A program made the position numbers and the translations under genes. Below the pieces are notes generated by a model. That model searched no databases and had not been told where the DNA came from. It worked only from the letters and a program-made list of their open reading frames with translations. A stretch of DNA of 64,000 nt from Pseudomonas sp. stari2 (lineage in GTDB: Bacteria > Pseudomonadota > Gammaproteobacteria > Pseudomonadales > Pseudomonadaceae): the NCBI RefSeq assembly GCF_040760005.1, contig NZ_CP099760.1, forward strand, positions 2,785,501-2,849,500, given 5' to 3'. Below are positions 1-64,000 of the stretch, piece by piece; position 1 is the first letter of the stretch, and the number at the start of each line of letters is the position of its first letter.

Positions 1-385
1 CCAGATCCAGGTGCAAATGCCGGGTATGGATGTCGCCTTGCGTTTTGATCTGGATGGCGTTCAGCAAGTGCCAAATGTTGAACCTGAACCGATCGAAGAC
101 AAACAGACGCCTGCCGGCAAGTCCTTGTCGGTGTTCAACTGGAAGACGTTGCTGATCACCTTTTTTCTGTGGTTTTTTGTGGGTTTGTTTTCAGGAACGC
201 TGGGATTTTTCATGGCCGCGGGTTATTTCGGTTACCAGTGGCGGCAGGTGGTCAAGCGCAAGAAGCTGCTGTTGAATGGACAGTCACTGCCGCCAGCCTC
301 CACTCAAGCGCAAGATCACGCTCAAACCAATACTTCAAAGCTATCCAGGCAGAACGTGCGTGATGCGTTGGCGCGTCATCGTTGA
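1..385 (+). CDS. C-terminal part of an unrecognised membrane protein (5' end outside window)
   Basis: The reading frame is open to the left edge of the window (frame beginning at base 2) and ends with TGA at 383-385, so only the C-terminal part of about 127 residues is visible. The visible part has a polar, Pro/Glu-rich stretch, then a strongly hydrophobic segment of about 30 residues rich in Leu, Phe and Gly that should be one or two membrane passes. A basic cytoplasmic-type tail (VVKRKK) and a hydrophilic end follow. I do not recognise the family. An internal GTG at 11 or ATG at 17 could be a start, but the frame is open upstream and no ribosome binding site precedes them, so truncation by the window edge is more likely. 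Confidence 0.55.
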   Translation, partial: QIQVQMPGMDVALRFDLDGVQQVPNVEPEPIEDKQTPAGKSLSVFNWKTLLITFFLWFFVGLFSGTLGFFMAAGYFGYQWRQVVKRKKLLLNGQSLPPASTQAQDHAQTNTSKLSRQNVRDALARHR

Positions 386-391
386 ATTCGA

Positions 392-595
392 TCACATGAC
401 GCTTTGTCCATCATCGAAAATGCTTTCAATCGGCATTTCGAACGTTCGGGCAATCTGAAAGGCCAGGGGCAGGCTTGGGTCATAGCGTTCGTTCTCGATC
501 GCATTGATGGTCTGGCGCGAAACGTTGAGGCGTTCGGCCAGATCCACCTGCGACCACTTGCGCTCGGCGCGCAGTTCCTTGAGGCGGTTTTTCAT
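392..595 (-). CDS. XRE-family helix-turn-helix transcriptional regulator, 67 aa
   Basis: A compact single-domain DNA-binding protein of the Cro/C1 (XRE) type. Almost the whole chain is the HTH_3 fold: residues 1-60 contain the recognisable core WSQVDLAERLNVSRQTINAI followed by a YDPSL-like turn and a FEMPIESIF-type ending. This is characteristic of the short YozG/XRE proteins paired with small membrane proteins. I chose ATG at 595 because the TGA stop of the upstream membrane-protein remnant (592-594) overlaps it in an ATGA arrangement. A longer in-frame reading from GTG 796 exists only because the upstream gene has lost sequence. It probably regulates itself and its former partner gene; the target is inferred, not seen. 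Confidence 0.8.
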   Translation of the reverse strand: MKNRLKELRAERKWSQVDLAERLNVSRQTINAIENERYDPSLPLAFQIARTFEMPIESIFDDGQSVM

Positions 596-796
596 TGGTA
601 ACGACGCCGGGCGATACGCAGGCCGAATGTGCGGGGCGCCGACAGTTTCCAGAAAACCGTAAGTGAACGTCAACAAAGCCGAGGCCGCGAACGCAAAGCC
701 CAAGGCTTCGAACTGGATCCGCAGGTACATTTCATCGAGGCGGCGCATGTCACGCACGACCGTCCAGCAGAACAGCCCGACCGGAATCATCGGCAC
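592..796 (-). pseudogene. Remnant of a small integral-membrane protein gene upstream of the XRE regulator
   Basis: From 796 leftward the minus strand encodes PMIPVGLFCWTVVRDMRRLD and then a hydrophobic membrane segment ending near LETVGAP. After that the frame runs into the XRE gene without a stop. In the neighbouring frame the same DNA ends GLRIARRRYQ and TGA (592-594), which overlaps the XRE start as ATGA. That is the normal ending expected of the partner membrane protein. The coding sense therefore switches frame at about 620-650. The N-terminus is also missing: TAG sits directly before the GTG at 796. I infer a 5' truncation plus an internal deletion with frameshift. The expected intact length (about 130-150 aa) is from memory of the family. 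Confidence 0.5.
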
Positions 797-943
797 CTAT
801 TCTGATGCCATCTGCCATACATCCGTTGCACCTGTAGTCCGCAAACCCCCGTCTATAGTGACAAGGCTGTGCGAAACGGGTGGCGTATCCATATCTTGAA
901 AGAGGGGGCGCCGAGAAGACAGGTTGTCTATCAGGAGATCGTC

Positions 944-1360
944 ATGAGCCAGATCGAAAAAGTCCTCTACACCGCAAAGACCCACACCACCGGCGGACGT
1001 GACGGTGCGTCGCGCAGTTCTGACGGGATTCTCGATGTGAAGTTGTCGTCCCCCGGCACCAACGGCGGTGGGACCAATCCGGAACAACTGTTCGCTGCCG
1101 GCTGGTCGGCATGCTTCATCGGCGCGATGAAAGCGGTGGCGGGGCAGCAGAAGATCAGCCTGCCAGCGGACCTGGCGGTGGATGCCGAAGTGGACCTGGG
1201 CACCAACTCGGGAGGGTATCTGTTGCAGGCACGGCTCAATGTGAGCCTGCCGGGCATGGAACGCGGCGCGGCGCAGCAACTGGTGGATGCGGCGCATCAG
1301 GTGTGCCCGTACTCCAAGGCCACGCGCAACAATATCGAAGTCGAGTTGAAACTGGTCTGA
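944..1360 (+). CDS. ohr: Organic hydroperoxide resistance protein (Ohr/OsmC family)
   Basis: A thiol peroxidase of 138 residues that reduces organic and lipid hydroperoxides using lipoylated protein or dihydrolipoamide as electron donor; it is cytosolic and works as a dimer. Visible hallmarks are Arg19 in the N-terminal TGGRDG loop, the peroxidatic Cys57 in GWSACFIGA, and the resolving Cys121 in HQVCPYS near the C-terminus. The length is normal for the family. The start at ATG 944 is supported by AGGAG at 933-937. A longer reading from 869 has no family support. The gene is monocistronic and followed by a strong terminator. No ohrR-like MarR gene is adjacent. Confidence 0.93.
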   Translation: MSQIEKVLYTAKTHTTGGRDGASRSSDGILDVKLSSPGTNGGGTNPEQLFAAGWSACFIGAMKAVAGQQKISLPADLAVDAEVDLGTNSGGYLLQARLNVSLPGMERGAAQQLVDAAHQVCPYSKATRNNIEVELKLV

Positions 1361-1371
1361 CATTCAGATGC

Positions 1372-1417
1372 AAACGGGGCGGCATGATCGTCGATCTTAC
1401 CGCCCCGTTTGTTTTTT
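1372..1417 (+). terminator. Rho-independent terminator of ohr
   Basis: A perfect 11-bp stem (AAACGGGGCGG at 1372-1382 with CCGCCCCGTTT at 1400-1410) encloses a 17-nt loop and is followed by GTTTTTT. It lies 12 nt after the ohr stop and before the convergent PCu(A)C gene. Confidence 0.85.
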
Positions 1418-1443
1418 GAAGCCGTAAAGCCGTCAGCCGGCGA

Positions 1444-1923
1444 TCAATGCATCTTGCTGTGATCGTGGCCTTCCATGTTGGTCAGCGAGCGCACCGGCGC
1501 CTGGACTTCGATGGCTTGCTTCTCGCCCTTGGCGTTTTCCACGGTCAGGGTCAGCGGCACGGTGTCGCCTTCCTTCAGTTGACCCTTCAGGCCCATCAGC
1601 ATTACATGGTAGCCGTTCGGATCGAGCTTCACAGCCTTGCCGGCCGGCAGGTCGACCGCGTTGACCGGGCCCATGCTCATCACGTCGTTCTTCATGGTCA
1701 TTTCGTGGATCTGCACGTCCTTGGCCACTGGCGATGCAACGCTGAGCAGCTTGCTGTCGCTGTCGGCGGTGACGGTCATGAACGCGCCGCTGGCCGACTG
1801 GCTTGGCACGGTTGCACGGACCCAGGCGTCATCGACCTTGGTCTGCGCGGAAACCTGGAAGGCCAGGCCCAGCAGGGACAGGCCCAGTGCGGCACGTTTG
1901 ATGTTGTTCAGAAAAGGGTTCAT
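1444..1923 (-). CDS. Periplasmic copper chaperone PCu(A)C
   Basis: A 159-residue secreted protein that binds Cu(I) and helps deliver copper to the CuA centre of cytochrome c oxidase, usually with a Sco protein. Residues 1-26 form a signal peptide (hydrophobic LGLSLLGLAF core, cut after VSA). The PCu(A)C copper motif is visible as H73-x-M75, methionines at 82 and 84, then H106-x-M108. A His/Met-rich tail (HDHSKMH) could hold additional copper. ATG 1923 shares one base with the TGA stop of the upstream Sco gene, so the two genes are translationally coupled. A longer reading to 1962 would run into the Sco gene and destroy the signal peptide. Confidence 0.9.
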   Translation of the reverse strand: MNPFLNNIKRAALGLSLLGLAFQVSAQTKVDDAWVRATVPSQSASGAFMTVTADSDSKLLSVASPVAKDVQIHEMTMKNDVMSMGPVNAVDLPAGKAVKLDPNGYHVMLMGLKGQLKEGDTVPLTLTVENAKGEKQAIEVQAPVRSLTNMEGHDHSKMH

Positions 1924-2528
1924 CAGCAGACCTCCATGACGGTTTGCAAATCTTCCGTACACTCTTGTGCAGAAAGCGATTGGGACAGACCCACGCGCAG
2001 GTTGCCGCGGGTGTCGTAGACATAACTGGTGGACGTGTGCGACAGGGTGTAGGTGTCGCCGGCAGGGACTTTTTCGTAGAAGACGTCGAATTCCTTGGCG
2101 GTCGCCTTGGTTTCCTCAAGGGTGCCGTACAGGGCGACGAAGCTCGGGTCGAAGGTCTTGACGTAGGCGTCGAGGATTTGCGGCGTGTCGCGTTCCGGGT
2201 CGAGGGTGATGAACACCACTTGCAGGATGTCGCCATCCTTGCCCATCAGCTTCTTGATCTTTGCCGCGCGGGCCAGTGTCGTCGGGCAGACGGCCGGGCA
2301 CTGGGTGAAACCGAAGAAGATCATCGGCATCAGGCCGCGAAAGCTCGACAGCGTCACGGTGTTGCCTTCGGTGTCCTTGAGCTTGAAGGTGCGCCCGAGG
2401 ATCTTGTCACTCAGATCCTTGCCGTACTTGTACGACAGTTGGCCGCGGGTGTCGCAGCCGGCGAGCAAGCCCAGACCAAGCACGCCCATTCCCGCAAGCA
2501 CCTTGCGGCGAGTCAACAAAGCCGTCAT
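1923..2528 (-). CDS. SCO1/SenC family copper-binding lipoprotein
   Basis: A thioredoxin-like copper metallochaperone or thiol-disulfide reductase for assembly of the CuA site of cytochrome c oxidase, acting at the periplasmic face of the inner membrane. The N-terminus has a basic RRK segment and a hydrophobic stretch ending in the lipobox LLAGC (Cys25), which predicts a membrane-anchored lipoprotein. The copper ligands are present: CPAVCP (Cys77 and Cys81) and His164 in SHTSTSYVY. The length of 201 residues is typical. It is the first gene of a two-gene operon with PCu(A)C, overlapping it by one base. The 156 nt upstream separate it from the efflux gene and should hold its promoter. Confidence 0.92.
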   Translation of the reverse strand: MTALLTRRKVLAGMGVLGLGLLAGCDTRGQLSYKYGKDLSDKILGRTFKLKDTEGNTVTLSSFRGLMPMIFFGFTQCPAVCPTTLARAAKIKKLMGKDGDILQVVFITLDPERDTPQILDAYVKTFDPSFVALYGTLEETKATAKEFDVFYEKVPAGDTYTLSHTSTSYVYDTRGNLRVGLSQSLSAQECTEDLQTVMEVC

Positions 2529-2684
2529 CTAATACCGCCCTTTGCAGCCCGCCGGTCAGCAAGACAGGCGGGGGGTTAACCGTAAAAGCGGCGCATGATA
2601 CCAAAATGAACCGGCAGGTCGGTTTTTGATCACCGACGGATGTCAGATCTGGCGACAAAAGGTGTAAGAAAACATGACCTGCGG

Positions 2685-4097
2685 TTATTGGGAGGACGGC
2701 TCGACCGGGCTCCAGCTGCCGCCCAGTGCGGTGTACAGGTTCACTTGCGCCACCAGTTGCGCCAACCGGTCGGAGATCAGACCTTGCTGCGAACTGAACA
2801 GCGAACGCTGTGCATCGAGGAACGTCAGGCTGCTATCGACCCCGGTCCGATAGCGGTGCTGCGCCATGTCGTAATAGTCCTGGGTCGCCTGCACCAGATC
2901 GCGCTGGGCCTGAAGCTGTTGCTGATAGGTCTCCCGCGCGGCGAGACCGTCGGAGACTTCCTGGAAGGCGGTCTGAATGGTCTTTTCGTATTCGGCGACG
3001 GTGATGTCCTTCTGCAACTTTGCGTAATCGAGGCTGGCGCGCAGGCTGCCGGCGTTGAAGATCGGCAGGTTGATCTGCGGCTGGAAGGTCCAGGCACCGG
3101 AGCCACCCTTGAACAGACCCGACAGGTCGCGACTGGAGGTTCCGGCGTTGGCGGTCAGGCTGACACTGGGGAAGAACGCCGCCCGGGCCGCGCCGATATT
3201 GGCGTTGGCCGCTTTAAGCTTGTATTCGGCCTGAAGAATGTCTGGCCGGCGTTGCAGCAGATCCGACGGCAATCCGGCCGGGACTTGCGCCACCAGATCA
3301 CTGGCCAGTGGACGTGCCGGCAGCGTTTCCGGAACCGGTGCCCCGACCAGCAGGGTCAGGCTGTTAAGGTCCTGAGCGACCTGGCGTTGATAGCGGGCGA
3401 GGCTGGCGCGGGTGCTGTCGACACTGGTCTGCGCCTGGATCTGATCCAGCGCCGAAGATTTTCCGGCCTCGCGGTTGCGGGTGGTCAGGTGCAGGCTTTT
3501 CTCGTCGGCAGCCAGGGTTTCCTGGGCCAGGGCCAGCAACTCCTGATCGGCGCGCCAGGTCAGGTAGGCATTGGCGACGTTGGCCACCAGGCTCAATTGC
3601 GCGCTACGCCGGGCTTCTTCGGTGGCCAGCCAGCTCATCAAGGCCTGTTCGCTGAGGCTGCGGACCCTGCCGAAAAAATCCAGTTCGTAGGCGCTGATGC
3701 CGAGGTTCGCCGAGTAGGTCGAGGTGATCGCCGCTTTGGTTTTGGTCACGCTGGCCGGCACCCGTTGGCGCAGCTCATTGGCATTGGCTGAAACCGCCGG
3801 CAGCAGATCGGCGCGCTGAATGCGGTACTGCGCCTGGAATGCTTCGACGTTCAGTGCCGCAACGCGCAGGTCACGGTTATTGACCAGTGCGCTTTCAATC
3901 AACTGCTGCAACGCCGGATCATTGAACAGCCCGCGCCAGTCCTCGACAGCGGTCGTGGTCTGGGTTGGCGCAGGGTAGGCGGGGCCTTTGGGATATTGCG
4001 CCGCGCTGGGTGACGCCGGGCGCTGATAATCTGGAATCAACGAGCAACCGCCCATCAGCAACGCCATGGACAGCAGGGAGATCGGCAACCTGGACAT
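2685..4097 (-). CDS. Outer-membrane efflux lipoprotein (NodT/OprM type), probable CLP exporter channel
   Basis: A TolC-like outer-membrane channel of 470 residues in the NodT family of RND/MacAB outer-membrane factors. It has a signal peptide with lipobox LMGGC and two repeated OEP domains of long alpha-hairpins, with typical phrases such as [19 protein letters not shown] and a second repeat ending [12 protein letters not shown]. It lies 60 nt downstream of, and in the same direction as, the LuxR-type regulator that precedes the NRPS genes, so the two may be cotranscribed. In other Pseudomonas lipopeptide loci a nodT-like gene in this place works with MacA-MacB to export the peptide. ATG 4097 is preferred to TTG 4100; GAGG lies about 10 nt upstream. 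Confidence 0.85.
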
Positions 4098-4157
4098 CAA
4101 ACAGCCTCGTTCACATATAGGAGTGGGCGCGAAGGCCCGTGATGAGAAAACGCCGGA

Positions 4158-4952
4158 TCAGGCCCCGGCCATCCATTTCGCCAGACCATGACGACCACTG
4201 ACCCCGAGCTTGGCGGCCGCGCGTTTGAGGTAGGTCTCGATCGAGCTGTTCTTGACCCGCAACCGTTCAGCCATCTGCGGCACGGTGCCGCCGGTCAGTA
4301 GGCCGAGGCAGACTTCCTTCTCACGCACTGACAGGGTGATGTCGCCCAGTGCCAGGCGCTCGTCGAACACCTGTTGCAACGGTGTCTGCTCCTGATCGGC
4401 CTGAAGTGGGCGCGGTTGCCGGGCGATGATTTGCCGACGGATCTGCGCGTGACGCTCGATCAACGGCAGCAGGGTGTCGGACAGGCTTTTGAGAAACGAC
4501 AGCTCCGGCAGGGAAAACACCCGGTGCGTGTGAGGACGACAGAACGAGATGACACAGCGGCGGTTGGAGGTGCGTGACACCAGATTGCACTGGTGGACGC
4601 TTTGGTGCGGGTGTCGTTGCTGCAGCGAGGCTTTGAGTTGAATCAGCAGCGAGTCATTCATCTCGATCATCTTCTGCAACAGCGGATGATCGTCCTGGCA
4701 TTGCAGCGGGTCCGGAGGCGGGAAAGTATCCGGCAAACCGGCGCTGCCCAAGGCCTTGATCTCGACCACGCTGGCCTCGCGCTCGTCGAGTGTCCATTCG
4801 CTGAGATCGACCCGGTTGACCGGCACCAGGGTGTCGACCAACTGAAACATGTTGGAGGCGAATCGTTCATTCCCCGTACTGGCGATCAACTCGCCCAGTT
4901 GCCAGTAGAAGTGCGGGTTTTCCATGTTGCGAAGACTGCCGGTCAGATTCAT
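4158..4952 (-). CDS. LuxR-type transcriptional regulator of the lipopeptide cluster (upstream copy)
   Basis: A 264-residue regulator whose last ~65 residues are a GerE/LuxR helix-turn-helix: LSVREKEVCLGLLTGGTVPQ, then SSIETYLKRAAAKLGVSGRH. The N-terminal part shows no recognisable acyl-homoserine-lactone pocket and no receiver domain. It therefore fits the class of LuxR regulators that flank NRPS loci in Pseudomonas (SyrF/SalA, ViscAR, EtlR, PsoR types) and need no known autoinducer. It is divergent from the first NRPS gene across 493 nt of control region. The start at ATG 4952 has AAGGA close upstream; ATG 4925 is an alternative. It is expected to activate the NRPS genes within the Gac/Rsm network; this is family knowledge. 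Confidence 0.85.
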   Translation of the reverse strand: MNLTGSLRNMENPHFYWQLGELIASTGNERFASNMFQLVDTLVPVNRVDLSEWTLDEREASVVEIKALGSAGLPDTFPPPDPLQCQDDHPLLQKMIEMNDSLLIQLKASLQQRHPHQSVHQCNLVSRTSNRRCVISFCRPHTHRVFSLPELSFLKSLSDTLLPLIERHAQIRRQIIARQPRPLQADQEQTPLQQVFDERLALGDITLSVREKEVCLGLLTGGTVPQMAERLRVKNSSIETYLKRAAAKLGVSGRHGLAKWMAGA

Positions 4953-5073
4953 ATCCTTGTCATCCCTGATTTAAAGCCATTGCCGAATCATCTGCCGTGC
5001 ATGCACCTGTGAAGCCACCACCCAGTCATTTCTCCTTGAAATCGATCTGGAGCGGGATTTAAGCCTATGCATT

Positions 5074-5093
5074 TGTCCTACGTCTGTAGGGGA
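5074..5093. promoter_or_regulatory. Imperfect inverted repeat, candidate LuxR-regulator box
   Basis: TGTCCTAC-GTCT-GTAGGGGA: two 8-nt arms around a 4-nt spacer, with 6 of 8 positions complementary. Size, spacer and the TGTCC start resemble the syr-syp box (TGTCccg-N4-cggGACA) bound by SalA/SyrF-type LuxR regulators. Binding is inferred. Confidence 0.4.
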
Positions 5094-5143
5094 AAACGGG
5101 GACACAAAGTGCCACTATTTCCGGATTAATGGCGCCACGTTTC

Positions 5144-5162
5144 TGTCAGTCCTAGGGTGACA
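5144..5162. promoter_or_regulatory. Inverted repeat TGTCA-N9-TGACA
   Basis: Perfect 5-bp arms TGTCA (5144-5148) and TGACA (5158-5162) flank GTCCTAGGG. It lies between the first and second GTCCTAC-type heptamers of the divergent control region. A second operator is possible, but the regulator is unknown. Confidence 0.3.
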
Positions 5163-5194
5163 GCCATGTAGGACGTGACTGTGCGGTCTCGTGA

Positions 5195-5215
5195 GAACCC
5201 CGAAAATCGGGGTTC
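5195..5215 (+). other. Perfect 9-bp hairpin in the NRPS leader region
   Basis: GAACCCCGA (5195-5203) and TCGGGGTTC (5207-5215) pair perfectly around an AAA loop. No T-run follows, so it is not a standard terminator. If transcription starts upstream it would be a stable leader structure. Confidence 0.4.
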
Positions 5216-5434
5216 AGAGCGTCAAGTCCGATGATTGCGGAGTCGTAGTCAGCGCAGGTGGATGGCGATTGTCCTACAGGATTTTCAGCCATTTCTTTCC
5301 GAACTTTTGGAGGGATGGCCGGCTGGTCGGGGTCTGTCAGCCCGCAGGGCAGCACCAGGAAGGGGGAGTTGTCCGGGTTTCACGTGTCATGCGGGTTTTG
5401 GGGCCGATGCTTGAATACGCGCCAAAATCACATG

Positions 5435-5444
5435 AGACGGATCT
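5435..5444 (+). promoter_or_regulatory. Possible RsmA/RsmE site over the NRPS ribosome binding site
   Basis: AGACGGATCT directly before ATG 5446 contains ACGGA, an ANGGA core of the RsmA/CsrA family, with AGA and TCT able to close a 3-bp stem. The same bases are the only Shine-Dalgarno-like element for the start. Lipopeptide synthesis in Pseudomonas is usually Gac/Rsm controlled; the site itself is an inference. Confidence 0.3.
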
Positions 5445-5445
5445 T

Positions 5446-8400
5446 ATGAACCAATTTGCTGCCGATGCGGCGGACGGTCTGTCCGCGATTTCCGAAGCCT
5501 TCCCGCTGACCGCTGCCCAGCGTGACATCTGGCTCGATCAACTGCGTCAGGGGGATTCGCCGGTGTACAACATCGGTGGTTATGTCGAGATGACCGGTGT
5601 CCTTGATCCTGCGTTGATGCACGCGTCCCTTGAAGGCCTCGTGGCCCGGCATGACGCCCTGCGCACCAGCCTGCTGCTGGGCGCTGGTGAGCACGGTCTG
5701 CCGTTGCAGCGTTTTGCGCCATCGATGCCGGTGCCGATGCCGTTCCATGACTTCAGTGCCCATCCCAAGCCCGAGGCTGCGGCGCGCCGGTTGACTCAGG
5801 AGCGCATCGAACAGCCGTTCACGCTGGACGGCGGGCCGTTGTTTCGTTTCTGCCTGATCCGTCTTGATGATCGCTGCCATTGGTTTTCGCTTCAGGCTCA
5901 CCACTTGATTGTCGATGGCTGGGGCTTTGGCGAAATGCTCAAGTCCCTCGACGAAATTTACAACGCCCTGGCACTCGGGCAACGGCCGCCGGATTCGGCG
6001 CCGTCCTATGTCGACTTCATTCATGACGACGCACGGTATTACGAGTCCGCCCGCTATGCGCGTGACCGTGCGTACTGGCTGGACAAATACCGGCATCTTC
6101 CCGAACCGTTGCTGTTGCCGCGCTATCAGGAGCGTTTTGCTGGTGCGACGGTTCCGACGCGGATTTTTTCGCAGGTCTTTCCGGCGCGCCTTCACGACCG
6201 TATGAAGCAGGTGGCCGCAGAGTACGGGGCTTCGGCGCTGCACTTCCTGCTGGCGGCGATGCATGTGTACTTCAGCCGCATTGGCCAGCGCGATGAATGG
6301 GTGGTGGGCTTGCCGTTGCTCAATCGATCCGGCGCACGTTTCAAGTCGACCCTCGGGCTGTTTACCCAGGTCAGCGCCGTGCGCATGGGGTTCGGGCGTG
6401 AGCTGGCGTTCGGAGCGCTGGTCAAGGCCGTTCGCGATGAACTGAAGCAGGATTTCCGCCATCAGCGTTTTCCCCTGAGTGAGATGAATCGCGCGCTGGG
6501 TCTGCTGCGCGAGGATCGTTCACAGCTGTTCGAAGTGACTGTCTCCTATGAGCGGGACGCCCATGAATACCGCTACGGAGAGGCGCGGGGGCGGGTGGTC
6601 AAAGTGTCCAACCACGAAGAGGGCACACCGCTGTCCGTGCACCTGTTGAGCAGCCGAGGCGACGAAGAGGACAGTTTGTACATGGTGTACAACGAGGCCT
6701 ACTTTGACGCGGATGAAATCGCGGCGCTGTGCGGCCGATTGCTGTGGGTGCTGGAGCAGGGGCTTGAAGACACCTCGCTGGCGGTGGGCGATTTCAGTCT
6801 GAACCTGCCAGCCGAGTCGACGTTGCTGCAAGAGTGGAATGACACGCGCGCTGATTACCCCGATGGGCTGACCATTCATCAGCGCATCGAAGCGCAAGCG
6901 GCGATGCGGCCGGATGCGGTGGCAGCCCAATCCCAGGGACAACGGCTGACCTATGCCGAGCTGAACCGAAGGGCCAACGCCCTGGCCCATCACTTGACCG
7001 GACTCGGCGTGCGACCCGACGACCGCGTGGCGCTAGTCGCCCGTCGAGGGCTGGACACGCTGGTCGCGTTGCTGGCAATCCTCAAGTCCGGCGCCGGTTA
7101 CGTGCCGGTCGATCCGGCGCATCCTGCGGAGCGTTTGAGCTATTTATTGAGCGACAGCGCGCCGGTCGTGGTCCTGACCCAGAGCAATCTGCGTGAACGT
7201 CTGCCGGTGCTGAATGTGCCGGTGATCGACATCGATCCGCGCACCTGGCCGGTCAACGATCTCAACCCCGACGTCTCGGGCCTGACCACCGCGCATCTGG
7301 CCTACGTCATCTACACCTCCGGCTCCACTGGCCAGCCCAAAGGCGTGATGGTCGAACATCGGACCCTGTCGAATCTGGTCGACTGGCATTGCACGGCTTT
7401 CGACCTGGGCGCGGGTCGCCACACCTCGAGCCTGGCCGGCTTCGGTTTCGACGCCATGGCCTGGGAAGTCTGGCCGGCATTGTGTGCCGGCGCGACCCTG
7501 CACCTGGCGCCGTCCCGCGACGGCGGCGAAGACATCGACGCGCTGCTTGACTGGTGGCGTGCGCAACCGCTGGACGTGAGTTTCCTGCCGACCCCGATTG
7601 CCGAATACGCCTTCAGCCGCCACCTCGAACACCCGACCCTGCGCACCCTGCTGATTGGCGGTGATCGCCTGCGTCAGTTCAATCGCGAGCAAACGTTCGA
7701 GGTGATCAACAACTACGGCCCGACCGAGGCCACCGTGGTTGCCACCTCAGGGCGGATCGAACCGGGCCGGGCGCTGCATATCGGCAAACCCGTGAGCAAT
7801 GCCACGACCTATCTGCTGGATGACCGACAGCGACCGGTGCCGATTGGCGTGACCGGTGAGCTCTACGTCGGTGGTGCCGGGGTGGCGCGGGGTTACTTCA
7901 ACCGTCCGGAATTGACCGCCGAGCGCTTTCTCGACGATCCGTTCAGCAGCCAGCCCAACGCGCGGATGTACCGCACCGGCGACCTTGCACGCTGGCGCCC
8001 GGACGGCAGCATCGAGTATCTGGGCCGCAACGACGATCAGGTGAAAATCCGTGGCGTGCGCATCGAGCCCGGCGAAATCGAAGCGGCGTTGAGCAGCCAT
8101 GAATCGGTGCGCGACGCGGTGGTGCTGGTGCGTGACGGGCAGTTGCTGGCCTGGTTCACCGAAAAACAACCGCTGGACATCACGCAGTTGCATGCCCATC
8201 TGCAAACCCGTCTGCCGAGCGCGATGCTGCCGTCGGCTTACGTGCGCTTGACGGCGTTGCCCCTGACCGCCAACGGCAAACTGGATCGCCAGGCGTTGCC
8301 GGCGCCGGGGCCGGAGGCGTTGATCCGCCGCGAATACGAAGCCCCGCAAGGTGACGTCGAAATCCTGCTGGCGCAGATCTGGGCTGAGGTGCTGCAAGTC

Positions 8401-11400
8401 GAAAAGGTTGGGCGTCACGATCATTTTTTCGAACTGGGCGGGCACTCGTTGCTGGCGGTCAACCTGATCGAGCGCATGCGCCAGCTCGGCATGAGCAGCG
8501 ACGTGCGCGTGCTGTTCGGCCAGCCGACGCTTGCGGCGCTCGCCGCGTCGGTGGGCAGTGGTCGCGAAGTTGAAGTGCCGGCCAATCGCATTCCGCCGGG
8601 TTGCACGCAGATCACCCCAGACCTTTTGCCGTTGGTGCAACTGGATCAGGTCACCCTCGACCGTATCATCGCCACGGTGCCGGGCGGGGCGGCTAACGTG
8701 CAGGACATTTATCCACTGGCGCCGTTGCAGGAAGGCATCCTCTATCACCACATCACCGCCGCGCAGGGCGACCCGTACCTGCTGCAATCGCAGCTGGCAT
8801 TCGACAGCGTTGAGCGGATCGAGGCCTATGCGGCGGCGCTGCGTCAGGTCATGGCGCGGCACGACATCCTGCGCACTGCGGTGGTCTGGGAAGGTTTGAC
8901 CACGCCGGTGCAAGTGGTCTGGCGCAAGGCCGAATTGCCGGTGCAGGAAGTCATCCTTGATCCGGCCGAGGGCGATGTCCTCGCGCAGTTGCACGAGCGC
9001 TTCGATGCCCGGCGTTATCGCATCGACGTCAGTCAGGCGCCGCTGATCCGGCTGATATATGCCCGCGATCCGGCCCATGGGCGGATCGTGGCGATTCTGT
9101 TGTTCCATCACCTGGCGCTGGATCACATCGCCCTGGAAGTCCTGCGTCATGAAATGCGCGCCAACCTGTTGGGGCAGAGTGAGCCGTTGCCGCCAGCGGT
9201 GCCGTATCGCAATTACGTGGCCCAGACCCGGCTCGGTGTCAGCGAGCAGGAACATGAAGCGTTTTTCCGCGAAATGCTTGCCGACATCGACGAGCCGACC
9301 CTGCCGTTCGGATTGCAGGACGTGCAGGGCGACGGTCGCGGCATCGACGAAGCCGTGCGAACGCTTGCGCCTGAACTGGACCGCCGCTTGCGTCTGCAAG
9401 CGCGACAGGCAGGCGTCAGCGTGGCCAGCCTGATTCACCTGGCCTGGGCGCAGGTGCTGGCGGCGACCTCGGGGCAGGAACATGTGGTGTTCGGCACAGT
9501 GTTCATGGGCCGCATGCAGGGTGGGGAGGGCGCGGACCGGGCGCTCGGGGTGTTCATCAACACCTTGCCTTTGCGAGTGGACATGGACCGAGGCGCGCGT
9601 GATGCCGTGTTGCTTACCCACGCCCGACTGACCGACTTGCTCGGGCACGAACATGCGTCACTGGCGCTGGCCCAGCGTTGCAGCGGCGTTGCGTCACCGG
9701 CGCCGCTGTTCAGTGCGTTGCTCAACTATCGGCACACCGACCTTGAAGTGCAGGAGTCGGCGTCGGACCCGGCCTGGCAAGGCATCCAGACCCTGGACAA
9801 CGAAGAACGCACCAACTACCCGCTGACCTTGAGCGTCGATGACCTGGGCAGCGCCTTGCAGATCACCACGCGAACCCTGATCAGCATCGGCGCCCGGCGC
9901 ATCGGCGACTACGTGCAAACCGCGTTGCAGGCATTGGTCGATGCCCTGGAGCAAACGCCGCAACAGCCGCTCAATCGCTTGCCGATCCTGCCGGCGGCGG
10001 AGCTTGAACAACTGCTGGTCGAGTTCAACGCCAGCGAAGTCGATTGCCCGATCGATCAGCCGCTGCAGACCTTGTTCGAGCAGCAGGTGCAACGCCGACC
10101 CGACGCCATCGCCTTGCAGGCCGGTGAACAACAGCTGACGTATCGCCAGTTGAATGAGCAGGCCAACCGCTTGGCGCATCACCTAAGCGAGCAAGGCGTG
10201 CGGCCCGACTCTCGGGTGGCGATCTGCGTCGAGCGCAGCCTGGATCTGATCATCGGCCTGCTCGGCATTCTCAAGGCGGGCGGCGCATATGTGCCTCTGG
10301 ATCCCGACTATCCGCTGGAACGCCTGCATTACATGTTGCAAGACAGCGCCCCGGTGGCGGTGCTGGTGCACGAGGCCACCCGCAATCTGCTGGCTGATCC
10401 GGGTGTGCCGGTCATCGATTTCGACCGTTGCACCTGGCAGCACGCCTCCGCCGACAATCTGCAAGTTCCGGGTTTGAGCGCTGCAAACCTGGCCTACATG
10501 ATCTACACCTCCGGTTCCACCGGCACGCCGAAGGGCGTGATGATCGAGCATCGAAGCGCCTGCAACATGGTGCACTGGGGTTCGCAGATCAGCCCGCCGA
10601 CCGGGCACGGTGCGCTGTTGCAGAAGGCTCCGTTCAGCTTCGACAGTTCGGTGTGGGAGATCTTCTGGCCGCTGTGTTCCGGCCTGCGGCTGGTGCTGGC
10701 GCGTCCCGACGGCAACCGCGATTCGGCTTATGTGACCCAGGTGATTCGCGAACGGCAGATCACCGTGGTCAAGTTCGTGCCGGCGCTGCTGCAACAGTTC
10801 ATCGAGCAGGAAGATGTCAGCCAGTGCACCAGCCTGACCGACGTGCTCAACGGTGGCGGTGAACTGACTGCCGCACTGGCCCGGCGCGTTCGCGAGCGCC
10901 TGCCATGGGTGCGTCTGCATAACGTTTACGGCCCGACCGAAACCACGGTCGACAGTACCGGCTGGACGCTGGAGCCGGATCAACCGGTGCCGGAAGCCGT
11001 GGTGCCAATCGGCAAGGCGTTGAGCAACACCCGGCTCTATGTGCTGGACGCCCACGACCAACCGGTGCCGTTCGGGGTCAGCGGTCACCTGCACATCGGC
11101 GGGGTCGGAGTCGCGCGCGGTTATCTGGGACTGCCGCAGATGCAGGCCGAGCGCTTCATCGACAGCCCGTTCGTGGCGGGTGATCGCCTGTACCGCACCG
11201 GCGATCTGGTGCGCTACCGGGCGGACGGCAACCTCGAATTCCTCGGGCGCAACGACTTCCAGGTCAAGCTGCGCGGGCTGCGTCTGGAACCGGGGGAAAT
11301 CGAAGCGCGGCTGATCGAGCATCCGGCCGTGCGTGAAGCCGTGGTGCTGGTGCGTGACGAACGCCTGGTAGCATATTTCACCGTGCGTGAAGGCTTCGAC

Positions 11401-11856
11401 GCGCCACGTATCGAAAGCTTGCGCGCCCACGTGTTGGAGCGCTTGCCGGAGTACATGGCGCCGGGCGCTTATGTGAAGCTCGATGCCTTGCCCCTGACCC
11501 CCAACGACAAGGTCGACCGCAAGGCCTTGCCGGCACCGGGGGCGGAGGCGGTGCTCAGTCGCCGCTACGAGGCGCCCGAGGGCGAAGTCGAAATCAGGCT
11601 GGCGCAGATCTGGGCCGAGGTGCTGCAACTGGAGCAGGTCGGGCGCAACGATCACTTCTTCGAACTCGGCGGGCATTCGCTGCTGGCGGTCAGTCTGGTG
11701 GCGCGCATGCGTCAGGCCGGGCTGCACGTCGATGCCCGCACGCTGTTCAGTCAGCCGACCCTGGCCGCGCTGGCGGCCCAGACTTCGGCGCAGGCCAGAC
11801 AGGTTGAAGTCCCGCAAACCACCATACCGACGCTCAACCGCAAACGCCGGCTCTGA
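5446..11856 (+). CDS. Lipopeptide NRPS, first synthetase, 2 modules (Cs-A-T-C-A-T): Leu1, Glu2
   Basis: A 2136-residue initiating synthetase. Module 1 starts with a starter C domain (HHLIVDGW near residue 151) expected to attach a 3-hydroxy fatty acid. Its A domain (YTSGSTG near 622) has specificity residues D-A-W-F-L-G-N-V-V, the Leu code, and its T domain carries Ser1001. Module 2 has a C domain with the dual epimerisation/condensation signature HHITAAQGD (about 1099) plus HHLALDH. Its A domain (about 1686) reads D-S-W-K-L-G-V-V-D, where Lys in the pocket suits an acidic side chain, so Glu is most likely. Its T domain carries Ser2078. There is no thioesterase, so the chain passes to the next protein. 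The start at ATG 5446 is chosen because recognisable C-domain sequence (FPLTAAQRDIWLDQL) begins just after it. Architecture fits GamA-like proteins of the gacamide/cocoyamide family (from memory). Confidence 0.9.
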   Translation: MNQFAADAADGLSAISEAFPLTAAQRDIWLDQLRQGDSPVYNIGGYVEMTGVLDPALMHASLEGLVARHDALRTSLLLGAGEHGLPLQRFAPSMPVPMPFHDFSAHPKPEAAARRLTQERIEQPFTLDGGPLFRFCLIRLDDRCHWFSLQAHHLIVDGWGFGEMLKSLDEIYNALALGQRPPDSAPSYVDFIHDDARYYESARYARDRAYWLDKYRHLPEPLLLPRYQERFAGATVPTRIFSQVFPARLHDRMKQVAAEYGASALHFLLAAMHVYFSRIGQRDEWVVGLPLLNRSGARFKSTLGLFTQVSAVRMGFGRELAFGALVKAVRDELKQDFRHQRFPLSEMNRALGLLREDRSQLFEVTVSYERDAHEYRYGEARGRVVKVSNHEEGTPLSVHLLSSRGDEEDSLYMVYNEAYFDADEIAALCGRLLWVLEQGLEDTSLAVGDFSLNLPAESTLLQEWNDTRADYPDGLTIHQRIEAQAAMRPDAVAAQSQGQRLTYAELNRRANALAHHLTGLGVRPDDRVALVARRGLDTLVALLAILKSGAGYVPVDPAHPAERLSYLLSDSAPVVVLTQSNLRERLPVLNVPVIDIDPRTWPVNDLNPDVSGLTTAHLAYVIYTSGSTGQPKGVMVEHRTLSNLVDWHCTAFDLGAGRHTSSLAGFGFDAMAWEVWPALCAGATLHLAPSRDGGEDIDALLDWWRAQPLDVSFLPTPIAEYAFSRHLEHPTLRTLLIGGDRLRQFNREQTFEVINNYGPTEATVVATSGRIEPGRALHIGKPVSNATTYLLDDRQRPVPIGVTGELYVGGAGVARGYFNRPELTAERFLDDPFSSQPNARMYRTGDLARWRPDGSIEYLGRNDDQVKIRGVRIEPGEIEAALSSHESVRDAVVLVRDGQLLAWFTEKQPLDITQLHAHLQTRLPSAMLPSAYVRLTALPLTANGKLDRQALPAPGPEALIRREYEAPQGDVEILLAQIWAEVLQVEKVGRHDHFFELGGHSLLAVNLIERMRQLGMSSDVRVLFGQPTLAALAASVGSGREVEVPANRIPPGCTQITPDLLPLVQLDQVTLDRIIATVPGGAANVQDIYPLAPLQEGILYHHITAAQGDPYLLQSQLAFDSVERIEAYAAALRQVMARHDILRTAVVWEGLTTPVQVVWRKAELPVQEVILDPAEGDVLAQLHERFDARRYRIDVSQAPLIRLIYARDPAHGRIVAILLFHHLALDHIALEVLRHEMRANLLGQSEPLPPAVPYRNYVAQTRLGVSEQEHEAFFREMLADIDEPTLPFGLQDVQGDGRGIDEAVRTLAPELDRRLRLQARQAGVSVASLIHLAWAQVLAATSGQEHVVFGTVFMGRMQGGEGADRALGVFINTLPLRVDMDRGARDAVLLTHARLTDLLGHEHASLALAQRCSGVASPAPLFSALLNYRHTDLEVQESASDPAWQGIQTLDNEERTNYPLTLSVDDLGSALQITTRTLISIGARRIGDYVQTALQALVDALEQTPQQPLNRLPILPAAELEQLLVEFNASEVDCPIDQPLQTLFEQQVQRRPDAIALQAGEQQLTYRQLNEQANRLAHHLSEQGVRPDSRVAICVERSLDLIIGLLGILKAGGAYVPLDPDYPLERLHYMLQDSAPVAVLVHEATRNLLADPGVPVIDFDRCTWQHASADNLQVPGLSAANLAYMIYTSGSTGTPKGVMIEHRSACNMVHWGSQISPPTGHGALLQKAPFSFDSSVWEIFWPLCSGLRLVLARPDGNRDSAYVTQVIRERQITVVKFVPALLQQFIEQEDVSQCTSLTDVLNGGGELTAALARRVRERLPWVRLHNVYGPTETTVDSTGWTLEPDQPVPEAVVPIGKALSNTRLYVLDAHDQPVPFGVSGHLHIGGVGVARGYLGLPQMQAERFIDSPFVAGDRLYRTGDLVRYRADGNLEFLGRNDFQVKLRGLRLEPGEIEARLIEHPAVREAVVLVRDERLVAYFTVREGFDAPRIESLRAHVLERLPEYMAPGAYVKLDALPLTPNDKVDRKALPAPGAEAVLSRRYEAPEGEVEIRLAQIWAEVLQLEQVGRNDHFFELGGHSLLAVSLVARMRQAGLHVDARTLFSQPTLAALAAQTSAQARQVEVPQTTIPTLNRKRRL

Positions 11857-11865
11857 GCCGACATC

Positions 11866-11928
11866 GGCGTCGATTCGCGGTTCCCGCGGATCGACGCCAT
11901 GACTGGCCGGTCACGGGGCTTGTCCCCG
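11866..11928 (+). other. Strong hairpins between NRPS genes 1 and 2
   Basis: Ten bases after the first NRPS stop, 11866-11880 pairs with 11884-11898 (9 bp, one G-T, then 5 bp; loop TTC). A second hairpin CGGGG-N5-CCCCG follows at 11914-11928. Neither has a T-run. They sit in a 185-nt gap with no gene and could stabilise the upstream mRNA end or slow polymerase. Confidence 0.45.
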
Positions 11929-12041
11929 CTTCCCATGTCAGACACCCAAGCTCCGATGTTTTAGCTTTTCCGGGCTGCGCGTGGCCGCACGGATTCGCCG
12001 CTGCGCGCTCCTTTTTCCCGAATTTACAGCAGGTTACCCCC

Positions 12042-15000
12042 ATGCAATTTCGCGAGCTGATGGCTGTTATTTCCACCCATGCGATCCGCCTTCAACAGGA
12101 CGATGAAGACCTGGTCATTCTGGGCGACGACGAGGCGCTGGACGACGCGCTTTGGGACAGCCTCGCCAAACACAAGGCGCAGTTGCTGGAACTGGTGGCG
12201 AGCCATGGCGGCGACTGGTCGAGCCCGGCGCTGCGCATCACCCCGGACATGCTGCCGCTGGTGCAACTGGATCAGCCAGCCATCGACCGCATCGTCGCCA
12301 CCGTGCCGGGCGGCGTGGCGAATGTGCAGGACATCTATCCGCTGGCGCCGTTGCAGGAGGGCATGCTGTATCTGCACCTCGCGGCTGGCGAAGGCGATCT
12401 GTATGTGCAACAGGCGCAGTTCACGTTCGACAGTCACGAGCGCCTCGACGCGTTTGCCCAGGCCTTGCAATGGGTGATCGATCGTCACGACATTCTGCGC
12501 ACCTCGTTTGTCTGGGAGCGCCTGGACGAACCGGTGCAAGTGGTCTGGCGCCAGGCGCCGCTGGTCTGCGAAGAGGTGGAAGCCGACACGTCCACGGACG
12601 TGTTCAGTCAGTTGCAGGCGCGTTATGACGCCCGCCACCTGCGCCTCGATCTGCAACAGGCGCCGCTGCTGCGCCTGGTCTATGCACGGGATCCGGCGCA
12701 GGGGCGGATCGTTGCGTTGCTGCTGTTCCATCACATGATCATCGACCACGTCGCGCTGGACGTGGTGCGCCGGGAAATCCAGGCCTGGCTGCAAGGGCAA
12801 AGCGAACACGTCGCGCCTGCGGTGCCGTTTCGCAATCACCTGGCGCGGGCGCGCATGGCGCTCGATGAGCAGGCCCACGAAACGTTCTTCCGCGAGATGC
12901 TCGGCGATATCGACGAGCCGACATTGCCTTGGGGATTGCAGGATGTTCAGGGCGGCGGACAGGACTTCGAAGACGCGCAACTGACGCTCAGCGACGAATT
13001 GAACCTGCGACTGCGCACGCAGGCACGGCAACTGGGCGTGAGCGTGGCGAGCCTGATGCACCTGGCACTGGCGCGGGTGTTGGGCCAATTGTCCGGGCGC
13101 ACCTCGGTGGTGTTCGGCACCGTGTTGCTGGGGCGCATGGAGGCGGGCGACGGTGGTGAGCAGGCGCTGGGCATGTTCATCAACACCTTGCCGCTGCGGG
13201 TTGATGTCGGTGCGCAAAGCGTCCACGACGGCGTGCTCGCCACGCACCGACGGCTGAGCGCCTTGCTCGCCCATGAACAGGCTTCGCTGGCACTCGCCCA
13301 GCGTTGCAGCGCGTTGAATGCGCAGACGCCGTTGTTCAGCGCCATGCTCAATTACCGTCACAGCGCTGTCGGTGATGTTGCCGCGGTGATCGAACTGGCC
13401 CCCGGCGTCCAGGTTCTGAGTGGCAAGGAACCGACCAACTATCCGTTGACCCTGAGCGTCGATGACCTGGGCAGTGGTTTCCGGTTGTCCGCCATCGCCC
13501 CGACCAGCATCGGTGCCGAACGGGTCTGCGCCTATGTGCAAACCGCACTCGACGCCTTGCTCGATGCCCTGGAGCAATCGCCCCAGACGCTGATCAACCA
13601 GTTGCCGATTTTGCCGGAGGCCGAGCGTCAGCAATTGTTGCTGGGCTTCAATGACAGCCGCGTCGAGCTCGATCTGCAACAGACCGTTCATGGCCTGTTC
13701 GAGGCTCAGGTCGAGCGTTCGCCGCAGGCCGTTGCATTGCAGGCCGATGCCCAATCACTGACGTATGTTGAACTCAATACCCGGGCCAATCGCCTGGCTC
13801 ACCGGTTGCGTGAGCTGGGTGTCGGGCCGGATACGCCGGTGGCGATCTGCGTCGAACGCGGGCCGGAACTGGTGATCGGCCTGCTGGGCATTCTCAAGGC
13901 CGGCGGCGCTTACGTGCCGCTGGATCCGGCGTACCCGGCGGAACGTCTGAATTACATGCTCAAGGACAGTGCTCCGATGGCGCTGCTGGCGCACGGCGCG
14001 ACCCGGGCGCTGTTTGAGGCGGGTAGCGTGCCGTTGCTCGATTTCGATCAGGATCACTGGCAGGACTACCCCGATCAAAACCCTCAGGTGCCGGGCCTGA
14101 ATGTTTCGAACCTGGCCTACGTGATCTACACCTCGGGTTCCACCGGTACGCCGAAAGGGGTGATGGTCGAGCACCGTGGCCTGGGCAATCTGCTTCATTG
14201 GAGTTCGCAGGTGTGCCCGCCCGTGGCGGACGGCGCCCTGTTGCAGAAAACCCCTTACAGTTTCGACGCCTCGGTCTGGGAGCTGTTCTGGCCGCTGACA
14301 TCGGGTCTGCGTCTGGTACTGGCGCGCCCCGACGCGCACTTCGAACCGGCGTACTTGACGCAAGTGGTGCGCGAGCAGCGCATCAGCGTGATCCAGTTCG
14401 TGCCGGCGCTGCTGCAACAGTTCCTCGACGTGGAAGACGTCAGCCAATGCACCAGCCTCACGGATGTGTTCTGTGGCGGCGGCGAGCTGACGCCGGCGTT
14501 GGCCCGTCAAGTACGCGAGTGTCTGCCGCAGGTGCGCTTGCATAACGTCTACGGCCCGACCGAAACCACGGTCGACAGCACGGTGTGGACGCTGGAGCCG
14601 TCGATGCTGGTGCCAGAGATTTTGCTGCCCATCGGCCGTCCCGTCAGCAACACCCGTTTGTACATTCTCGACGACCAACTGCAACCGCTGCCGCTGGGCG
14701 TGGCCGGCGAGCTGTACATCGGTGGCGTGCAGGTGGCGCGTGGATACCTGAATCTTGCGTCGCTCACCGCCGAGCGTTTCCTCGACGATCCGTTCAGCGA
14801 TCAGCCGAACGCGCGGCTGTACCGCACCGGCGACCTGTGCCGCTATCGGGCCGACGGCAACCTCGAATACCTCGGTCGCAACGACGATCAGGTGAAGATT
14901 CGCGGCTTGCGTATCGAACTCGGGGAAATCCAGGCGCGGCTGATGCAACTCGACACCGTGCTCGCCGCCGAAGTGCTGGTGCGCGAAGACTTGGCCGGCG

Positions 15001-18000
15001 ATCCACGGCTGGTGGCGTATTACAGCGGCAAGCCGCTGGACATCGGTGTACTGCGCAACCATCTGCTGCAGCAGTTGCCGGAATACATGGTGCCGACGGC
15101 ATTCGTCCATCTCGACGCCATGCCCCTTGGTCCCAACGGCAAACTTGACCGCAAGGCCTTGCCGGCACCGGATCAAAGCGGCCAGTTGCTGCGCAGGTAT
15201 GAGGCACCGGTCGGTGATGTGGAATGCCGAATCGCCGAGATCTGGCAGACCCTGCTGAACGTCGAGCAGGTCGGTCGACACGACAATTTCTTTGAACTGG
15301 GCGGCCATTCCTTGCTGGCGGTGAAACTGGTGGAGCGCATGCGCCAGCAGGAATTGAGCTGCGACGTGCGGGTCCTGTTCGGCCGGCCAACCGTGGCGGG
15401 ACTGGCGGCAACCCTGGGCGAGTCGTCCGGTGTTCAAGTACCGGTCAATCGCATCACCCCTGATTGCCGATACATCACGCCAGACATGCTGCCTCTGGCC
15501 TCACTCGATCAGGCCGGCATCGACCGGATCGTTGAAAGTGTCCCCGGTGGCGTCGCCAACGTGCAGGACATCTACGCTCTGGCACCTTTGCAGGCGGGGA
15601 TTCTGTATCACCACATGGCGGCGACGACCGGTGATCCTTACGTGTTGCAGGCGCAGTTCGTGTTTGACGGGATCAAGTCGATCAAGGCGTTCGTCCGTGC
15701 CGTCAACGTGGTGATCGCGCGCCATGACATCCTGCGCTCCAGCGTGGTCTGGGAAGGCCTCGAAGAGCCAGTGCAAGTGGTCTGGCGTGCGGCGCCACTG
15801 GCGCTTGAGCGGGTGGATGACAAAGCACTGGAAGGTGACGTGTTGCAACAGATGCAGGCGCGTTTCGACCCGCGTCACTACCGTCTGAATCTGGGCCGCG
15901 CACCGATGATGCGTTTTGCCTACACCGAGGATCCGCAGCACAAGCGCTGGGTCGGCATCCTGCTGATGCATCACCTGATGCTCGATCACACCGCGCTGGA
16001 AGTGCTGGTGAGCGAGATGAACAGCGTGCTGCACGGTCACGCCGCCGAACTGGCGACCCCGGTGCAGTACCGCAACTACGTCGCGCAGGCCCGACTCGGC
16101 GCGGATGTCGAGGTGCATGAAGAGTTTTTCCGCGACATGCTCGGCAACATCGACGAGCCGACCCTGGCGTTCGGCGTGCAGGACGTGCACGGCGACGGCA
16201 GCGCGGTGGTCGACAGCCAACTTACGCTGGACACCGCGCTGGCCTTGCGTCTGCGCGAGCAGGCACGGCGGCTCGGCATCAGCGTGGCGAGTCTGGCGCA
16301 TCAGGCCTGGGCGCAGGTCCTGGCGCAGATTTCCGGCCGGGACGAGGTGGTGTTCGGCACGGTGCTGCTGGGTCGGATGCAGGGCGGCGAGGGCGCGGAC
16401 CGGGCGTTGGGCCTGTTCATCAACACCTTGCCGCTGCGCGTCAGCGTGACCGCCACGGCGGTGCGCGACAGCGTGCTCGCCACCCATGAACGGCTGGCGC
16501 AATTGCTCGCGCATGAGCAAGCGTCACTGGCACTGGCCCAGCGTTGCAGCGGGATTTCGGGGGCGTTGCCGCTGTTCGGCACGTTGCTCAACTATCGCCA
16601 CAGCGCACCGCAGGCTGCCGGCCTGACCCTGGACGGCATTGAATTGCTCAGCTCCCGCGAGCGCAGCAACTATCCGTTGGTGGTCAGCGTCGACGACCTT
16701 GGCGAAGGTTTGCGTCTAAGTGTGCAAGCGGTGCCGGGCATCGATGGTGCGCGGGTCTGCGAGTACATCAATATTGCTTTCGACAGTCTGGTGCAGGCAC
16801 TGGAGTGGACGCCGCAACTGGGCGTCGATCAGTTGACGATTTTGCCTCCGGAAGAGCGGCGGGAGTTGCTGGTCGGGTTCAACGCGACCCAGCGGGATTA
16901 TCCGTCGGACTCGACGGTTCACGGTCTGTTTGAGCAGCAAGTGAAACGGCATCCGCAAGCTGTGGCTGCGGCGCATGGCAACACCGCGTTGAGCTATGAA
17001 GAACTGAATCAATGGGCCAATCGCCTGGCCCATCATCTCATCGGGCAGGGCGTACAGCCGGGCGACCCTGTGGCGATCCTGCTGCCGCGTTCGCTGGATC
17101 TGCTGGTCGCGCAACTGGCGATCGGCAAATGCGCGGCGGCTTATGTGCCGCTGGACATCAACGCGCCGGCCGAGCGTCAGGCGTTTATGGTCGAGGATTG
17201 CGGAGCGAAAGCGCTGTTGACCTTGAGCACTGAAACGGTTGATTACGACGTACGCCGGATCGATCTCGATGCGCTGAAACTCGACGCGCAACCGACGCAC
17301 AACCCGGACCTGCCGCAGTCTTCGGAATCCGTGGCCTACATCATGTACACCTCCGGCTCCACTGGTACACCGAAAGGTGTGATGGTGCCGCACCGGGCCA
17401 TCGGCCGGCTGGTAATCAACAACGGTTATGCCGATTTCAATCCGCAGGATCGCGTGGCGTTCGCCTCCAACCCGGCGTTCGATGCGAGCACCATGGATGT
17501 CTGGGGACCGTTGCTCAATGGCGGGCGCGTGGTGGTGATCGATCACGACACCTTGCTTGATCCAAACGTGTTCGGACAGACATTGGCGGCTTCGGGCGTC
17601 ACGATCCTGTTTGTCACCACTGCGTTGTTCAACCAGTACGTGCAGTTGATCCCCGAGGCACTGAAGGGCCTGCGCATCGTGCTCTGTGGTGGCGAACGCG
17701 CCGATCCGGCAGCCTTCCGCCGCTTGCTGGCCGAGGCGCCGGAGCTGCGCATCGTCCACTGCTACGGCCCGACCGAAACCACCACTTACGCCACGACGTT
17801 TGAAGTGCGTGAAGTGGCAGAAGATGCCGACAGCGTGCCGATTGGCGGGCCGATCTCCAACACCCAGGTCTACGTGCTCGACGCCCGTCAGCAACCGGTG
17901 CCGATGGGCGTGACCGGCGAGTTGTATATCGGCGGGCAAGGCGTGGCGCTGGGCTACTTGAATCGCCCGGATCTGACTGCCGAGAAATTCCTGCAAGACC

Positions 18001-21000
18001 CGTTCGGTGATCAGCCAGGAGCGCTGCTGTATCGCACCGGCGACCTCGCACGCTGGCTGGCACCGGGGCAACTGGAATGCATCGGGCGCAACGACGATCA
18101 GGTGAAAATCCGTGGTTTCCGTATCGAACTCGGAGAAATCGAAAACCGCCTGCAGAGCTGCGAAGGGGTCAGGGAAGCCATCGTGCTGGCCCGTCAGGAC
18201 GGCCAGGAACCGCTGCGTCTGGTGGCGTATTTCACGGCCGATGAAGGCGTCGACAGCGCCAGTCTGCGCGAACAATTGCAGGCACGCCTGCCGGAATACA
18301 TGGTGCCCTCGGCCTGGGTGCAGCTCGACGCCTTGCCACTGAACAACAACGGCAAAGTCGACCGCAAAGCCTTGCCGCTGCCGGCTCCGGGCGCCTGGCT
18401 CAGCCAGGCATACGAAGCTCCGCAAGGCCCGGTGGAAACCGCACTGGCGAAAATCTGGGCAGATGTCCTCAAACTGGAAAAGGTCGGTCGCCACGACAAC
18501 TTCTTCGAACTGGGCGGCCATTCGCTGCTGGCGGTGAGCCTGATCGAGCGCCTGCGACGGATCGGCCTGAGCACCGACGTGCGCGTACTGTTCAGCCAGC
18601 CAACCCTGGCCGCGCTGGCGGCAGCGGTGGGCAGTGGTCGCGAAATCGAAGTGCCGGCCAACCGTATTCCTGCTGATTGCACTCACATCACCCCGGACCT
18701 GCTGAGCCTGACCGAACTGGATCAGGCCGGTATCGACCGGATCGTCGCCACGGTGCCGGGCGGCGCCGCCAACGTGCAGGACATCTATCCGCTGGCGCCG
18801 CTGCAGGAAGGCATCCTTTATCACCATTTGAGCGCGGAGCAGGGCGACCCGTACCTGCTGCAATCGCGTCTGGCCTTCGACAGTGTCGAGCGCCTGCGCA
18901 CCTTCACCGACACCTTGCAGCAGGTCATCGCACGCCACGACATCCTGCGTACCAGCGTTGTCCACGAAGGCCTGGCGACGCCTCATCAAGTGGTGTGGCG
19001 CCACGCCGAACTGGTGGTTCAGCACGTCGCGCTGGATTCAGCAAACGGCGACATCCTTGAACAGTTGCACGAGCGCTTCGATGCCCGTCACTACCGCCTC
19101 GACATCAGCCAGGGGCCGCTGCTGCGCATGGTGTATGCCGAAGATCCGAAGCAGCAGCGTGTGGTGGCGATCCTGCTGTCTCATCACCTGATTCTCGATC
19201 ACACCGCGCTGGAAGTGATCGTCGATGAAATGCGCGGTGTGATGTTCGGTGAGATCGACCACCTTTCAGCGCCGATTCCCTATCGCAACTATGTGGCCCA
19301 GGCGCGCCTGGGGCTCAGCGAGCAGGAACACGAAGCGTTTTTCCGCGAGATGCTCGGCGACATCGACGAGCCGACCCTGCCGCTGGGGCTGCGGGATGTG
19401 CAGGGCGACGGTCATGGCATCGAAGAAGCGCTACAACCGGTAGCGGCCGAGCTCAATGTGCGTCTGCGTGAACAGGCACGGCAACTGGGCGTGAGTGCCG
19501 CCAGCCTGATGCACCTGGCCTGGGCGCAAGTGCTGGGCGTGCTGTCGAACCGCCGCGATGTGGTGTTCGGCACGGTGATGATGGGGCGGATGCAGGGCGG
19601 CGACGGCGCCGACCGGGCGCTGGGGGTGTTCATCAACACCCTGCCGCTGCGCATCGATGTCGGCGTCGGTGCGCGGGACGGGGTCAAGGCAACTCATGCG
19701 AGACTGACCGCGCTGCTGGGGTATGAACATGCCTCGCTGGCGCTGGCCCAGCGTTGCAGCGGTGTCGCGCCATCGTCGCCGCTGTTCAGCGCCTTGTTCA
19801 ACTACCGTCACAGCGCCCCCGCGCAGCCGTCGCAGAACGGCCAGGGCATCTGGGAGGGCGTGCAGAAACTCGGTGGCGAAGAGCGCACCAACTACCCGCT
19901 GACCCTGAGCGTGGACGATCTGGGTGAAGGGTTTGCCTTGTCGGCTCTCGCCGTCAGCCAGATCGGTGCGCAACGGATTTGCAGTTACATGCACACCGCG
20001 CTGGAACAACTGGTGCAGGCGCTGGAACAGACGCCGCAAAAACCGTTGAACCGCTTGCCGATCCTTTCGACTGCGGAACTGGAACGTCTGGTCGAGGGCT
20101 TCAACCCCCCGGTCACGGCCTATCCCCGTGGTGCAACGATTCACTCATTGGTCGAGGCCCAGGCCCAGCGTTACCCGAATGCCCTCGCCGTGATTCAGGG
20201 CGCGCAACAACTGACCTACGGGCAGCTCAATCAACGCGCCAATCAACTGGCCCATCACTTGATCGGCCTCGGCGTGCAACCGGACGACCGCGTCGCCATT
20301 TGCGTGCGTCGCGGCCCGCAGATGCTGGTCGGGCTGTTGGCGATCCTCAAGGCTGGCGCCGGTTATGTGCCGGTGGATCCGGCGCATCCGGCGGAGCGTA
20401 TTGCCTACCTGTTGCAGGACAGCGATCCGGTGGCCGTGCTGGTCCAGGCCTCGACCCGGGATCTGCCGGGCATGATGCCGGTGATCGATCTGGACAGCGA
20501 CGCCTGGCAACACCTGCCCGACAGCAACCCGCAACTGCCGTACCTGACCCCGGCAAATCTGGCGTACGTCATCTACACCTCGGGCTCCACCGGCCAGCCG
20601 AAAGGCGTGATGGTCGAACACGCGACTTTGGAAAACCTCGTGCACTGGCACGCCGAAGCCTTCGACCTGCACGCCGGCAGCCACACCGCCAGCGTTGCCG
20701 GGTTCGGTTTCGATGCGATGGCCTGGGAAGTCTGGCCGGCGCTGTGCGTCGGCGCGACCCTGCACCTGCCACCGGAATCAGTGAGCAATGAACACCTGGA
20801 CGAATTGCTCGACTGGTGGCGGGCGCAGCCGTTGCAAGTCAGCTTCCTGCCGACCCCGGTGGCCGAATACGCCTTCAGCCGCGAGTTGCAACACCCGACC
20901 CTGCGCACCTTGCTGATCGGCGGCGACAAGCTGCGCCAGTTCAACCGTGCGCAGAGCTTTGCGGTGATCAACAACTATGGCCCGACCGAAGCCACGGTGG

Positions 21001-24000
21001 TCGCTACCTCCGGGCCGGTCGAAGTCGGTCAGCCGCTGCACATCGGCCGGCCGATGGCCAACGCCCGCATCTATCTGCTGGATGAGCAGCAACGCCCGGT
21101 GCCGGTGGGTGTGACAGGGGAGTTGTACGTCGCAGGCGCCGGCGTGGCGCGGGGTTACCTGAACCGTCCAGAAATGACCGCCGAACGCTTCCTCGCCGAT
21201 CCGTTCAGCGACCAGCCGCAGGCGCGGATGTACCGCACCGGCGACCTCGCACGCTGGTTGAAGGACGGCAATATTGAATACCTGGGCCGCAACGACGATC
21301 AGGTGAAACTGCGCGGCGTGCGGGTCGAACTGGGGGAAATCGAAGCCGCGCTGGCCAGCCATCCGACGGTGCAGGACGCCGTGGCGCTGGTGCGCGACGG
21401 GCAGTTGCTGGCGTGGTTCACCGAGCGTGCACCGGCCGATATCGAAGCCCTGCGTAATCATCTGCAAACGCTTCTGCCGCAAGCCTTGATCCCGGCAGCT
21501 TACGTGCGACTCGACGCCTTGCCGCTGACCGCCAACGGCAAACTCGACCGTAAGGCCTTGCCGGAACCGGATCAGAACGCCTGGCTCAGCCGTGAATACG
21601 AAGCTCCGCAAGGCCCGGTGGAAACCGCACTGGCGCAGATCTGGGCCGACGTCCTGAAACTGGAAAAGGTCGGTCGCCACGACAACTTCTTCGAACTGGG
21701 CGGCCATTCGCTGCTGGCCGTCAGCCTGATCGAACGTCTGCGCCAGATCGGCCTGAACACCGACGTGCGTGTGCTGTTCAGCCAGCCAACGCTGGCTGCG
21801 CTGGCCGCTGCGGTGGGCAGCGGTCGTGAGATCGAAGTACCGGCAAACCGCATTCCTGCTGATTGCACCCATATCACCCCGGACTTGCTGAGCCTGGCGG
21901 AACTGGATCAGCCGAGCATCGACCGCATCGTTGCCACAGTGCCCGGCGGCGCTGCCAACGTGCAGGACATTTATCCGCTGGCGCCGTTGCAGGAAGGCAT
22001 CCTTTATCACCACTTGAGTGCCGAACAGGGCGATCCTTATTTGCTGCAATCGCGGCTGGCCTTCGACAGCGTCGAGCGTGTGGAAGCGTTCGCGGCGGCG
22101 CTGCGTCAGGTCATTGCCCGCCACGACATCCTGCGCACGGCGGTGATCTGGCAGGAGCTGGCCGCGCCGATGCAGGTGGTGTGGCGTCACGCCGGACTGG
22201 CGGTGCAGGAGATTGTGCTCGACCCTGCACAGGGCGACATCCTCGAGCAATTGCACGGGCGTTTCGATGCCCGTCATTACCGCCTCGACATCAGTCAGGC
22301 ACCGTTGCTGCGTCTGGTGTATGCCCGTGATCCGGCCCATGACCGGGTGGTCTCGATGTTGCTGTTCCACCATGTGGTGATGGATCACACCGCACTGGAC
22401 GTGGTGCAGCACGAAATGCTCGCCTGCCTGCAAGGGCGCGAAGCCTCGCTGGGCGCGGCGGTGCCTTATCGCAATTATGTGGCGCAGGCGCGGCTGGGTG
22501 TCAGCGAGCAGGACCACGAAGCATTCTTCCGCGACATGCTCGGCGACATCGACGAGCCGACCTTGCCGTTCGGCTTGCAGGATGTGCAAGGCGACGGTCG
22601 CGACATCGAGGAAACGCAACAGGCCCTGACAGCTGCAACCGGTCAGCGTCTGCGCAGCCTGGCCCGGCAACTGGGCATCAGCGTGGCCAGCCTGTTCCAC
22701 CTTGCGTGGGCGCAGGTGCTGGCGGCGACGTCCGGGCAGGAACGGGTGGTATTCGGCACGGTGCTGATGGGCCGGATGCAAGGCGGCGAAGGGGCCGACC
22801 GGGCGCTGGGCATGTTCATCAACACCTTGCCGCTGCGGGTCGATCTTGGTGAAACCCCGGTGCGCGAAGGGGCTCGGGCGACGCATGCGCGCCTGAGCGC
22901 ATTGCTCGGTCATGAGCACGCTTCGCTGGCGCTGGCCCAGCGTTGCAGCGGTGTGGCCGCGCCGTCGCCGCTGTTCAGTTCGATGCTCAACTACCGGCAC
23001 AGCGCCGACGAGGCGCAGCAGCAAAACCTGCGTCAGGCCTGGCAAGGCATCGAGACCCTGAGCAGCGAGGAGCGCACCAACTATCCGCTGAGTCTGGGCG
23101 TCGATGATATGGGCAACGGTTTTGTGCTCACGGCCATGACCCCGGCGAACATTGGTTCACAGCGGATCTGCGACTACATGCAGACCGCGCTGGAGAAACT
23201 GGCGGATGCCCTGGAACAGGCGCCGGATCAGCCACTGAATCGCTTGCCGATCCTTGAAGGCGCAGAACGTCAGCAGGTGCTGTACGACCTTAACGTCACC
23301 GACACCGCAGACAATCTGGAGCAAACCGTTCACGCACTCTTCGAAGCGCAAGTGCAACGCACGCCGCAAGCCATCGCGTTGCAGGCCGGCGAACAGCGGC
23401 TGACCTACGCCGAACTCAACGCTCAGGCCAACCGTCTGGCCCATCACCTGCGCGAACTGGGCGTGGGGCCGGATTCGCGTGTGGCAATCTGCGTCGAGCG
23501 CGGGCTGGAACTGATGGTCGGGCTGCTCGGCATCCTCAAGGCGGGCGGTGCCTATGTGCCGCTGGACCCGGCGTACCCGGCGGAGCGTCTGGACTACATG
23601 CTCAAGGACAGCGCCCCGGTGGCGGTGCTGGTGCATGGGGCGACTCGCGCATTGCTTGACGAAAGCACGGCGCTGGTGATCGATCTGGATCAGGATCACT
23701 GGACATTCAACCCGGAAGACAACCCGCAAGTACCGGGCCTGAGTGGTTCGAACCTGGCCTATGTGATCTACACCTCCGGCTCTACCGGGGCGCCGAAAGG
23801 CGTGATGGTCGAGCATCGCGGCGTCGGCAACCTGCTGCACTGGAGTTCGCAGCTGTGTCCCGTCGTGACGGACGGCGCACTGTTGCAGAAAACCCCGTTC
23901 AGTTTCGATGCCTCGGTCTGGGAGCTGTTCTGGCCGTTGAGCACCGGGCTGCGGCTGGTGCTGGCGCGTCCAGAAGGACACCGCGAGCCGGTGTATCTGG

Positions 24001-27000
24001 TGCAGGTGATTCGTGAGCAGCGGATCAGCGTGATCCAGTTTGTGCCGGTGTTGCTGCAACAGTTCCTTGAACAGGACGATGTCAGCCAGTGCAGCAGTCT
24101 CACCGATGTGTTCTGTGGTGGCGGCGACCTGACACCGGCGCTGGCGCGCCTTGTGCGCGAGCGTCTGCCGCAGGTGCGCTTGCACAACGTTTACGGCCCG
24201 ACCGAAGCTACGGTCGACAGCACGGTGTGGACGCTGGAACCGTCGATGCCGGTGCCGGACGGCGTCTTGCCGATCGGACGGCCGATCAACAACACCCGTC
24301 TGTATGTACTGGATGCCGCCGAGCGGCCGGTGCCGATGGGCGTCATCGGTCAGTTGTTCATTGGCGGTGCCGGGGTTGCGCGGGGCTATCTGGGGCTGCC
24401 GCAGTTGATGGCTGAACGGTTCATCCCGAGCCTGTTCGTGGCCGGCGATCGGTTGTATGCCACGGGCGACCTGGTGCGCTACCGCGCCGATGGCCAGCTC
24501 GAATTCATCGGGCGCAACGACTTCCAGGTCAAGCTGCGTGGTCTGCGCCTTGAACCGGGTGAAATCGAAGCGCAATTGCTGAGCCATCCGGCCCTGCGTG
24601 AAGCCGTGGTGCTGGTGCGTGAAGAACGTCTGGTGGCGTACTTCACCTGGCACGCCGAGGTCGGGCAACCGGGGATCGAGGCGTTGCGCGAACACTTGCT
24701 CGCACGCCTGCCGGACTACATGGTGCCGTCGGCCTTCGTGGCGCTCGACAGCCTGCCACTGAGCCCCAACGGCAAGGTGGATCGCAAGGCGTTGCCGGCT
24801 CCCGGCGCCGAGTCGGTGCTGGTGCGCGACTACGAGGCTCCGCTTGGCGAAACCGAAATCGCCCTGGCCCGGTTGTGGGTAGAGGTGCTGAACGTCGAGC
24901 GGGTTGGACGTCACGATCACTTTTTTGAGCTGGGCGGTCACTCGCTATTGGCGGTGAGCCTGATCGAACGCATGCGCCAGATCGGCCTGAGTACCGATGT
25001 GCGCGTGCTGTTCAGTCAGCCGACCCTGGCCGCACTGGCTGCGGCCGTGGGCAGCGGTCGCGAAATCGAAGTGCCGGCCAACGGCATCGCGGTCGATTGC
25101 TCCCGCATCACTCCAGAGATGCTGACGCTGGTCACGCTGGATCAGGCCGCCATCGACCGCGTGGTGTCCAGCGTCCCGGGCGGCGCCGCCAACGTGCAGG
25201 ACATCTATCCGCTGGCGCCGTTGCAGGAAGGCATTCTTTACCACCACTTGAGTGCGGGAGAAGGCGATCCCTACCTGTTGCAATCGCGTATCGCGTTCGA
25301 CAGTCTTGAACGTGTGCAGCGTTTCAGTGCGGCATTGCAACAGGTCATCGACCGCCATGACGTGCTGCGCACGGGTGTGGTGTGGGAAGGCTTGAGCGTG
25401 CCAGTGCAAGTTGTGTGGCGTCAGGCTGAACTGGTGGTGCAGGAGGTCGTGCTGGACCCTGCGGCCGGCGACATCCTTGAACAGTTGCACGCCCGATTCG
25501 ATGCCCGGCATTACCGCCTCGACATCGCCCAGGCGCCGTTGCTGCGTCTGGTGTATGCCCGGGATCCGGCCCGTGGCCGGGTGGTAGCGATGCTGCTGTT
25601 CCATCACATCGTGCTCGACCATACCGCGCTGGAAGTGGTGCGCCATGAAATGCAGGCTTACCTGCGCGGGGCTGATGAGCCGTTGCCGGCGGCGGTGCCG
25701 TATCGCAATTACGTGGCGCAGGCTCGGCTGGGTGTTTCCGAACAGGAGCACGAAGCGTTTTTCCGCGACATGCTCGGTGACATCGACGAGCCGACCCTGC
25801 CGTTCAGCCTGCGCGATGTGCGCGGCGACGGACGCGGCATCGAGGAAGTGCAGCAGGTACTCGACAGCGGCCTGAACCTGCGCCTGCGCAGTCAGGCACG
25901 GCAGATGGGCATCAGCGTGGCCAGCCTGTTCCACCTTGCGTGGGCCCAGGTATTGGCGGCGACCTCCGGGCAGGACAACGTGGTGTTCGGCACCGTGCTG
26001 ATGGGCCGGATGCAAGGCGGCCAGGGAGCCGACCGTGCACTGGGCATGTTCATCAACACCTTGCCGTTGCGGGTTGATCTGGGTGACACCCCGGTGCGTG
26101 AAGCGGTCAAGGCGACGCATCAGCGTCTCACCGCACTGTTGGGGCATGAGCATGCTTCACTGGCACTGGCCCAGCGTTGCAGCGGGATCGCGGCGCCGTC
26201 GCCGTTGTTCAGCGCGATGCTCAACTATCGACACAGCCACGGTTCCGAGCATGCGGACAGCGTGGTTCAGGCCTGGCAGGGCATCGAGACCTTGAGCAGC
26301 GAAGAGCGCACCAACTACCCGCTGAGCCTGAACATCGATGACCTGGGCAATGGTTTCTCGCTGATTGCCATGGTGCCGGCAGACATTGGCGCGCAGCGGA
26401 TTTGCGGTTACATGCAAACGGCGTTGATGGTGTTGGTGGAGGCGCTGGAGCAGGCACCGACGCAGGCGATGAATCGCTTGCCGGTTCTTGAGAGGGTAGA
26501 GCGGCATCGGCTGTTGTTGGACTTCAACGCGACCGATGTCGGTTATGACCTTCAGCAAAGCATTCATGGTTTGTTCGAGGCGCAGGTCCTGCGGTCGCCG
26601 CAGGCTGTAGCGGTGCTTTCCGGTGAGCAGCGGCTGAGTTATGCCGAGCTGAATCAGCGGGCCAATCGTCTGGCCCATCATTTGCGGGGGCTGGGCGTCG
26701 GCCCGGATGCGCGGGTGGCGATTTGCGTCGAGCGCGGGCTGGAAATGGTGGTCGGGTTGCTGGCGATTCTGAAGGCCGGCGGCGGTTATGTGCCGCTGGA
26801 TCCGGCATATCCACTGGAGCGACTGGCCTACATGCTGGAGGACAGTGCGCCGTCGGCGGTGCTGGTGCAGGGTTCGACCCGCTCGTTGCTGGGTGAAGTC
26901 GCGGTGCCGGTGGTCGATCTGGATCACGACACCTGGCAATCGTTGTCGGCGGACAACCTTTACGTCGATGGACTGACCCCGCAACACACGGCCTACGTGA

Positions 27001-28306
27001 TTTACACCTCGGGCTCCACCGGTCAGCCGAAAGGCGTGATCAACGAGCACAGCGGGGTGGTCAACCGCTTGCTTTGGATGCAGGACGCTTATCGCCTGAC
27101 GGCTGAAGATTCAGTGCTGCAAAAGACACCATTCAGCTTCGACGTCTCGGTGTGGGAGTTCTTCTGGCCACTGATGACTGGTGCGCGACTGGTCATGGCC
27201 CGTCCGGGCGGTCACAAGGATCCGCTGTACCTGAGCGAAGTGATCGAGCAAGAACGCATCACCACGCTGCACTTTGTGCCGTCGATGCTCGACGTGTTCC
27301 TTGCCCATGGCGATACCGCGCGTTGCCACGGTTTGCGTCAGGTGATGTGCAGCGGCGAAGCGCTACCGGGCAGTCTGGTGCGGCGCTTCAAGCAGCAATT
27401 GCCGGGGTCTGGATTGCACAACCTGTACGGTCCGACCGAAGCGGCCGTGGACGTCACGGCGTGGGATTGCGCTGGGCCGTTGGAGCAAACGCCAGACAAC
27501 ACGCCAATCGGCAAACCGATCGCCAACACCCGGATGTACATCCTTGATGCCCAGCAACAACCGGTGCCGCAAGGTGTGGTCGGCGAGTTGTACATCGGTG
27601 GCGTGCAGGTAGCACGGGGTTATCTGAATCGTCCTGAACTCAGCGCCGAGCGGTTCCTCAACGATCCGTTCCAGCCAAACGGCCGCCTGTACCGCACCGG
27701 CGACGTCGCCCGTTACCTGGCCGACGGCAACATCGAATACCTGGGCCGTAACGACGACCAAGTGAAGATCCGCGGTTTGCGCATCGAGCTCGGGGAAATC
27801 CAGTCCCGCCTGACCGACATCGGCGGCGTGCAGGAAGCAGCGGTGCTGGCTCGCGAGGATGTGCCGGGGGACAAACGCCTGGTGGCCTATTACACCGGGG
27901 CCCGACTGGAAATCGATGTGCTGCGCGGCCATCTGCTGGAGCACCTGCCGGACTACATGGTGCCGGCGGTGTTCGTGCACCTTGATGCGCTGCCGCTGAG
28001 TCCGAACGGCAAGCTCGACCGCAAGGCCTTGCCGGCGCCGGATCAGGCTTCGGTCATTACTCGCGAATACGAAGCTCCGGTCGGCGAAGTGGAAATCCTG
28101 CTGGCGGGACTGTGGGCCGAGCTGCTCAACGTAGAGCGGGTAGGGCGCCACGACAACTTTTTTGAACTGGGCGGGCACTCATTGCTGGCGGTCAGTCTGA
28201 TCGGCCGGTTACGTCAGGAAGGCATGGAAGCCGAGGTCAGGGCGTTGTTCGAACAACCGACCCTGGCCGGATACGCCGCAATTACGGAAAGAATGGAGAT
28301 CGTCCT

Positions 28307-28310
<4 letters not shown>
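12042..28310 (+). CDS. Lipopeptide NRPS, second synthetase, 5 modules: Gln3, Val/Ile4, Leu5, Gln6, Ser7
   Basis: A 5422-residue elongating synthetase. Residues 1-57 form a TubC-like N-terminal docking domain. Five C-A-T modules follow, with T-domain serines at 1090, 2161, 3223, 4301 and 5380. Specificity residues read from the A domains are DAWQFGVVD (Gln), DAMFLGCTY (branched chain, Val or Ile), DAWFLGNVV (Leu), DAWQFGVVD (Gln) and DVWHMSLVD (Ser). All five C domains have the dual E/C pattern near their N-terminus (LHLAAGEGD, HHMAATTGD, HHLSAEQGD twice, HHLSAGEGD) and an intact HHxxxDH. Residues 2-6 should therefore be D. There are no separate E domains and no thioesterase. It lies 185 nt after the first NRPS gene and overlaps the third by 4 nt (GTGA), so the second and third are translationally coupled. 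Start ATG 12042 has AGCAGG upstream. Confidence 0.92.
17041..18370 (+). repeat. Module-4 A-domain segment, near-duplicate of 39621-40950
   Basis: Alignment at a constant offset of 22580 nt over the first part shows long runs of identity with the module-11 A domain, broken by a divergent patch at about 17545-17600. Both encode the same pocket code DAMFLGCTY. This looks like intragenic module duplication with later homogenisation. Confidence 0.7.
27723..28132 (+). repeat. 410-nt tract identical to 37424-37833
   Basis: The end of the Ser7 A domain and start of its T domain match the Ser10 module base for base (offset 9701), including third codon positions. The match is bounded by a substitution at 27722 and by two at 28133 and 28136. 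Near-identity continues to about 28193. A recent gene-conversion or duplication event is inferred. Confidence 0.85.
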
Positions 28311-42955
<14,645 letters not shown>

Positions 42956-42975
42956 TTGAAGTTTTTATCCTGGAA

Positions 42976-42992
42976 CCCGGCCGCTGGCCGGG
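42976..42992 (+). other. Perfect 7-bp hairpin between NRPS genes and macA
   Basis: CCCGGCC (42976-42982) pairs with GGCCGGG (42986-42992) around GCT, in the 66-nt gap after the last NRPS stop. No T-run follows, so read-through into macAB is expected; it may lower macAB expression. Confidence 0.4.
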
Positions 42993-43021
42993 CTCAACCC
43001 TGAACGGAATTGTGGTCATTT

Positions 43022-44170
43022 ATGGAACAGTCGAAGTTGCGCAAAGTCGGTCTGGGAATCGCGTTGACGCTGGTGGCCGGGTTGGTGTTCTACACGGTGC
43101 AGGCACCGGCCGAAGCACCGCAGTACCTGACCGCCACGGTTGAACGCGGTGACATTGAAAATGCGGTGCTGGCCACCGGATTGCTGGAGGGCATCAAGCA
43201 GGTGGACGTCGGTGCCCAAGTCTCGGGGCAGTTGAAGTCGCTCAAGGTCAAGGTCGGCGACAAGGTCAAGAAGGGCCAGTGGCTGGCGGAAATCGACCCG
43301 CTGGTGCTGCAGAACACCTTGCGTCAGGCGCAGGTCGACGAGGAAAACCTGCAAGCCCAGCGCCGGGCGACCCAGGCTCAGTTGCGCCAGACCAAGGCAA
43401 TCTACGAGCGCTATCAGAACCTGCAGGAGGACGCGTCGATCTCGCGGCAGGATTTCGAAACCGCGCAATCGAACTACGAGGTACAGCAGGCCAACCTGTT
43501 ATCGCTGGATGCGCAAATCAAGAGCGCACATATCCAGATCGACACTGCCAAGGTCAATCTGGCCTACACGCGGATCGTCGCGCCCATCGACGGCGACGTG
43601 GTGGGTATCGTCACCCAGGAAGGCCAGACCGTGATCGCCAACCAACTGGCGCCGATCCTGTTGAAACTGGCGGACCTGGACACCATGACCGTCAAGGCTC
43701 AGGTGTCGGAGGCCGATGTCATTCACATTGCGCCGGGGCAGGAGGTCTATTTCACCATTCTCGGCGAGGACAAGCGTTATTACGGCAAGCTGCGCGGCAC
43801 TGAGCCGGCGCCGCAGAACTTCCTCGAAACCCCGCCCGCCGGCACGCCGAAACAGAACACGGCGGTGTTCTACAACGCGCTGTTCGACGTGCCCAATCCC
43901 GATCACCGCTTGCGCATCTCCATGACGGCTCAGGTGCGGGTGGTGCTCGATACCGCCAAATCGGTGTTGACGATTCCGGTGGCCGCGCTGGGCCCGCGCA
44001 ACAACGACGGCAGTTTTCCGGTGCGGGTGCTGGACGCCAAGGGCCAGGCGCAGTCGCGCAACGTACAGACCGGGATCAACAACAACGTCAAGGTGCAGGT
44101 CAACGACGGTCTGGCCGAAGGTGACCGGGTGGTGATCGGTGATCCGGTGGCGAAAGTGGCAGGGGCATGA
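43022..44170 (+). CDS. macA: MacA-type periplasmic adaptor of the lipopeptide exporter
   Basis: A membrane-fusion protein of 382 residues linking the inner-membrane ABC transporter MacB to an outer-membrane channel. An N-terminal membrane anchor (VGLGIALTLVAGLVFYTV, about residues 8-25) is followed by a split lipoyl/barrel-sandwich region (GQLKSLKVKVGDKVKKGQWL). A Gln/Ala-rich alpha-hairpin spans roughly residues 95-165, then the second half-lipoyl (VAPIDGDVVGIVTQEGQTV) and beta-barrel domains. It starts 66 nt after the last NRPS gene and its stop overlaps macB by ATGA. I prefer ATG 43022 to the upstream GTG at 43010. In related strains the pair exports the lipopeptide; the substrate here is inferred from position. 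Confidence 0.9.
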   Translation: MEQSKLRKVGLGIALTLVAGLVFYTVQAPAEAPQYLTATVERGDIENAVLATGLLEGIKQVDVGAQVSGQLKSLKVKVGDKVKKGQWLAEIDPLVLQNTLRQAQVDEENLQAQRRATQAQLRQTKAIYERYQNLQEDASISRQDFETAQSNYEVQQANLLSLDAQIKSAHIQIDTAKVNLAYTRIVAPIDGDVVGIVTQEGQTVIANQLAPILLKLADLDTMTVKAQVSEADVIHIAPGQEVYFTILGEDKRYYGKLRGTEPAPQNFLETPPAGTPKQNTAVFYNALFDVPNPDHRLRISMTAQVRVVLDTAKSVLTIPVAALGPRNNDGSFPVRVLDAKGQAQSRNVQTGINNNVKVQVNDGLAEGDRVVIGDPVAKVAGA

Positions 44171-46131
44171 GCATGACCGAACCTCTGCTGCAACTGACCG
44201 GCATCAGCCGTAGTTTCACCGCTGGTGATCGTGAATTTCTGGCGTTGAAGAATATCGACCTGACGATCAATGCCGGGGAAATGGTGGCGATTATCGGCGC
44301 CTCGGGCTCCGGCAAATCGACCCTGATGAACATCCTCGGCTGCCTCGACTACGCCACGGCCGGCAGCTACAAGATCAACGGCCGGGAAACCCGTGATCTG
44401 GACAATCAGGCGCTGGCCGAACTGCGTCGCGACTATTTCGGCTTCATCTTCCAGCGCTATCACTTGCTGCCGCACCTGAGCGCGATGCACAACGTCGAAA
44501 TGCCGGCGATCTACGCCGGCACGCCAGAGCCGCAGCGCCACGCCCGGGCCCGTGAGCTGTTGGCGCGTCTGGGACTGGAAGGGCACCTGACGCACCGCCC
44601 CAGCCAGCTCTCCGGCGGTCAGCAGCAGCGGGTGAGTATTGCCCGAGCCTTGATGAATGGCGGTGAAGTGATCCTCGCCGACGAGCCCACCGGCGCCCTC
44701 GACACCACCAGTGGCGAGGAGGTGATGCGCATTCTGCTGGAGCTGCACGCGGCCGGGCACACAGTGATTCTGGTGACTCACGATCCCAAGGTCGCGGCCA
44801 ACGCCGAGCGCATCATTGAAGTCAGCGACGGCGAGATCCTCAGTGACCGCCGCAACGAGCGCGACACCACGGCGCTGACCAATGAGGACGCGGTGCCGCC
44901 CAAGTCCACCGCAGCACGGCGTCTGGTGGCCAGTCTCGGGTTGTTCAAGGAAGCGTTCAACATGGCCTGGGTCGCACTGATCTCCCATCGCATGCGCACC
45001 TTGCTGACCATGCTCGGGATCGTCATCGGCATCACCTCGGTGGTGTCGATTTCGGCCATCGGCGAAGGGGCCAAGCGTTATGTCTTGAAAGACATTCAGG
45101 CCATCGGCAGCAACACCATCGATATCTATTCCGGCACCAGTTTCGGTGACAGTCGATCGGCGGCCATCGAAACCCTGGTGCCGGCGGATGTGACGGCACT
45201 CAATCAACTCTATTACGTTGACAGCGCTACGCCGGTGGTCGGGCGCAATCTGTTGCTGCGTTACCGCAACATCGACCTCGATGCGCAGGTCAACGGCGTT
45301 AGCGACCTGTACTTCCAGGTGCGCGGAATCAAGATGGAGTCAGGCATCCCGTTCAGTGAAAGCGATGCCCGGCGTCAGGCGCAGGTGGCGGTGATCGATC
45401 ACAACACTCGCCATCGGTTGTTCGGGGAGGGCGTCGATCCGCTAGGGCAGGTGATCCTGATCGGCAATCTGCCGTGCACCGTGATCGGTGTGGCGGCGGA
45501 GAACAAGAACATCTTCTCGTCGAGCAAGTCGCTAAACGTCTGGGTGCCCTACGAAACCGCAGCCGGACGGCTGTTGGGCCAGCGCTATCTGGACAGCATC
45601 AGTGTACGGATCAAGGACGGCCAGCCGAGCAAAGTGGTGGAAGACAACGTCAACAAGTTGATGCTGCAGCGTCACGGCACCAAGGACTTCTTCACCAACA
45701 ACCTCGACAGCGTGATGCAGACCGTTCAGAAAACCAGCCGCTCACTGGCCTTGCTGCTGTCCCTGATTGCGGTGATCTCCCTGGTAGTGGGCGGTATCGG
45801 CGTGATGAACATCATGCTGGTGTCGGTCACCGAGCGTACCCGTGAGATCGGTATCCGCATGGCGGTCGGGGCGCGGCAGTCGGACATCCGTCAGCAGTTT
45901 CTGGTGGAGGCGGTGATGGTCTGTCTGCTGGGTGGCGCTATCGGTATCTCATTGAGTTACGCCATTGGCCATCTGTTCTCGCTGTTCATCAAGGAATGGG
46001 AAATGGTGTTCTCGATGACCTCGGTGCTCACGGCTGTGCTTTGCTCGACCCTGATCGGCATCGTGTTCGGCTTCGTGCCGGCCCGCAATGCGTCGCGGCT
46101 CGATCCGATCGAGGCGCTGGCCCGGGATTGA
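44167..46131 (+). CDS. macB: MacB-type ABC transporter (ATPase-permease fusion) of the lipopeptide exporter
   Basis: A 654-residue half-transporter with the nucleotide-binding domain first and the permease second. Walker A is GASGSGKST (44-52), the ABC signature LSGGQQQRV is near 148, and Walker B VILADEPTGALD is near 168. A first membrane helix (about residues 273-295, containing LLTMLGIVIGITSVVSIS) is followed by a large periplasmic MacB_PCD domain. The C-terminal FtsX-type membrane block contains the typical phrase VTERTREIGIRMAVGAR. It is the last gene of the plus-strand lipopeptide operon, translationally coupled to macA by a 4-nt overlap, and ends at a terminator shared with the convergent regulator. 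MacB normally drives export of peptides or siderophores by mechanotransmission with MacA and an OprM/TolC channel. Confidence 0.93.
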   Translation: MSMTEPLLQLTGISRSFTAGDREFLALKNIDLTINAGEMVAIIGASGSGKSTLMNILGCLDYATAGSYKINGRETRDLDNQALAELRRDYFGFIFQRYHLLPHLSAMHNVEMPAIYAGTPEPQRHARARELLARLGLEGHLTHRPSQLSGGQQQRVSIARALMNGGEVILADEPTGALDTTSGEEVMRILLELHAAGHTVILVTHDPKVAANAERIIEVSDGEILSDRRNERDTTALTNEDAVPPKSTAARRLVASLGLFKEAFNMAWVALISHRMRTLLTMLGIVIGITSVVSISAIGEGAKRYVLKDIQAIGSNTIDIYSGTSFGDSRSAAIETLVPADVTALNQLYYVDSATPVVGRNLLLRYRNIDLDAQVNGVSDLYFQVRGIKMESGIPFSESDARRQAQVAVIDHNTRHRLFGEGVDPLGQVILIGNLPCTVIGVAAENKNIFSSSKSLNVWVPYETAAGRLLGQRYLDSISVRIKDGQPSKVVEDNVNKLMLQRHGTKDFFTNNLDSVMQTVQKTSRSLALLLSLIAVISLVVGGIGVMNIMLVSVTERTREIGIRMAVGARQSDIRQQFLVEAVMVCLLGGAIGISLSYAIGHLFSLFIKEWEMVFSMTSVLTAVLCSTLIGIVFGFVPARNASRLDPIEALARD

Positions 46132-46141
46132 GGCTGGCACG

Positions 46142-46174
46142 AAAAAACCGCCGTCCTTAGCAGGAGGGCGGTTT
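46142..46174. terminator. Bidirectional terminator between macB and the convergent luxR gene
   Basis: AAACCGCC (46145-46152) pairs with GGCGGTTT (46167-46174). Six A residues on its left become a T-run on the minus strand, so it is best as the terminator of the minus-strand luxR gene; on the plus strand the T-run is short. Confidence 0.7.
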
Positions 46175-46194
46175 CGTCAGAGGTGTGTGAGCCT

Positions 46195-46977
46195 TTAGGC
46201 CGCGTTCGAAGGGCCGCAGGCTGCCGGGCAGTCCTTCGGCGAATACATCCAGCGCATCAGCGAGTGACGTCCGCTGATGCCCAGTTTGATAGCTGCGCGT
46301 TTGAGGTAGCTTTCGACGGTGTTGACCTTCAGTTGCAACTGTTCAGCCAGTTCAGGCGCGGTGCGCCCGGCCAGCAGACCGACACACACTTCCATTTCGC
46401 GGTTCGACAGGCTCAACCCCAGTTGCTCCACTCGTTCGCAAAAGCGCAGGCGCAGGGTTTCCAGGCCCAGCAGGTTGGAATCTGATTGTTCCTGGGATTG
46501 TCCCTGGGCGTCAGTGTTTGCCGGTTGCAGGGCGTTGATGTGTTTTTCCACCATCGGCAGCAGCACCGGGGAAATGTCCTGCAACAAACTGCGCTCATGA
46601 GCGGAGAAGCGTTTTGCCGGGCCACAACGGTAGACCGAGATCACATAGCGATAACCGTCCTTGCGCCGGGTCAGGTGCAATTGCGAGGCGTCGGTGACCG
46701 TCGAGGGCTCGGGAGCGGGCAAATCATTGGCACTCGGCAGGGTGCTCAGTTCGGAATACACCGTTTCAGCCGGCAGTGGCGCTTCCTTGATGCATTCGGG
46801 TTCGCCGCGCGGTTGCGTGCGTCCGACCGGTTCCACGCGCATCTGCCGGATATGCGTGGCGTCCACCGCCAGTTGGGTCAGGATCAGGTCGTGCAGCATC
46901 CGTGGGAAATGTCGGCTGCCAGTGCTGGCGATGACCTTGCCAATGTGAGGAAACAGCTGTGAGTTCATGTCGTTCAT
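46195..46977 (-). CDS. LuxR-type transcriptional regulator of the lipopeptide cluster (downstream copy)
   Basis: A 260-residue regulator with a C-terminal GerE/LuxR HTH (LSLSNREMEVCVGLLAGRTA, then NTVESYLKRAAIKLGISGRH). Its organisation is the same as that of the regulator at 4158-4952, and the N-termini also correspond (GELIASTGNERF versus GKVIASTGSRHF). The two are therefore paralogues that bracket the NRPS-MacAB block, as in viscosin-, putisolvin- and gacamide-type loci. No AHL-binding motifs are evident. The gene is convergent with macB. ATG 46977 or ATG 46968 are both possible starts; GGATGA before the latter may be its ribosome binding site. The 300 nt upstream contain no gene; they hold AT-rich sequence with a TCCTAC element near 47190 and the terminator of the next small gene. 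Confidence 0.85.
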   Translation of the reverse strand: MNDMNSQLFPHIGKVIASTGSRHFPRMLHDLILTQLAVDATHIRQMRVEPVGRTQPRGEPECIKEAPLPAETVYSELSTLPSANDLPAPEPSTVTDASQLHLTRRKDGYRYVISVYRCGPAKRFSAHERSLLQDISPVLLPMVEKHINALQPANTDAQGQSQEQSDSNLLGLETLRLRFCERVEQLGLSLSNREMEVCVGLLAGRTAPELAEQLQLKVNTVESYLKRAAIKLGISGRHSLMRWMYSPKDCPAACGPSNAA

Positions 46978-47221
46978 CCATGAGTTGCAGTGTGGTACTC
47001 GTGTTCCTGAACCACCGGAAAACAGCTCCATGCCCGGCGACAGCGAATCAGGAAATTGGATCCTATCCTAGTACAACGTTTCAGCGACGGTTTAATGAAG
47101 GTGCTATTAGCTCATAACTGACGGTGAGGAGGATGTCGGGATGACAGATGTCAGAGAAATGCCTTACAGCAGAACAGGATCAATTTTATAAAAATTCCTA
47201 CAAGTGACAGTTTTCAAGAAC

Positions 47222-47261
47222 AAAAAAAGCCCGTTTCAGTCGAAGCCAAAACGGGCTTTTT
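47222..47261 (-). terminator. Terminator of the 32-codon ORF
   Basis: GCCCGTTT (47229-47236) pairs with AAACGGGC (47249-47256), extended by A/T pairs. On the minus strand it ends in seven T residues, 16 nt after the stop codon of the small ORF, which supports that ORF being transcribed. It could also act on the plus strand (five T). Confidence 0.85.
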
Positions 47262-47277
47262 CCCGCATCGACAACCG

Positions 47278-47376
47278 TTACTTCAGGTTGTCAAAGTGGT
47301 CTCGCAGGAACTCGTAAAAGCGAAACGCTTGAAACGATCTCCATACGAGGCTCAGCGTACGCAGCAAAAGCTTCAT
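47278..47376 (-). CDS. Small cationic amphipathic protein, 32 aa, candidate type I toxin
   Basis: ATG 47376 is preceded by TGGAGG (47386-47391) at 9-nt spacing, and the stop is followed by a strong terminator, so this short frame has all signals of a real gene. The protein begins MKLLLRTLSLVWRSF and ends FLRDHFDNLK. It has two Lys and four Arg against one Glu and two Asp, four Phe plus Trp and Tyr, and clustered Leu, so it can form an amphipathic, membrane-seeking helix. The frame is open up to 47568, but the upstream part has no start with comparable signals. I do not recognise a family. A divergent predicted sRNA (47769-47854) would pair with its 5' UTR 72-91 nt before the start codon, as in type I toxin-antitoxin systems. 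Toxicity is inferred only. Confidence 0.65.
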   Translation of the reverse strand: MKLLLRTLSLVWRSFQAFRFYEFLRDHFDNLK

Positions 47377-47447
47377 ACGTTTTGGCCTCCAGGTCGGGGG
47401 CCAGATCTCCAGCGCACTTACCGGACCATGTGTGCCTTCGGACATAA

Positions 47448-47467
47448 ACGTCAGTTCTGTCCATGAG
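47448..47467 (-). promoter_or_regulatory. Predicted sRNA-pairing site in the 5' UTR of the small ORF
   Basis: The plus strand here reads ACGTCAGTTCTGTCCATGAG, a direct copy of the 5' end of the predicted sRNA at 47769-47788 except for A instead of G at position 16. The minus-strand mRNA would therefore pair with the sRNA over 20 nt, the single difference becoming a G-U pair. Confidence 0.6.
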
Positions 47468-47635
47468 GTGGCCGGTTGTGATCCCTCCGAGCCATCATTC
47501 CGGCACGGGTGCAAAACCGTGTCGAAGGGCATGAAACCGTTATGGTTCCAGCCAAACCTTATGGACATACTGGCGAATGAGCGCTGGCATATTAACCTGT
47601 CTTATGGCGGGATTTTGAGGATCATGGATAAAGGT

Positions 47636-47641
47636 TTTATA
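47636..47641 (-). promoter_or_regulatory. Possible -10 element (TATAAA) for the small-ORF mRNA
   Basis: TATAAA on the minus strand in an AT-rich stretch; a CTGACA-like -35 lies 21 nt upstream, which is longer than ideal. It would give a 5' UTR of about 250 nt. Weak call. Confidence 0.25.
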
Positions 47642-47733
47642 TGTTTTGTAATTCGTTATTTCTGTCAGCGTGTTTTGGGGTGGTTAACGTCCGTCAGCAT
47701 CTTCCTTGACTTCGTGTAGCACGCAAAATAACG

Positions 47734-47762
47734 TTGCAACGAAGACCAAAGATTAATAGTAT
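47734..47762 (+). promoter_or_regulatory. Candidate sigma-70 promoter of the predicted sRNA
   Basis: TTGCAA (47734-47739), 17 nt, TAGTAT (47757-47762). Each box matches the consensus at four of six positions with ideal spacing. The start site would fall at about 47769, exactly the first base of the 20-nt complementary segment. Confidence 0.45.
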
Positions 47763-47768
47763 TCCGGT

Positions 47769-47854
47769 ACGTCAGTTCTGTCCGTGAGACAAAACAGGCC
47801 CCAGCCGCAAACTGAGGCCTACCGAAAAACCGCCCCGCAAAGGCGGTTTTTTTT
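47769..47854 (+). ncRNA. Predicted ~86-nt antisense-type sRNA divergent from the small ORF
   Basis: The predicted RNA has an unstructured 5' end (ACGTCAGTTCTGTCCGTGAG). Next is a hairpin formed by 47796-47804 (AGGCCCCAG) with 47812-47820 (CTGAGGCCT, one mismatch). It ends in a GC-rich terminator stem with eight T residues (47842-47854). No ORF of useful size is present. Its first 20 nt are complementary to the mRNA leader of the small ORF on the opposite strand some 300 nt away, so it is a likely trans-type RNA antitoxin in the manner of IstR-1 or OrzO. Its terminator also serves glcF on the minus strand. The existence of the RNA is predicted from sequence alone. Confidence 0.55.
47826..47854. 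terminator. Bidirectional terminator (predicted sRNA / glcF)
   Basis: AAAACCGCC (47826-47834) and GGCGGTTTT (47842-47850) form a 9-bp stem with loop CCGCAAA. Eight T residues end it on the plus strand and five on the minus strand. It lies 30 nt after the glcF stop. Confidence 0.85.
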
Positions 47855-47883
47855 CGCCCATCGTTTGGCTGTCGCCAGCAATC

Positions 47884-49116
47884 CTACGCGTCGCTCACCA
47901 AGGGCATCGCGGCATCCACCAATTCGATCCAGTGCCTGACCGGTGTGCGTCCAGCGCCGTCGAGGTGTGCCTGGCAGCCAATATTGGCGGTAGCGATGAC
48001 ATCCGGATGGCCGCTTTCCAGTGCATTGAGCTTTTGGTCGCGCAGTTGCCGGGCCAGCGCCGGTTGCGTTATCGAATAGGTGCCCGCTGAGCCACAGCAC
48101 AGATGGGCGTCCGGCACGGTCGTGAGATTGAAGCCCAGCCGGGTCAGCACCGACTCCACCGCGCCGCCGAGTCTCTGTGCATGTTGCAAGGTGCAGGGGC
48201 AGTGGAAAGCCAAGCGCTGATCGGCATGAATGCCAAGGGACTCGAGCGGTTCCTCACGCAGTACTTCCACCAGATCTTTCGCCAGTGCACTGACGGCTTT
48301 CGCCTTCTCGGCATAGGCCGGGTCGCTGCACAGCAGGTGCCCGTAATCCTTGATGAACGCACCACAACCGCTGGCAGTCTGCACGATCGCTTCGGCGCCT
48401 TGTTCGATGGCCGGCCACCAGGCGTCGATATTCCTGCGGGCGCGCTCAAGTCCATTGGCCTGGGCATCGAGGTGATAGTCCACGGCGCCGCAGCAGCCGG
48501 CATTCAGCGCCCGAGTAATGCCGATCCCCAGTCGATCCAGCACCCGTGCCGCCGCCGCGTTGGTGTTGGGCGACAGACCCGGTTGCACGCAGCCTTCAAG
48601 CATCAACACCTGGCGGGCATGCCGGGTTACCGGACGGCACTCGGTTGCAGAAGTGCTGCGCGGCAGTTTGGTTTGCAGAGTCTCGGGCAGTAGCGCGCGG
48701 AAGATCTGGCCAGTACCGAGCAATCCCTTGAACAGAGAGGCATTGGGTGCCACTGCGCGCAAACCTCCTCGCAACAAGCGTTGGCCGATGGGTCGCGGTA
48801 CGGCGGCATCAACGACGGCGCGGCCGATATCGAGCAGGTTGTGGTAATCCACCCCCGAGGGGCAGGTGGTTTCGCAATTGCGGCAGGACAGGCAACGATC
48901 CAGATGCAGTTGGGTTTTGCGGGTGACCTCGTTGCCTTCCAGCACTTGCTTGATCAGGTAGATGCGTCCCCGTGGGCCATCTAGTTCATCGCCGAGCAAC
49001 TGATAGGTCGGGCAGGTCGCGTTGCAGAAACCGCAGTGCACGCAGGTGCGCAGGATGCTTTCGGCTTCTTCGGCGCGTGGCAGTTGCCGAGCCTCTTCGC
49101 TGAAAGTGGTTTGCAT
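47884..49116 (-). CDS. glcF: Glycolate oxidase iron-sulfur subunit GlcF
   Basis: The 410-residue iron-sulfur subunit of the membrane-associated glycolate dehydrogenase that converts glycolate to glyoxylate and passes electrons to the quinone pool. Two 4Fe-4S motifs are visible: CVHCGFCNATCP (Cys25, 28, 31, 35) and CLSCRNCETTCP (Cys75, 78, 81, 85). Two CCG-type cysteine-rich domains follow, containing GCCGAVDYH and LCCGSAGTYS. ATG 49116 lies 3 nt after the glcE stop, so the three glc genes form one transcription unit. It is the last gene of the operon and ends before a strong terminator. Confidence 0.96.
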   Translation of the reverse strand: MQTTFSEEARQLPRAEEAESILRTCVHCGFCNATCPTYQLLGDELDGPRGRIYLIKQVLEGNEVTRKTQLHLDRCLSCRNCETTCPSGVDYHNLLDIGRAVVDAAVPRPIGQRLLRGGLRAVAPNASLFKGLLGTGQIFRALLPETLQTKLPRSTSATECRPVTRHARQVLMLEGCVQPGLSPNTNAAAARVLDRLGIGITRALNAGCCGAVDYHLDAQANGLERARRNIDAWWPAIEQGAEAIVQTASGCGAFIKDYGHLLCSDPAYAEKAKAVSALAKDLVEVLREEPLESLGIHADQRLAFHCPCTLQHAQRLGGAVESVLTRLGFNLTTVPDAHLCCGSAGTYSITQPALARQLRDQKLNALESGHPDVIATANIGCQAHLDGAGRTPVRHWIELVDAAMPLVSDA

Positions 49117-49119
49117 GGC

Positions 49120-50184
49120 TCAAAGCTCCGCGTACAGACGACCGGGGTTGAAGATGCCCCGGGGGTCGAGTTGTTGCTTGAGGCGACGGTGATAGTGCAG
49201 GAGGGCGGGTGGCAGCGGATGAAACGGCGCGTCGATCAAGCCATGGCTGTAGCAGGTAGCATGGCCGCCAACAGCCGAAACCACCTGGCGAATCAGAGCA
49301 GCTTCGGCGCCTGATTTTAGCCACCGCTGTGCGCCGCCCCAGTCGAGCATTTGTTCACCGGCCAAGGCCAGCAGCGGGGTGTTGTTCGGCACCGACAGGC
49401 GCCACAGGGGCTGGTCCTCGTCGAAAAAGTCCAGGCGCTGTTCATTCAGATCTGCCCAATAAGTCCCATCGAGCAGTTCGCCACCGAGCCGATCACGGGC
49501 CGCCGCCACCGAGCCTTCGCCACCTTCCAGACGCAAGTGCAGACGCTGCCCATCGTGGCAGGCGGCGCTGATCGGCAACGGTTGTTGGCCCCATTCCGCC
49601 AGGCGCTGCAAGGCACGCTCGCTGTCCATTTCCAGGCTGATGCTCAGGCACTCACGGGGTTTGGGCAGGACCTTGAGTGAGACCTCGGTAATCACTCCCA
49701 GCGAACCGTAACTGCCGGCCATCAGCCGCGACAGGTCATAACCGGCGACGTTTTTCATGACTTCACCGCCAAAGCGCAGGTGCTTGCCATGACCCGTGAT
49801 GATCCGCGTACCCAGCACGAAATCCCGAACCGACCCCGACCACGGCCGCCTCGGGCCCGACAGTCCGCTGGCGATCATCCCGCCCACCGTCGCATCGTCG
49901 GCGAAGGCCGGTGGTTCGCATGGCAACATCTGTTGTGACGCATCCAGTACCGCCAGCAGTTCGCTCAGCGGTGTGCCGCAACGTGCGGTGACCACCAGTT
50001 CCGTCGGGTCGTAGCTGACGATGCCGCGATGAGTGCGAGTGTCGAGGATTTCTCCGGCAACGACCCGCCCCAGAAACGCCTTGCTGTTGGCGCCCTGAAT
50101 CCGCAAGGGCGTGGCGTCCTGCAACGCCCGATTGACCTGATTGAGCAGCGCGGCGCTGTCGTCGACATCCTTTTCTCGGACCAT
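49120..50184 (-). CDS. glcE: Glycolate oxidase FAD-binding subunit GlcE
   Basis: The 354-residue second flavoprotein subunit of glycolate oxidase. It contains the FAD_binding_4 (PCMH) fold in its N-terminal 170 residues (TPLRIQGANSKAFLG, DDATVGGMIASGLSGPRRPW, MKNVAGYDLSRLMAGSYGSL) and a shorter C-terminal substrate domain than GlcD. Its ATG shares one base with the glcD stop (TGATG), indicating translational coupling. It functions only in complex with GlcD and GlcF. Confidence 0.95.
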   Translation of the reverse strand: MVREKDVDDSAALLNQVNRALQDATPLRIQGANSKAFLGRVVAGEILDTRTHRGIVSYDPTELVVTARCGTPLSELLAVLDASQQMLPCEPPAFADDATVGGMIASGLSGPRRPWSGSVRDFVLGTRIITGHGKHLRFGGEVMKNVAGYDLSRLMAGSYGSLGVITEVSLKVLPKPRECLSISLEMDSERALQRLAEWGQQPLPISAACHDGQRLHLRLEGGEGSVAAARDRLGGELLDGTYWADLNEQRLDFFDEDQPLWRLSVPNNTPLLALAGEQMLDWGGAQRWLKSGAEAALIRQVVSAVGGHATCYSHGLIDAPFHPLPPALLHYHRRLKQQLDPRGIFNPGRLYAEL

Positions 50185-51683
50185 CAGAAACGCTCCAGCT
50201 CGGGAAAGGGCAGTTGCCCGGCATGAATATGCATGGCGCCGAATTCGGCGCAGCGGTGCAACGTCGGGATGTTCTTGCCCGAATTGAGCAGACCGCCGGG
50301 ATCGAACGCCGCTTTGACGGAGTGAAACAGGGTCAGCTCATCGTTGTTGAACTGCGCGCACATCTGATTGATTTTCTCCCGGCCCACGCCGTGCTCGCCG
50401 GTGATGCTGCCGCCGACCTTTACGCACAATTCGAGAATCTTGCCTCCCAGGGTTTCGGCGCGTTCCAGCTCGCCGGGTTGATTGGCGTCGAACAGGATCA
50501 ACGGGTGCATGTTGCCGTCGCCGGCATGAAACACGTTCGCCACTCGAAGGCCATATTCGCCAGACAACTGCGCAATGGCCTGCAACACACCGGGCAGTTC
50601 GCGGCGCGGGATGGTGCCGTCCATGCAGTAATAATCCGGCGATAAACGGCCCACGGCCGGGAAGGCATTCTTGCGGCCGGCCCAGAATCGTACGCGCTCG
50701 GCTTCGTCTCTGGCCTGACGTACTTGCGTCGCTCCGGCGTTTTCCAACACTTGGCGCACGCGGATGCAGTCATCGTGGACGTCGGCCTCCACGCCATCGA
50801 GTTCACAGAGCAAAATGGCTTCGGCGTCCACCGGGTACCCGGCGTGGATGAAGTCTTCGGCGGCGCGGATCGCCAGGTTGTCCATCATTTCCAGGCCTCC
50901 AGGAATGATGCCGGCGGCGATGATATCGCCCACCGCGCGGCCGGCATTTTCCACGGAATCGAACGCGGCCAGCAAAACTTTGGCGGTTTGTGGCTTGGGC
51001 AGCAGTTTGACCGTGACTTCGGTGATCACACCCAGCAGGCCTTCGGAACCGGTGAACAGCGCCAGCAAGTCGAAACCCGGAGAGTCGAGCGCATCGGAGC
51101 CGAGCGTGAGGTGTTCGCCCTCGACGGTCAGGATCTCGACCTTGAGCAGGTTGTGCACGGTCAGGCCGTACTTGAGGCAATGCACGCCGCCAGCATTTTC
51201 CGCCACATTGCCACCGATGGAACAGGCGATCTGCGAGGAAGGATCCGGCGCGTAATACAGGCCGAACGGAGCGGCAGCCTGGGATATCGCCAGATTGCGC
51301 ACGCCGGGCTGAACCCGCGCGGTGCGGGCGGCCGGATCGATGTGCAGAATGTTGTTGAAGCGCGCCATCACCAGCAGCACACCTTTTTCCAGCGGCAACG
51401 CGCCGCCGGACAATCCGGTGCCGGCACCCCGGGCCACCACCGGCACGTTCATCTCATGGCAGGTGCGCAAAATGCCCAGCACCTCATCCGGATGCCGGGG
51501 CAAAACCACCAGCAGCGGGGTGGTGCGATAGGCGGACAAACCGTCGCATTCGTACGGGGCGAGATCCTCGCGCTGATGCAGGATTTCCAGTGCCGGCCAC
51601 CGGGTTTGCAGCACCTGCAACAGCGCGGCTTTATCGACGTCCGGCAGGGCGCCGTCGATCTGTTCGTCGTAGAGAATGTTCAT
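50184..51683 (-). CDS. glcD: Glycolate oxidase FAD-linked subunit GlcD
   Basis: The 499-residue catalytic flavoprotein of glycolate oxidase. It has a PCMH-type FAD domain (VPVVARGAGTGLSGGALPLE, IGGNVAENAGGVHCLKYG) and a C-terminal FAD-oxidase C domain with the family signature GSITGEHGVGREK. It is the first gene of glcDEF. No glcC regulator is adjacent in this window; instead the YghU-type GST gene ends 38 nt upstream in the same direction, so the operon may include it or have a very short promoter region. Confidence 0.96.
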   Translation of the reverse strand: MNILYDEQIDGALPDVDKAALLQVLQTRWPALEILHQREDLAPYECDGLSAYRTTPLLVVLPRHPDEVLGILRTCHEMNVPVVARGAGTGLSGGALPLEKGVLLVMARFNNILHIDPAARTARVQPGVRNLAISQAAAPFGLYYAPDPSSQIACSIGGNVAENAGGVHCLKYGLTVHNLLKVEILTVEGEHLTLGSDALDSPGFDLLALFTGSEGLLGVITEVTVKLLPKPQTAKVLLAAFDSVENAGRAVGDIIAAGIIPGGLEMMDNLAIRAAEDFIHAGYPVDAEAILLCELDGVEADVHDDCIRVRQVLENAGATQVRQARDEAERVRFWAGRKNAFPAVGRLSPDYYCMDGTIPRRELPGVLQAIAQLSGEYGLRVANVFHAGDGNMHPLILFDANQPGELERAETLGGKILELCVKVGGSITGEHGVGREKINQMCAQFNNDELTLFHSVKAAFDPGGLLNSGKNIPTLHRCAEFGAMHIHAGQLPFPELERF

Positions 51684-51721
51684 GCGGGCGCCCCTTGGTT
51701 TTTGTTATCGGGTGCGAGCGA

Positions 51722-52561
51722 TCAGTCTAGATCAGCAGCCTCATGTCGCTCCGGCACCTGGCTCGCCTCATCGCCCCAGGTCCGATTGACGCGTTGCCCA
51801 CGAATGACCGCAGGCCGTTTGGCGATGCCCTCGGCCCAGCGTTGCACATGAGTGTATTCGTGCGCCGACAGGAATTCGGCCGCGCCGTACACGTTGTTGC
51901 GCACCAGTTGCCCGTACCACGGCCAGACCGCGATATCGGCGATGGTGTAGCTCTCGCCGGCAAGGTAAGGACTCTCGGCAAGACGTCGGTCGAGCACATC
52001 CAGCTGACGTTTGGCTTCCATGGTGAAACGGTCGATCGGGTATTCGAGTTTCTCCGGCGCATAGGCATAAAAGTGCCCGAAGCCGCCGCCCAGATAGGGC
52101 GCCGAGCCCATCTGCCAGAACAGCCAGTTCAGGGTTTCGGTGCGGCCGGCGAGATCGGTGGGCAGGAAGGCGCCAAATTTCTCGGCGAGGTAAAGCAGGA
52201 TTGAGCCCGACTCGAAAACCCGGATGGCCGGCTCGACACTTCGATCAAGCAGTGCCGGAATCTTGGAGTTCGGGTTGATCTCAACGAAGCCGCTGGAAAA
52301 CTGATCGCCTTCACCGATGCGGATCAGCCAGGCATCGTATTCGGCCCCTGTGTGCCCGAGGGCCAGCAACTCTTCCAGCAGGATGGTGACCTTGACGCCG
52401 TTGGGCGTGGCCAGCGAGTACAACTGCAATGGATGCTTGCCGACAGGCAGGATTTTGTCATGGGTCGGTCCGGCAATCGGGCGATTGATGTTGGCGAACT
52501 GGCCGCCGGACGGAGCGCTGTGTTTCCAGACTTTGGGTGGTACGTAAGGCGCTTTGCTCAT
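51722..52561 (-). CDS. yghU: YghU-type glutathione S-transferase (disulfide-bond oxidoreductase)
   Basis: A 279-residue nu-class glutathione transferase of the YghU/YfcG group, which binds two glutathiones and has GSH-dependent disulfide reductase activity. The N-terminal extension before the thioredoxin fold (PPKVWKHSAPSGGQFANINR, then PTHDKILPVGKHPLQLYSLA) is typical of YghU. The GSH site shows NPNSKIPALL and ESGSILLYLAE, and the helical C-domain contains YTIADIAVWPWYG. ATG 52561 is the start that fits the family; the frame upstream to 52678 lacks homology. An imperfect GC hairpin (52598-52622) lies in its leader. It sits between proP and glcD, all on the minus strand. Confidence 0.93.
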   Translation of the reverse strand: MSKAPYVPPKVWKHSAPSGGQFANINRPIAGPTHDKILPVGKHPLQLYSLATPNGVKVTILLEELLALGHTGAEYDAWLIRIGEGDQFSSGFVEINPNSKIPALLDRSVEPAIRVFESGSILLYLAEKFGAFLPTDLAGRTETLNWLFWQMGSAPYLGGGFGHFYAYAPEKLEYPIDRFTMEAKRQLDVLDRRLAESPYLAGESYTIADIAVWPWYGQLVRNNVYGAAEFLSAHEYTHVQRWAEGIAKRPAVIRGQRVNRTWGDEASQVPERHEAADLD

Positions 52562-52690
52562 GAAACGGACCTCATCGTCAGGTTGCTGAAGGGGCGTGAG
52601 CCGGCGGAAAAAAAACCGGCTCCTGACGAACAGAACACCACAGAAGGGCGTTTGAATTCCACCCTGTTGTCCCATCAACTCTTTATATCG

Positions 52691-54190
52691 TTATTCGATT
52701 CGCGGGTGCTGCTGCACAAGGTGCTCGCGTTTGGCCTCCAGCGCGGCGATTTCGGCGTCGATGTCTTCGATCTTCTGTTCGATGTTGTCGTGGTGTTCCT
52801 GCAGCAGTTCCTTGGCTTCTTCGATATCGGAGGCCGCAGGTGCTGCGCCGCGTAGCGGTTTGTTGGCGGTTTCCTTCATGGTCACACCGGTGATCAGCCC
52901 GATGATGGCGGTCACCATCAGGTAATAGGCCGGCATGTACAGGTTCTGGGTGCTTTCCACCAGCCAGGCGACGACGGTCGGCGTCACACCGGCGATCAGC
53001 ACCGAGACGTTGAAGGCACTGGCCAGCGCGCTGTAGCGAATGTGAGTCGGGAACATCGCCGGCAGCGTAGAGGCCATGACACCAATGAAAAAGTTGAGTA
53101 CCACGGCCAGTATCAGCAGGCCGGAAAAGATCAGGCCGATCTTGCCGCTGTTGATCAGCATGAACGCGGGAATGGCGAGGATGAACAGACCGATGCTGCC
53201 GAAGATGATGAAGGGACGACGGCCGATCTTGTCGCTGATGAAACCGATCGCAGGCTGCACGAACAGCATGCCGACCATGATCGCGATGATGATCAGCACC
53301 CCGCGATTTTCGCTGTAGTGCAAGTTGTGCGACAGGTAGCTCGGCATATAGGTGAGCAGCATGTAGTAGGTGACGTTGGTTGCCGCCACCACGCCGATGC
53401 AGGTCATCAGGCTGCGCCAGTGTTTGGTGGCGACTTCCTTGAACGACACTTTCGGGCCGCCGGCCAGGCCTTCGCGGTCACCTTGTTCAAGCTTTTCGAC
53501 ATGCTGCTGAAACGCGGGGGTTTCTTCGAGCGCATGGCGCAGGTAGAGACCGATCATGCCCAGCGGCAAGGCGAGGAAGAAGGGCAGGCGCCAGCCCCAT
53601 TCCTGGAATTTTTCTTCGCCGATGATCGTGGAAATCAACACCACCACGCCGGCGCCGAGGACGAAACCGGCGATGGAACCGAAGTCCAGCCAGCTGCCGA
53701 GGAAACCGCGTTTGCGATCCGGCGCGTACTCAGCCACGAAAATCGAAGCACCGGTGTATTCGCCTCCGACCGAAAATCCCTGGGCCATTTTCGCCAGCAG
53801 CAGAAGGATCGGTGCCCAGATGCCGATCGAGGCATAGGACGGGATCAACCCGATGGCAAAGGTGCTGAGCGACATGATCACGATGGTCGCCGCGAGAACT
53901 TTCTGCCGTCCGTACTTGTCCCCCAGCGCACCGAAGAACAGTCCGCCCAGCGGCCGGATCAGGAACGGCACCGAGAAGGTTGCCAGTGCCGCGATCATCT
54001 GTACGCCGGGATCGGCGCCGGGGAAGAAGACCTTGCCCAGCACGTAGGCAACGAAGCCGTAGACGCCGAAGTCGAACCACTCCATCGCGTTGCCCAGTGC
54101 AGCGGCCGTAATGGCTTTGCGCATCTTGGCGTCGTCGACAATGGTGATGTCTTTCAGTCCGATCGGGCTGACGTTTTCCTTTGGTTCCAT
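52691..54190 (-). CDS. proP: ProP-type MFS transporter (proline/glycine betaine: H+ symporter)
   Basis: A 499-residue MFS permease of the metabolite:H+ symporter family with 12 predicted helices. Visible motifs are NAMEWFDFGVYGF in helix 1, the loop 2-3 motif GALGDKYGRQKVL, and the loop 8-9 motif GFISDKIGRRP. Like E. coli ProP (500 aa) it ends in a charged helical tail (residues about 455-499, with heptad-like EAKELLQEHHDNIEQKIEDI) that can form a coiled coil linked to osmosensing. This tail distinguishes it from citrate or shikimate relatives. ATG 54190 is chosen over upstream in-frame codons because homology begins there. Substrate is assigned by family similarity. Confidence 0.88.
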   Translation of the reverse strand: MEPKENVSPIGLKDITIVDDAKMRKAITAAALGNAMEWFDFGVYGFVAYVLGKVFFPGADPGVQMIAALATFSVPFLIRPLGGLFFGALGDKYGRQKVLAATIVIMSLSTFAIGLIPSYASIGIWAPILLLLAKMAQGFSVGGEYTGASIFVAEYAPDRKRGFLGSWLDFGSIAGFVLGAGVVVLISTIIGEEKFQEWGWRLPFFLALPLGMIGLYLRHALEETPAFQQHVEKLEQGDREGLAGGPKVSFKEVATKHWRSLMTCIGVVAATNVTYYMLLTYMPSYLSHNLHYSENRGVLIIIAIMVGMLFVQPAIGFISDKIGRRPFIIFGSIGLFILAIPAFMLINSGKIGLIFSGLLILAVVLNFFIGVMASTLPAMFPTHIRYSALASAFNVSVLIAGVTPTVVAWLVESTQNLYMPAYYLMVTAIIGLITGVTMKETANKPLRGAAPAASDIEEAKELLQEHHDNIEQKIEDIDAEIAALEAKREHLVQQHPRIE

Positions 54191-54332
54191 GGGATTCACT
54201 CTGCATCTGATCTGTCTTTGTGCAAACCGCGCGGCCCGGTGAGGCTTTAGCCAGAGCGGTTTGCCGTGACCGATGCCATCTCTGTGATGGCACGGTTTCT
54301 TCCTGATCAGATACAAGTGGACACGAAAAAAT

Positions 54333-55178
54333 TCACCACTGATTTGGTTTTTTGCCAATGGCCGGATTGTGACGCGATCCTGCGCGCAATTGTGCCGGAC
54401 TCACGCCAAGTCGCTGCTTGAACGCACTGGTCATGTGCGCCTGGGAATTGAAACCGCAGGCGAGGGCGATTTCCGCCAGGCTGGCCGTGGAGTCGCGCAT
54501 CAGCGCTCGAGCGCGGGCCAATCGCCGGTCGATCAGGTAGCTATGGGGGCTTTTGCCGGTGGCCTGTTTGAAGGCGCGAATGAAATAGCCTTCGGACAAT
54601 TCCAGCAGTTGCGCCATGGTTTGAATGCCGAGCGGACCGTCGAGGCCGGCGTCGATGAATTCGTCGAGCAGGCGCATTCGGTTGCCAGTCATCGCGACTT
54701 GGCACGGTGACCTGTCTTTACCTTCGACGCGCTCGGCCAATGCGAGCGCCCAGGTTTCCCAGTCATCGTCCACTGAAGCATTCAACAAGGCACGGCGCAT
54801 TCGCGAAGCAAGGTGAATGGCCTGCGAGTCGATGCGATTATTGAATGCTTGCTCACCTGCCAGCGCAATGCCGTCGGTGCGGACCACCCGCAGGTATTCA
54901 CCACCCATCGGTGACTCGGACATCACGTCACAACCGACAGGCACAAACGCCAATCCATTGGGCATGGCATCGAAGGGGCGAACCCGGTCGCTGCCAATGG
55001 CGTGTACGCCGCGCTGGCTGTCGAAGGCAAAACCGATGGCCGACTGCGCCGCCACATAGCGCGTCGCGTACGCGGCACCGGGCAGCAATTCGATTGCCCA
55101 CGGGCCGGTCTCGATACGACGGACCGGTTCCGGGGCAACGGGTGATGGCTGGCGGTTGCGATGGCTCATGAACGCCAT
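54333..55178 (-). CDS. AraC-family transcriptional regulator
   Basis: A regulator of about 281 residues with a C-terminal AraC/XylS double HTH: LLELSEGYFIRAFKQATGKS in the first motif and IALACGFNSQAHMTSAFKQR in the second. The N-terminal two thirds resemble no effector domain I can name. It is divergent from the dehydratase-like gene at 55274 across about 95 nt, so it probably controls that gene and itself. Possible starts are ATG 55178 and ATG 55169; neither has a strong Shine-Dalgarno sequence. The proP gene lies downstream in the same direction but 142 nt away. Confidence 0.85.
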   Translation of the reverse strand: MAFMSHRNRQPSPVAPEPVRRIETGPWAIELLPGAAYATRYVAAQSAIGFAFDSQRGVHAIGSDRVRPFDAMPNGLAFVPVGCDVMSESPMGGEYLRVVRTDGIALAGEQAFNNRIDSQAIHLASRMRRALLNASVDDDWETWALALAERVEGKDRSPCQVAMTGNRMRLLDEFIDAGLDGPLGIQTMAQLLELSEGYFIRAFKQATGKSPHSYLIDRRLARARALMRDSTASLAEIALACGFNSQAHMTSAFKQRLGVSPAQLRAGSRHNPAIGKKPNQW

Positions 55179-55273
55179 AGTAGTGAAGAGCCGGGACAAA
55201 AGTCAGGTCAGTTTTTTGAAAGCCGACGTGATGTGCCTGTGCCTAGACTGGGGTCACGCACAAGGAGATTCCC

Positions 55274-56230
55274 ATGCATTCACTCACTCGCGAAGACATC
55301 GAACAGGCTGCCCGCCAGGTTTACCAGGTCATGCCGGCCACTGCCCAATACCGCTGGCCATTGCTGGCCGAGCGGCTGGGCTGCACGGTGTGGGTCAAGC
55401 ACGAAAACCATACACCCACCGGCGCGTTCAAGGTGCGCGGCGGCATCACCTTCATGCACTGGCTGCGCCGCGAACATCCCAACGTCAAAGGCATTGTCTC
55501 CGCGACGCGTGGCAATCACGGGCAGAGCCTTGCGCTGGCAGCCAGTGCAGTCGGATTGAAGGCGTTGATCGTGGTGCCTGAGGGCAATTCGCTGGAAAAG
55601 AACAACGCCATGCGCGGCTTTGGCGGCGAAGTGGTCGAGTACGGGCGGGATTTCGACGAGGCCCGTGAGGAAGCGGCGCGCCTGGCGCTGGAACATGGAC
55701 TTTATCTGGTGCCACCGTTCCACACCGAACTGGTCAAGGGCGTGGCGACCTACGCGCTGGAACTGTTCAGCGCGACACCGGATCTGCACACCGTCTACGT
55801 TCCCATCGGCTGCGGCTCAGGCATTTGTGGCGTGATCGCCGCCCGCGATGCGCTGGGGCGGGATACCCAGGTCGTAGGTGTAGTGTCGACCGAAGCGGCC
55901 GCCGCCAAGTTGTCCTTCGCGGCGAAAACGATCTGCGAGACCGCCTCGGCCAATACCTTTGCCGACGGGCTGGCCGTGCGCAAGCCGATTGCCGAGGCGT
56001 TCGATGTCTATGGGGCCGGTGCTGCACGAATCGTGTCCGTCAGCGAGAGCGAAATCGCCGAAGCCATGCGCGTGTATTACACCGATACCCACAACCTCGC
56101 CGAAGGTGCCGGCGCCGCCGCGCTGGCCGCATTGATGCAGGAGCGGGACAGGATGCAGGGCAAAAAGGTCGGGGTGATTCTGTCTGGAGGCAACATCGAC
56201 CGGTCGGTGTATGCGCGAGTGATCGGCTGA
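55274..56230 (+). CDS. Threonine/serine dehydratase-like PLP enzyme
   Basis: A 318-residue fold-type II PLP enzyme related to catabolic threonine dehydratase. The PLP lysine is Lys53 in PTGAFKVRGG, the substrate loop SATRGNHGQSLA follows, and the phosphate-binding glycine loop is GCGSGICG (179-186). LSGGNID near the C-terminus completes the cofactor site. It lacks the C-terminal ACT regulatory domains of the biosynthetic enzyme IlvA, so a catabolic role (Thr/Ser, or a hydroxy-amino acid such as 3-hydroxyaspartate) is likely. AAGGAG precedes ATG 55274. It is divergent from an AraC regulator. Exact substrate cannot be told from sequence. Confidence 0.85.
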   Translation: MHSLTREDIEQAARQVYQVMPATAQYRWPLLAERLGCTVWVKHENHTPTGAFKVRGGITFMHWLRREHPNVKGIVSATRGNHGQSLALAASAVGLKALIVVPEGNSLEKNNAMRGFGGEVVEYGRDFDEAREEAARLALEHGLYLVPPFHTELVKGVATYALELFSATPDLHTVYVPIGCGSGICGVIAARDALGRDTQVVGVVSTEAAAAKLSFAAKTICETASANTFADGLAVRKPIAEAFDVYGAGAARIVSVSESEIAEAMRVYYTDTHNLAEGAGAAALAALMQERDRMQGKKVGVILSGGNIDRSVYARVIG

Positions 56231-56332
56231 TAGACGACGGCTGGCTGCGGGTGTCGCTTTTGCGCTTGTGATTCGCCCTGAGTACCCCTTATAAGTTCGA
56301 CTTTCACTTTCGATATAAAAAGGGTGTCACGC

Positions 56333-57877
56333 ATGAGCAAAGCCTGGAACGAAGGTTATTTCACCGACGAAGGCTACACCTACGGGTATAGCCGGGAGAT
56401 CAATCCGGTTTTCCAGCGCTATTGTTTGTTGTTGCGTGGTTTCGCCACGCTGGAGAGCACCGACGGCTATCACTGCGAGCTGGGTTTTGGCCAGGGCGTT
56501 TCGATCAATATCCATGCGGCGGGTAATCCGGGCACCTACGTCGGTACGGATTTCCATCCGGGCCAGGCCGCCCATGCCATCGGGCTGGCGAACGACTGGG
56601 GCAGCGATGCGCGGCTGTATGACGACAGCTTCGAGCAACTGCTGGCCCGCCATGACCTGCCGCAGTTCGACAGCATCAGCCTGCACGGCATCTGGACCTG
56701 GGTCAGTCGTGACAACCACAAGTTGATCGTCGAGTTTGCCCGTCGTCATCTCAAACCGGGCGGTCATGTATACATCAGCTACAACTGCTTCCCGGGCTGG
56801 TCGCCGCTGGCACCGTTGCGCCAGTTGTTCAGCCTGCATGACCGCTTCGCCACACAAACGTCTGCTCGCCCGGATCAGCGTATCGATGCTGCGCTGCAGT
56901 TCTCCGAAGCATTGTTGGCGGCCAATCCGAACTATGCCAATTCGGCGCCTCACCTGGACGCCAAGCTCCAGAGCATCAAAGGCCAGAATCGCCAATACGT
57001 CGCCCATGAATACTTCAACCGCGACTGGAATTGCATGTATTTCACCGACGTGGTCGATGCCCTGGCCCCGGCCAAGCTCGACTACGCCACCACCGCCGTT
57101 CCGCTGGACACGGTGGACCCGCTCAACCTGAGCGCCGAAGGCATGGACTTTCTGGAAGGCATCGAGCATCCGGTCATGCGCGAGCAGGCGCGTGATTACT
57201 TCGTCAACCAGAACTTCCGCCGTGACCTCTACGTGCGCGGGGCCAACCGGCTGTCCGCCAGCGAGCACCGCGAACGCATGCTCAGTACCCGTTTTGTCCT
57301 GATGCAACTGGCAGACAGTGTCGCGGGCAGCGTCACGGGGCCCGCAGGCTCAGCCACGTTGCAGGCAGAGATTTACGGCCCGGTGCTCGATGCGTTGGCG
57401 GACGACGGCTACGTGCCGAAAACCCTGCGCCACTTGCTGGAGGCTTCGCCTTCGCTGAGTTTTGGCGATGTGGAGCAGGCCATCAATGTGTTGATCGCTA
57501 TGGGGGCCGTGGCGCCATGCCAGAGTGAAGCGGCCGAGAAGCTGGCGCAGACACGCTGCAATACGCTCAATCTACAACTGTGCAGACGCTCGCTGTTCGA
57601 TCACAAAATCCAGGTCTTGGCCAGTCCGGTGACGGGTGGTGGCGTGACAGTCAGCCGATTCCAGCAGTTGTTCCTGATATCGATCAAACAAGGCAAGACC
57701 CGCCCAGCCGAGTGGGCATTGCTGGCGTGGGGCATCATTGGCGGCCAAGGTGAAGGACTGCTCAAGGACGGCAAAGCGCTGACGACTGCCGAGGAAAATA
57801 TTGCCGAGCTGACCGAACAGGCCGAGGCGTTTGCCGGGCAGTCGCTGATCATTCTCAAGGCGCTGAAAATCGTCTAG
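56333..57877 (+). CDS. SAM-dependent methyltransferase with methyltransferase-regulatory domain
   Basis: A 514-residue cytosolic protein. The N-terminal ~230 residues form a Rossmann methyltransferase: the motif I region CELGFGQGVSINIHA, then the acidic motif II region YVGTDFHPGQ, and HLKPGGHVYISYNCFPGW at motif IV-VI. Residues of about 230-310 fit the MethyTransf_Reg domain (PF10119) with VAHEYFNRDWNCMYFTDV. The C-terminal part of about 200 residues is a helical region without a named function. Proteins of this type occur as orphan or glycosylation-linked methyltransferases; the substrate is unknown. ATG 56333 is preferred to GTG 56324 because AAAAAGGG precedes it. It is probably a single-gene unit; 198 nt with no gene follow. 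Confidence 0.75.
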   Translation: MSKAWNEGYFTDEGYTYGYSREINPVFQRYCLLLRGFATLESTDGYHCELGFGQGVSINIHAAGNPGTYVGTDFHPGQAAHAIGLANDWGSDARLYDDSFEQLLARHDLPQFDSISLHGIWTWVSRDNHKLIVEFARRHLKPGGHVYISYNCFPGWSPLAPLRQLFSLHDRFATQTSARPDQRIDAALQFSEALLAANPNYANSAPHLDAKLQSIKGQNRQYVAHEYFNRDWNCMYFTDVVDALAPAKLDYATTAVPLDTVDPLNLSAEGMDFLEGIEHPVMREQARDYFVNQNFRRDLYVRGANRLSASEHRERMLSTRFVLMQLADSVAGSVTGPAGSATLQAEIYGPVLDALADDGYVPKTLRHLLEASPSLSFGDVEQAINVLIAMGAVAPCQSEAAEKLAQTRCNTLNLQLCRRSLFDHKIQVLASPVTGGGVTVSRFQQLFLISIKQGKTRPAEWALLAWGIIGGQGEGLLKDGKALTTAEENIAELTEQAEAFAGQSLIILKALKIV

Positions 57878-58075
57878 CGGCAAAAAAGTCTTATGGGGTC
57901 CGGTTTTTTCATCGAGCCGTCCGATCATCGAACAGTTCATCGGGGGCCCGACACGCCGTTGCTGCGTCTTCGATGGACTGCTTGTATCCTGCGCAGCCCG
58001 GGACATACGGTCGCTGTTGTGGCCCCGGTCCGACAACGGCCGTGACGGAAAACGGACTTTCCAAAAGGTACTGAT

Positions 58076-59611
58076 GTGAAGCGTGATACCCACCTCGTGA
58101 TGCTGTTGCTGTTTATCATCGGTTGCTCCCTGGCGTCGCTGACCATCTGGAAGGTGCTGAGCTCCCGGGAGCGGGCGCTGGACGAGGTGAACGTCCACGG
58201 GTTGAACCTGACCCAGGCGCTCGCGACCTATTCCGAAGGCATCGTTCGGCAAAGCTCGCTGCTCTTGCTCGGGCTCGTCGAGCGTCTGGAAACCGAGGGC
58301 AGCGGCCCCGCGCAGATCGAACGGCTGAATGCGCTGGTCAACCGTCAGCAACCGCTGATGCCGCAGCTCAGTGGCATCACCGTCTACGATAATCGCGGCC
58401 ACTGGCTGATGTCCTCCAACCGACCGATTCCGGCCGGGGTCAACAGCAGTGACCGGGACTATTTCATCCATCACCGTGACGATCCTTCCCGCGAGCCCTT
58501 CATCGGCCCGCCCATCCGTAGCCGCTCGAATCAGGAGTGGGTGATTACCGTCAGTCGCCGCTTCAATGACGCGCGCGGAGAGTTCGCCGGTGTGGTGGCG
58601 GTCACCCTGGGGGTCGAAAACTTCCTGCGACTGTTCGGCAAGCTCGACGTGGGGCAGGAAGGCGCCATCGGTCTGTCCTACACCGACGGTACGCTGCTGG
58701 TGCGTTATCCCTTTCGCGAACAGGACATGGGGCGCAATTTCTCCAAGTCGCCCATTTATGCGAAGTACCTGGTGGATCAGTCGGTGGGCACCGCGTCCTT
58801 CACGTCCAGCCTCGACGGGGTGGAGCGGCTCTACGCGTTTCGCAAGAGTGAAAAGCTGCCGCTGATCACCACGGTCGCGCTCGGCAAGCGCGAAGCACTG
58901 GCGGCGTGGCGGCTGGAGGCGCTGCTGTCGATCGTGGTGGTCGCATCGTTGCTGGGGCTCACTGGCGTGATCGGCTGGTTTCTCATTCGTGATATACGTC
59001 GACGGACCCAGGTGGAAGGGGAGTTGCGGCTCACTCAACAGCAGTTGCTGGGATCAAACCGGCAGCTGGAATTGTTGGCGATGAAGGACGCGCTGACGGG
59101 CCTCGCCAATCGTCGCTGTTTCGATGAAACACTGGCCATGGAAGCGCGCCGTGCTCAACGTGACAGGACATCGCTGGCCTTGCTGATGATCGATATCGAC
59201 TACTTCAAGCTGTTCAACGATTCCCAAGGGCATGTTGCCGGCGACGCCTGCCTTCAACGGGTGGGAAAAGTGCTTGAAGCCTGTGTGCGGCGACCGTCGG
59301 ATCTGGTGGCACGCTATGGCGGGGAAGAGGTGGCGATCATCATGCCCGACACCGATGGCGAGGGGGCGTCGGTCGTGGCACAACTGATTCTGGAGCGACT
59401 GACGCAAGAGCACATTGCTCACCCGGCGAGCCCGTTCGGTCGGGTGACGGTCAGTATCGGCGTCACCGCGGCGGCGGGTCCACAACTGGCCGTGGTGCAA
59501 GCGCTGATCGAGACGGCAGATCAGGCGCTGTATCAGGCGAAGACCACAGGGCGGAACCGGATGGCAAGGGTAGCTCCCGGCGACAGTTCCCGTTCACCAC
59601 TGCCAGTGTGA
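58076..59611 (+). CDS. Membrane diguanylate cyclase with periplasmic Cache-type sensor
   Basis: A 511-residue protein with TM1 (about residues 8-27), a periplasmic PDC/Cache-like sensor (about 28-285, containing DNRGHWLMSSNRPIPAG and SSDRDYFIHHR), TM2 (about 283-307) and a C-terminal GGDEF domain. The active-site motif is GGEEV (415-419), a functional variant. RPSD (406-409) lies five residues before it and matches the RxxD inhibitory I-site. It should therefore make cyclic-di-GMP in response to an extracytoplasmic small ligand and be product-inhibited. The start is GTG 58076 with AAAGG at good spacing; no better ATG exists. It is convergent with the nemA gene. Confidence 0.9.
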   Translation: MKRDTHLVMLLLFIIGCSLASLTIWKVLSSRERALDEVNVHGLNLTQALATYSEGIVRQSSLLLLGLVERLETEGSGPAQIERLNALVNRQQPLMPQLSGITVYDNRGHWLMSSNRPIPAGVNSSDRDYFIHHRDDPSREPFIGPPIRSRSNQEWVITVSRRFNDARGEFAGVVAVTLGVENFLRLFGKLDVGQEGAIGLSYTDGTLLVRYPFREQDMGRNFSKSPIYAKYLVDQSVGTASFTSSLDGVERLYAFRKSEKLPLITTVALGKREALAAWRLEALLSIVVVASLLGLTGVIGWFLIRDIRRRTQVEGELRLTQQQLLGSNRQLELLAMKDALTGLANRRCFDETLAMEARRAQRDRTSLALLMIDIDYFKLFNDSQGHVAGDACLQRVGKVLEACVRRPSDLVARYGGEEVAIIMPDTDGEGASVVAQLILERLTQEHIAHPASPFGRVTVSIGVTAAAGPQLAVVQALIETADQALYQAKTTGRNRMARVAPGDSSRSPLPV

Positions 59612-59659
59612 GCGGTGCTGAACGGGCGGGTGTTGCGCCTTACCGATAAGCGGCAGTCA

Positions 59660-60781
59660 TCACGCGTACTCGGGGTAGTCCACATACCCTTCGGCATTGC
59701 CACCGTAGACCGTGGCCGGATTCAGTGAATTCAGCGGCCAGTCATTGGCGATGCGCGCCGGCAGGTCCGGGTTGGCCATGAACGGACGACCGAAGGCCAC
59801 GAAATCCGCCAGCCCCGAATCGAGCAACTGCGCACCGGATGCTGCGGTGTAGCGTCCGGCGTAAATGATCGCGCCGCTGAAGGTGTCGCGCACTGCCTGA
59901 CGGAACGTTAGAGGCATCGCCGGGGCATCGTCCCAGTCGGCTTCGGCGATGGACAGGTAGGCGATGCCCACGTCCTGCAGCACCTTGATCGCTTCGATGT
60001 AAGTGGTGTGCGGATCTTCCTCGACCATGCCCAGGTAGGTACGCGCCTCGTCGGTGGTGGTGAACAGCGGGGCGAAACGCACACCGACTTTTTCACGACC
60101 GATGCACTCGGCAACACCAGCCACCACTTCACGTAAAAAGCGCAGGCGATTGTGCAGCGAGCCGCCGTACTGGTCGGTGCGCAGATTGCTGTGGGCCGAG
60201 ATGAACTGGTTCACCAGATAACCGTTGGCGCAGTGCAGTTCGATCCCGTCGAAACCTGCCTCCATGGCATTGCGCGCGGCCTGGATGTACAGCTGAACCA
60301 GTTCCTGCACTTCATCGGTGGTCAGTGCGCGAGGGGCGGACGGTGGCACCAGGGCGCCGGCACCAGGCGCGGTTTCGATGAACACGCTGACCCGGTCGGT
60401 GGCTACCGCAGAGGCCGAAACCGGTGCGGCACCGTCGGGTTGCAAAGCCGTATGGGACACGCGCCCCACATGCCAGAGCTGGGCGAAGATCACGCCGTCC
60501 CGGGCGTGGACAGCCTCGGTGACTTTGCGCCATCCGGCGACTTGCTCGGGGGTATGAATGCCGGGTGTCCACGCATAACCTTGGCCGCGCGGCTCGACCT
60601 GCGTGCCTTCCGTTACCAGTAAACCGGCGCCGGCGCGTTGCTGGTAATAATCGGCCATCAATTCATTGGCAACGTTGCCAGGCTGGGTGCTGCGCTGGCG
60701 GGTGAGGGGCGGCAGCACGATGCGGTTTTTCAGGGTGTGCAGACCCAAAGTGCCGGGTTTGAAGAAACTGCTGTGATTCAT
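59660..60781 (-). CDS. nemA: Old-yellow-enzyme family alkene reductase (NemA/XenB type)
   Basis: A 373-residue FMN-dependent TIM-barrel reductase that reduces activated C=C bonds of quinones, enals and maleimides, or nitro esters, with NAD(P)H. The substrate-anchoring pair His183/Asn186 is present in ELHCANGYLV, followed by HSNLRTDQYGGS. The N-terminal FMN region has KNRIVLPPLTRQR, and the C-terminal phosphate site includes VAFGRPFMANPDLP. An operator shared with nemR and the DJ-1 gene overlaps its promoter (60804-60826), so induction by electrophiles through NemR is expected. Length and motifs are normal. Confidence 0.93.
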   Translation of the reverse strand: MNHSSFFKPGTLGLHTLKNRIVLPPLTRQRSTQPGNVANELMADYYQQRAGAGLLVTEGTQVEPRGQGYAWTPGIHTPEQVAGWRKVTEAVHARDGVIFAQLWHVGRVSHTALQPDGAAPVSASAVATDRVSVFIETAPGAGALVPPSAPRALTTDEVQELVQLYIQAARNAMEAGFDGIELHCANGYLVNQFISAHSNLRTDQYGGSLHNRLRFLREVVAGVAECIGREKVGVRFAPLFTTTDEARTYLGMVEEDPHTTYIEAIKVLQDVGIAYLSIAEADWDDAPAMPLTFRQAVRDTFSGAIIYAGRYTAASGAQLLDSGLADFVAFGRPFMANPDLPARIANDWPLNSLNPATVYGGNAEGYVDYPEYA

Positions 60782-60803
60782 GGATGTGCCTTGATTGGAA
60801 TTT

Positions 60804-60826
60804 ATTAGACCAGTCGACTAGTGGTC
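60804..60826 (-). promoter_or_regulatory. NemR-type operator at the nemA promoter
   Basis: Read toward nemA the strand contains CGACTGGTCTAATA; the wider element is GACCA-N9-TGGTC (60808-60826). It overlaps a probable -10 (TCTAAT), with TTGGCC 18 nt upstream as -35. The core CGACTGGTCTA recurs at 61667-61686 and 61746-61759. Confidence 0.7.
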
Positions 60827-60831
60827 GGGCC

Positions 60832-60867
60832 AAAAAAAAAGACGCCGTGCAACACGCGCACGGCGTC
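60832..60867 (-). terminator. Terminator of the DJ-1/PfpI gene
   Basis: GACGCCGTGC (60841-60850) and GCACGGCGTC (60858-60867) form a perfect 10-bp stem, followed on the minus strand by nine T residues. It separates the DJ-1 gene from the nemA promoter. Confidence 0.9.
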
Positions 60868-60890
60868 CGGGTGGATGACGGCTGAAAATG

Positions 60891-61568
60891 TCAGCCGAGC
60901 AGCTTCAACAGTTTCTCGGCGACAGCGGCGGAGCTGGCTGGGTTCTGGCCGGTGACCAGTTTCCCGTCAGTCACCACGTGCACCTGCCAGTCGGCGACTT
61001 TGGAATAACGGGCGCCGAGGCGCTGGAACTCGTTTTCGACCAGGAACGGCACCACATCCGTCAGACCGACAGCCGCTTCTTCAGAGTTGGTGAAGCCGGT
61101 GACGTCACGATCCTTGACCAAGGCTTTGCCGTCAGCGCCGAGCACATGCCGCAGCACCCCCGGGGCGTGGCAGACGAAACCATGAGGTTTGTTACTGCGG
61201 GCGAAGGCTTCGATCAGGGCAATCGAATGCTTGTCTTCGGCCAGATCCCAGAGCGGGCCGTGGCCACCTGGATAAAACACGGCATCGAAATCCTCGGCGC
61301 TGACATCGGCCAGGCGCCCGGTATTCGCCAGCGCTTGTTGCGCCGCCGAATCCTTGCGGAAGCGGTCGGTTTCAGCGGTCTGGGCGTCGGGTTCGTCGCT
61401 TTTCGGATCCAGCGGTGGCTGGCCGCCAGCGGGCGAGACCAGGGTGATATCGGCGCCGGCGTCCTTGAAGGCGTAGTAGGGGGCGGCGAACTCTTCGAGC
61501 CAGAAGCCGGTTTTCTTGCCGGTGTTGCCGAGCTGATCGTGGGAAGTCAGAACCATCAAGATTTTCAT
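60891..61568 (-). CDS. DJ-1/PfpI family protein (type 1 glutamine amidotransferase-like, possible glyoxalase III)
   Basis: A 225-residue protein of the Hsp31/HchA-like branch of DJ-1/PfpI. The nucleophile elbow is GFVCHAPG with Cys133 and His134; Glu25 or Glu26 in GFWLEEFAAPYYAF is the expected acidic partner; YPGGHGPLWDL is the usual glycine-rich turn. Members detoxify methylglyoxal without cofactor or act as protein chaperones/deglycases. Its position between nemA and nemR, with the same operator, fits the E. coli nemRA-gloA logic in which NemR controls a reductase plus a glyoxalase. ATG 61568 is the family start; the upstream frame to 61628 is not homologous. Confidence 0.88.
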   Translation of the reverse strand: MKILMVLTSHDQLGNTGKKTGFWLEEFAAPYYAFKDAGADITLVSPAGGQPPLDPKSDEPDAQTAETDRFRKDSAAQQALANTGRLADVSAEDFDAVFYPGGHGPLWDLAEDKHSIALIEAFARSNKPHGFVCHAPGVLRHVLGADGKALVKDRDVTGFTNSEEAAVGLTDVVPFLVENEFQRLGARYSKVADWQVHVVTDGKLVTGQNPASSAAVAEKLLKLLG

Positions 61569-61666
61569 AGAGCACCTTGGGTGGGTCGGGTGTCGTGGCT
61601 GTGCGAGGGATTCGCACACGATCGACACCGGGGAAAGGGTTTGTCGGGGCGCAGCATAGATTTCAA

Positions 61667-61686
61667 TTAGACCAGTCGTCTAGTAA
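61667..61686 (-). promoter_or_regulatory. NemR-type operator at the DJ-1 gene promoter
   Basis: TTAGACCAGTCGTCTAGTAA on the plus strand; read toward the gene it gives CGACTGGTCTAATT, where TCTAAT is the likely -10. It lies about 100 nt before the DJ-1 start codon. Confidence 0.7.
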
Positions 61687-61745
61687 TTTTTTATCCGCAT
61701 GTTTTTCATGGACTGGTGTGGCAAACTCCCGTTCCTTCGAGTTAA

Positions 61746-61759
61746 ACGACTGGTCTATT
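61746..61759 (+). promoter_or_regulatory. NemR-type operator at the nemR promoter
   Basis: ACGACTGGTCTATT, in the same orientation relative to its gene as at the other two sites, 20 nt before ATG 61780. It suggests autorepression. Confidence 0.65.
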
Positions 61760-61779
61760 GCCTGGTAATCTGCGCCCCG

Positions 61780-62364
61780 ATGAAACCGACCTACGACGAC
61801 ACCCGCCAACACCTGCTCGACACCGGCCACCGGATGATGGCCGAAAAGGGCTTCACCAGTGTCGGCCTGAACGAGATCCTGCAAACCGCCGGTGTGCCCA
61901 AGGGCTCGTTCTATCACTACTTCAAATCCAAGGAGCTGTACGGCCAGGCGCTGCTTGAGGATTACTTCGTCTGTTACCTGGCCGACATGGAGCGGCGCCT
62001 GACGCTGCCCGACCTGAATGCCCGCGAGCGGCTGATGGACTACTGGCAAGGCTGGCAGGACCGCTGCACGCTGGAGGGGCATGGTGACGAGTGTCTGGTG
62101 GTGAAGCTCAGTGCCGAGGTGGCCGATCTGTCCGAAGCCATGCGCCTGACCTTGCGCGATGGCGCCGAGCGCGTGGTGGCGCGCATCACCACTTGCATCG
62201 AGCAGGGCCAGGCCGATCAATGCCTGCCCGACGGCGATGCCCGGCAACTGGCGGAAACCCTCTATCAGCTGTGGCTGGGGGCGAGTTTGTTGAACAAGTT
62301 GCAACGGACCGGGCAGTCGCTGGACACGGCGATGACGACCACCAGGCGACTGTTGGACGCCTGA
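61780..62364 (+). CDS. nemR: TetR-family repressor, NemR orthologue
   Basis: A 194-residue TetR-type repressor with an N-terminal HTH (about residues 25-48, LNEILQTAGVPKGSFYHYFK) and a helical ligand domain. Cys105 in GDECLVVKLS and Lys173 in LNKL lie where E. coli NemR has the redox pair Cys106 and Lys175 that senses HOCl and electrophiles; further cysteines are at 65, 96, 139 and 148. An identical operator core precedes this gene, the divergent DJ-1 gene and nemA, defining a local regulon. ATG 61780 is chosen because homology begins there; the frame upstream to 61699 covers the operator and promoter. Confidence 0.88.
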   Translation: MKPTYDDTRQHLLDTGHRMMAEKGFTSVGLNEILQTAGVPKGSFYHYFKSKELYGQALLEDYFVCYLADMERRLTLPDLNARERLMDYWQGWQDRCTLEGHGDECLVVKLSAEVADLSEAMRLTLRDGAERVVARITTCIEQGQADQCLPDGDARQLAETLYQLWLGASLLNKLQRTGQSLDTAMTTTRRLLDA

Positions 62365-62368
62365 ACTT

Positions 62369-63625
62369 TCAGCGCTCTTGTCCCTTGCTGATCGAATGCC
62401 GGCGAAGTTTCAGAGCCGTGTCCAGCCGGCTCACCCAGTTGATGTCATTCAGATCCGCGCCCAGCAGGTTCTCGATGCGCCCTGTCCGGTAATTGAGGGT
62501 GTTCGGGTGGATGCCGAGGGTCTTGGCGGTCTGGGCGCGGTGACGGCCGCTTGAGAAAAACGCTTCCAGTGTCAGCAGCAGGTCGGGTTCATGGCTGAGC
62601 TGCTCGATGAGCGACATCAGGTATCTGAGAGTGTTGTCGTGGCTGCGCACGCTGTCTTCGATCAGCACGCTTGAATAGCGTCTGACACGTACTTCGGCCC
62701 CGTTGAATGGGAACAGGTCGATGGCCTTGATCGCTTCTTCCGCCGTGCCGACCCAGCCGGCGATCCCCTGATTCAGCAGACCGATGCCGATACCACGCAA
62801 CGACGGCAGCAACGCCGGCAGTGACGCGGCGCTTTCGCTCATGCGCTGGTCGCATTGCGTGAGGGTTTCGCCTTTGATGCCCGGCAGCCAGATCACCAGT
62901 CTGTCGCGGTACCAGACGCGGATCAGTTCCTTGACGGGAATCTTCAGGTGCCGGGCAACCTGCAGGGTCATACGGTCGAATTCGTCTTCGCGCTGCAACG
63001 GCTGGACAGGGCGCAAGGGCAGTTCCAGCGCGAGCGCCACGCGGGGCGTGCTGGCGTCCAGGCCGAGTGCCAACAGGGTGTCTTCGAATCCTTCGGTATC
63101 GTGCGGTGAATGCAACAGGAAGTGATAAAGCCGCTGATGCAGATGCTCCCTCCAGCGAACTTTCTGAATCTGTTCTTCCAGATACGCCTGGACCACTTCT
63201 TCGGCAATGTCGTCGAAGAAGTCGAACATGTAGCCGGAAATCTGCAACAACAGTTCCTTGCTTAATGCATCGTCGTCTCTGGCGAGTTCCAGGTAGCCGC
63301 TCCAGATCTCGCGAACGCCAAGACTGAACCCGCGCATCAGCGATTGCAGGGGCACACCCTGATGGACGCGCCGGCAACCGATCTCCTTCAGCGTTCGGCG
63401 AGTGTCCTGCGACAAGCCCTCGCCGGTCAGCAGCGTTTCGCACCACAGGCGCGCGGTGTAGCTCAGGGAGTTTTCCAGATCCTTGCGGGCTTCGGGTGTG
63501 AGGTCTTTGTAGCCTGCCATCCCGTTGAGCTGGTGGTTGATCTTTGCGGTGAGCAGGGAAGGGGTGTTCGCAAACTCTCGGGTGATCGTTGCAAGTCGAG
63601 CGCTGAGGGTGGGAATGGGCGTCAT
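62369..63625 (-). CDS. PucR/CdaR-type helix-turn-helix regulator
   Basis: A regulator of 418 residues. The C-terminal ~60 residues form a PucR-type HTH_30 (LEAFFSSGRHRAQTAKTLGI, then HPNTLNYRTGRIENLLG). The middle part resembles the GGDEF-like CdaR domain (about residues 190-310), and the N-terminal 170 residues a helical RsbRD-like sensing region. Relatives respond to purines, polyketides or sugar acids, but the ligand here is unknown. ATG 63625 with AAGGTGA five nt upstream is preferred to GTG 63634, which overlaps that ribosome binding site. It is convergent with nemR (4 nt apart) and divergent from the lipoprotein gene at 63874, whose promoter region it shares. Confidence 0.8.
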   Translation of the reverse strand: MTPIPTLSARLATITREFANTPSLLTAKINHQLNGMAGYKDLTPEARKDLENSLSYTARLWCETLLTGEGLSQDTRRTLKEIGCRRVHQGVPLQSLMRGFSLGVREIWSGYLELARDDDALSKELLLQISGYMFDFFDDIAEEVVQAYLEEQIQKVRWREHLHQRLYHFLLHSPHDTEGFEDTLLALGLDASTPRVALALELPLRPVQPLQREDEFDRMTLQVARHLKIPVKELIRVWYRDRLVIWLPGIKGETLTQCDQRMSESAASLPALLPSLRGIGIGLLNQGIAGWVGTAEEAIKAIDLFPFNGAEVRVRRYSSVLIEDSVRSHDNTLRYLMSLIEQLSHEPDLLLTLEAFFSSGRHRAQTAKTLGIHPNTLNYRTGRIENLLGADLNDINWVSRLDTALKLRRHSISKGQER

Positions 63626-63873
63626 TGCGTTCACCTTTTGGCGCCTGAAAGTGTCGATTTCACTCGCGGGCGAGTGTCTGTGCGCGCTCTATACTCTTAC
63701 GTTCACCAGGCCAGTTCAACAACGCTTTTAGCCCGGTTTTGCGGTTGTTTACTGTCACAACGAAGTTATGTTTTTTTCCAATATCGGGGCCGTGGCCGGA
63801 TCGGTAAGGTGCGCAGGTCAATTCCTTGCCCAGAGGTTCCGGTTTGCGTCAGTCGTCACTTGCGAAGGTAGAC

Positions 63874-64000
63874 ATGCCTTCATTCGATTCCGTCAGGCTG
63901 GCACTGATACCTGTCGTTCTCCTGCTCAGTGGATGCTCCACGTCCCCCTCGCTTGTACTGTTCGGTGCGGCTTTTCCCGACTGGCTGTTCTGCATTGTCG
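63874..64000 (+). CDS. YtcA-like lipoprotein, N-terminal part (cut by window end)
   Basis: ATG 63874 is preceded by GAAGG at good spacing. The first residues form a lipoprotein signal peptide with lipobox LLSGC (Cys21), followed by STSPSLVLFGAAFPDWLFCI, which resembles the small inner-membrane lipoprotein YtcA. In enteric bacteria ytcA precedes mdtNOP-type efflux genes, so an HlyD-family adaptor may follow outside the window. The frame is open at the edge. The divergent PucR-type regulator may control it. Confidence 0.6.
   Translation, partial: MPSFDSVRLALIPVVLLLSGCSTSPSLVLFGAAFPDWLFCIV

Follow-up and report, generated by a model that had tools for sequence, protein, structure and literature searches.

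A small locus in Pseudomonas sp. stari2, located at positions 47222–47854 of the window (the whole 64,000-nucleotide stretch of DNA that was analysed), is probably a chromosomal type I toxin–antitoxin module. It combines a 32-codon open reading frame (ORF) with a divergent small RNA (sRNA), the 5' end of which is complementary to the leader of the peptide mRNA. This had been the proposal of the first-pass annotation of the window, and it is supported by the comparison of related loci, in which the repeat that underlies the pairing co-varies and the ORF is conserved; transcription and toxicity we infer. The in silico support extends to both genes, compensatory pairing, coding selection, conserved leader pairs, and promoters. 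Judged from sequence, the best reading is a new family of type I modules with locus-specific recognition, within the known kind. Type I systems are hardly known in Pseudomonas. Family matches occur in 64 of the 199 sampled genomes of the genus, about a third, and the window copy is not assigned to any family by Pfam, NCBIfam, or Rfam.

The two genes and their distribution

The peptide gene lies on the minus strand. Its ORF, encoding the 32-residue candidate toxin MKLLLRTLSLVWRSFQAFRFYEFLRDHFDNLK, occupies 47278–47376 with the ATG at 47376. It is preceded by the Shine–Dalgarno sequence TGGAGG (47386–47391), a place at which GGAGG or GGGGG is found across the aligned leaders, and followed by a rho-independent terminator (47222–47265) that folds as a long stem and then a U run. 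The predicted promoter of the peptide mRNA (47582–47594, minus strand) comprises the -10 element TAATAT (47594–47589) and a start near 47582. It falls in a TTAATAT/TTAGTAT-like block conserved in the family, and at the window locus no good -35 element was recognised upstream of it.

The candidate antitoxin is an sRNA of about 86 nt on the plus strand (47769–47854), composed of the pairing end (47769–47788), a hairpin, and a U8 terminator. Its promoter, TTGCAA-17-TAGTAT (47734–47762, plus strand), is conserved in the sRNA alignment and places the predicted start on 47769, the first complementary base. By our own count, 8 of the 12 consensus positions match in this promoter, and it was not picked up by a scan with a stricter consensus. 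The direct repeat ACGTCAGTTCTGTCC(A/G)TGAG occurs at 47448–47467 and 47769–47788, so that the sRNA end can pair with the leader segment at 47448–47467 (minus strand) over 20 nt, one G-U pair included, 72–91 nt upstream of the AUG. The first-pass annotation had described the ORF with its TGGAGG and own terminator, the promoter-like boxes, hairpin, and U8 terminator ending at 47854, the 20-nt repeat with a single A/G difference, and the sRNA start on the first complementary base; a reading of the sequence found all of them in place. The window locus has a pairing score of 19.4; shuffling its sRNA side 2000 times gave no value above 13.2. The fold z-scores are -4.0 for the sRNA and -5.7 for the mRNA.

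By its pattern of substitutions, the small peptide ORF is under purifying selection. The Nei–Gojobori dN/dS values, which are descriptive only because the sequence pairs are not independent, are 0.124 in subfamily A (26 distinct coding sequences), 0.232 in B (40), 0.144 in C (7), and 0.154 in D (9). The other two frames give pN/pS values of 0.89–2.49, and third codon positions hold 52–70% of the differences across the four subfamilies. Conservation of the small ORF at the amino-acid level, which the earlier annotation had put forward as a check, was thus confirmed (dN/dS 0.12–0.23). The window reading frame stays open further upstream of the 32-codon start. The shorter start is preferred because several relatives have only a 46-codon open frame, and the idea of a conserved upstream extension was dropped on the same grounds. 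The peptides are 31–38 residues long and have a charged C-terminus with an FLRDxFDD-like motif. Subfamily A is represented by the window peptide, B by MSKFARRTWNLVVNCLRAYHVWKFLRDSFDDR, C by MSKILRRTWSLVVNAFRAYRLYEFLRDHFDNQR, and D by MKRLLNTLSRVWKLVRILIVFRTARDFLRDHFDDAR; more distant members range down to MRLIKLSCRAAWEGFCALVKVAQGYKLFAWMRDHYDDF and share the end around (L/M)RDx(F/Y/W). The peptide is not clearly amphipathic beyond what its composition would give, the maximum hydrophobic moment of five family peptides reaching P = 0.056–0.135 against shuffles. No match was obtained for the window peptide in Pfam (E ≤ 0.001), nor for the family peptides searched in NCBIfam, PADLOC, and PDB sequences. 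A protein database search with the 54-residue frame of the window returned six matches, three of them 32-residue predicted proteins, and no Pfam domain.

Within the genus, a DNA search of 199 genomes gave matches in 65, some of which cover just the terminator or a short leader block. The window peptide alone matched in 32 of these 199 genomes at E ≤ 0.1, and a profile built from 15 subfamily peptides did so in 64 (E ≤ 0.01), where a few hits were weak or partial. The genome of the window itself carries a second locus (C1:1335701-1336244). A pattern anchored on the leader hairpin SL3 found 85 stretches in contigs taken as one genome per species; all 80 among the matches listed were from Pseudomonas, including the fluorescens, syringae/viridiflava, chlororaphis, gingeri, and related groups. 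The family-level search (profile A1) was positive in 6 of 148 genomes, all of the own genus (1 of 19 genera), and the class-level search (profile A3) of 274 genomes returned the own genome and one marginal partial match (E 0.0076), taken as chance. Phage sequences gave no match to the locus, and among 72 plasmid records the best 20 match the sRNA terminator stretch only (query 554–605). On these searches, the locus belongs to a multi-copy family seen only in Pseudomonas. Grouped by their flanks, 97 loci form 15 clusters, a number that is approximate because diverged flanks can split one place; the cluster of the window holds 5 of the 97, and glcF stands beside 5 loci.

For the analysis of pairing, loci were collected from all fetched DNA by an ABC- or D-type SL3 motif and not by the paired segment. 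Of 118 distinct leaders, 3 were left out for short flank and 115 were scored; 100 of them pass the ORF filter. Among the 15 that fail, 10 have after the first codons a sequence that we take to be REP-like, L012 and L059 have a frameshift, L117 an early stop, and L123 ATT in place of ATG. The fifteenth, L163, is counted here though its full 32-codon frame is intact, its changed end RDSVDD being unaccepted by the filter. Read from the sequences, this loss is as for a dispensable or costly gene.

Predicted pairing between the sRNA and the leader

Pairing is kept throughout most of the family. The score is at least 13 in 94 of the 100 ORF-passing loci (median of the 100, 19.0) and in 6 of the 15 failing ones. 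Non-cognate swaps among the 100 loci (3000 trials) have a median of 7.8 and reach at least 13 in 5.5%, with relatives sharing codes; the shuffle control of the pairing score gave 1 in 500. Set against 30 others drawn at random, the cognate partner ranks strictly first for 65 of the 100 loci and stands at or above their 90th percentile for 96. The 94 duplexes, with a median length of 22, comprise 2033 positions, of which 1884 are Watson–Crick pairs, 89 are G-U, and 60 are mismatched.

Anchoring on UCA/UCG was possible for 85 of the 94 duplexes, and 65 distinct ones were compared over 18 columns. They are 97.7% paired, compared with a mean of 63.3% and a maximum of 68.5% for permuted partners, a control in which the duplex register was kept fixed, without re-optimising. 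Changes on both sides occur at 15 of the 18 columns (4 to 18), each time in between 15 and 43 of the duplexes. The search for compensatory change in other Pseudomonas genomes, suggested by the first-pass annotation, thus found a repeat that is conserved and co-varies with pairing kept. Within single genomes the codes differ: where two loci were compared in each of G000 (the genome of the window), G029, G047, and G168, cognate scores were 16.8–22.0 and cross scores 7.0–13.8. In the largest flank cluster (35 loci), the codes vary among loci and pairing holds in most.

Six ORF-passing loci score below 13, namely L072, L171, L177, and the second copies in L027, L065, and L155. Of the 115 loci, 15 in all fall below this value. 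In 8 of them the target hairpin follows immediately on the sRNA terminator, an arrangement that would be left behind if the two repeats had recombined and both promoters had been lost. L111, L171, and the second copy in L065 resemble such repeat deletions on visual inspection, and the second leader of L027 scores 17.4 with the sRNA of its tandem neighbour. As counter-examples to pairing the low scorers were largely set aside, since most look like repeat deletions; L072, L177, and the second copies in L027 and L155 do not have this look and remain.

The sRNA gene itself follows a common plan. In the sRNA-sense alignment of the 80 of 94 loci with enough sequence, TTGCA/TTGAC and TANNNT are followed by about 20 nt of variable 5' sequence, then by a hairpin, in most cases of the type AACCCCAG..CTGGGGTT, and finally by a CCGCC..GGCGG-U terminator. 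A promoter-like pair TTG[AC]N-17/18-TANNNT stands just upstream in 92 of the 94 loci (the spacer is 17 nt in 80 loci and 18 nt in the other 12). In 84 of these 92, pairing begins 5–8 nt past the -10 element, and in 88 it begins 4–9 nt past it, a gap that arises in 0.3% of shuffled windows. With this spacing, the predicted start retains the paired segment within the sRNA in 88 of the 94 loci, in agreement with the earlier placing of the start.

Leader structure and proposed mechanism

The leader of the window mRNA (minus strand) can be described as a series of four hairpins. SL1 (47499–47521), recognised by its motif, is formed by CACGG..CCGUG (47521–47504) and runs into UGCCGGA (47505–47499); some members of subfamilies A and D have CGCGG..CCGCG instead. 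SL2 (47440–47462) is a local stem-loop of the target and overlaps the segment complementary to the sRNA. SL3 (47409–47436) carries the near-constant UCCGGUAA in its loop. SL4 (47384–47402), GGCCCCC..GGAGGCC, sequesters the Shine–Dalgarno sequence, the bases of which are paired with a mean probability of 0.72 in the fold of the window mRNA. SL2, SL3, and SL4 were drawn from the leader alignment, SL4 also from the window fold.

RNAalifold on 67 aligned leaders of subfamilies A–C gives a GCCUC:GAGGU stem around two target-hairpin pairs and SL3, followed by the Shine–Dalgarno hairpin. The 17 predicted pairs form in 97.8% of cells, compared with 93.7% in shuffled alignments and 18.7–40.5% in slid registers. 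The covariation score of 0.177 (0.094 shuffled) was reached in 0 of 500 shuffles, and the number of pairs with change on both sides (4) was not above shuffles (162 of 500). The compensatory change is located in SL2, where both counted pairs change on both sides (in 19 and 6 of the 67 leaders), and in SL3, where two of six do so (in 14 and 5). SL4 shows little covariation because its four GGCC pairs are nearly invariant, forming in 99.3% of cells. In the aligned leaders, the mean entropy of the target is 1.09 bits, against 0.32 and 0.33 in the adjoining blocks; alignment columns 4–16 and the loop of the Shine–Dalgarno hairpin vary as much as the target.

The fold of the full-length window mRNA differs from this local arrangement. 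The target pairs with the 5' part of the message at 47558–47575 (mean probability 0.71), SL2 is absent, and SL3 is altered; when the leader is folded from 47530, SL2 forms, and the Shine–Dalgarno hairpin is present in both folds. Pairing of the target with the 5' part exceeds 0.4 in 25 of 34 A loci and 3 of 5 C loci, and it is weak in subfamily B (7 of 44). Removal of the 5' part raises local target pairing from 0.11 to 0.49 in A, from 0.30 to 0.41 in B, and from 0.09 to 0.36 in C. When the target was tested for code-specific pairing with the 5' end of the same mRNA, the score in subfamily A lay above the 90th percentile of swaps in 12 of 34 loci and was at least 8 in 10 of 34 (swaps 11%). The corresponding numbers in B are 2 of 44 and 0 of 44, and as a family-wide feature such pairing was rejected, being nearly absent from B. 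For subfamily A, the folds predict that the mRNA 5' end masks the target.

A candidate pseudoknot joins SL1 and SL3. UCCGGUA in the SL3 loop (47425–47419, minus strand) is pairable with UGCCGGA of SL1, giving seven contacts by eye in subfamilies A–C. Support for it rests on one flanking contact, because the CCGG:CCGG core is self-complementary and nearly invariant. This variable contact is U-A in 77, U-G in 5, G-U in 7, and G-C in 2 of the 91 motif-fitting leaders, one of the 77 having CCGA for CCGG on the SL1 side; 3 of 94 leaders lie outside the motif. By eye, the contact is C-G in subfamily E and G-U in L050 and L058.

From these elements we infer the following course. One promoter would produce the peptide mRNA, whose leader is some 200 nt long and has its Shine–Dalgarno sequence locked in SL4; ribosome loading would consequently have to go through an upstream element, for which a timP-like SL1–SL3 pseudoknot is proposed. 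In the subfamily of the window, the target would be covered by the 5' end of the fresh transcript itself; the message should then begin inactive and need trimming or refolding, as with tisB. The divergent promoter would produce the short sRNA, whose 5' end of about 20 nt would bind the target, located between SL1 and SL3, break the loading element, and create a substrate for RNase III. No peptide would then be made while the sRNA is present. Should sRNA synthesis drop, the peptide (31–38 residues) would be made and growth would stop. Cross-silencing between paralogues in one genome would not be expected, as their pairing codes differ.

A broader picture is plausible but falls somewhat short of probable: a large Pseudomonas type I family in which a near-constant RNA machine (gated leader, locked Shine–Dalgarno sequence, constant sRNA body) is combined with an interchangeable, fast-evolving 20-nt address. 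In this picture, the 65 distinct duplexes would have changed in concert even within one flank cluster, the paralogues would be orthogonal, and a timP-type pseudoknot gate would have been reached independently. The family offers dozens of natural compensatory sRNA:mRNA pairs set in a near-constant frame, and with them questions of sRNA specificity, orthogonality, and structure-gated translation become open to direct testing.

Alternative explanations and known systems

The main rival to a type I toxin–antitoxin module is a non-toxic small protein under the same control. The sRNA would still repress the peptide by pairing, and the peptide would be a small regulator or a membrane-protein partner made conditionally. 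The evidence on pairing and coding fits this equally well, the conserved charged C-terminal motif suggests a specific partner, and the searches of toxin families gave no match. Several properties are nevertheless typical of type I systems, none of them decisive: the patchy presence in 64 of 199 genus genomes, the different codes within one genome, the repeated ORF loss, the REP-like invasion, and the locked Shine–Dalgarno sequence. The non-toxic alternative is consequently rated as rather unlikely. It is very improbable that the leader acts mainly as a decoy or sponge for a trans-acting sRNA with other mRNA targets, as the sRNA 5' end changes together with the neighbouring leader and differs between the copies of a genome and within a flank cluster; a conserved trans regulon would not allow such differences. 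What speaks for such a role is the form of the sRNA, with a free 5' seed, a hairpin, and a U-tail suited to action in trans, and Pseudomonas has Hfq.

The repeat could also be a DNA feature, such as a paired operator or a recombination repeat, held alike by gene conversion, with the sRNA pairing as a by-product. If the copies were alike as DNA only, a difference between them would be expected to be equally likely either way. From UCA onward, with the register set by identity alone, 50 G-U-compatible differences stand against 7 of the A-C type, next to 25 transversions (P = 4e-9), a restriction made after inspection of the data, in which an unpaired C/T that recurs next to UCA had added to the reverse class, and in loci that are related. 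Over the whole repeat, the position 5' of UCA included, the counts are 51 and 32 (P = 0.048); counted once per position, change, and subfamily, in a register allowing G-U, they are 44 and 5. Such a skew is what would be expected of RNA pairing rather than of a DNA repeat, and the DNA-repeat explanation, extremely unlikely in our estimate, was dropped on this basis. Two further observations point the same way: among the 92 loci in which a promoter was recognised, the similarity starts 5–8 nt after the sRNA -10 element in 84, and the segment varies by 1.09 bits per column compared with 0.32 and 0.33 in the adjoining blocks, other leader stretches being equally variable. The repeats do seem to recombine, as 8 of the 115 loci look like deletions between the copies, and conversion could help concerted change. 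Gene conversion may therefore have helped to keep the copies alike.

With a type I module as the preferred reading, the locus can be set beside known systems. In tisB/istR-1 of Escherichia coli, a single-copy system, a divergent sRNA pairs over about 20 nt far upstream of the AUG, the Shine–Dalgarno sequence is sequestered, and the product is a small peptide; the full-length tisB mRNA is inactive, its 5' end masking the sRNA-target and standby region. The locus is alike in its divergent sRNA, the length and place of the predicted pairing, the sequestered Shine–Dalgarno sequence, and the small peptide, and masking of the target by the 5' end is predicted for subfamily A. It differs in being multi-copy and in control: no exact CTG-N10-CAG box was found within 47250–47870, and SOS/LexA control was dropped. 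The comparison with tisB made in the first-pass annotation is thus half right, gaining from the predicted masking in A and losing from the missing LexA-type box; in the arrangement of its leader elements the locus resembles timP/TimR as well. Homology to the TisB peptide or IstR RNA did not appear in Pfam (E ≤ 0.001) or Rfam, where family scans were run. In zorO/orzO and dinQ/agrB of E. coli, the layout is likewise divergent and the sRNA 5' end pairs with the leader, features common to all of these systems and the locus. The family scans showed no sequence relation to either system: generic Pfam and NCBIfam scans gave no match for the peptides, and Rfam AgrB scored 24.4 bits over 47785–47855, below its 40-bit gathering threshold. 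The ibs/Sib and ldr/Rdl systems also exist as several copies in a genome; each antitoxin there acts on the mRNA of its own toxin and is encoded on the strand opposite the toxin gene. The locus shares the multi-copy state and, by prediction, the copy-specific antitoxins, but its candidate antitoxin has a gene of its own, divergently oriented, and its variable code is short.

No description of this peptide/sRNA family was found in open PMC text, which is not proof of absence, and the word Pseudomonas has 0 occurrences in PMC11264685. According to the abstract of a review, the ten characterised toxin–antitoxin systems of P. aeruginosa are type II. A hok-sok-like pair has been predicted in P. syringae DC3000 (PMC8790059); that article reports hok-sok as the sole type I family in 339 P. 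syringae genomes, with no other type I toxin obtained by BLAST/HMMER. The hok-sok-like pair is likewise a predicted Pseudomonas type I system. Rfam gave 0 matches over the window at gathering score; at relaxed E over the locus there were 11 weak matches, none above gathering. A sequence relation to timP (RyfA) RNA was not indicated either by an Rfam family at gathering score or among these 11.

A parallel in leader architecture is timP/TimR of enterobacteria. According to Eleftheraki and Holmqvist (PMC11228461), whose article also mentions a tisB standby pseudoknot, the timP leader has SL1–SL4, the TimR sRNA binds SL2, SL4 sequesters the Shine–Dalgarno sequence, and a 7-bp SL1–SL3 pseudoknot was shown experimentally to be needed for translation. 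The locus leader is predicted to have the same order of elements and a candidate SL1–SL3 pseudoknot. The locus differs from timP in its genus, in its several copies with different pairing codes, and in a pseudoknot that is predicted from sequence. As regards the layout itself, the SL2–SL4 pairs hold over the 67 leaders, SL1 is assigned by motif, and the full-length window fold pairs the target with the 5' end.

Possible module loss between the repeats

The variable sRNA 5' end, predicted to pair with the leader of the candidate toxin, is present as two DNA copies, and recombination between these repeats of about 20 nt may remove the module. At family loci L073, L075, L117, L121, L140, L149, L163 and L180 (numbered Pseudomonas loci collected by a leader motif), the target hairpin is directly preceded by the sRNA terminator. 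The same arrangement was recognized by eye at L111, L171 and the second copy of L065. Such abutment means that both promoters are gone, and these loci are apparent deletion scars.

Predicted masking of the target, and the SL3 loop

In the window, the 5' part of the mRNA (47558-47575, minus strand) is predicted to pair with the sRNA target (47448-47467) and can thereby mask it. Within subfamily A, the peptide group including the window locus, this pairing exceeded the 90th percentile of swapped loci in 12 of 34 cases, hinting that the mRNA 5' end may follow the pairing code too. The loop of the leader hairpin SL3, UCCGGUAA (47419-47425, minus strand), ranks among the family's most constant elements; the ribosome or some protein may recognize it.

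REP-like sequence and tandem copies

Ten loci (L073, L075, L111, L121, L140, L149, L154, L172, L176 and L180) carry a REP-like sequence (TGTGGCGAGGGAGC...) after the first few codons of the peptide ORF, at an identical position, following MSKFA/MSRFA, in eight. The recurrence of a single site seems unusual.

At L024, L030, L027, L065, L155 and L051 the module occurs in tandem, with copies about 500-800 nt apart; in some of these, the pairing codes of the copies differ.

Neighbouring features

A LuxR-type (GerE) regulator gene lies just downstream of the peptide gene (46195-47031, minus strand). It is unlikely to be part of the module, because most other family loci have different neighbours. 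The Rfam model of AgrB, the antitoxin sRNA of E. coli dinQ/agrB, weakly matched 47785-47855 (plus strand; 24.4 bits against a threshold of 40), spanning the sRNA hairpin and terminator. Elsewhere in the window, ARAGORN identified a selenocysteine tRNA gene (20065-20161, plus strand).
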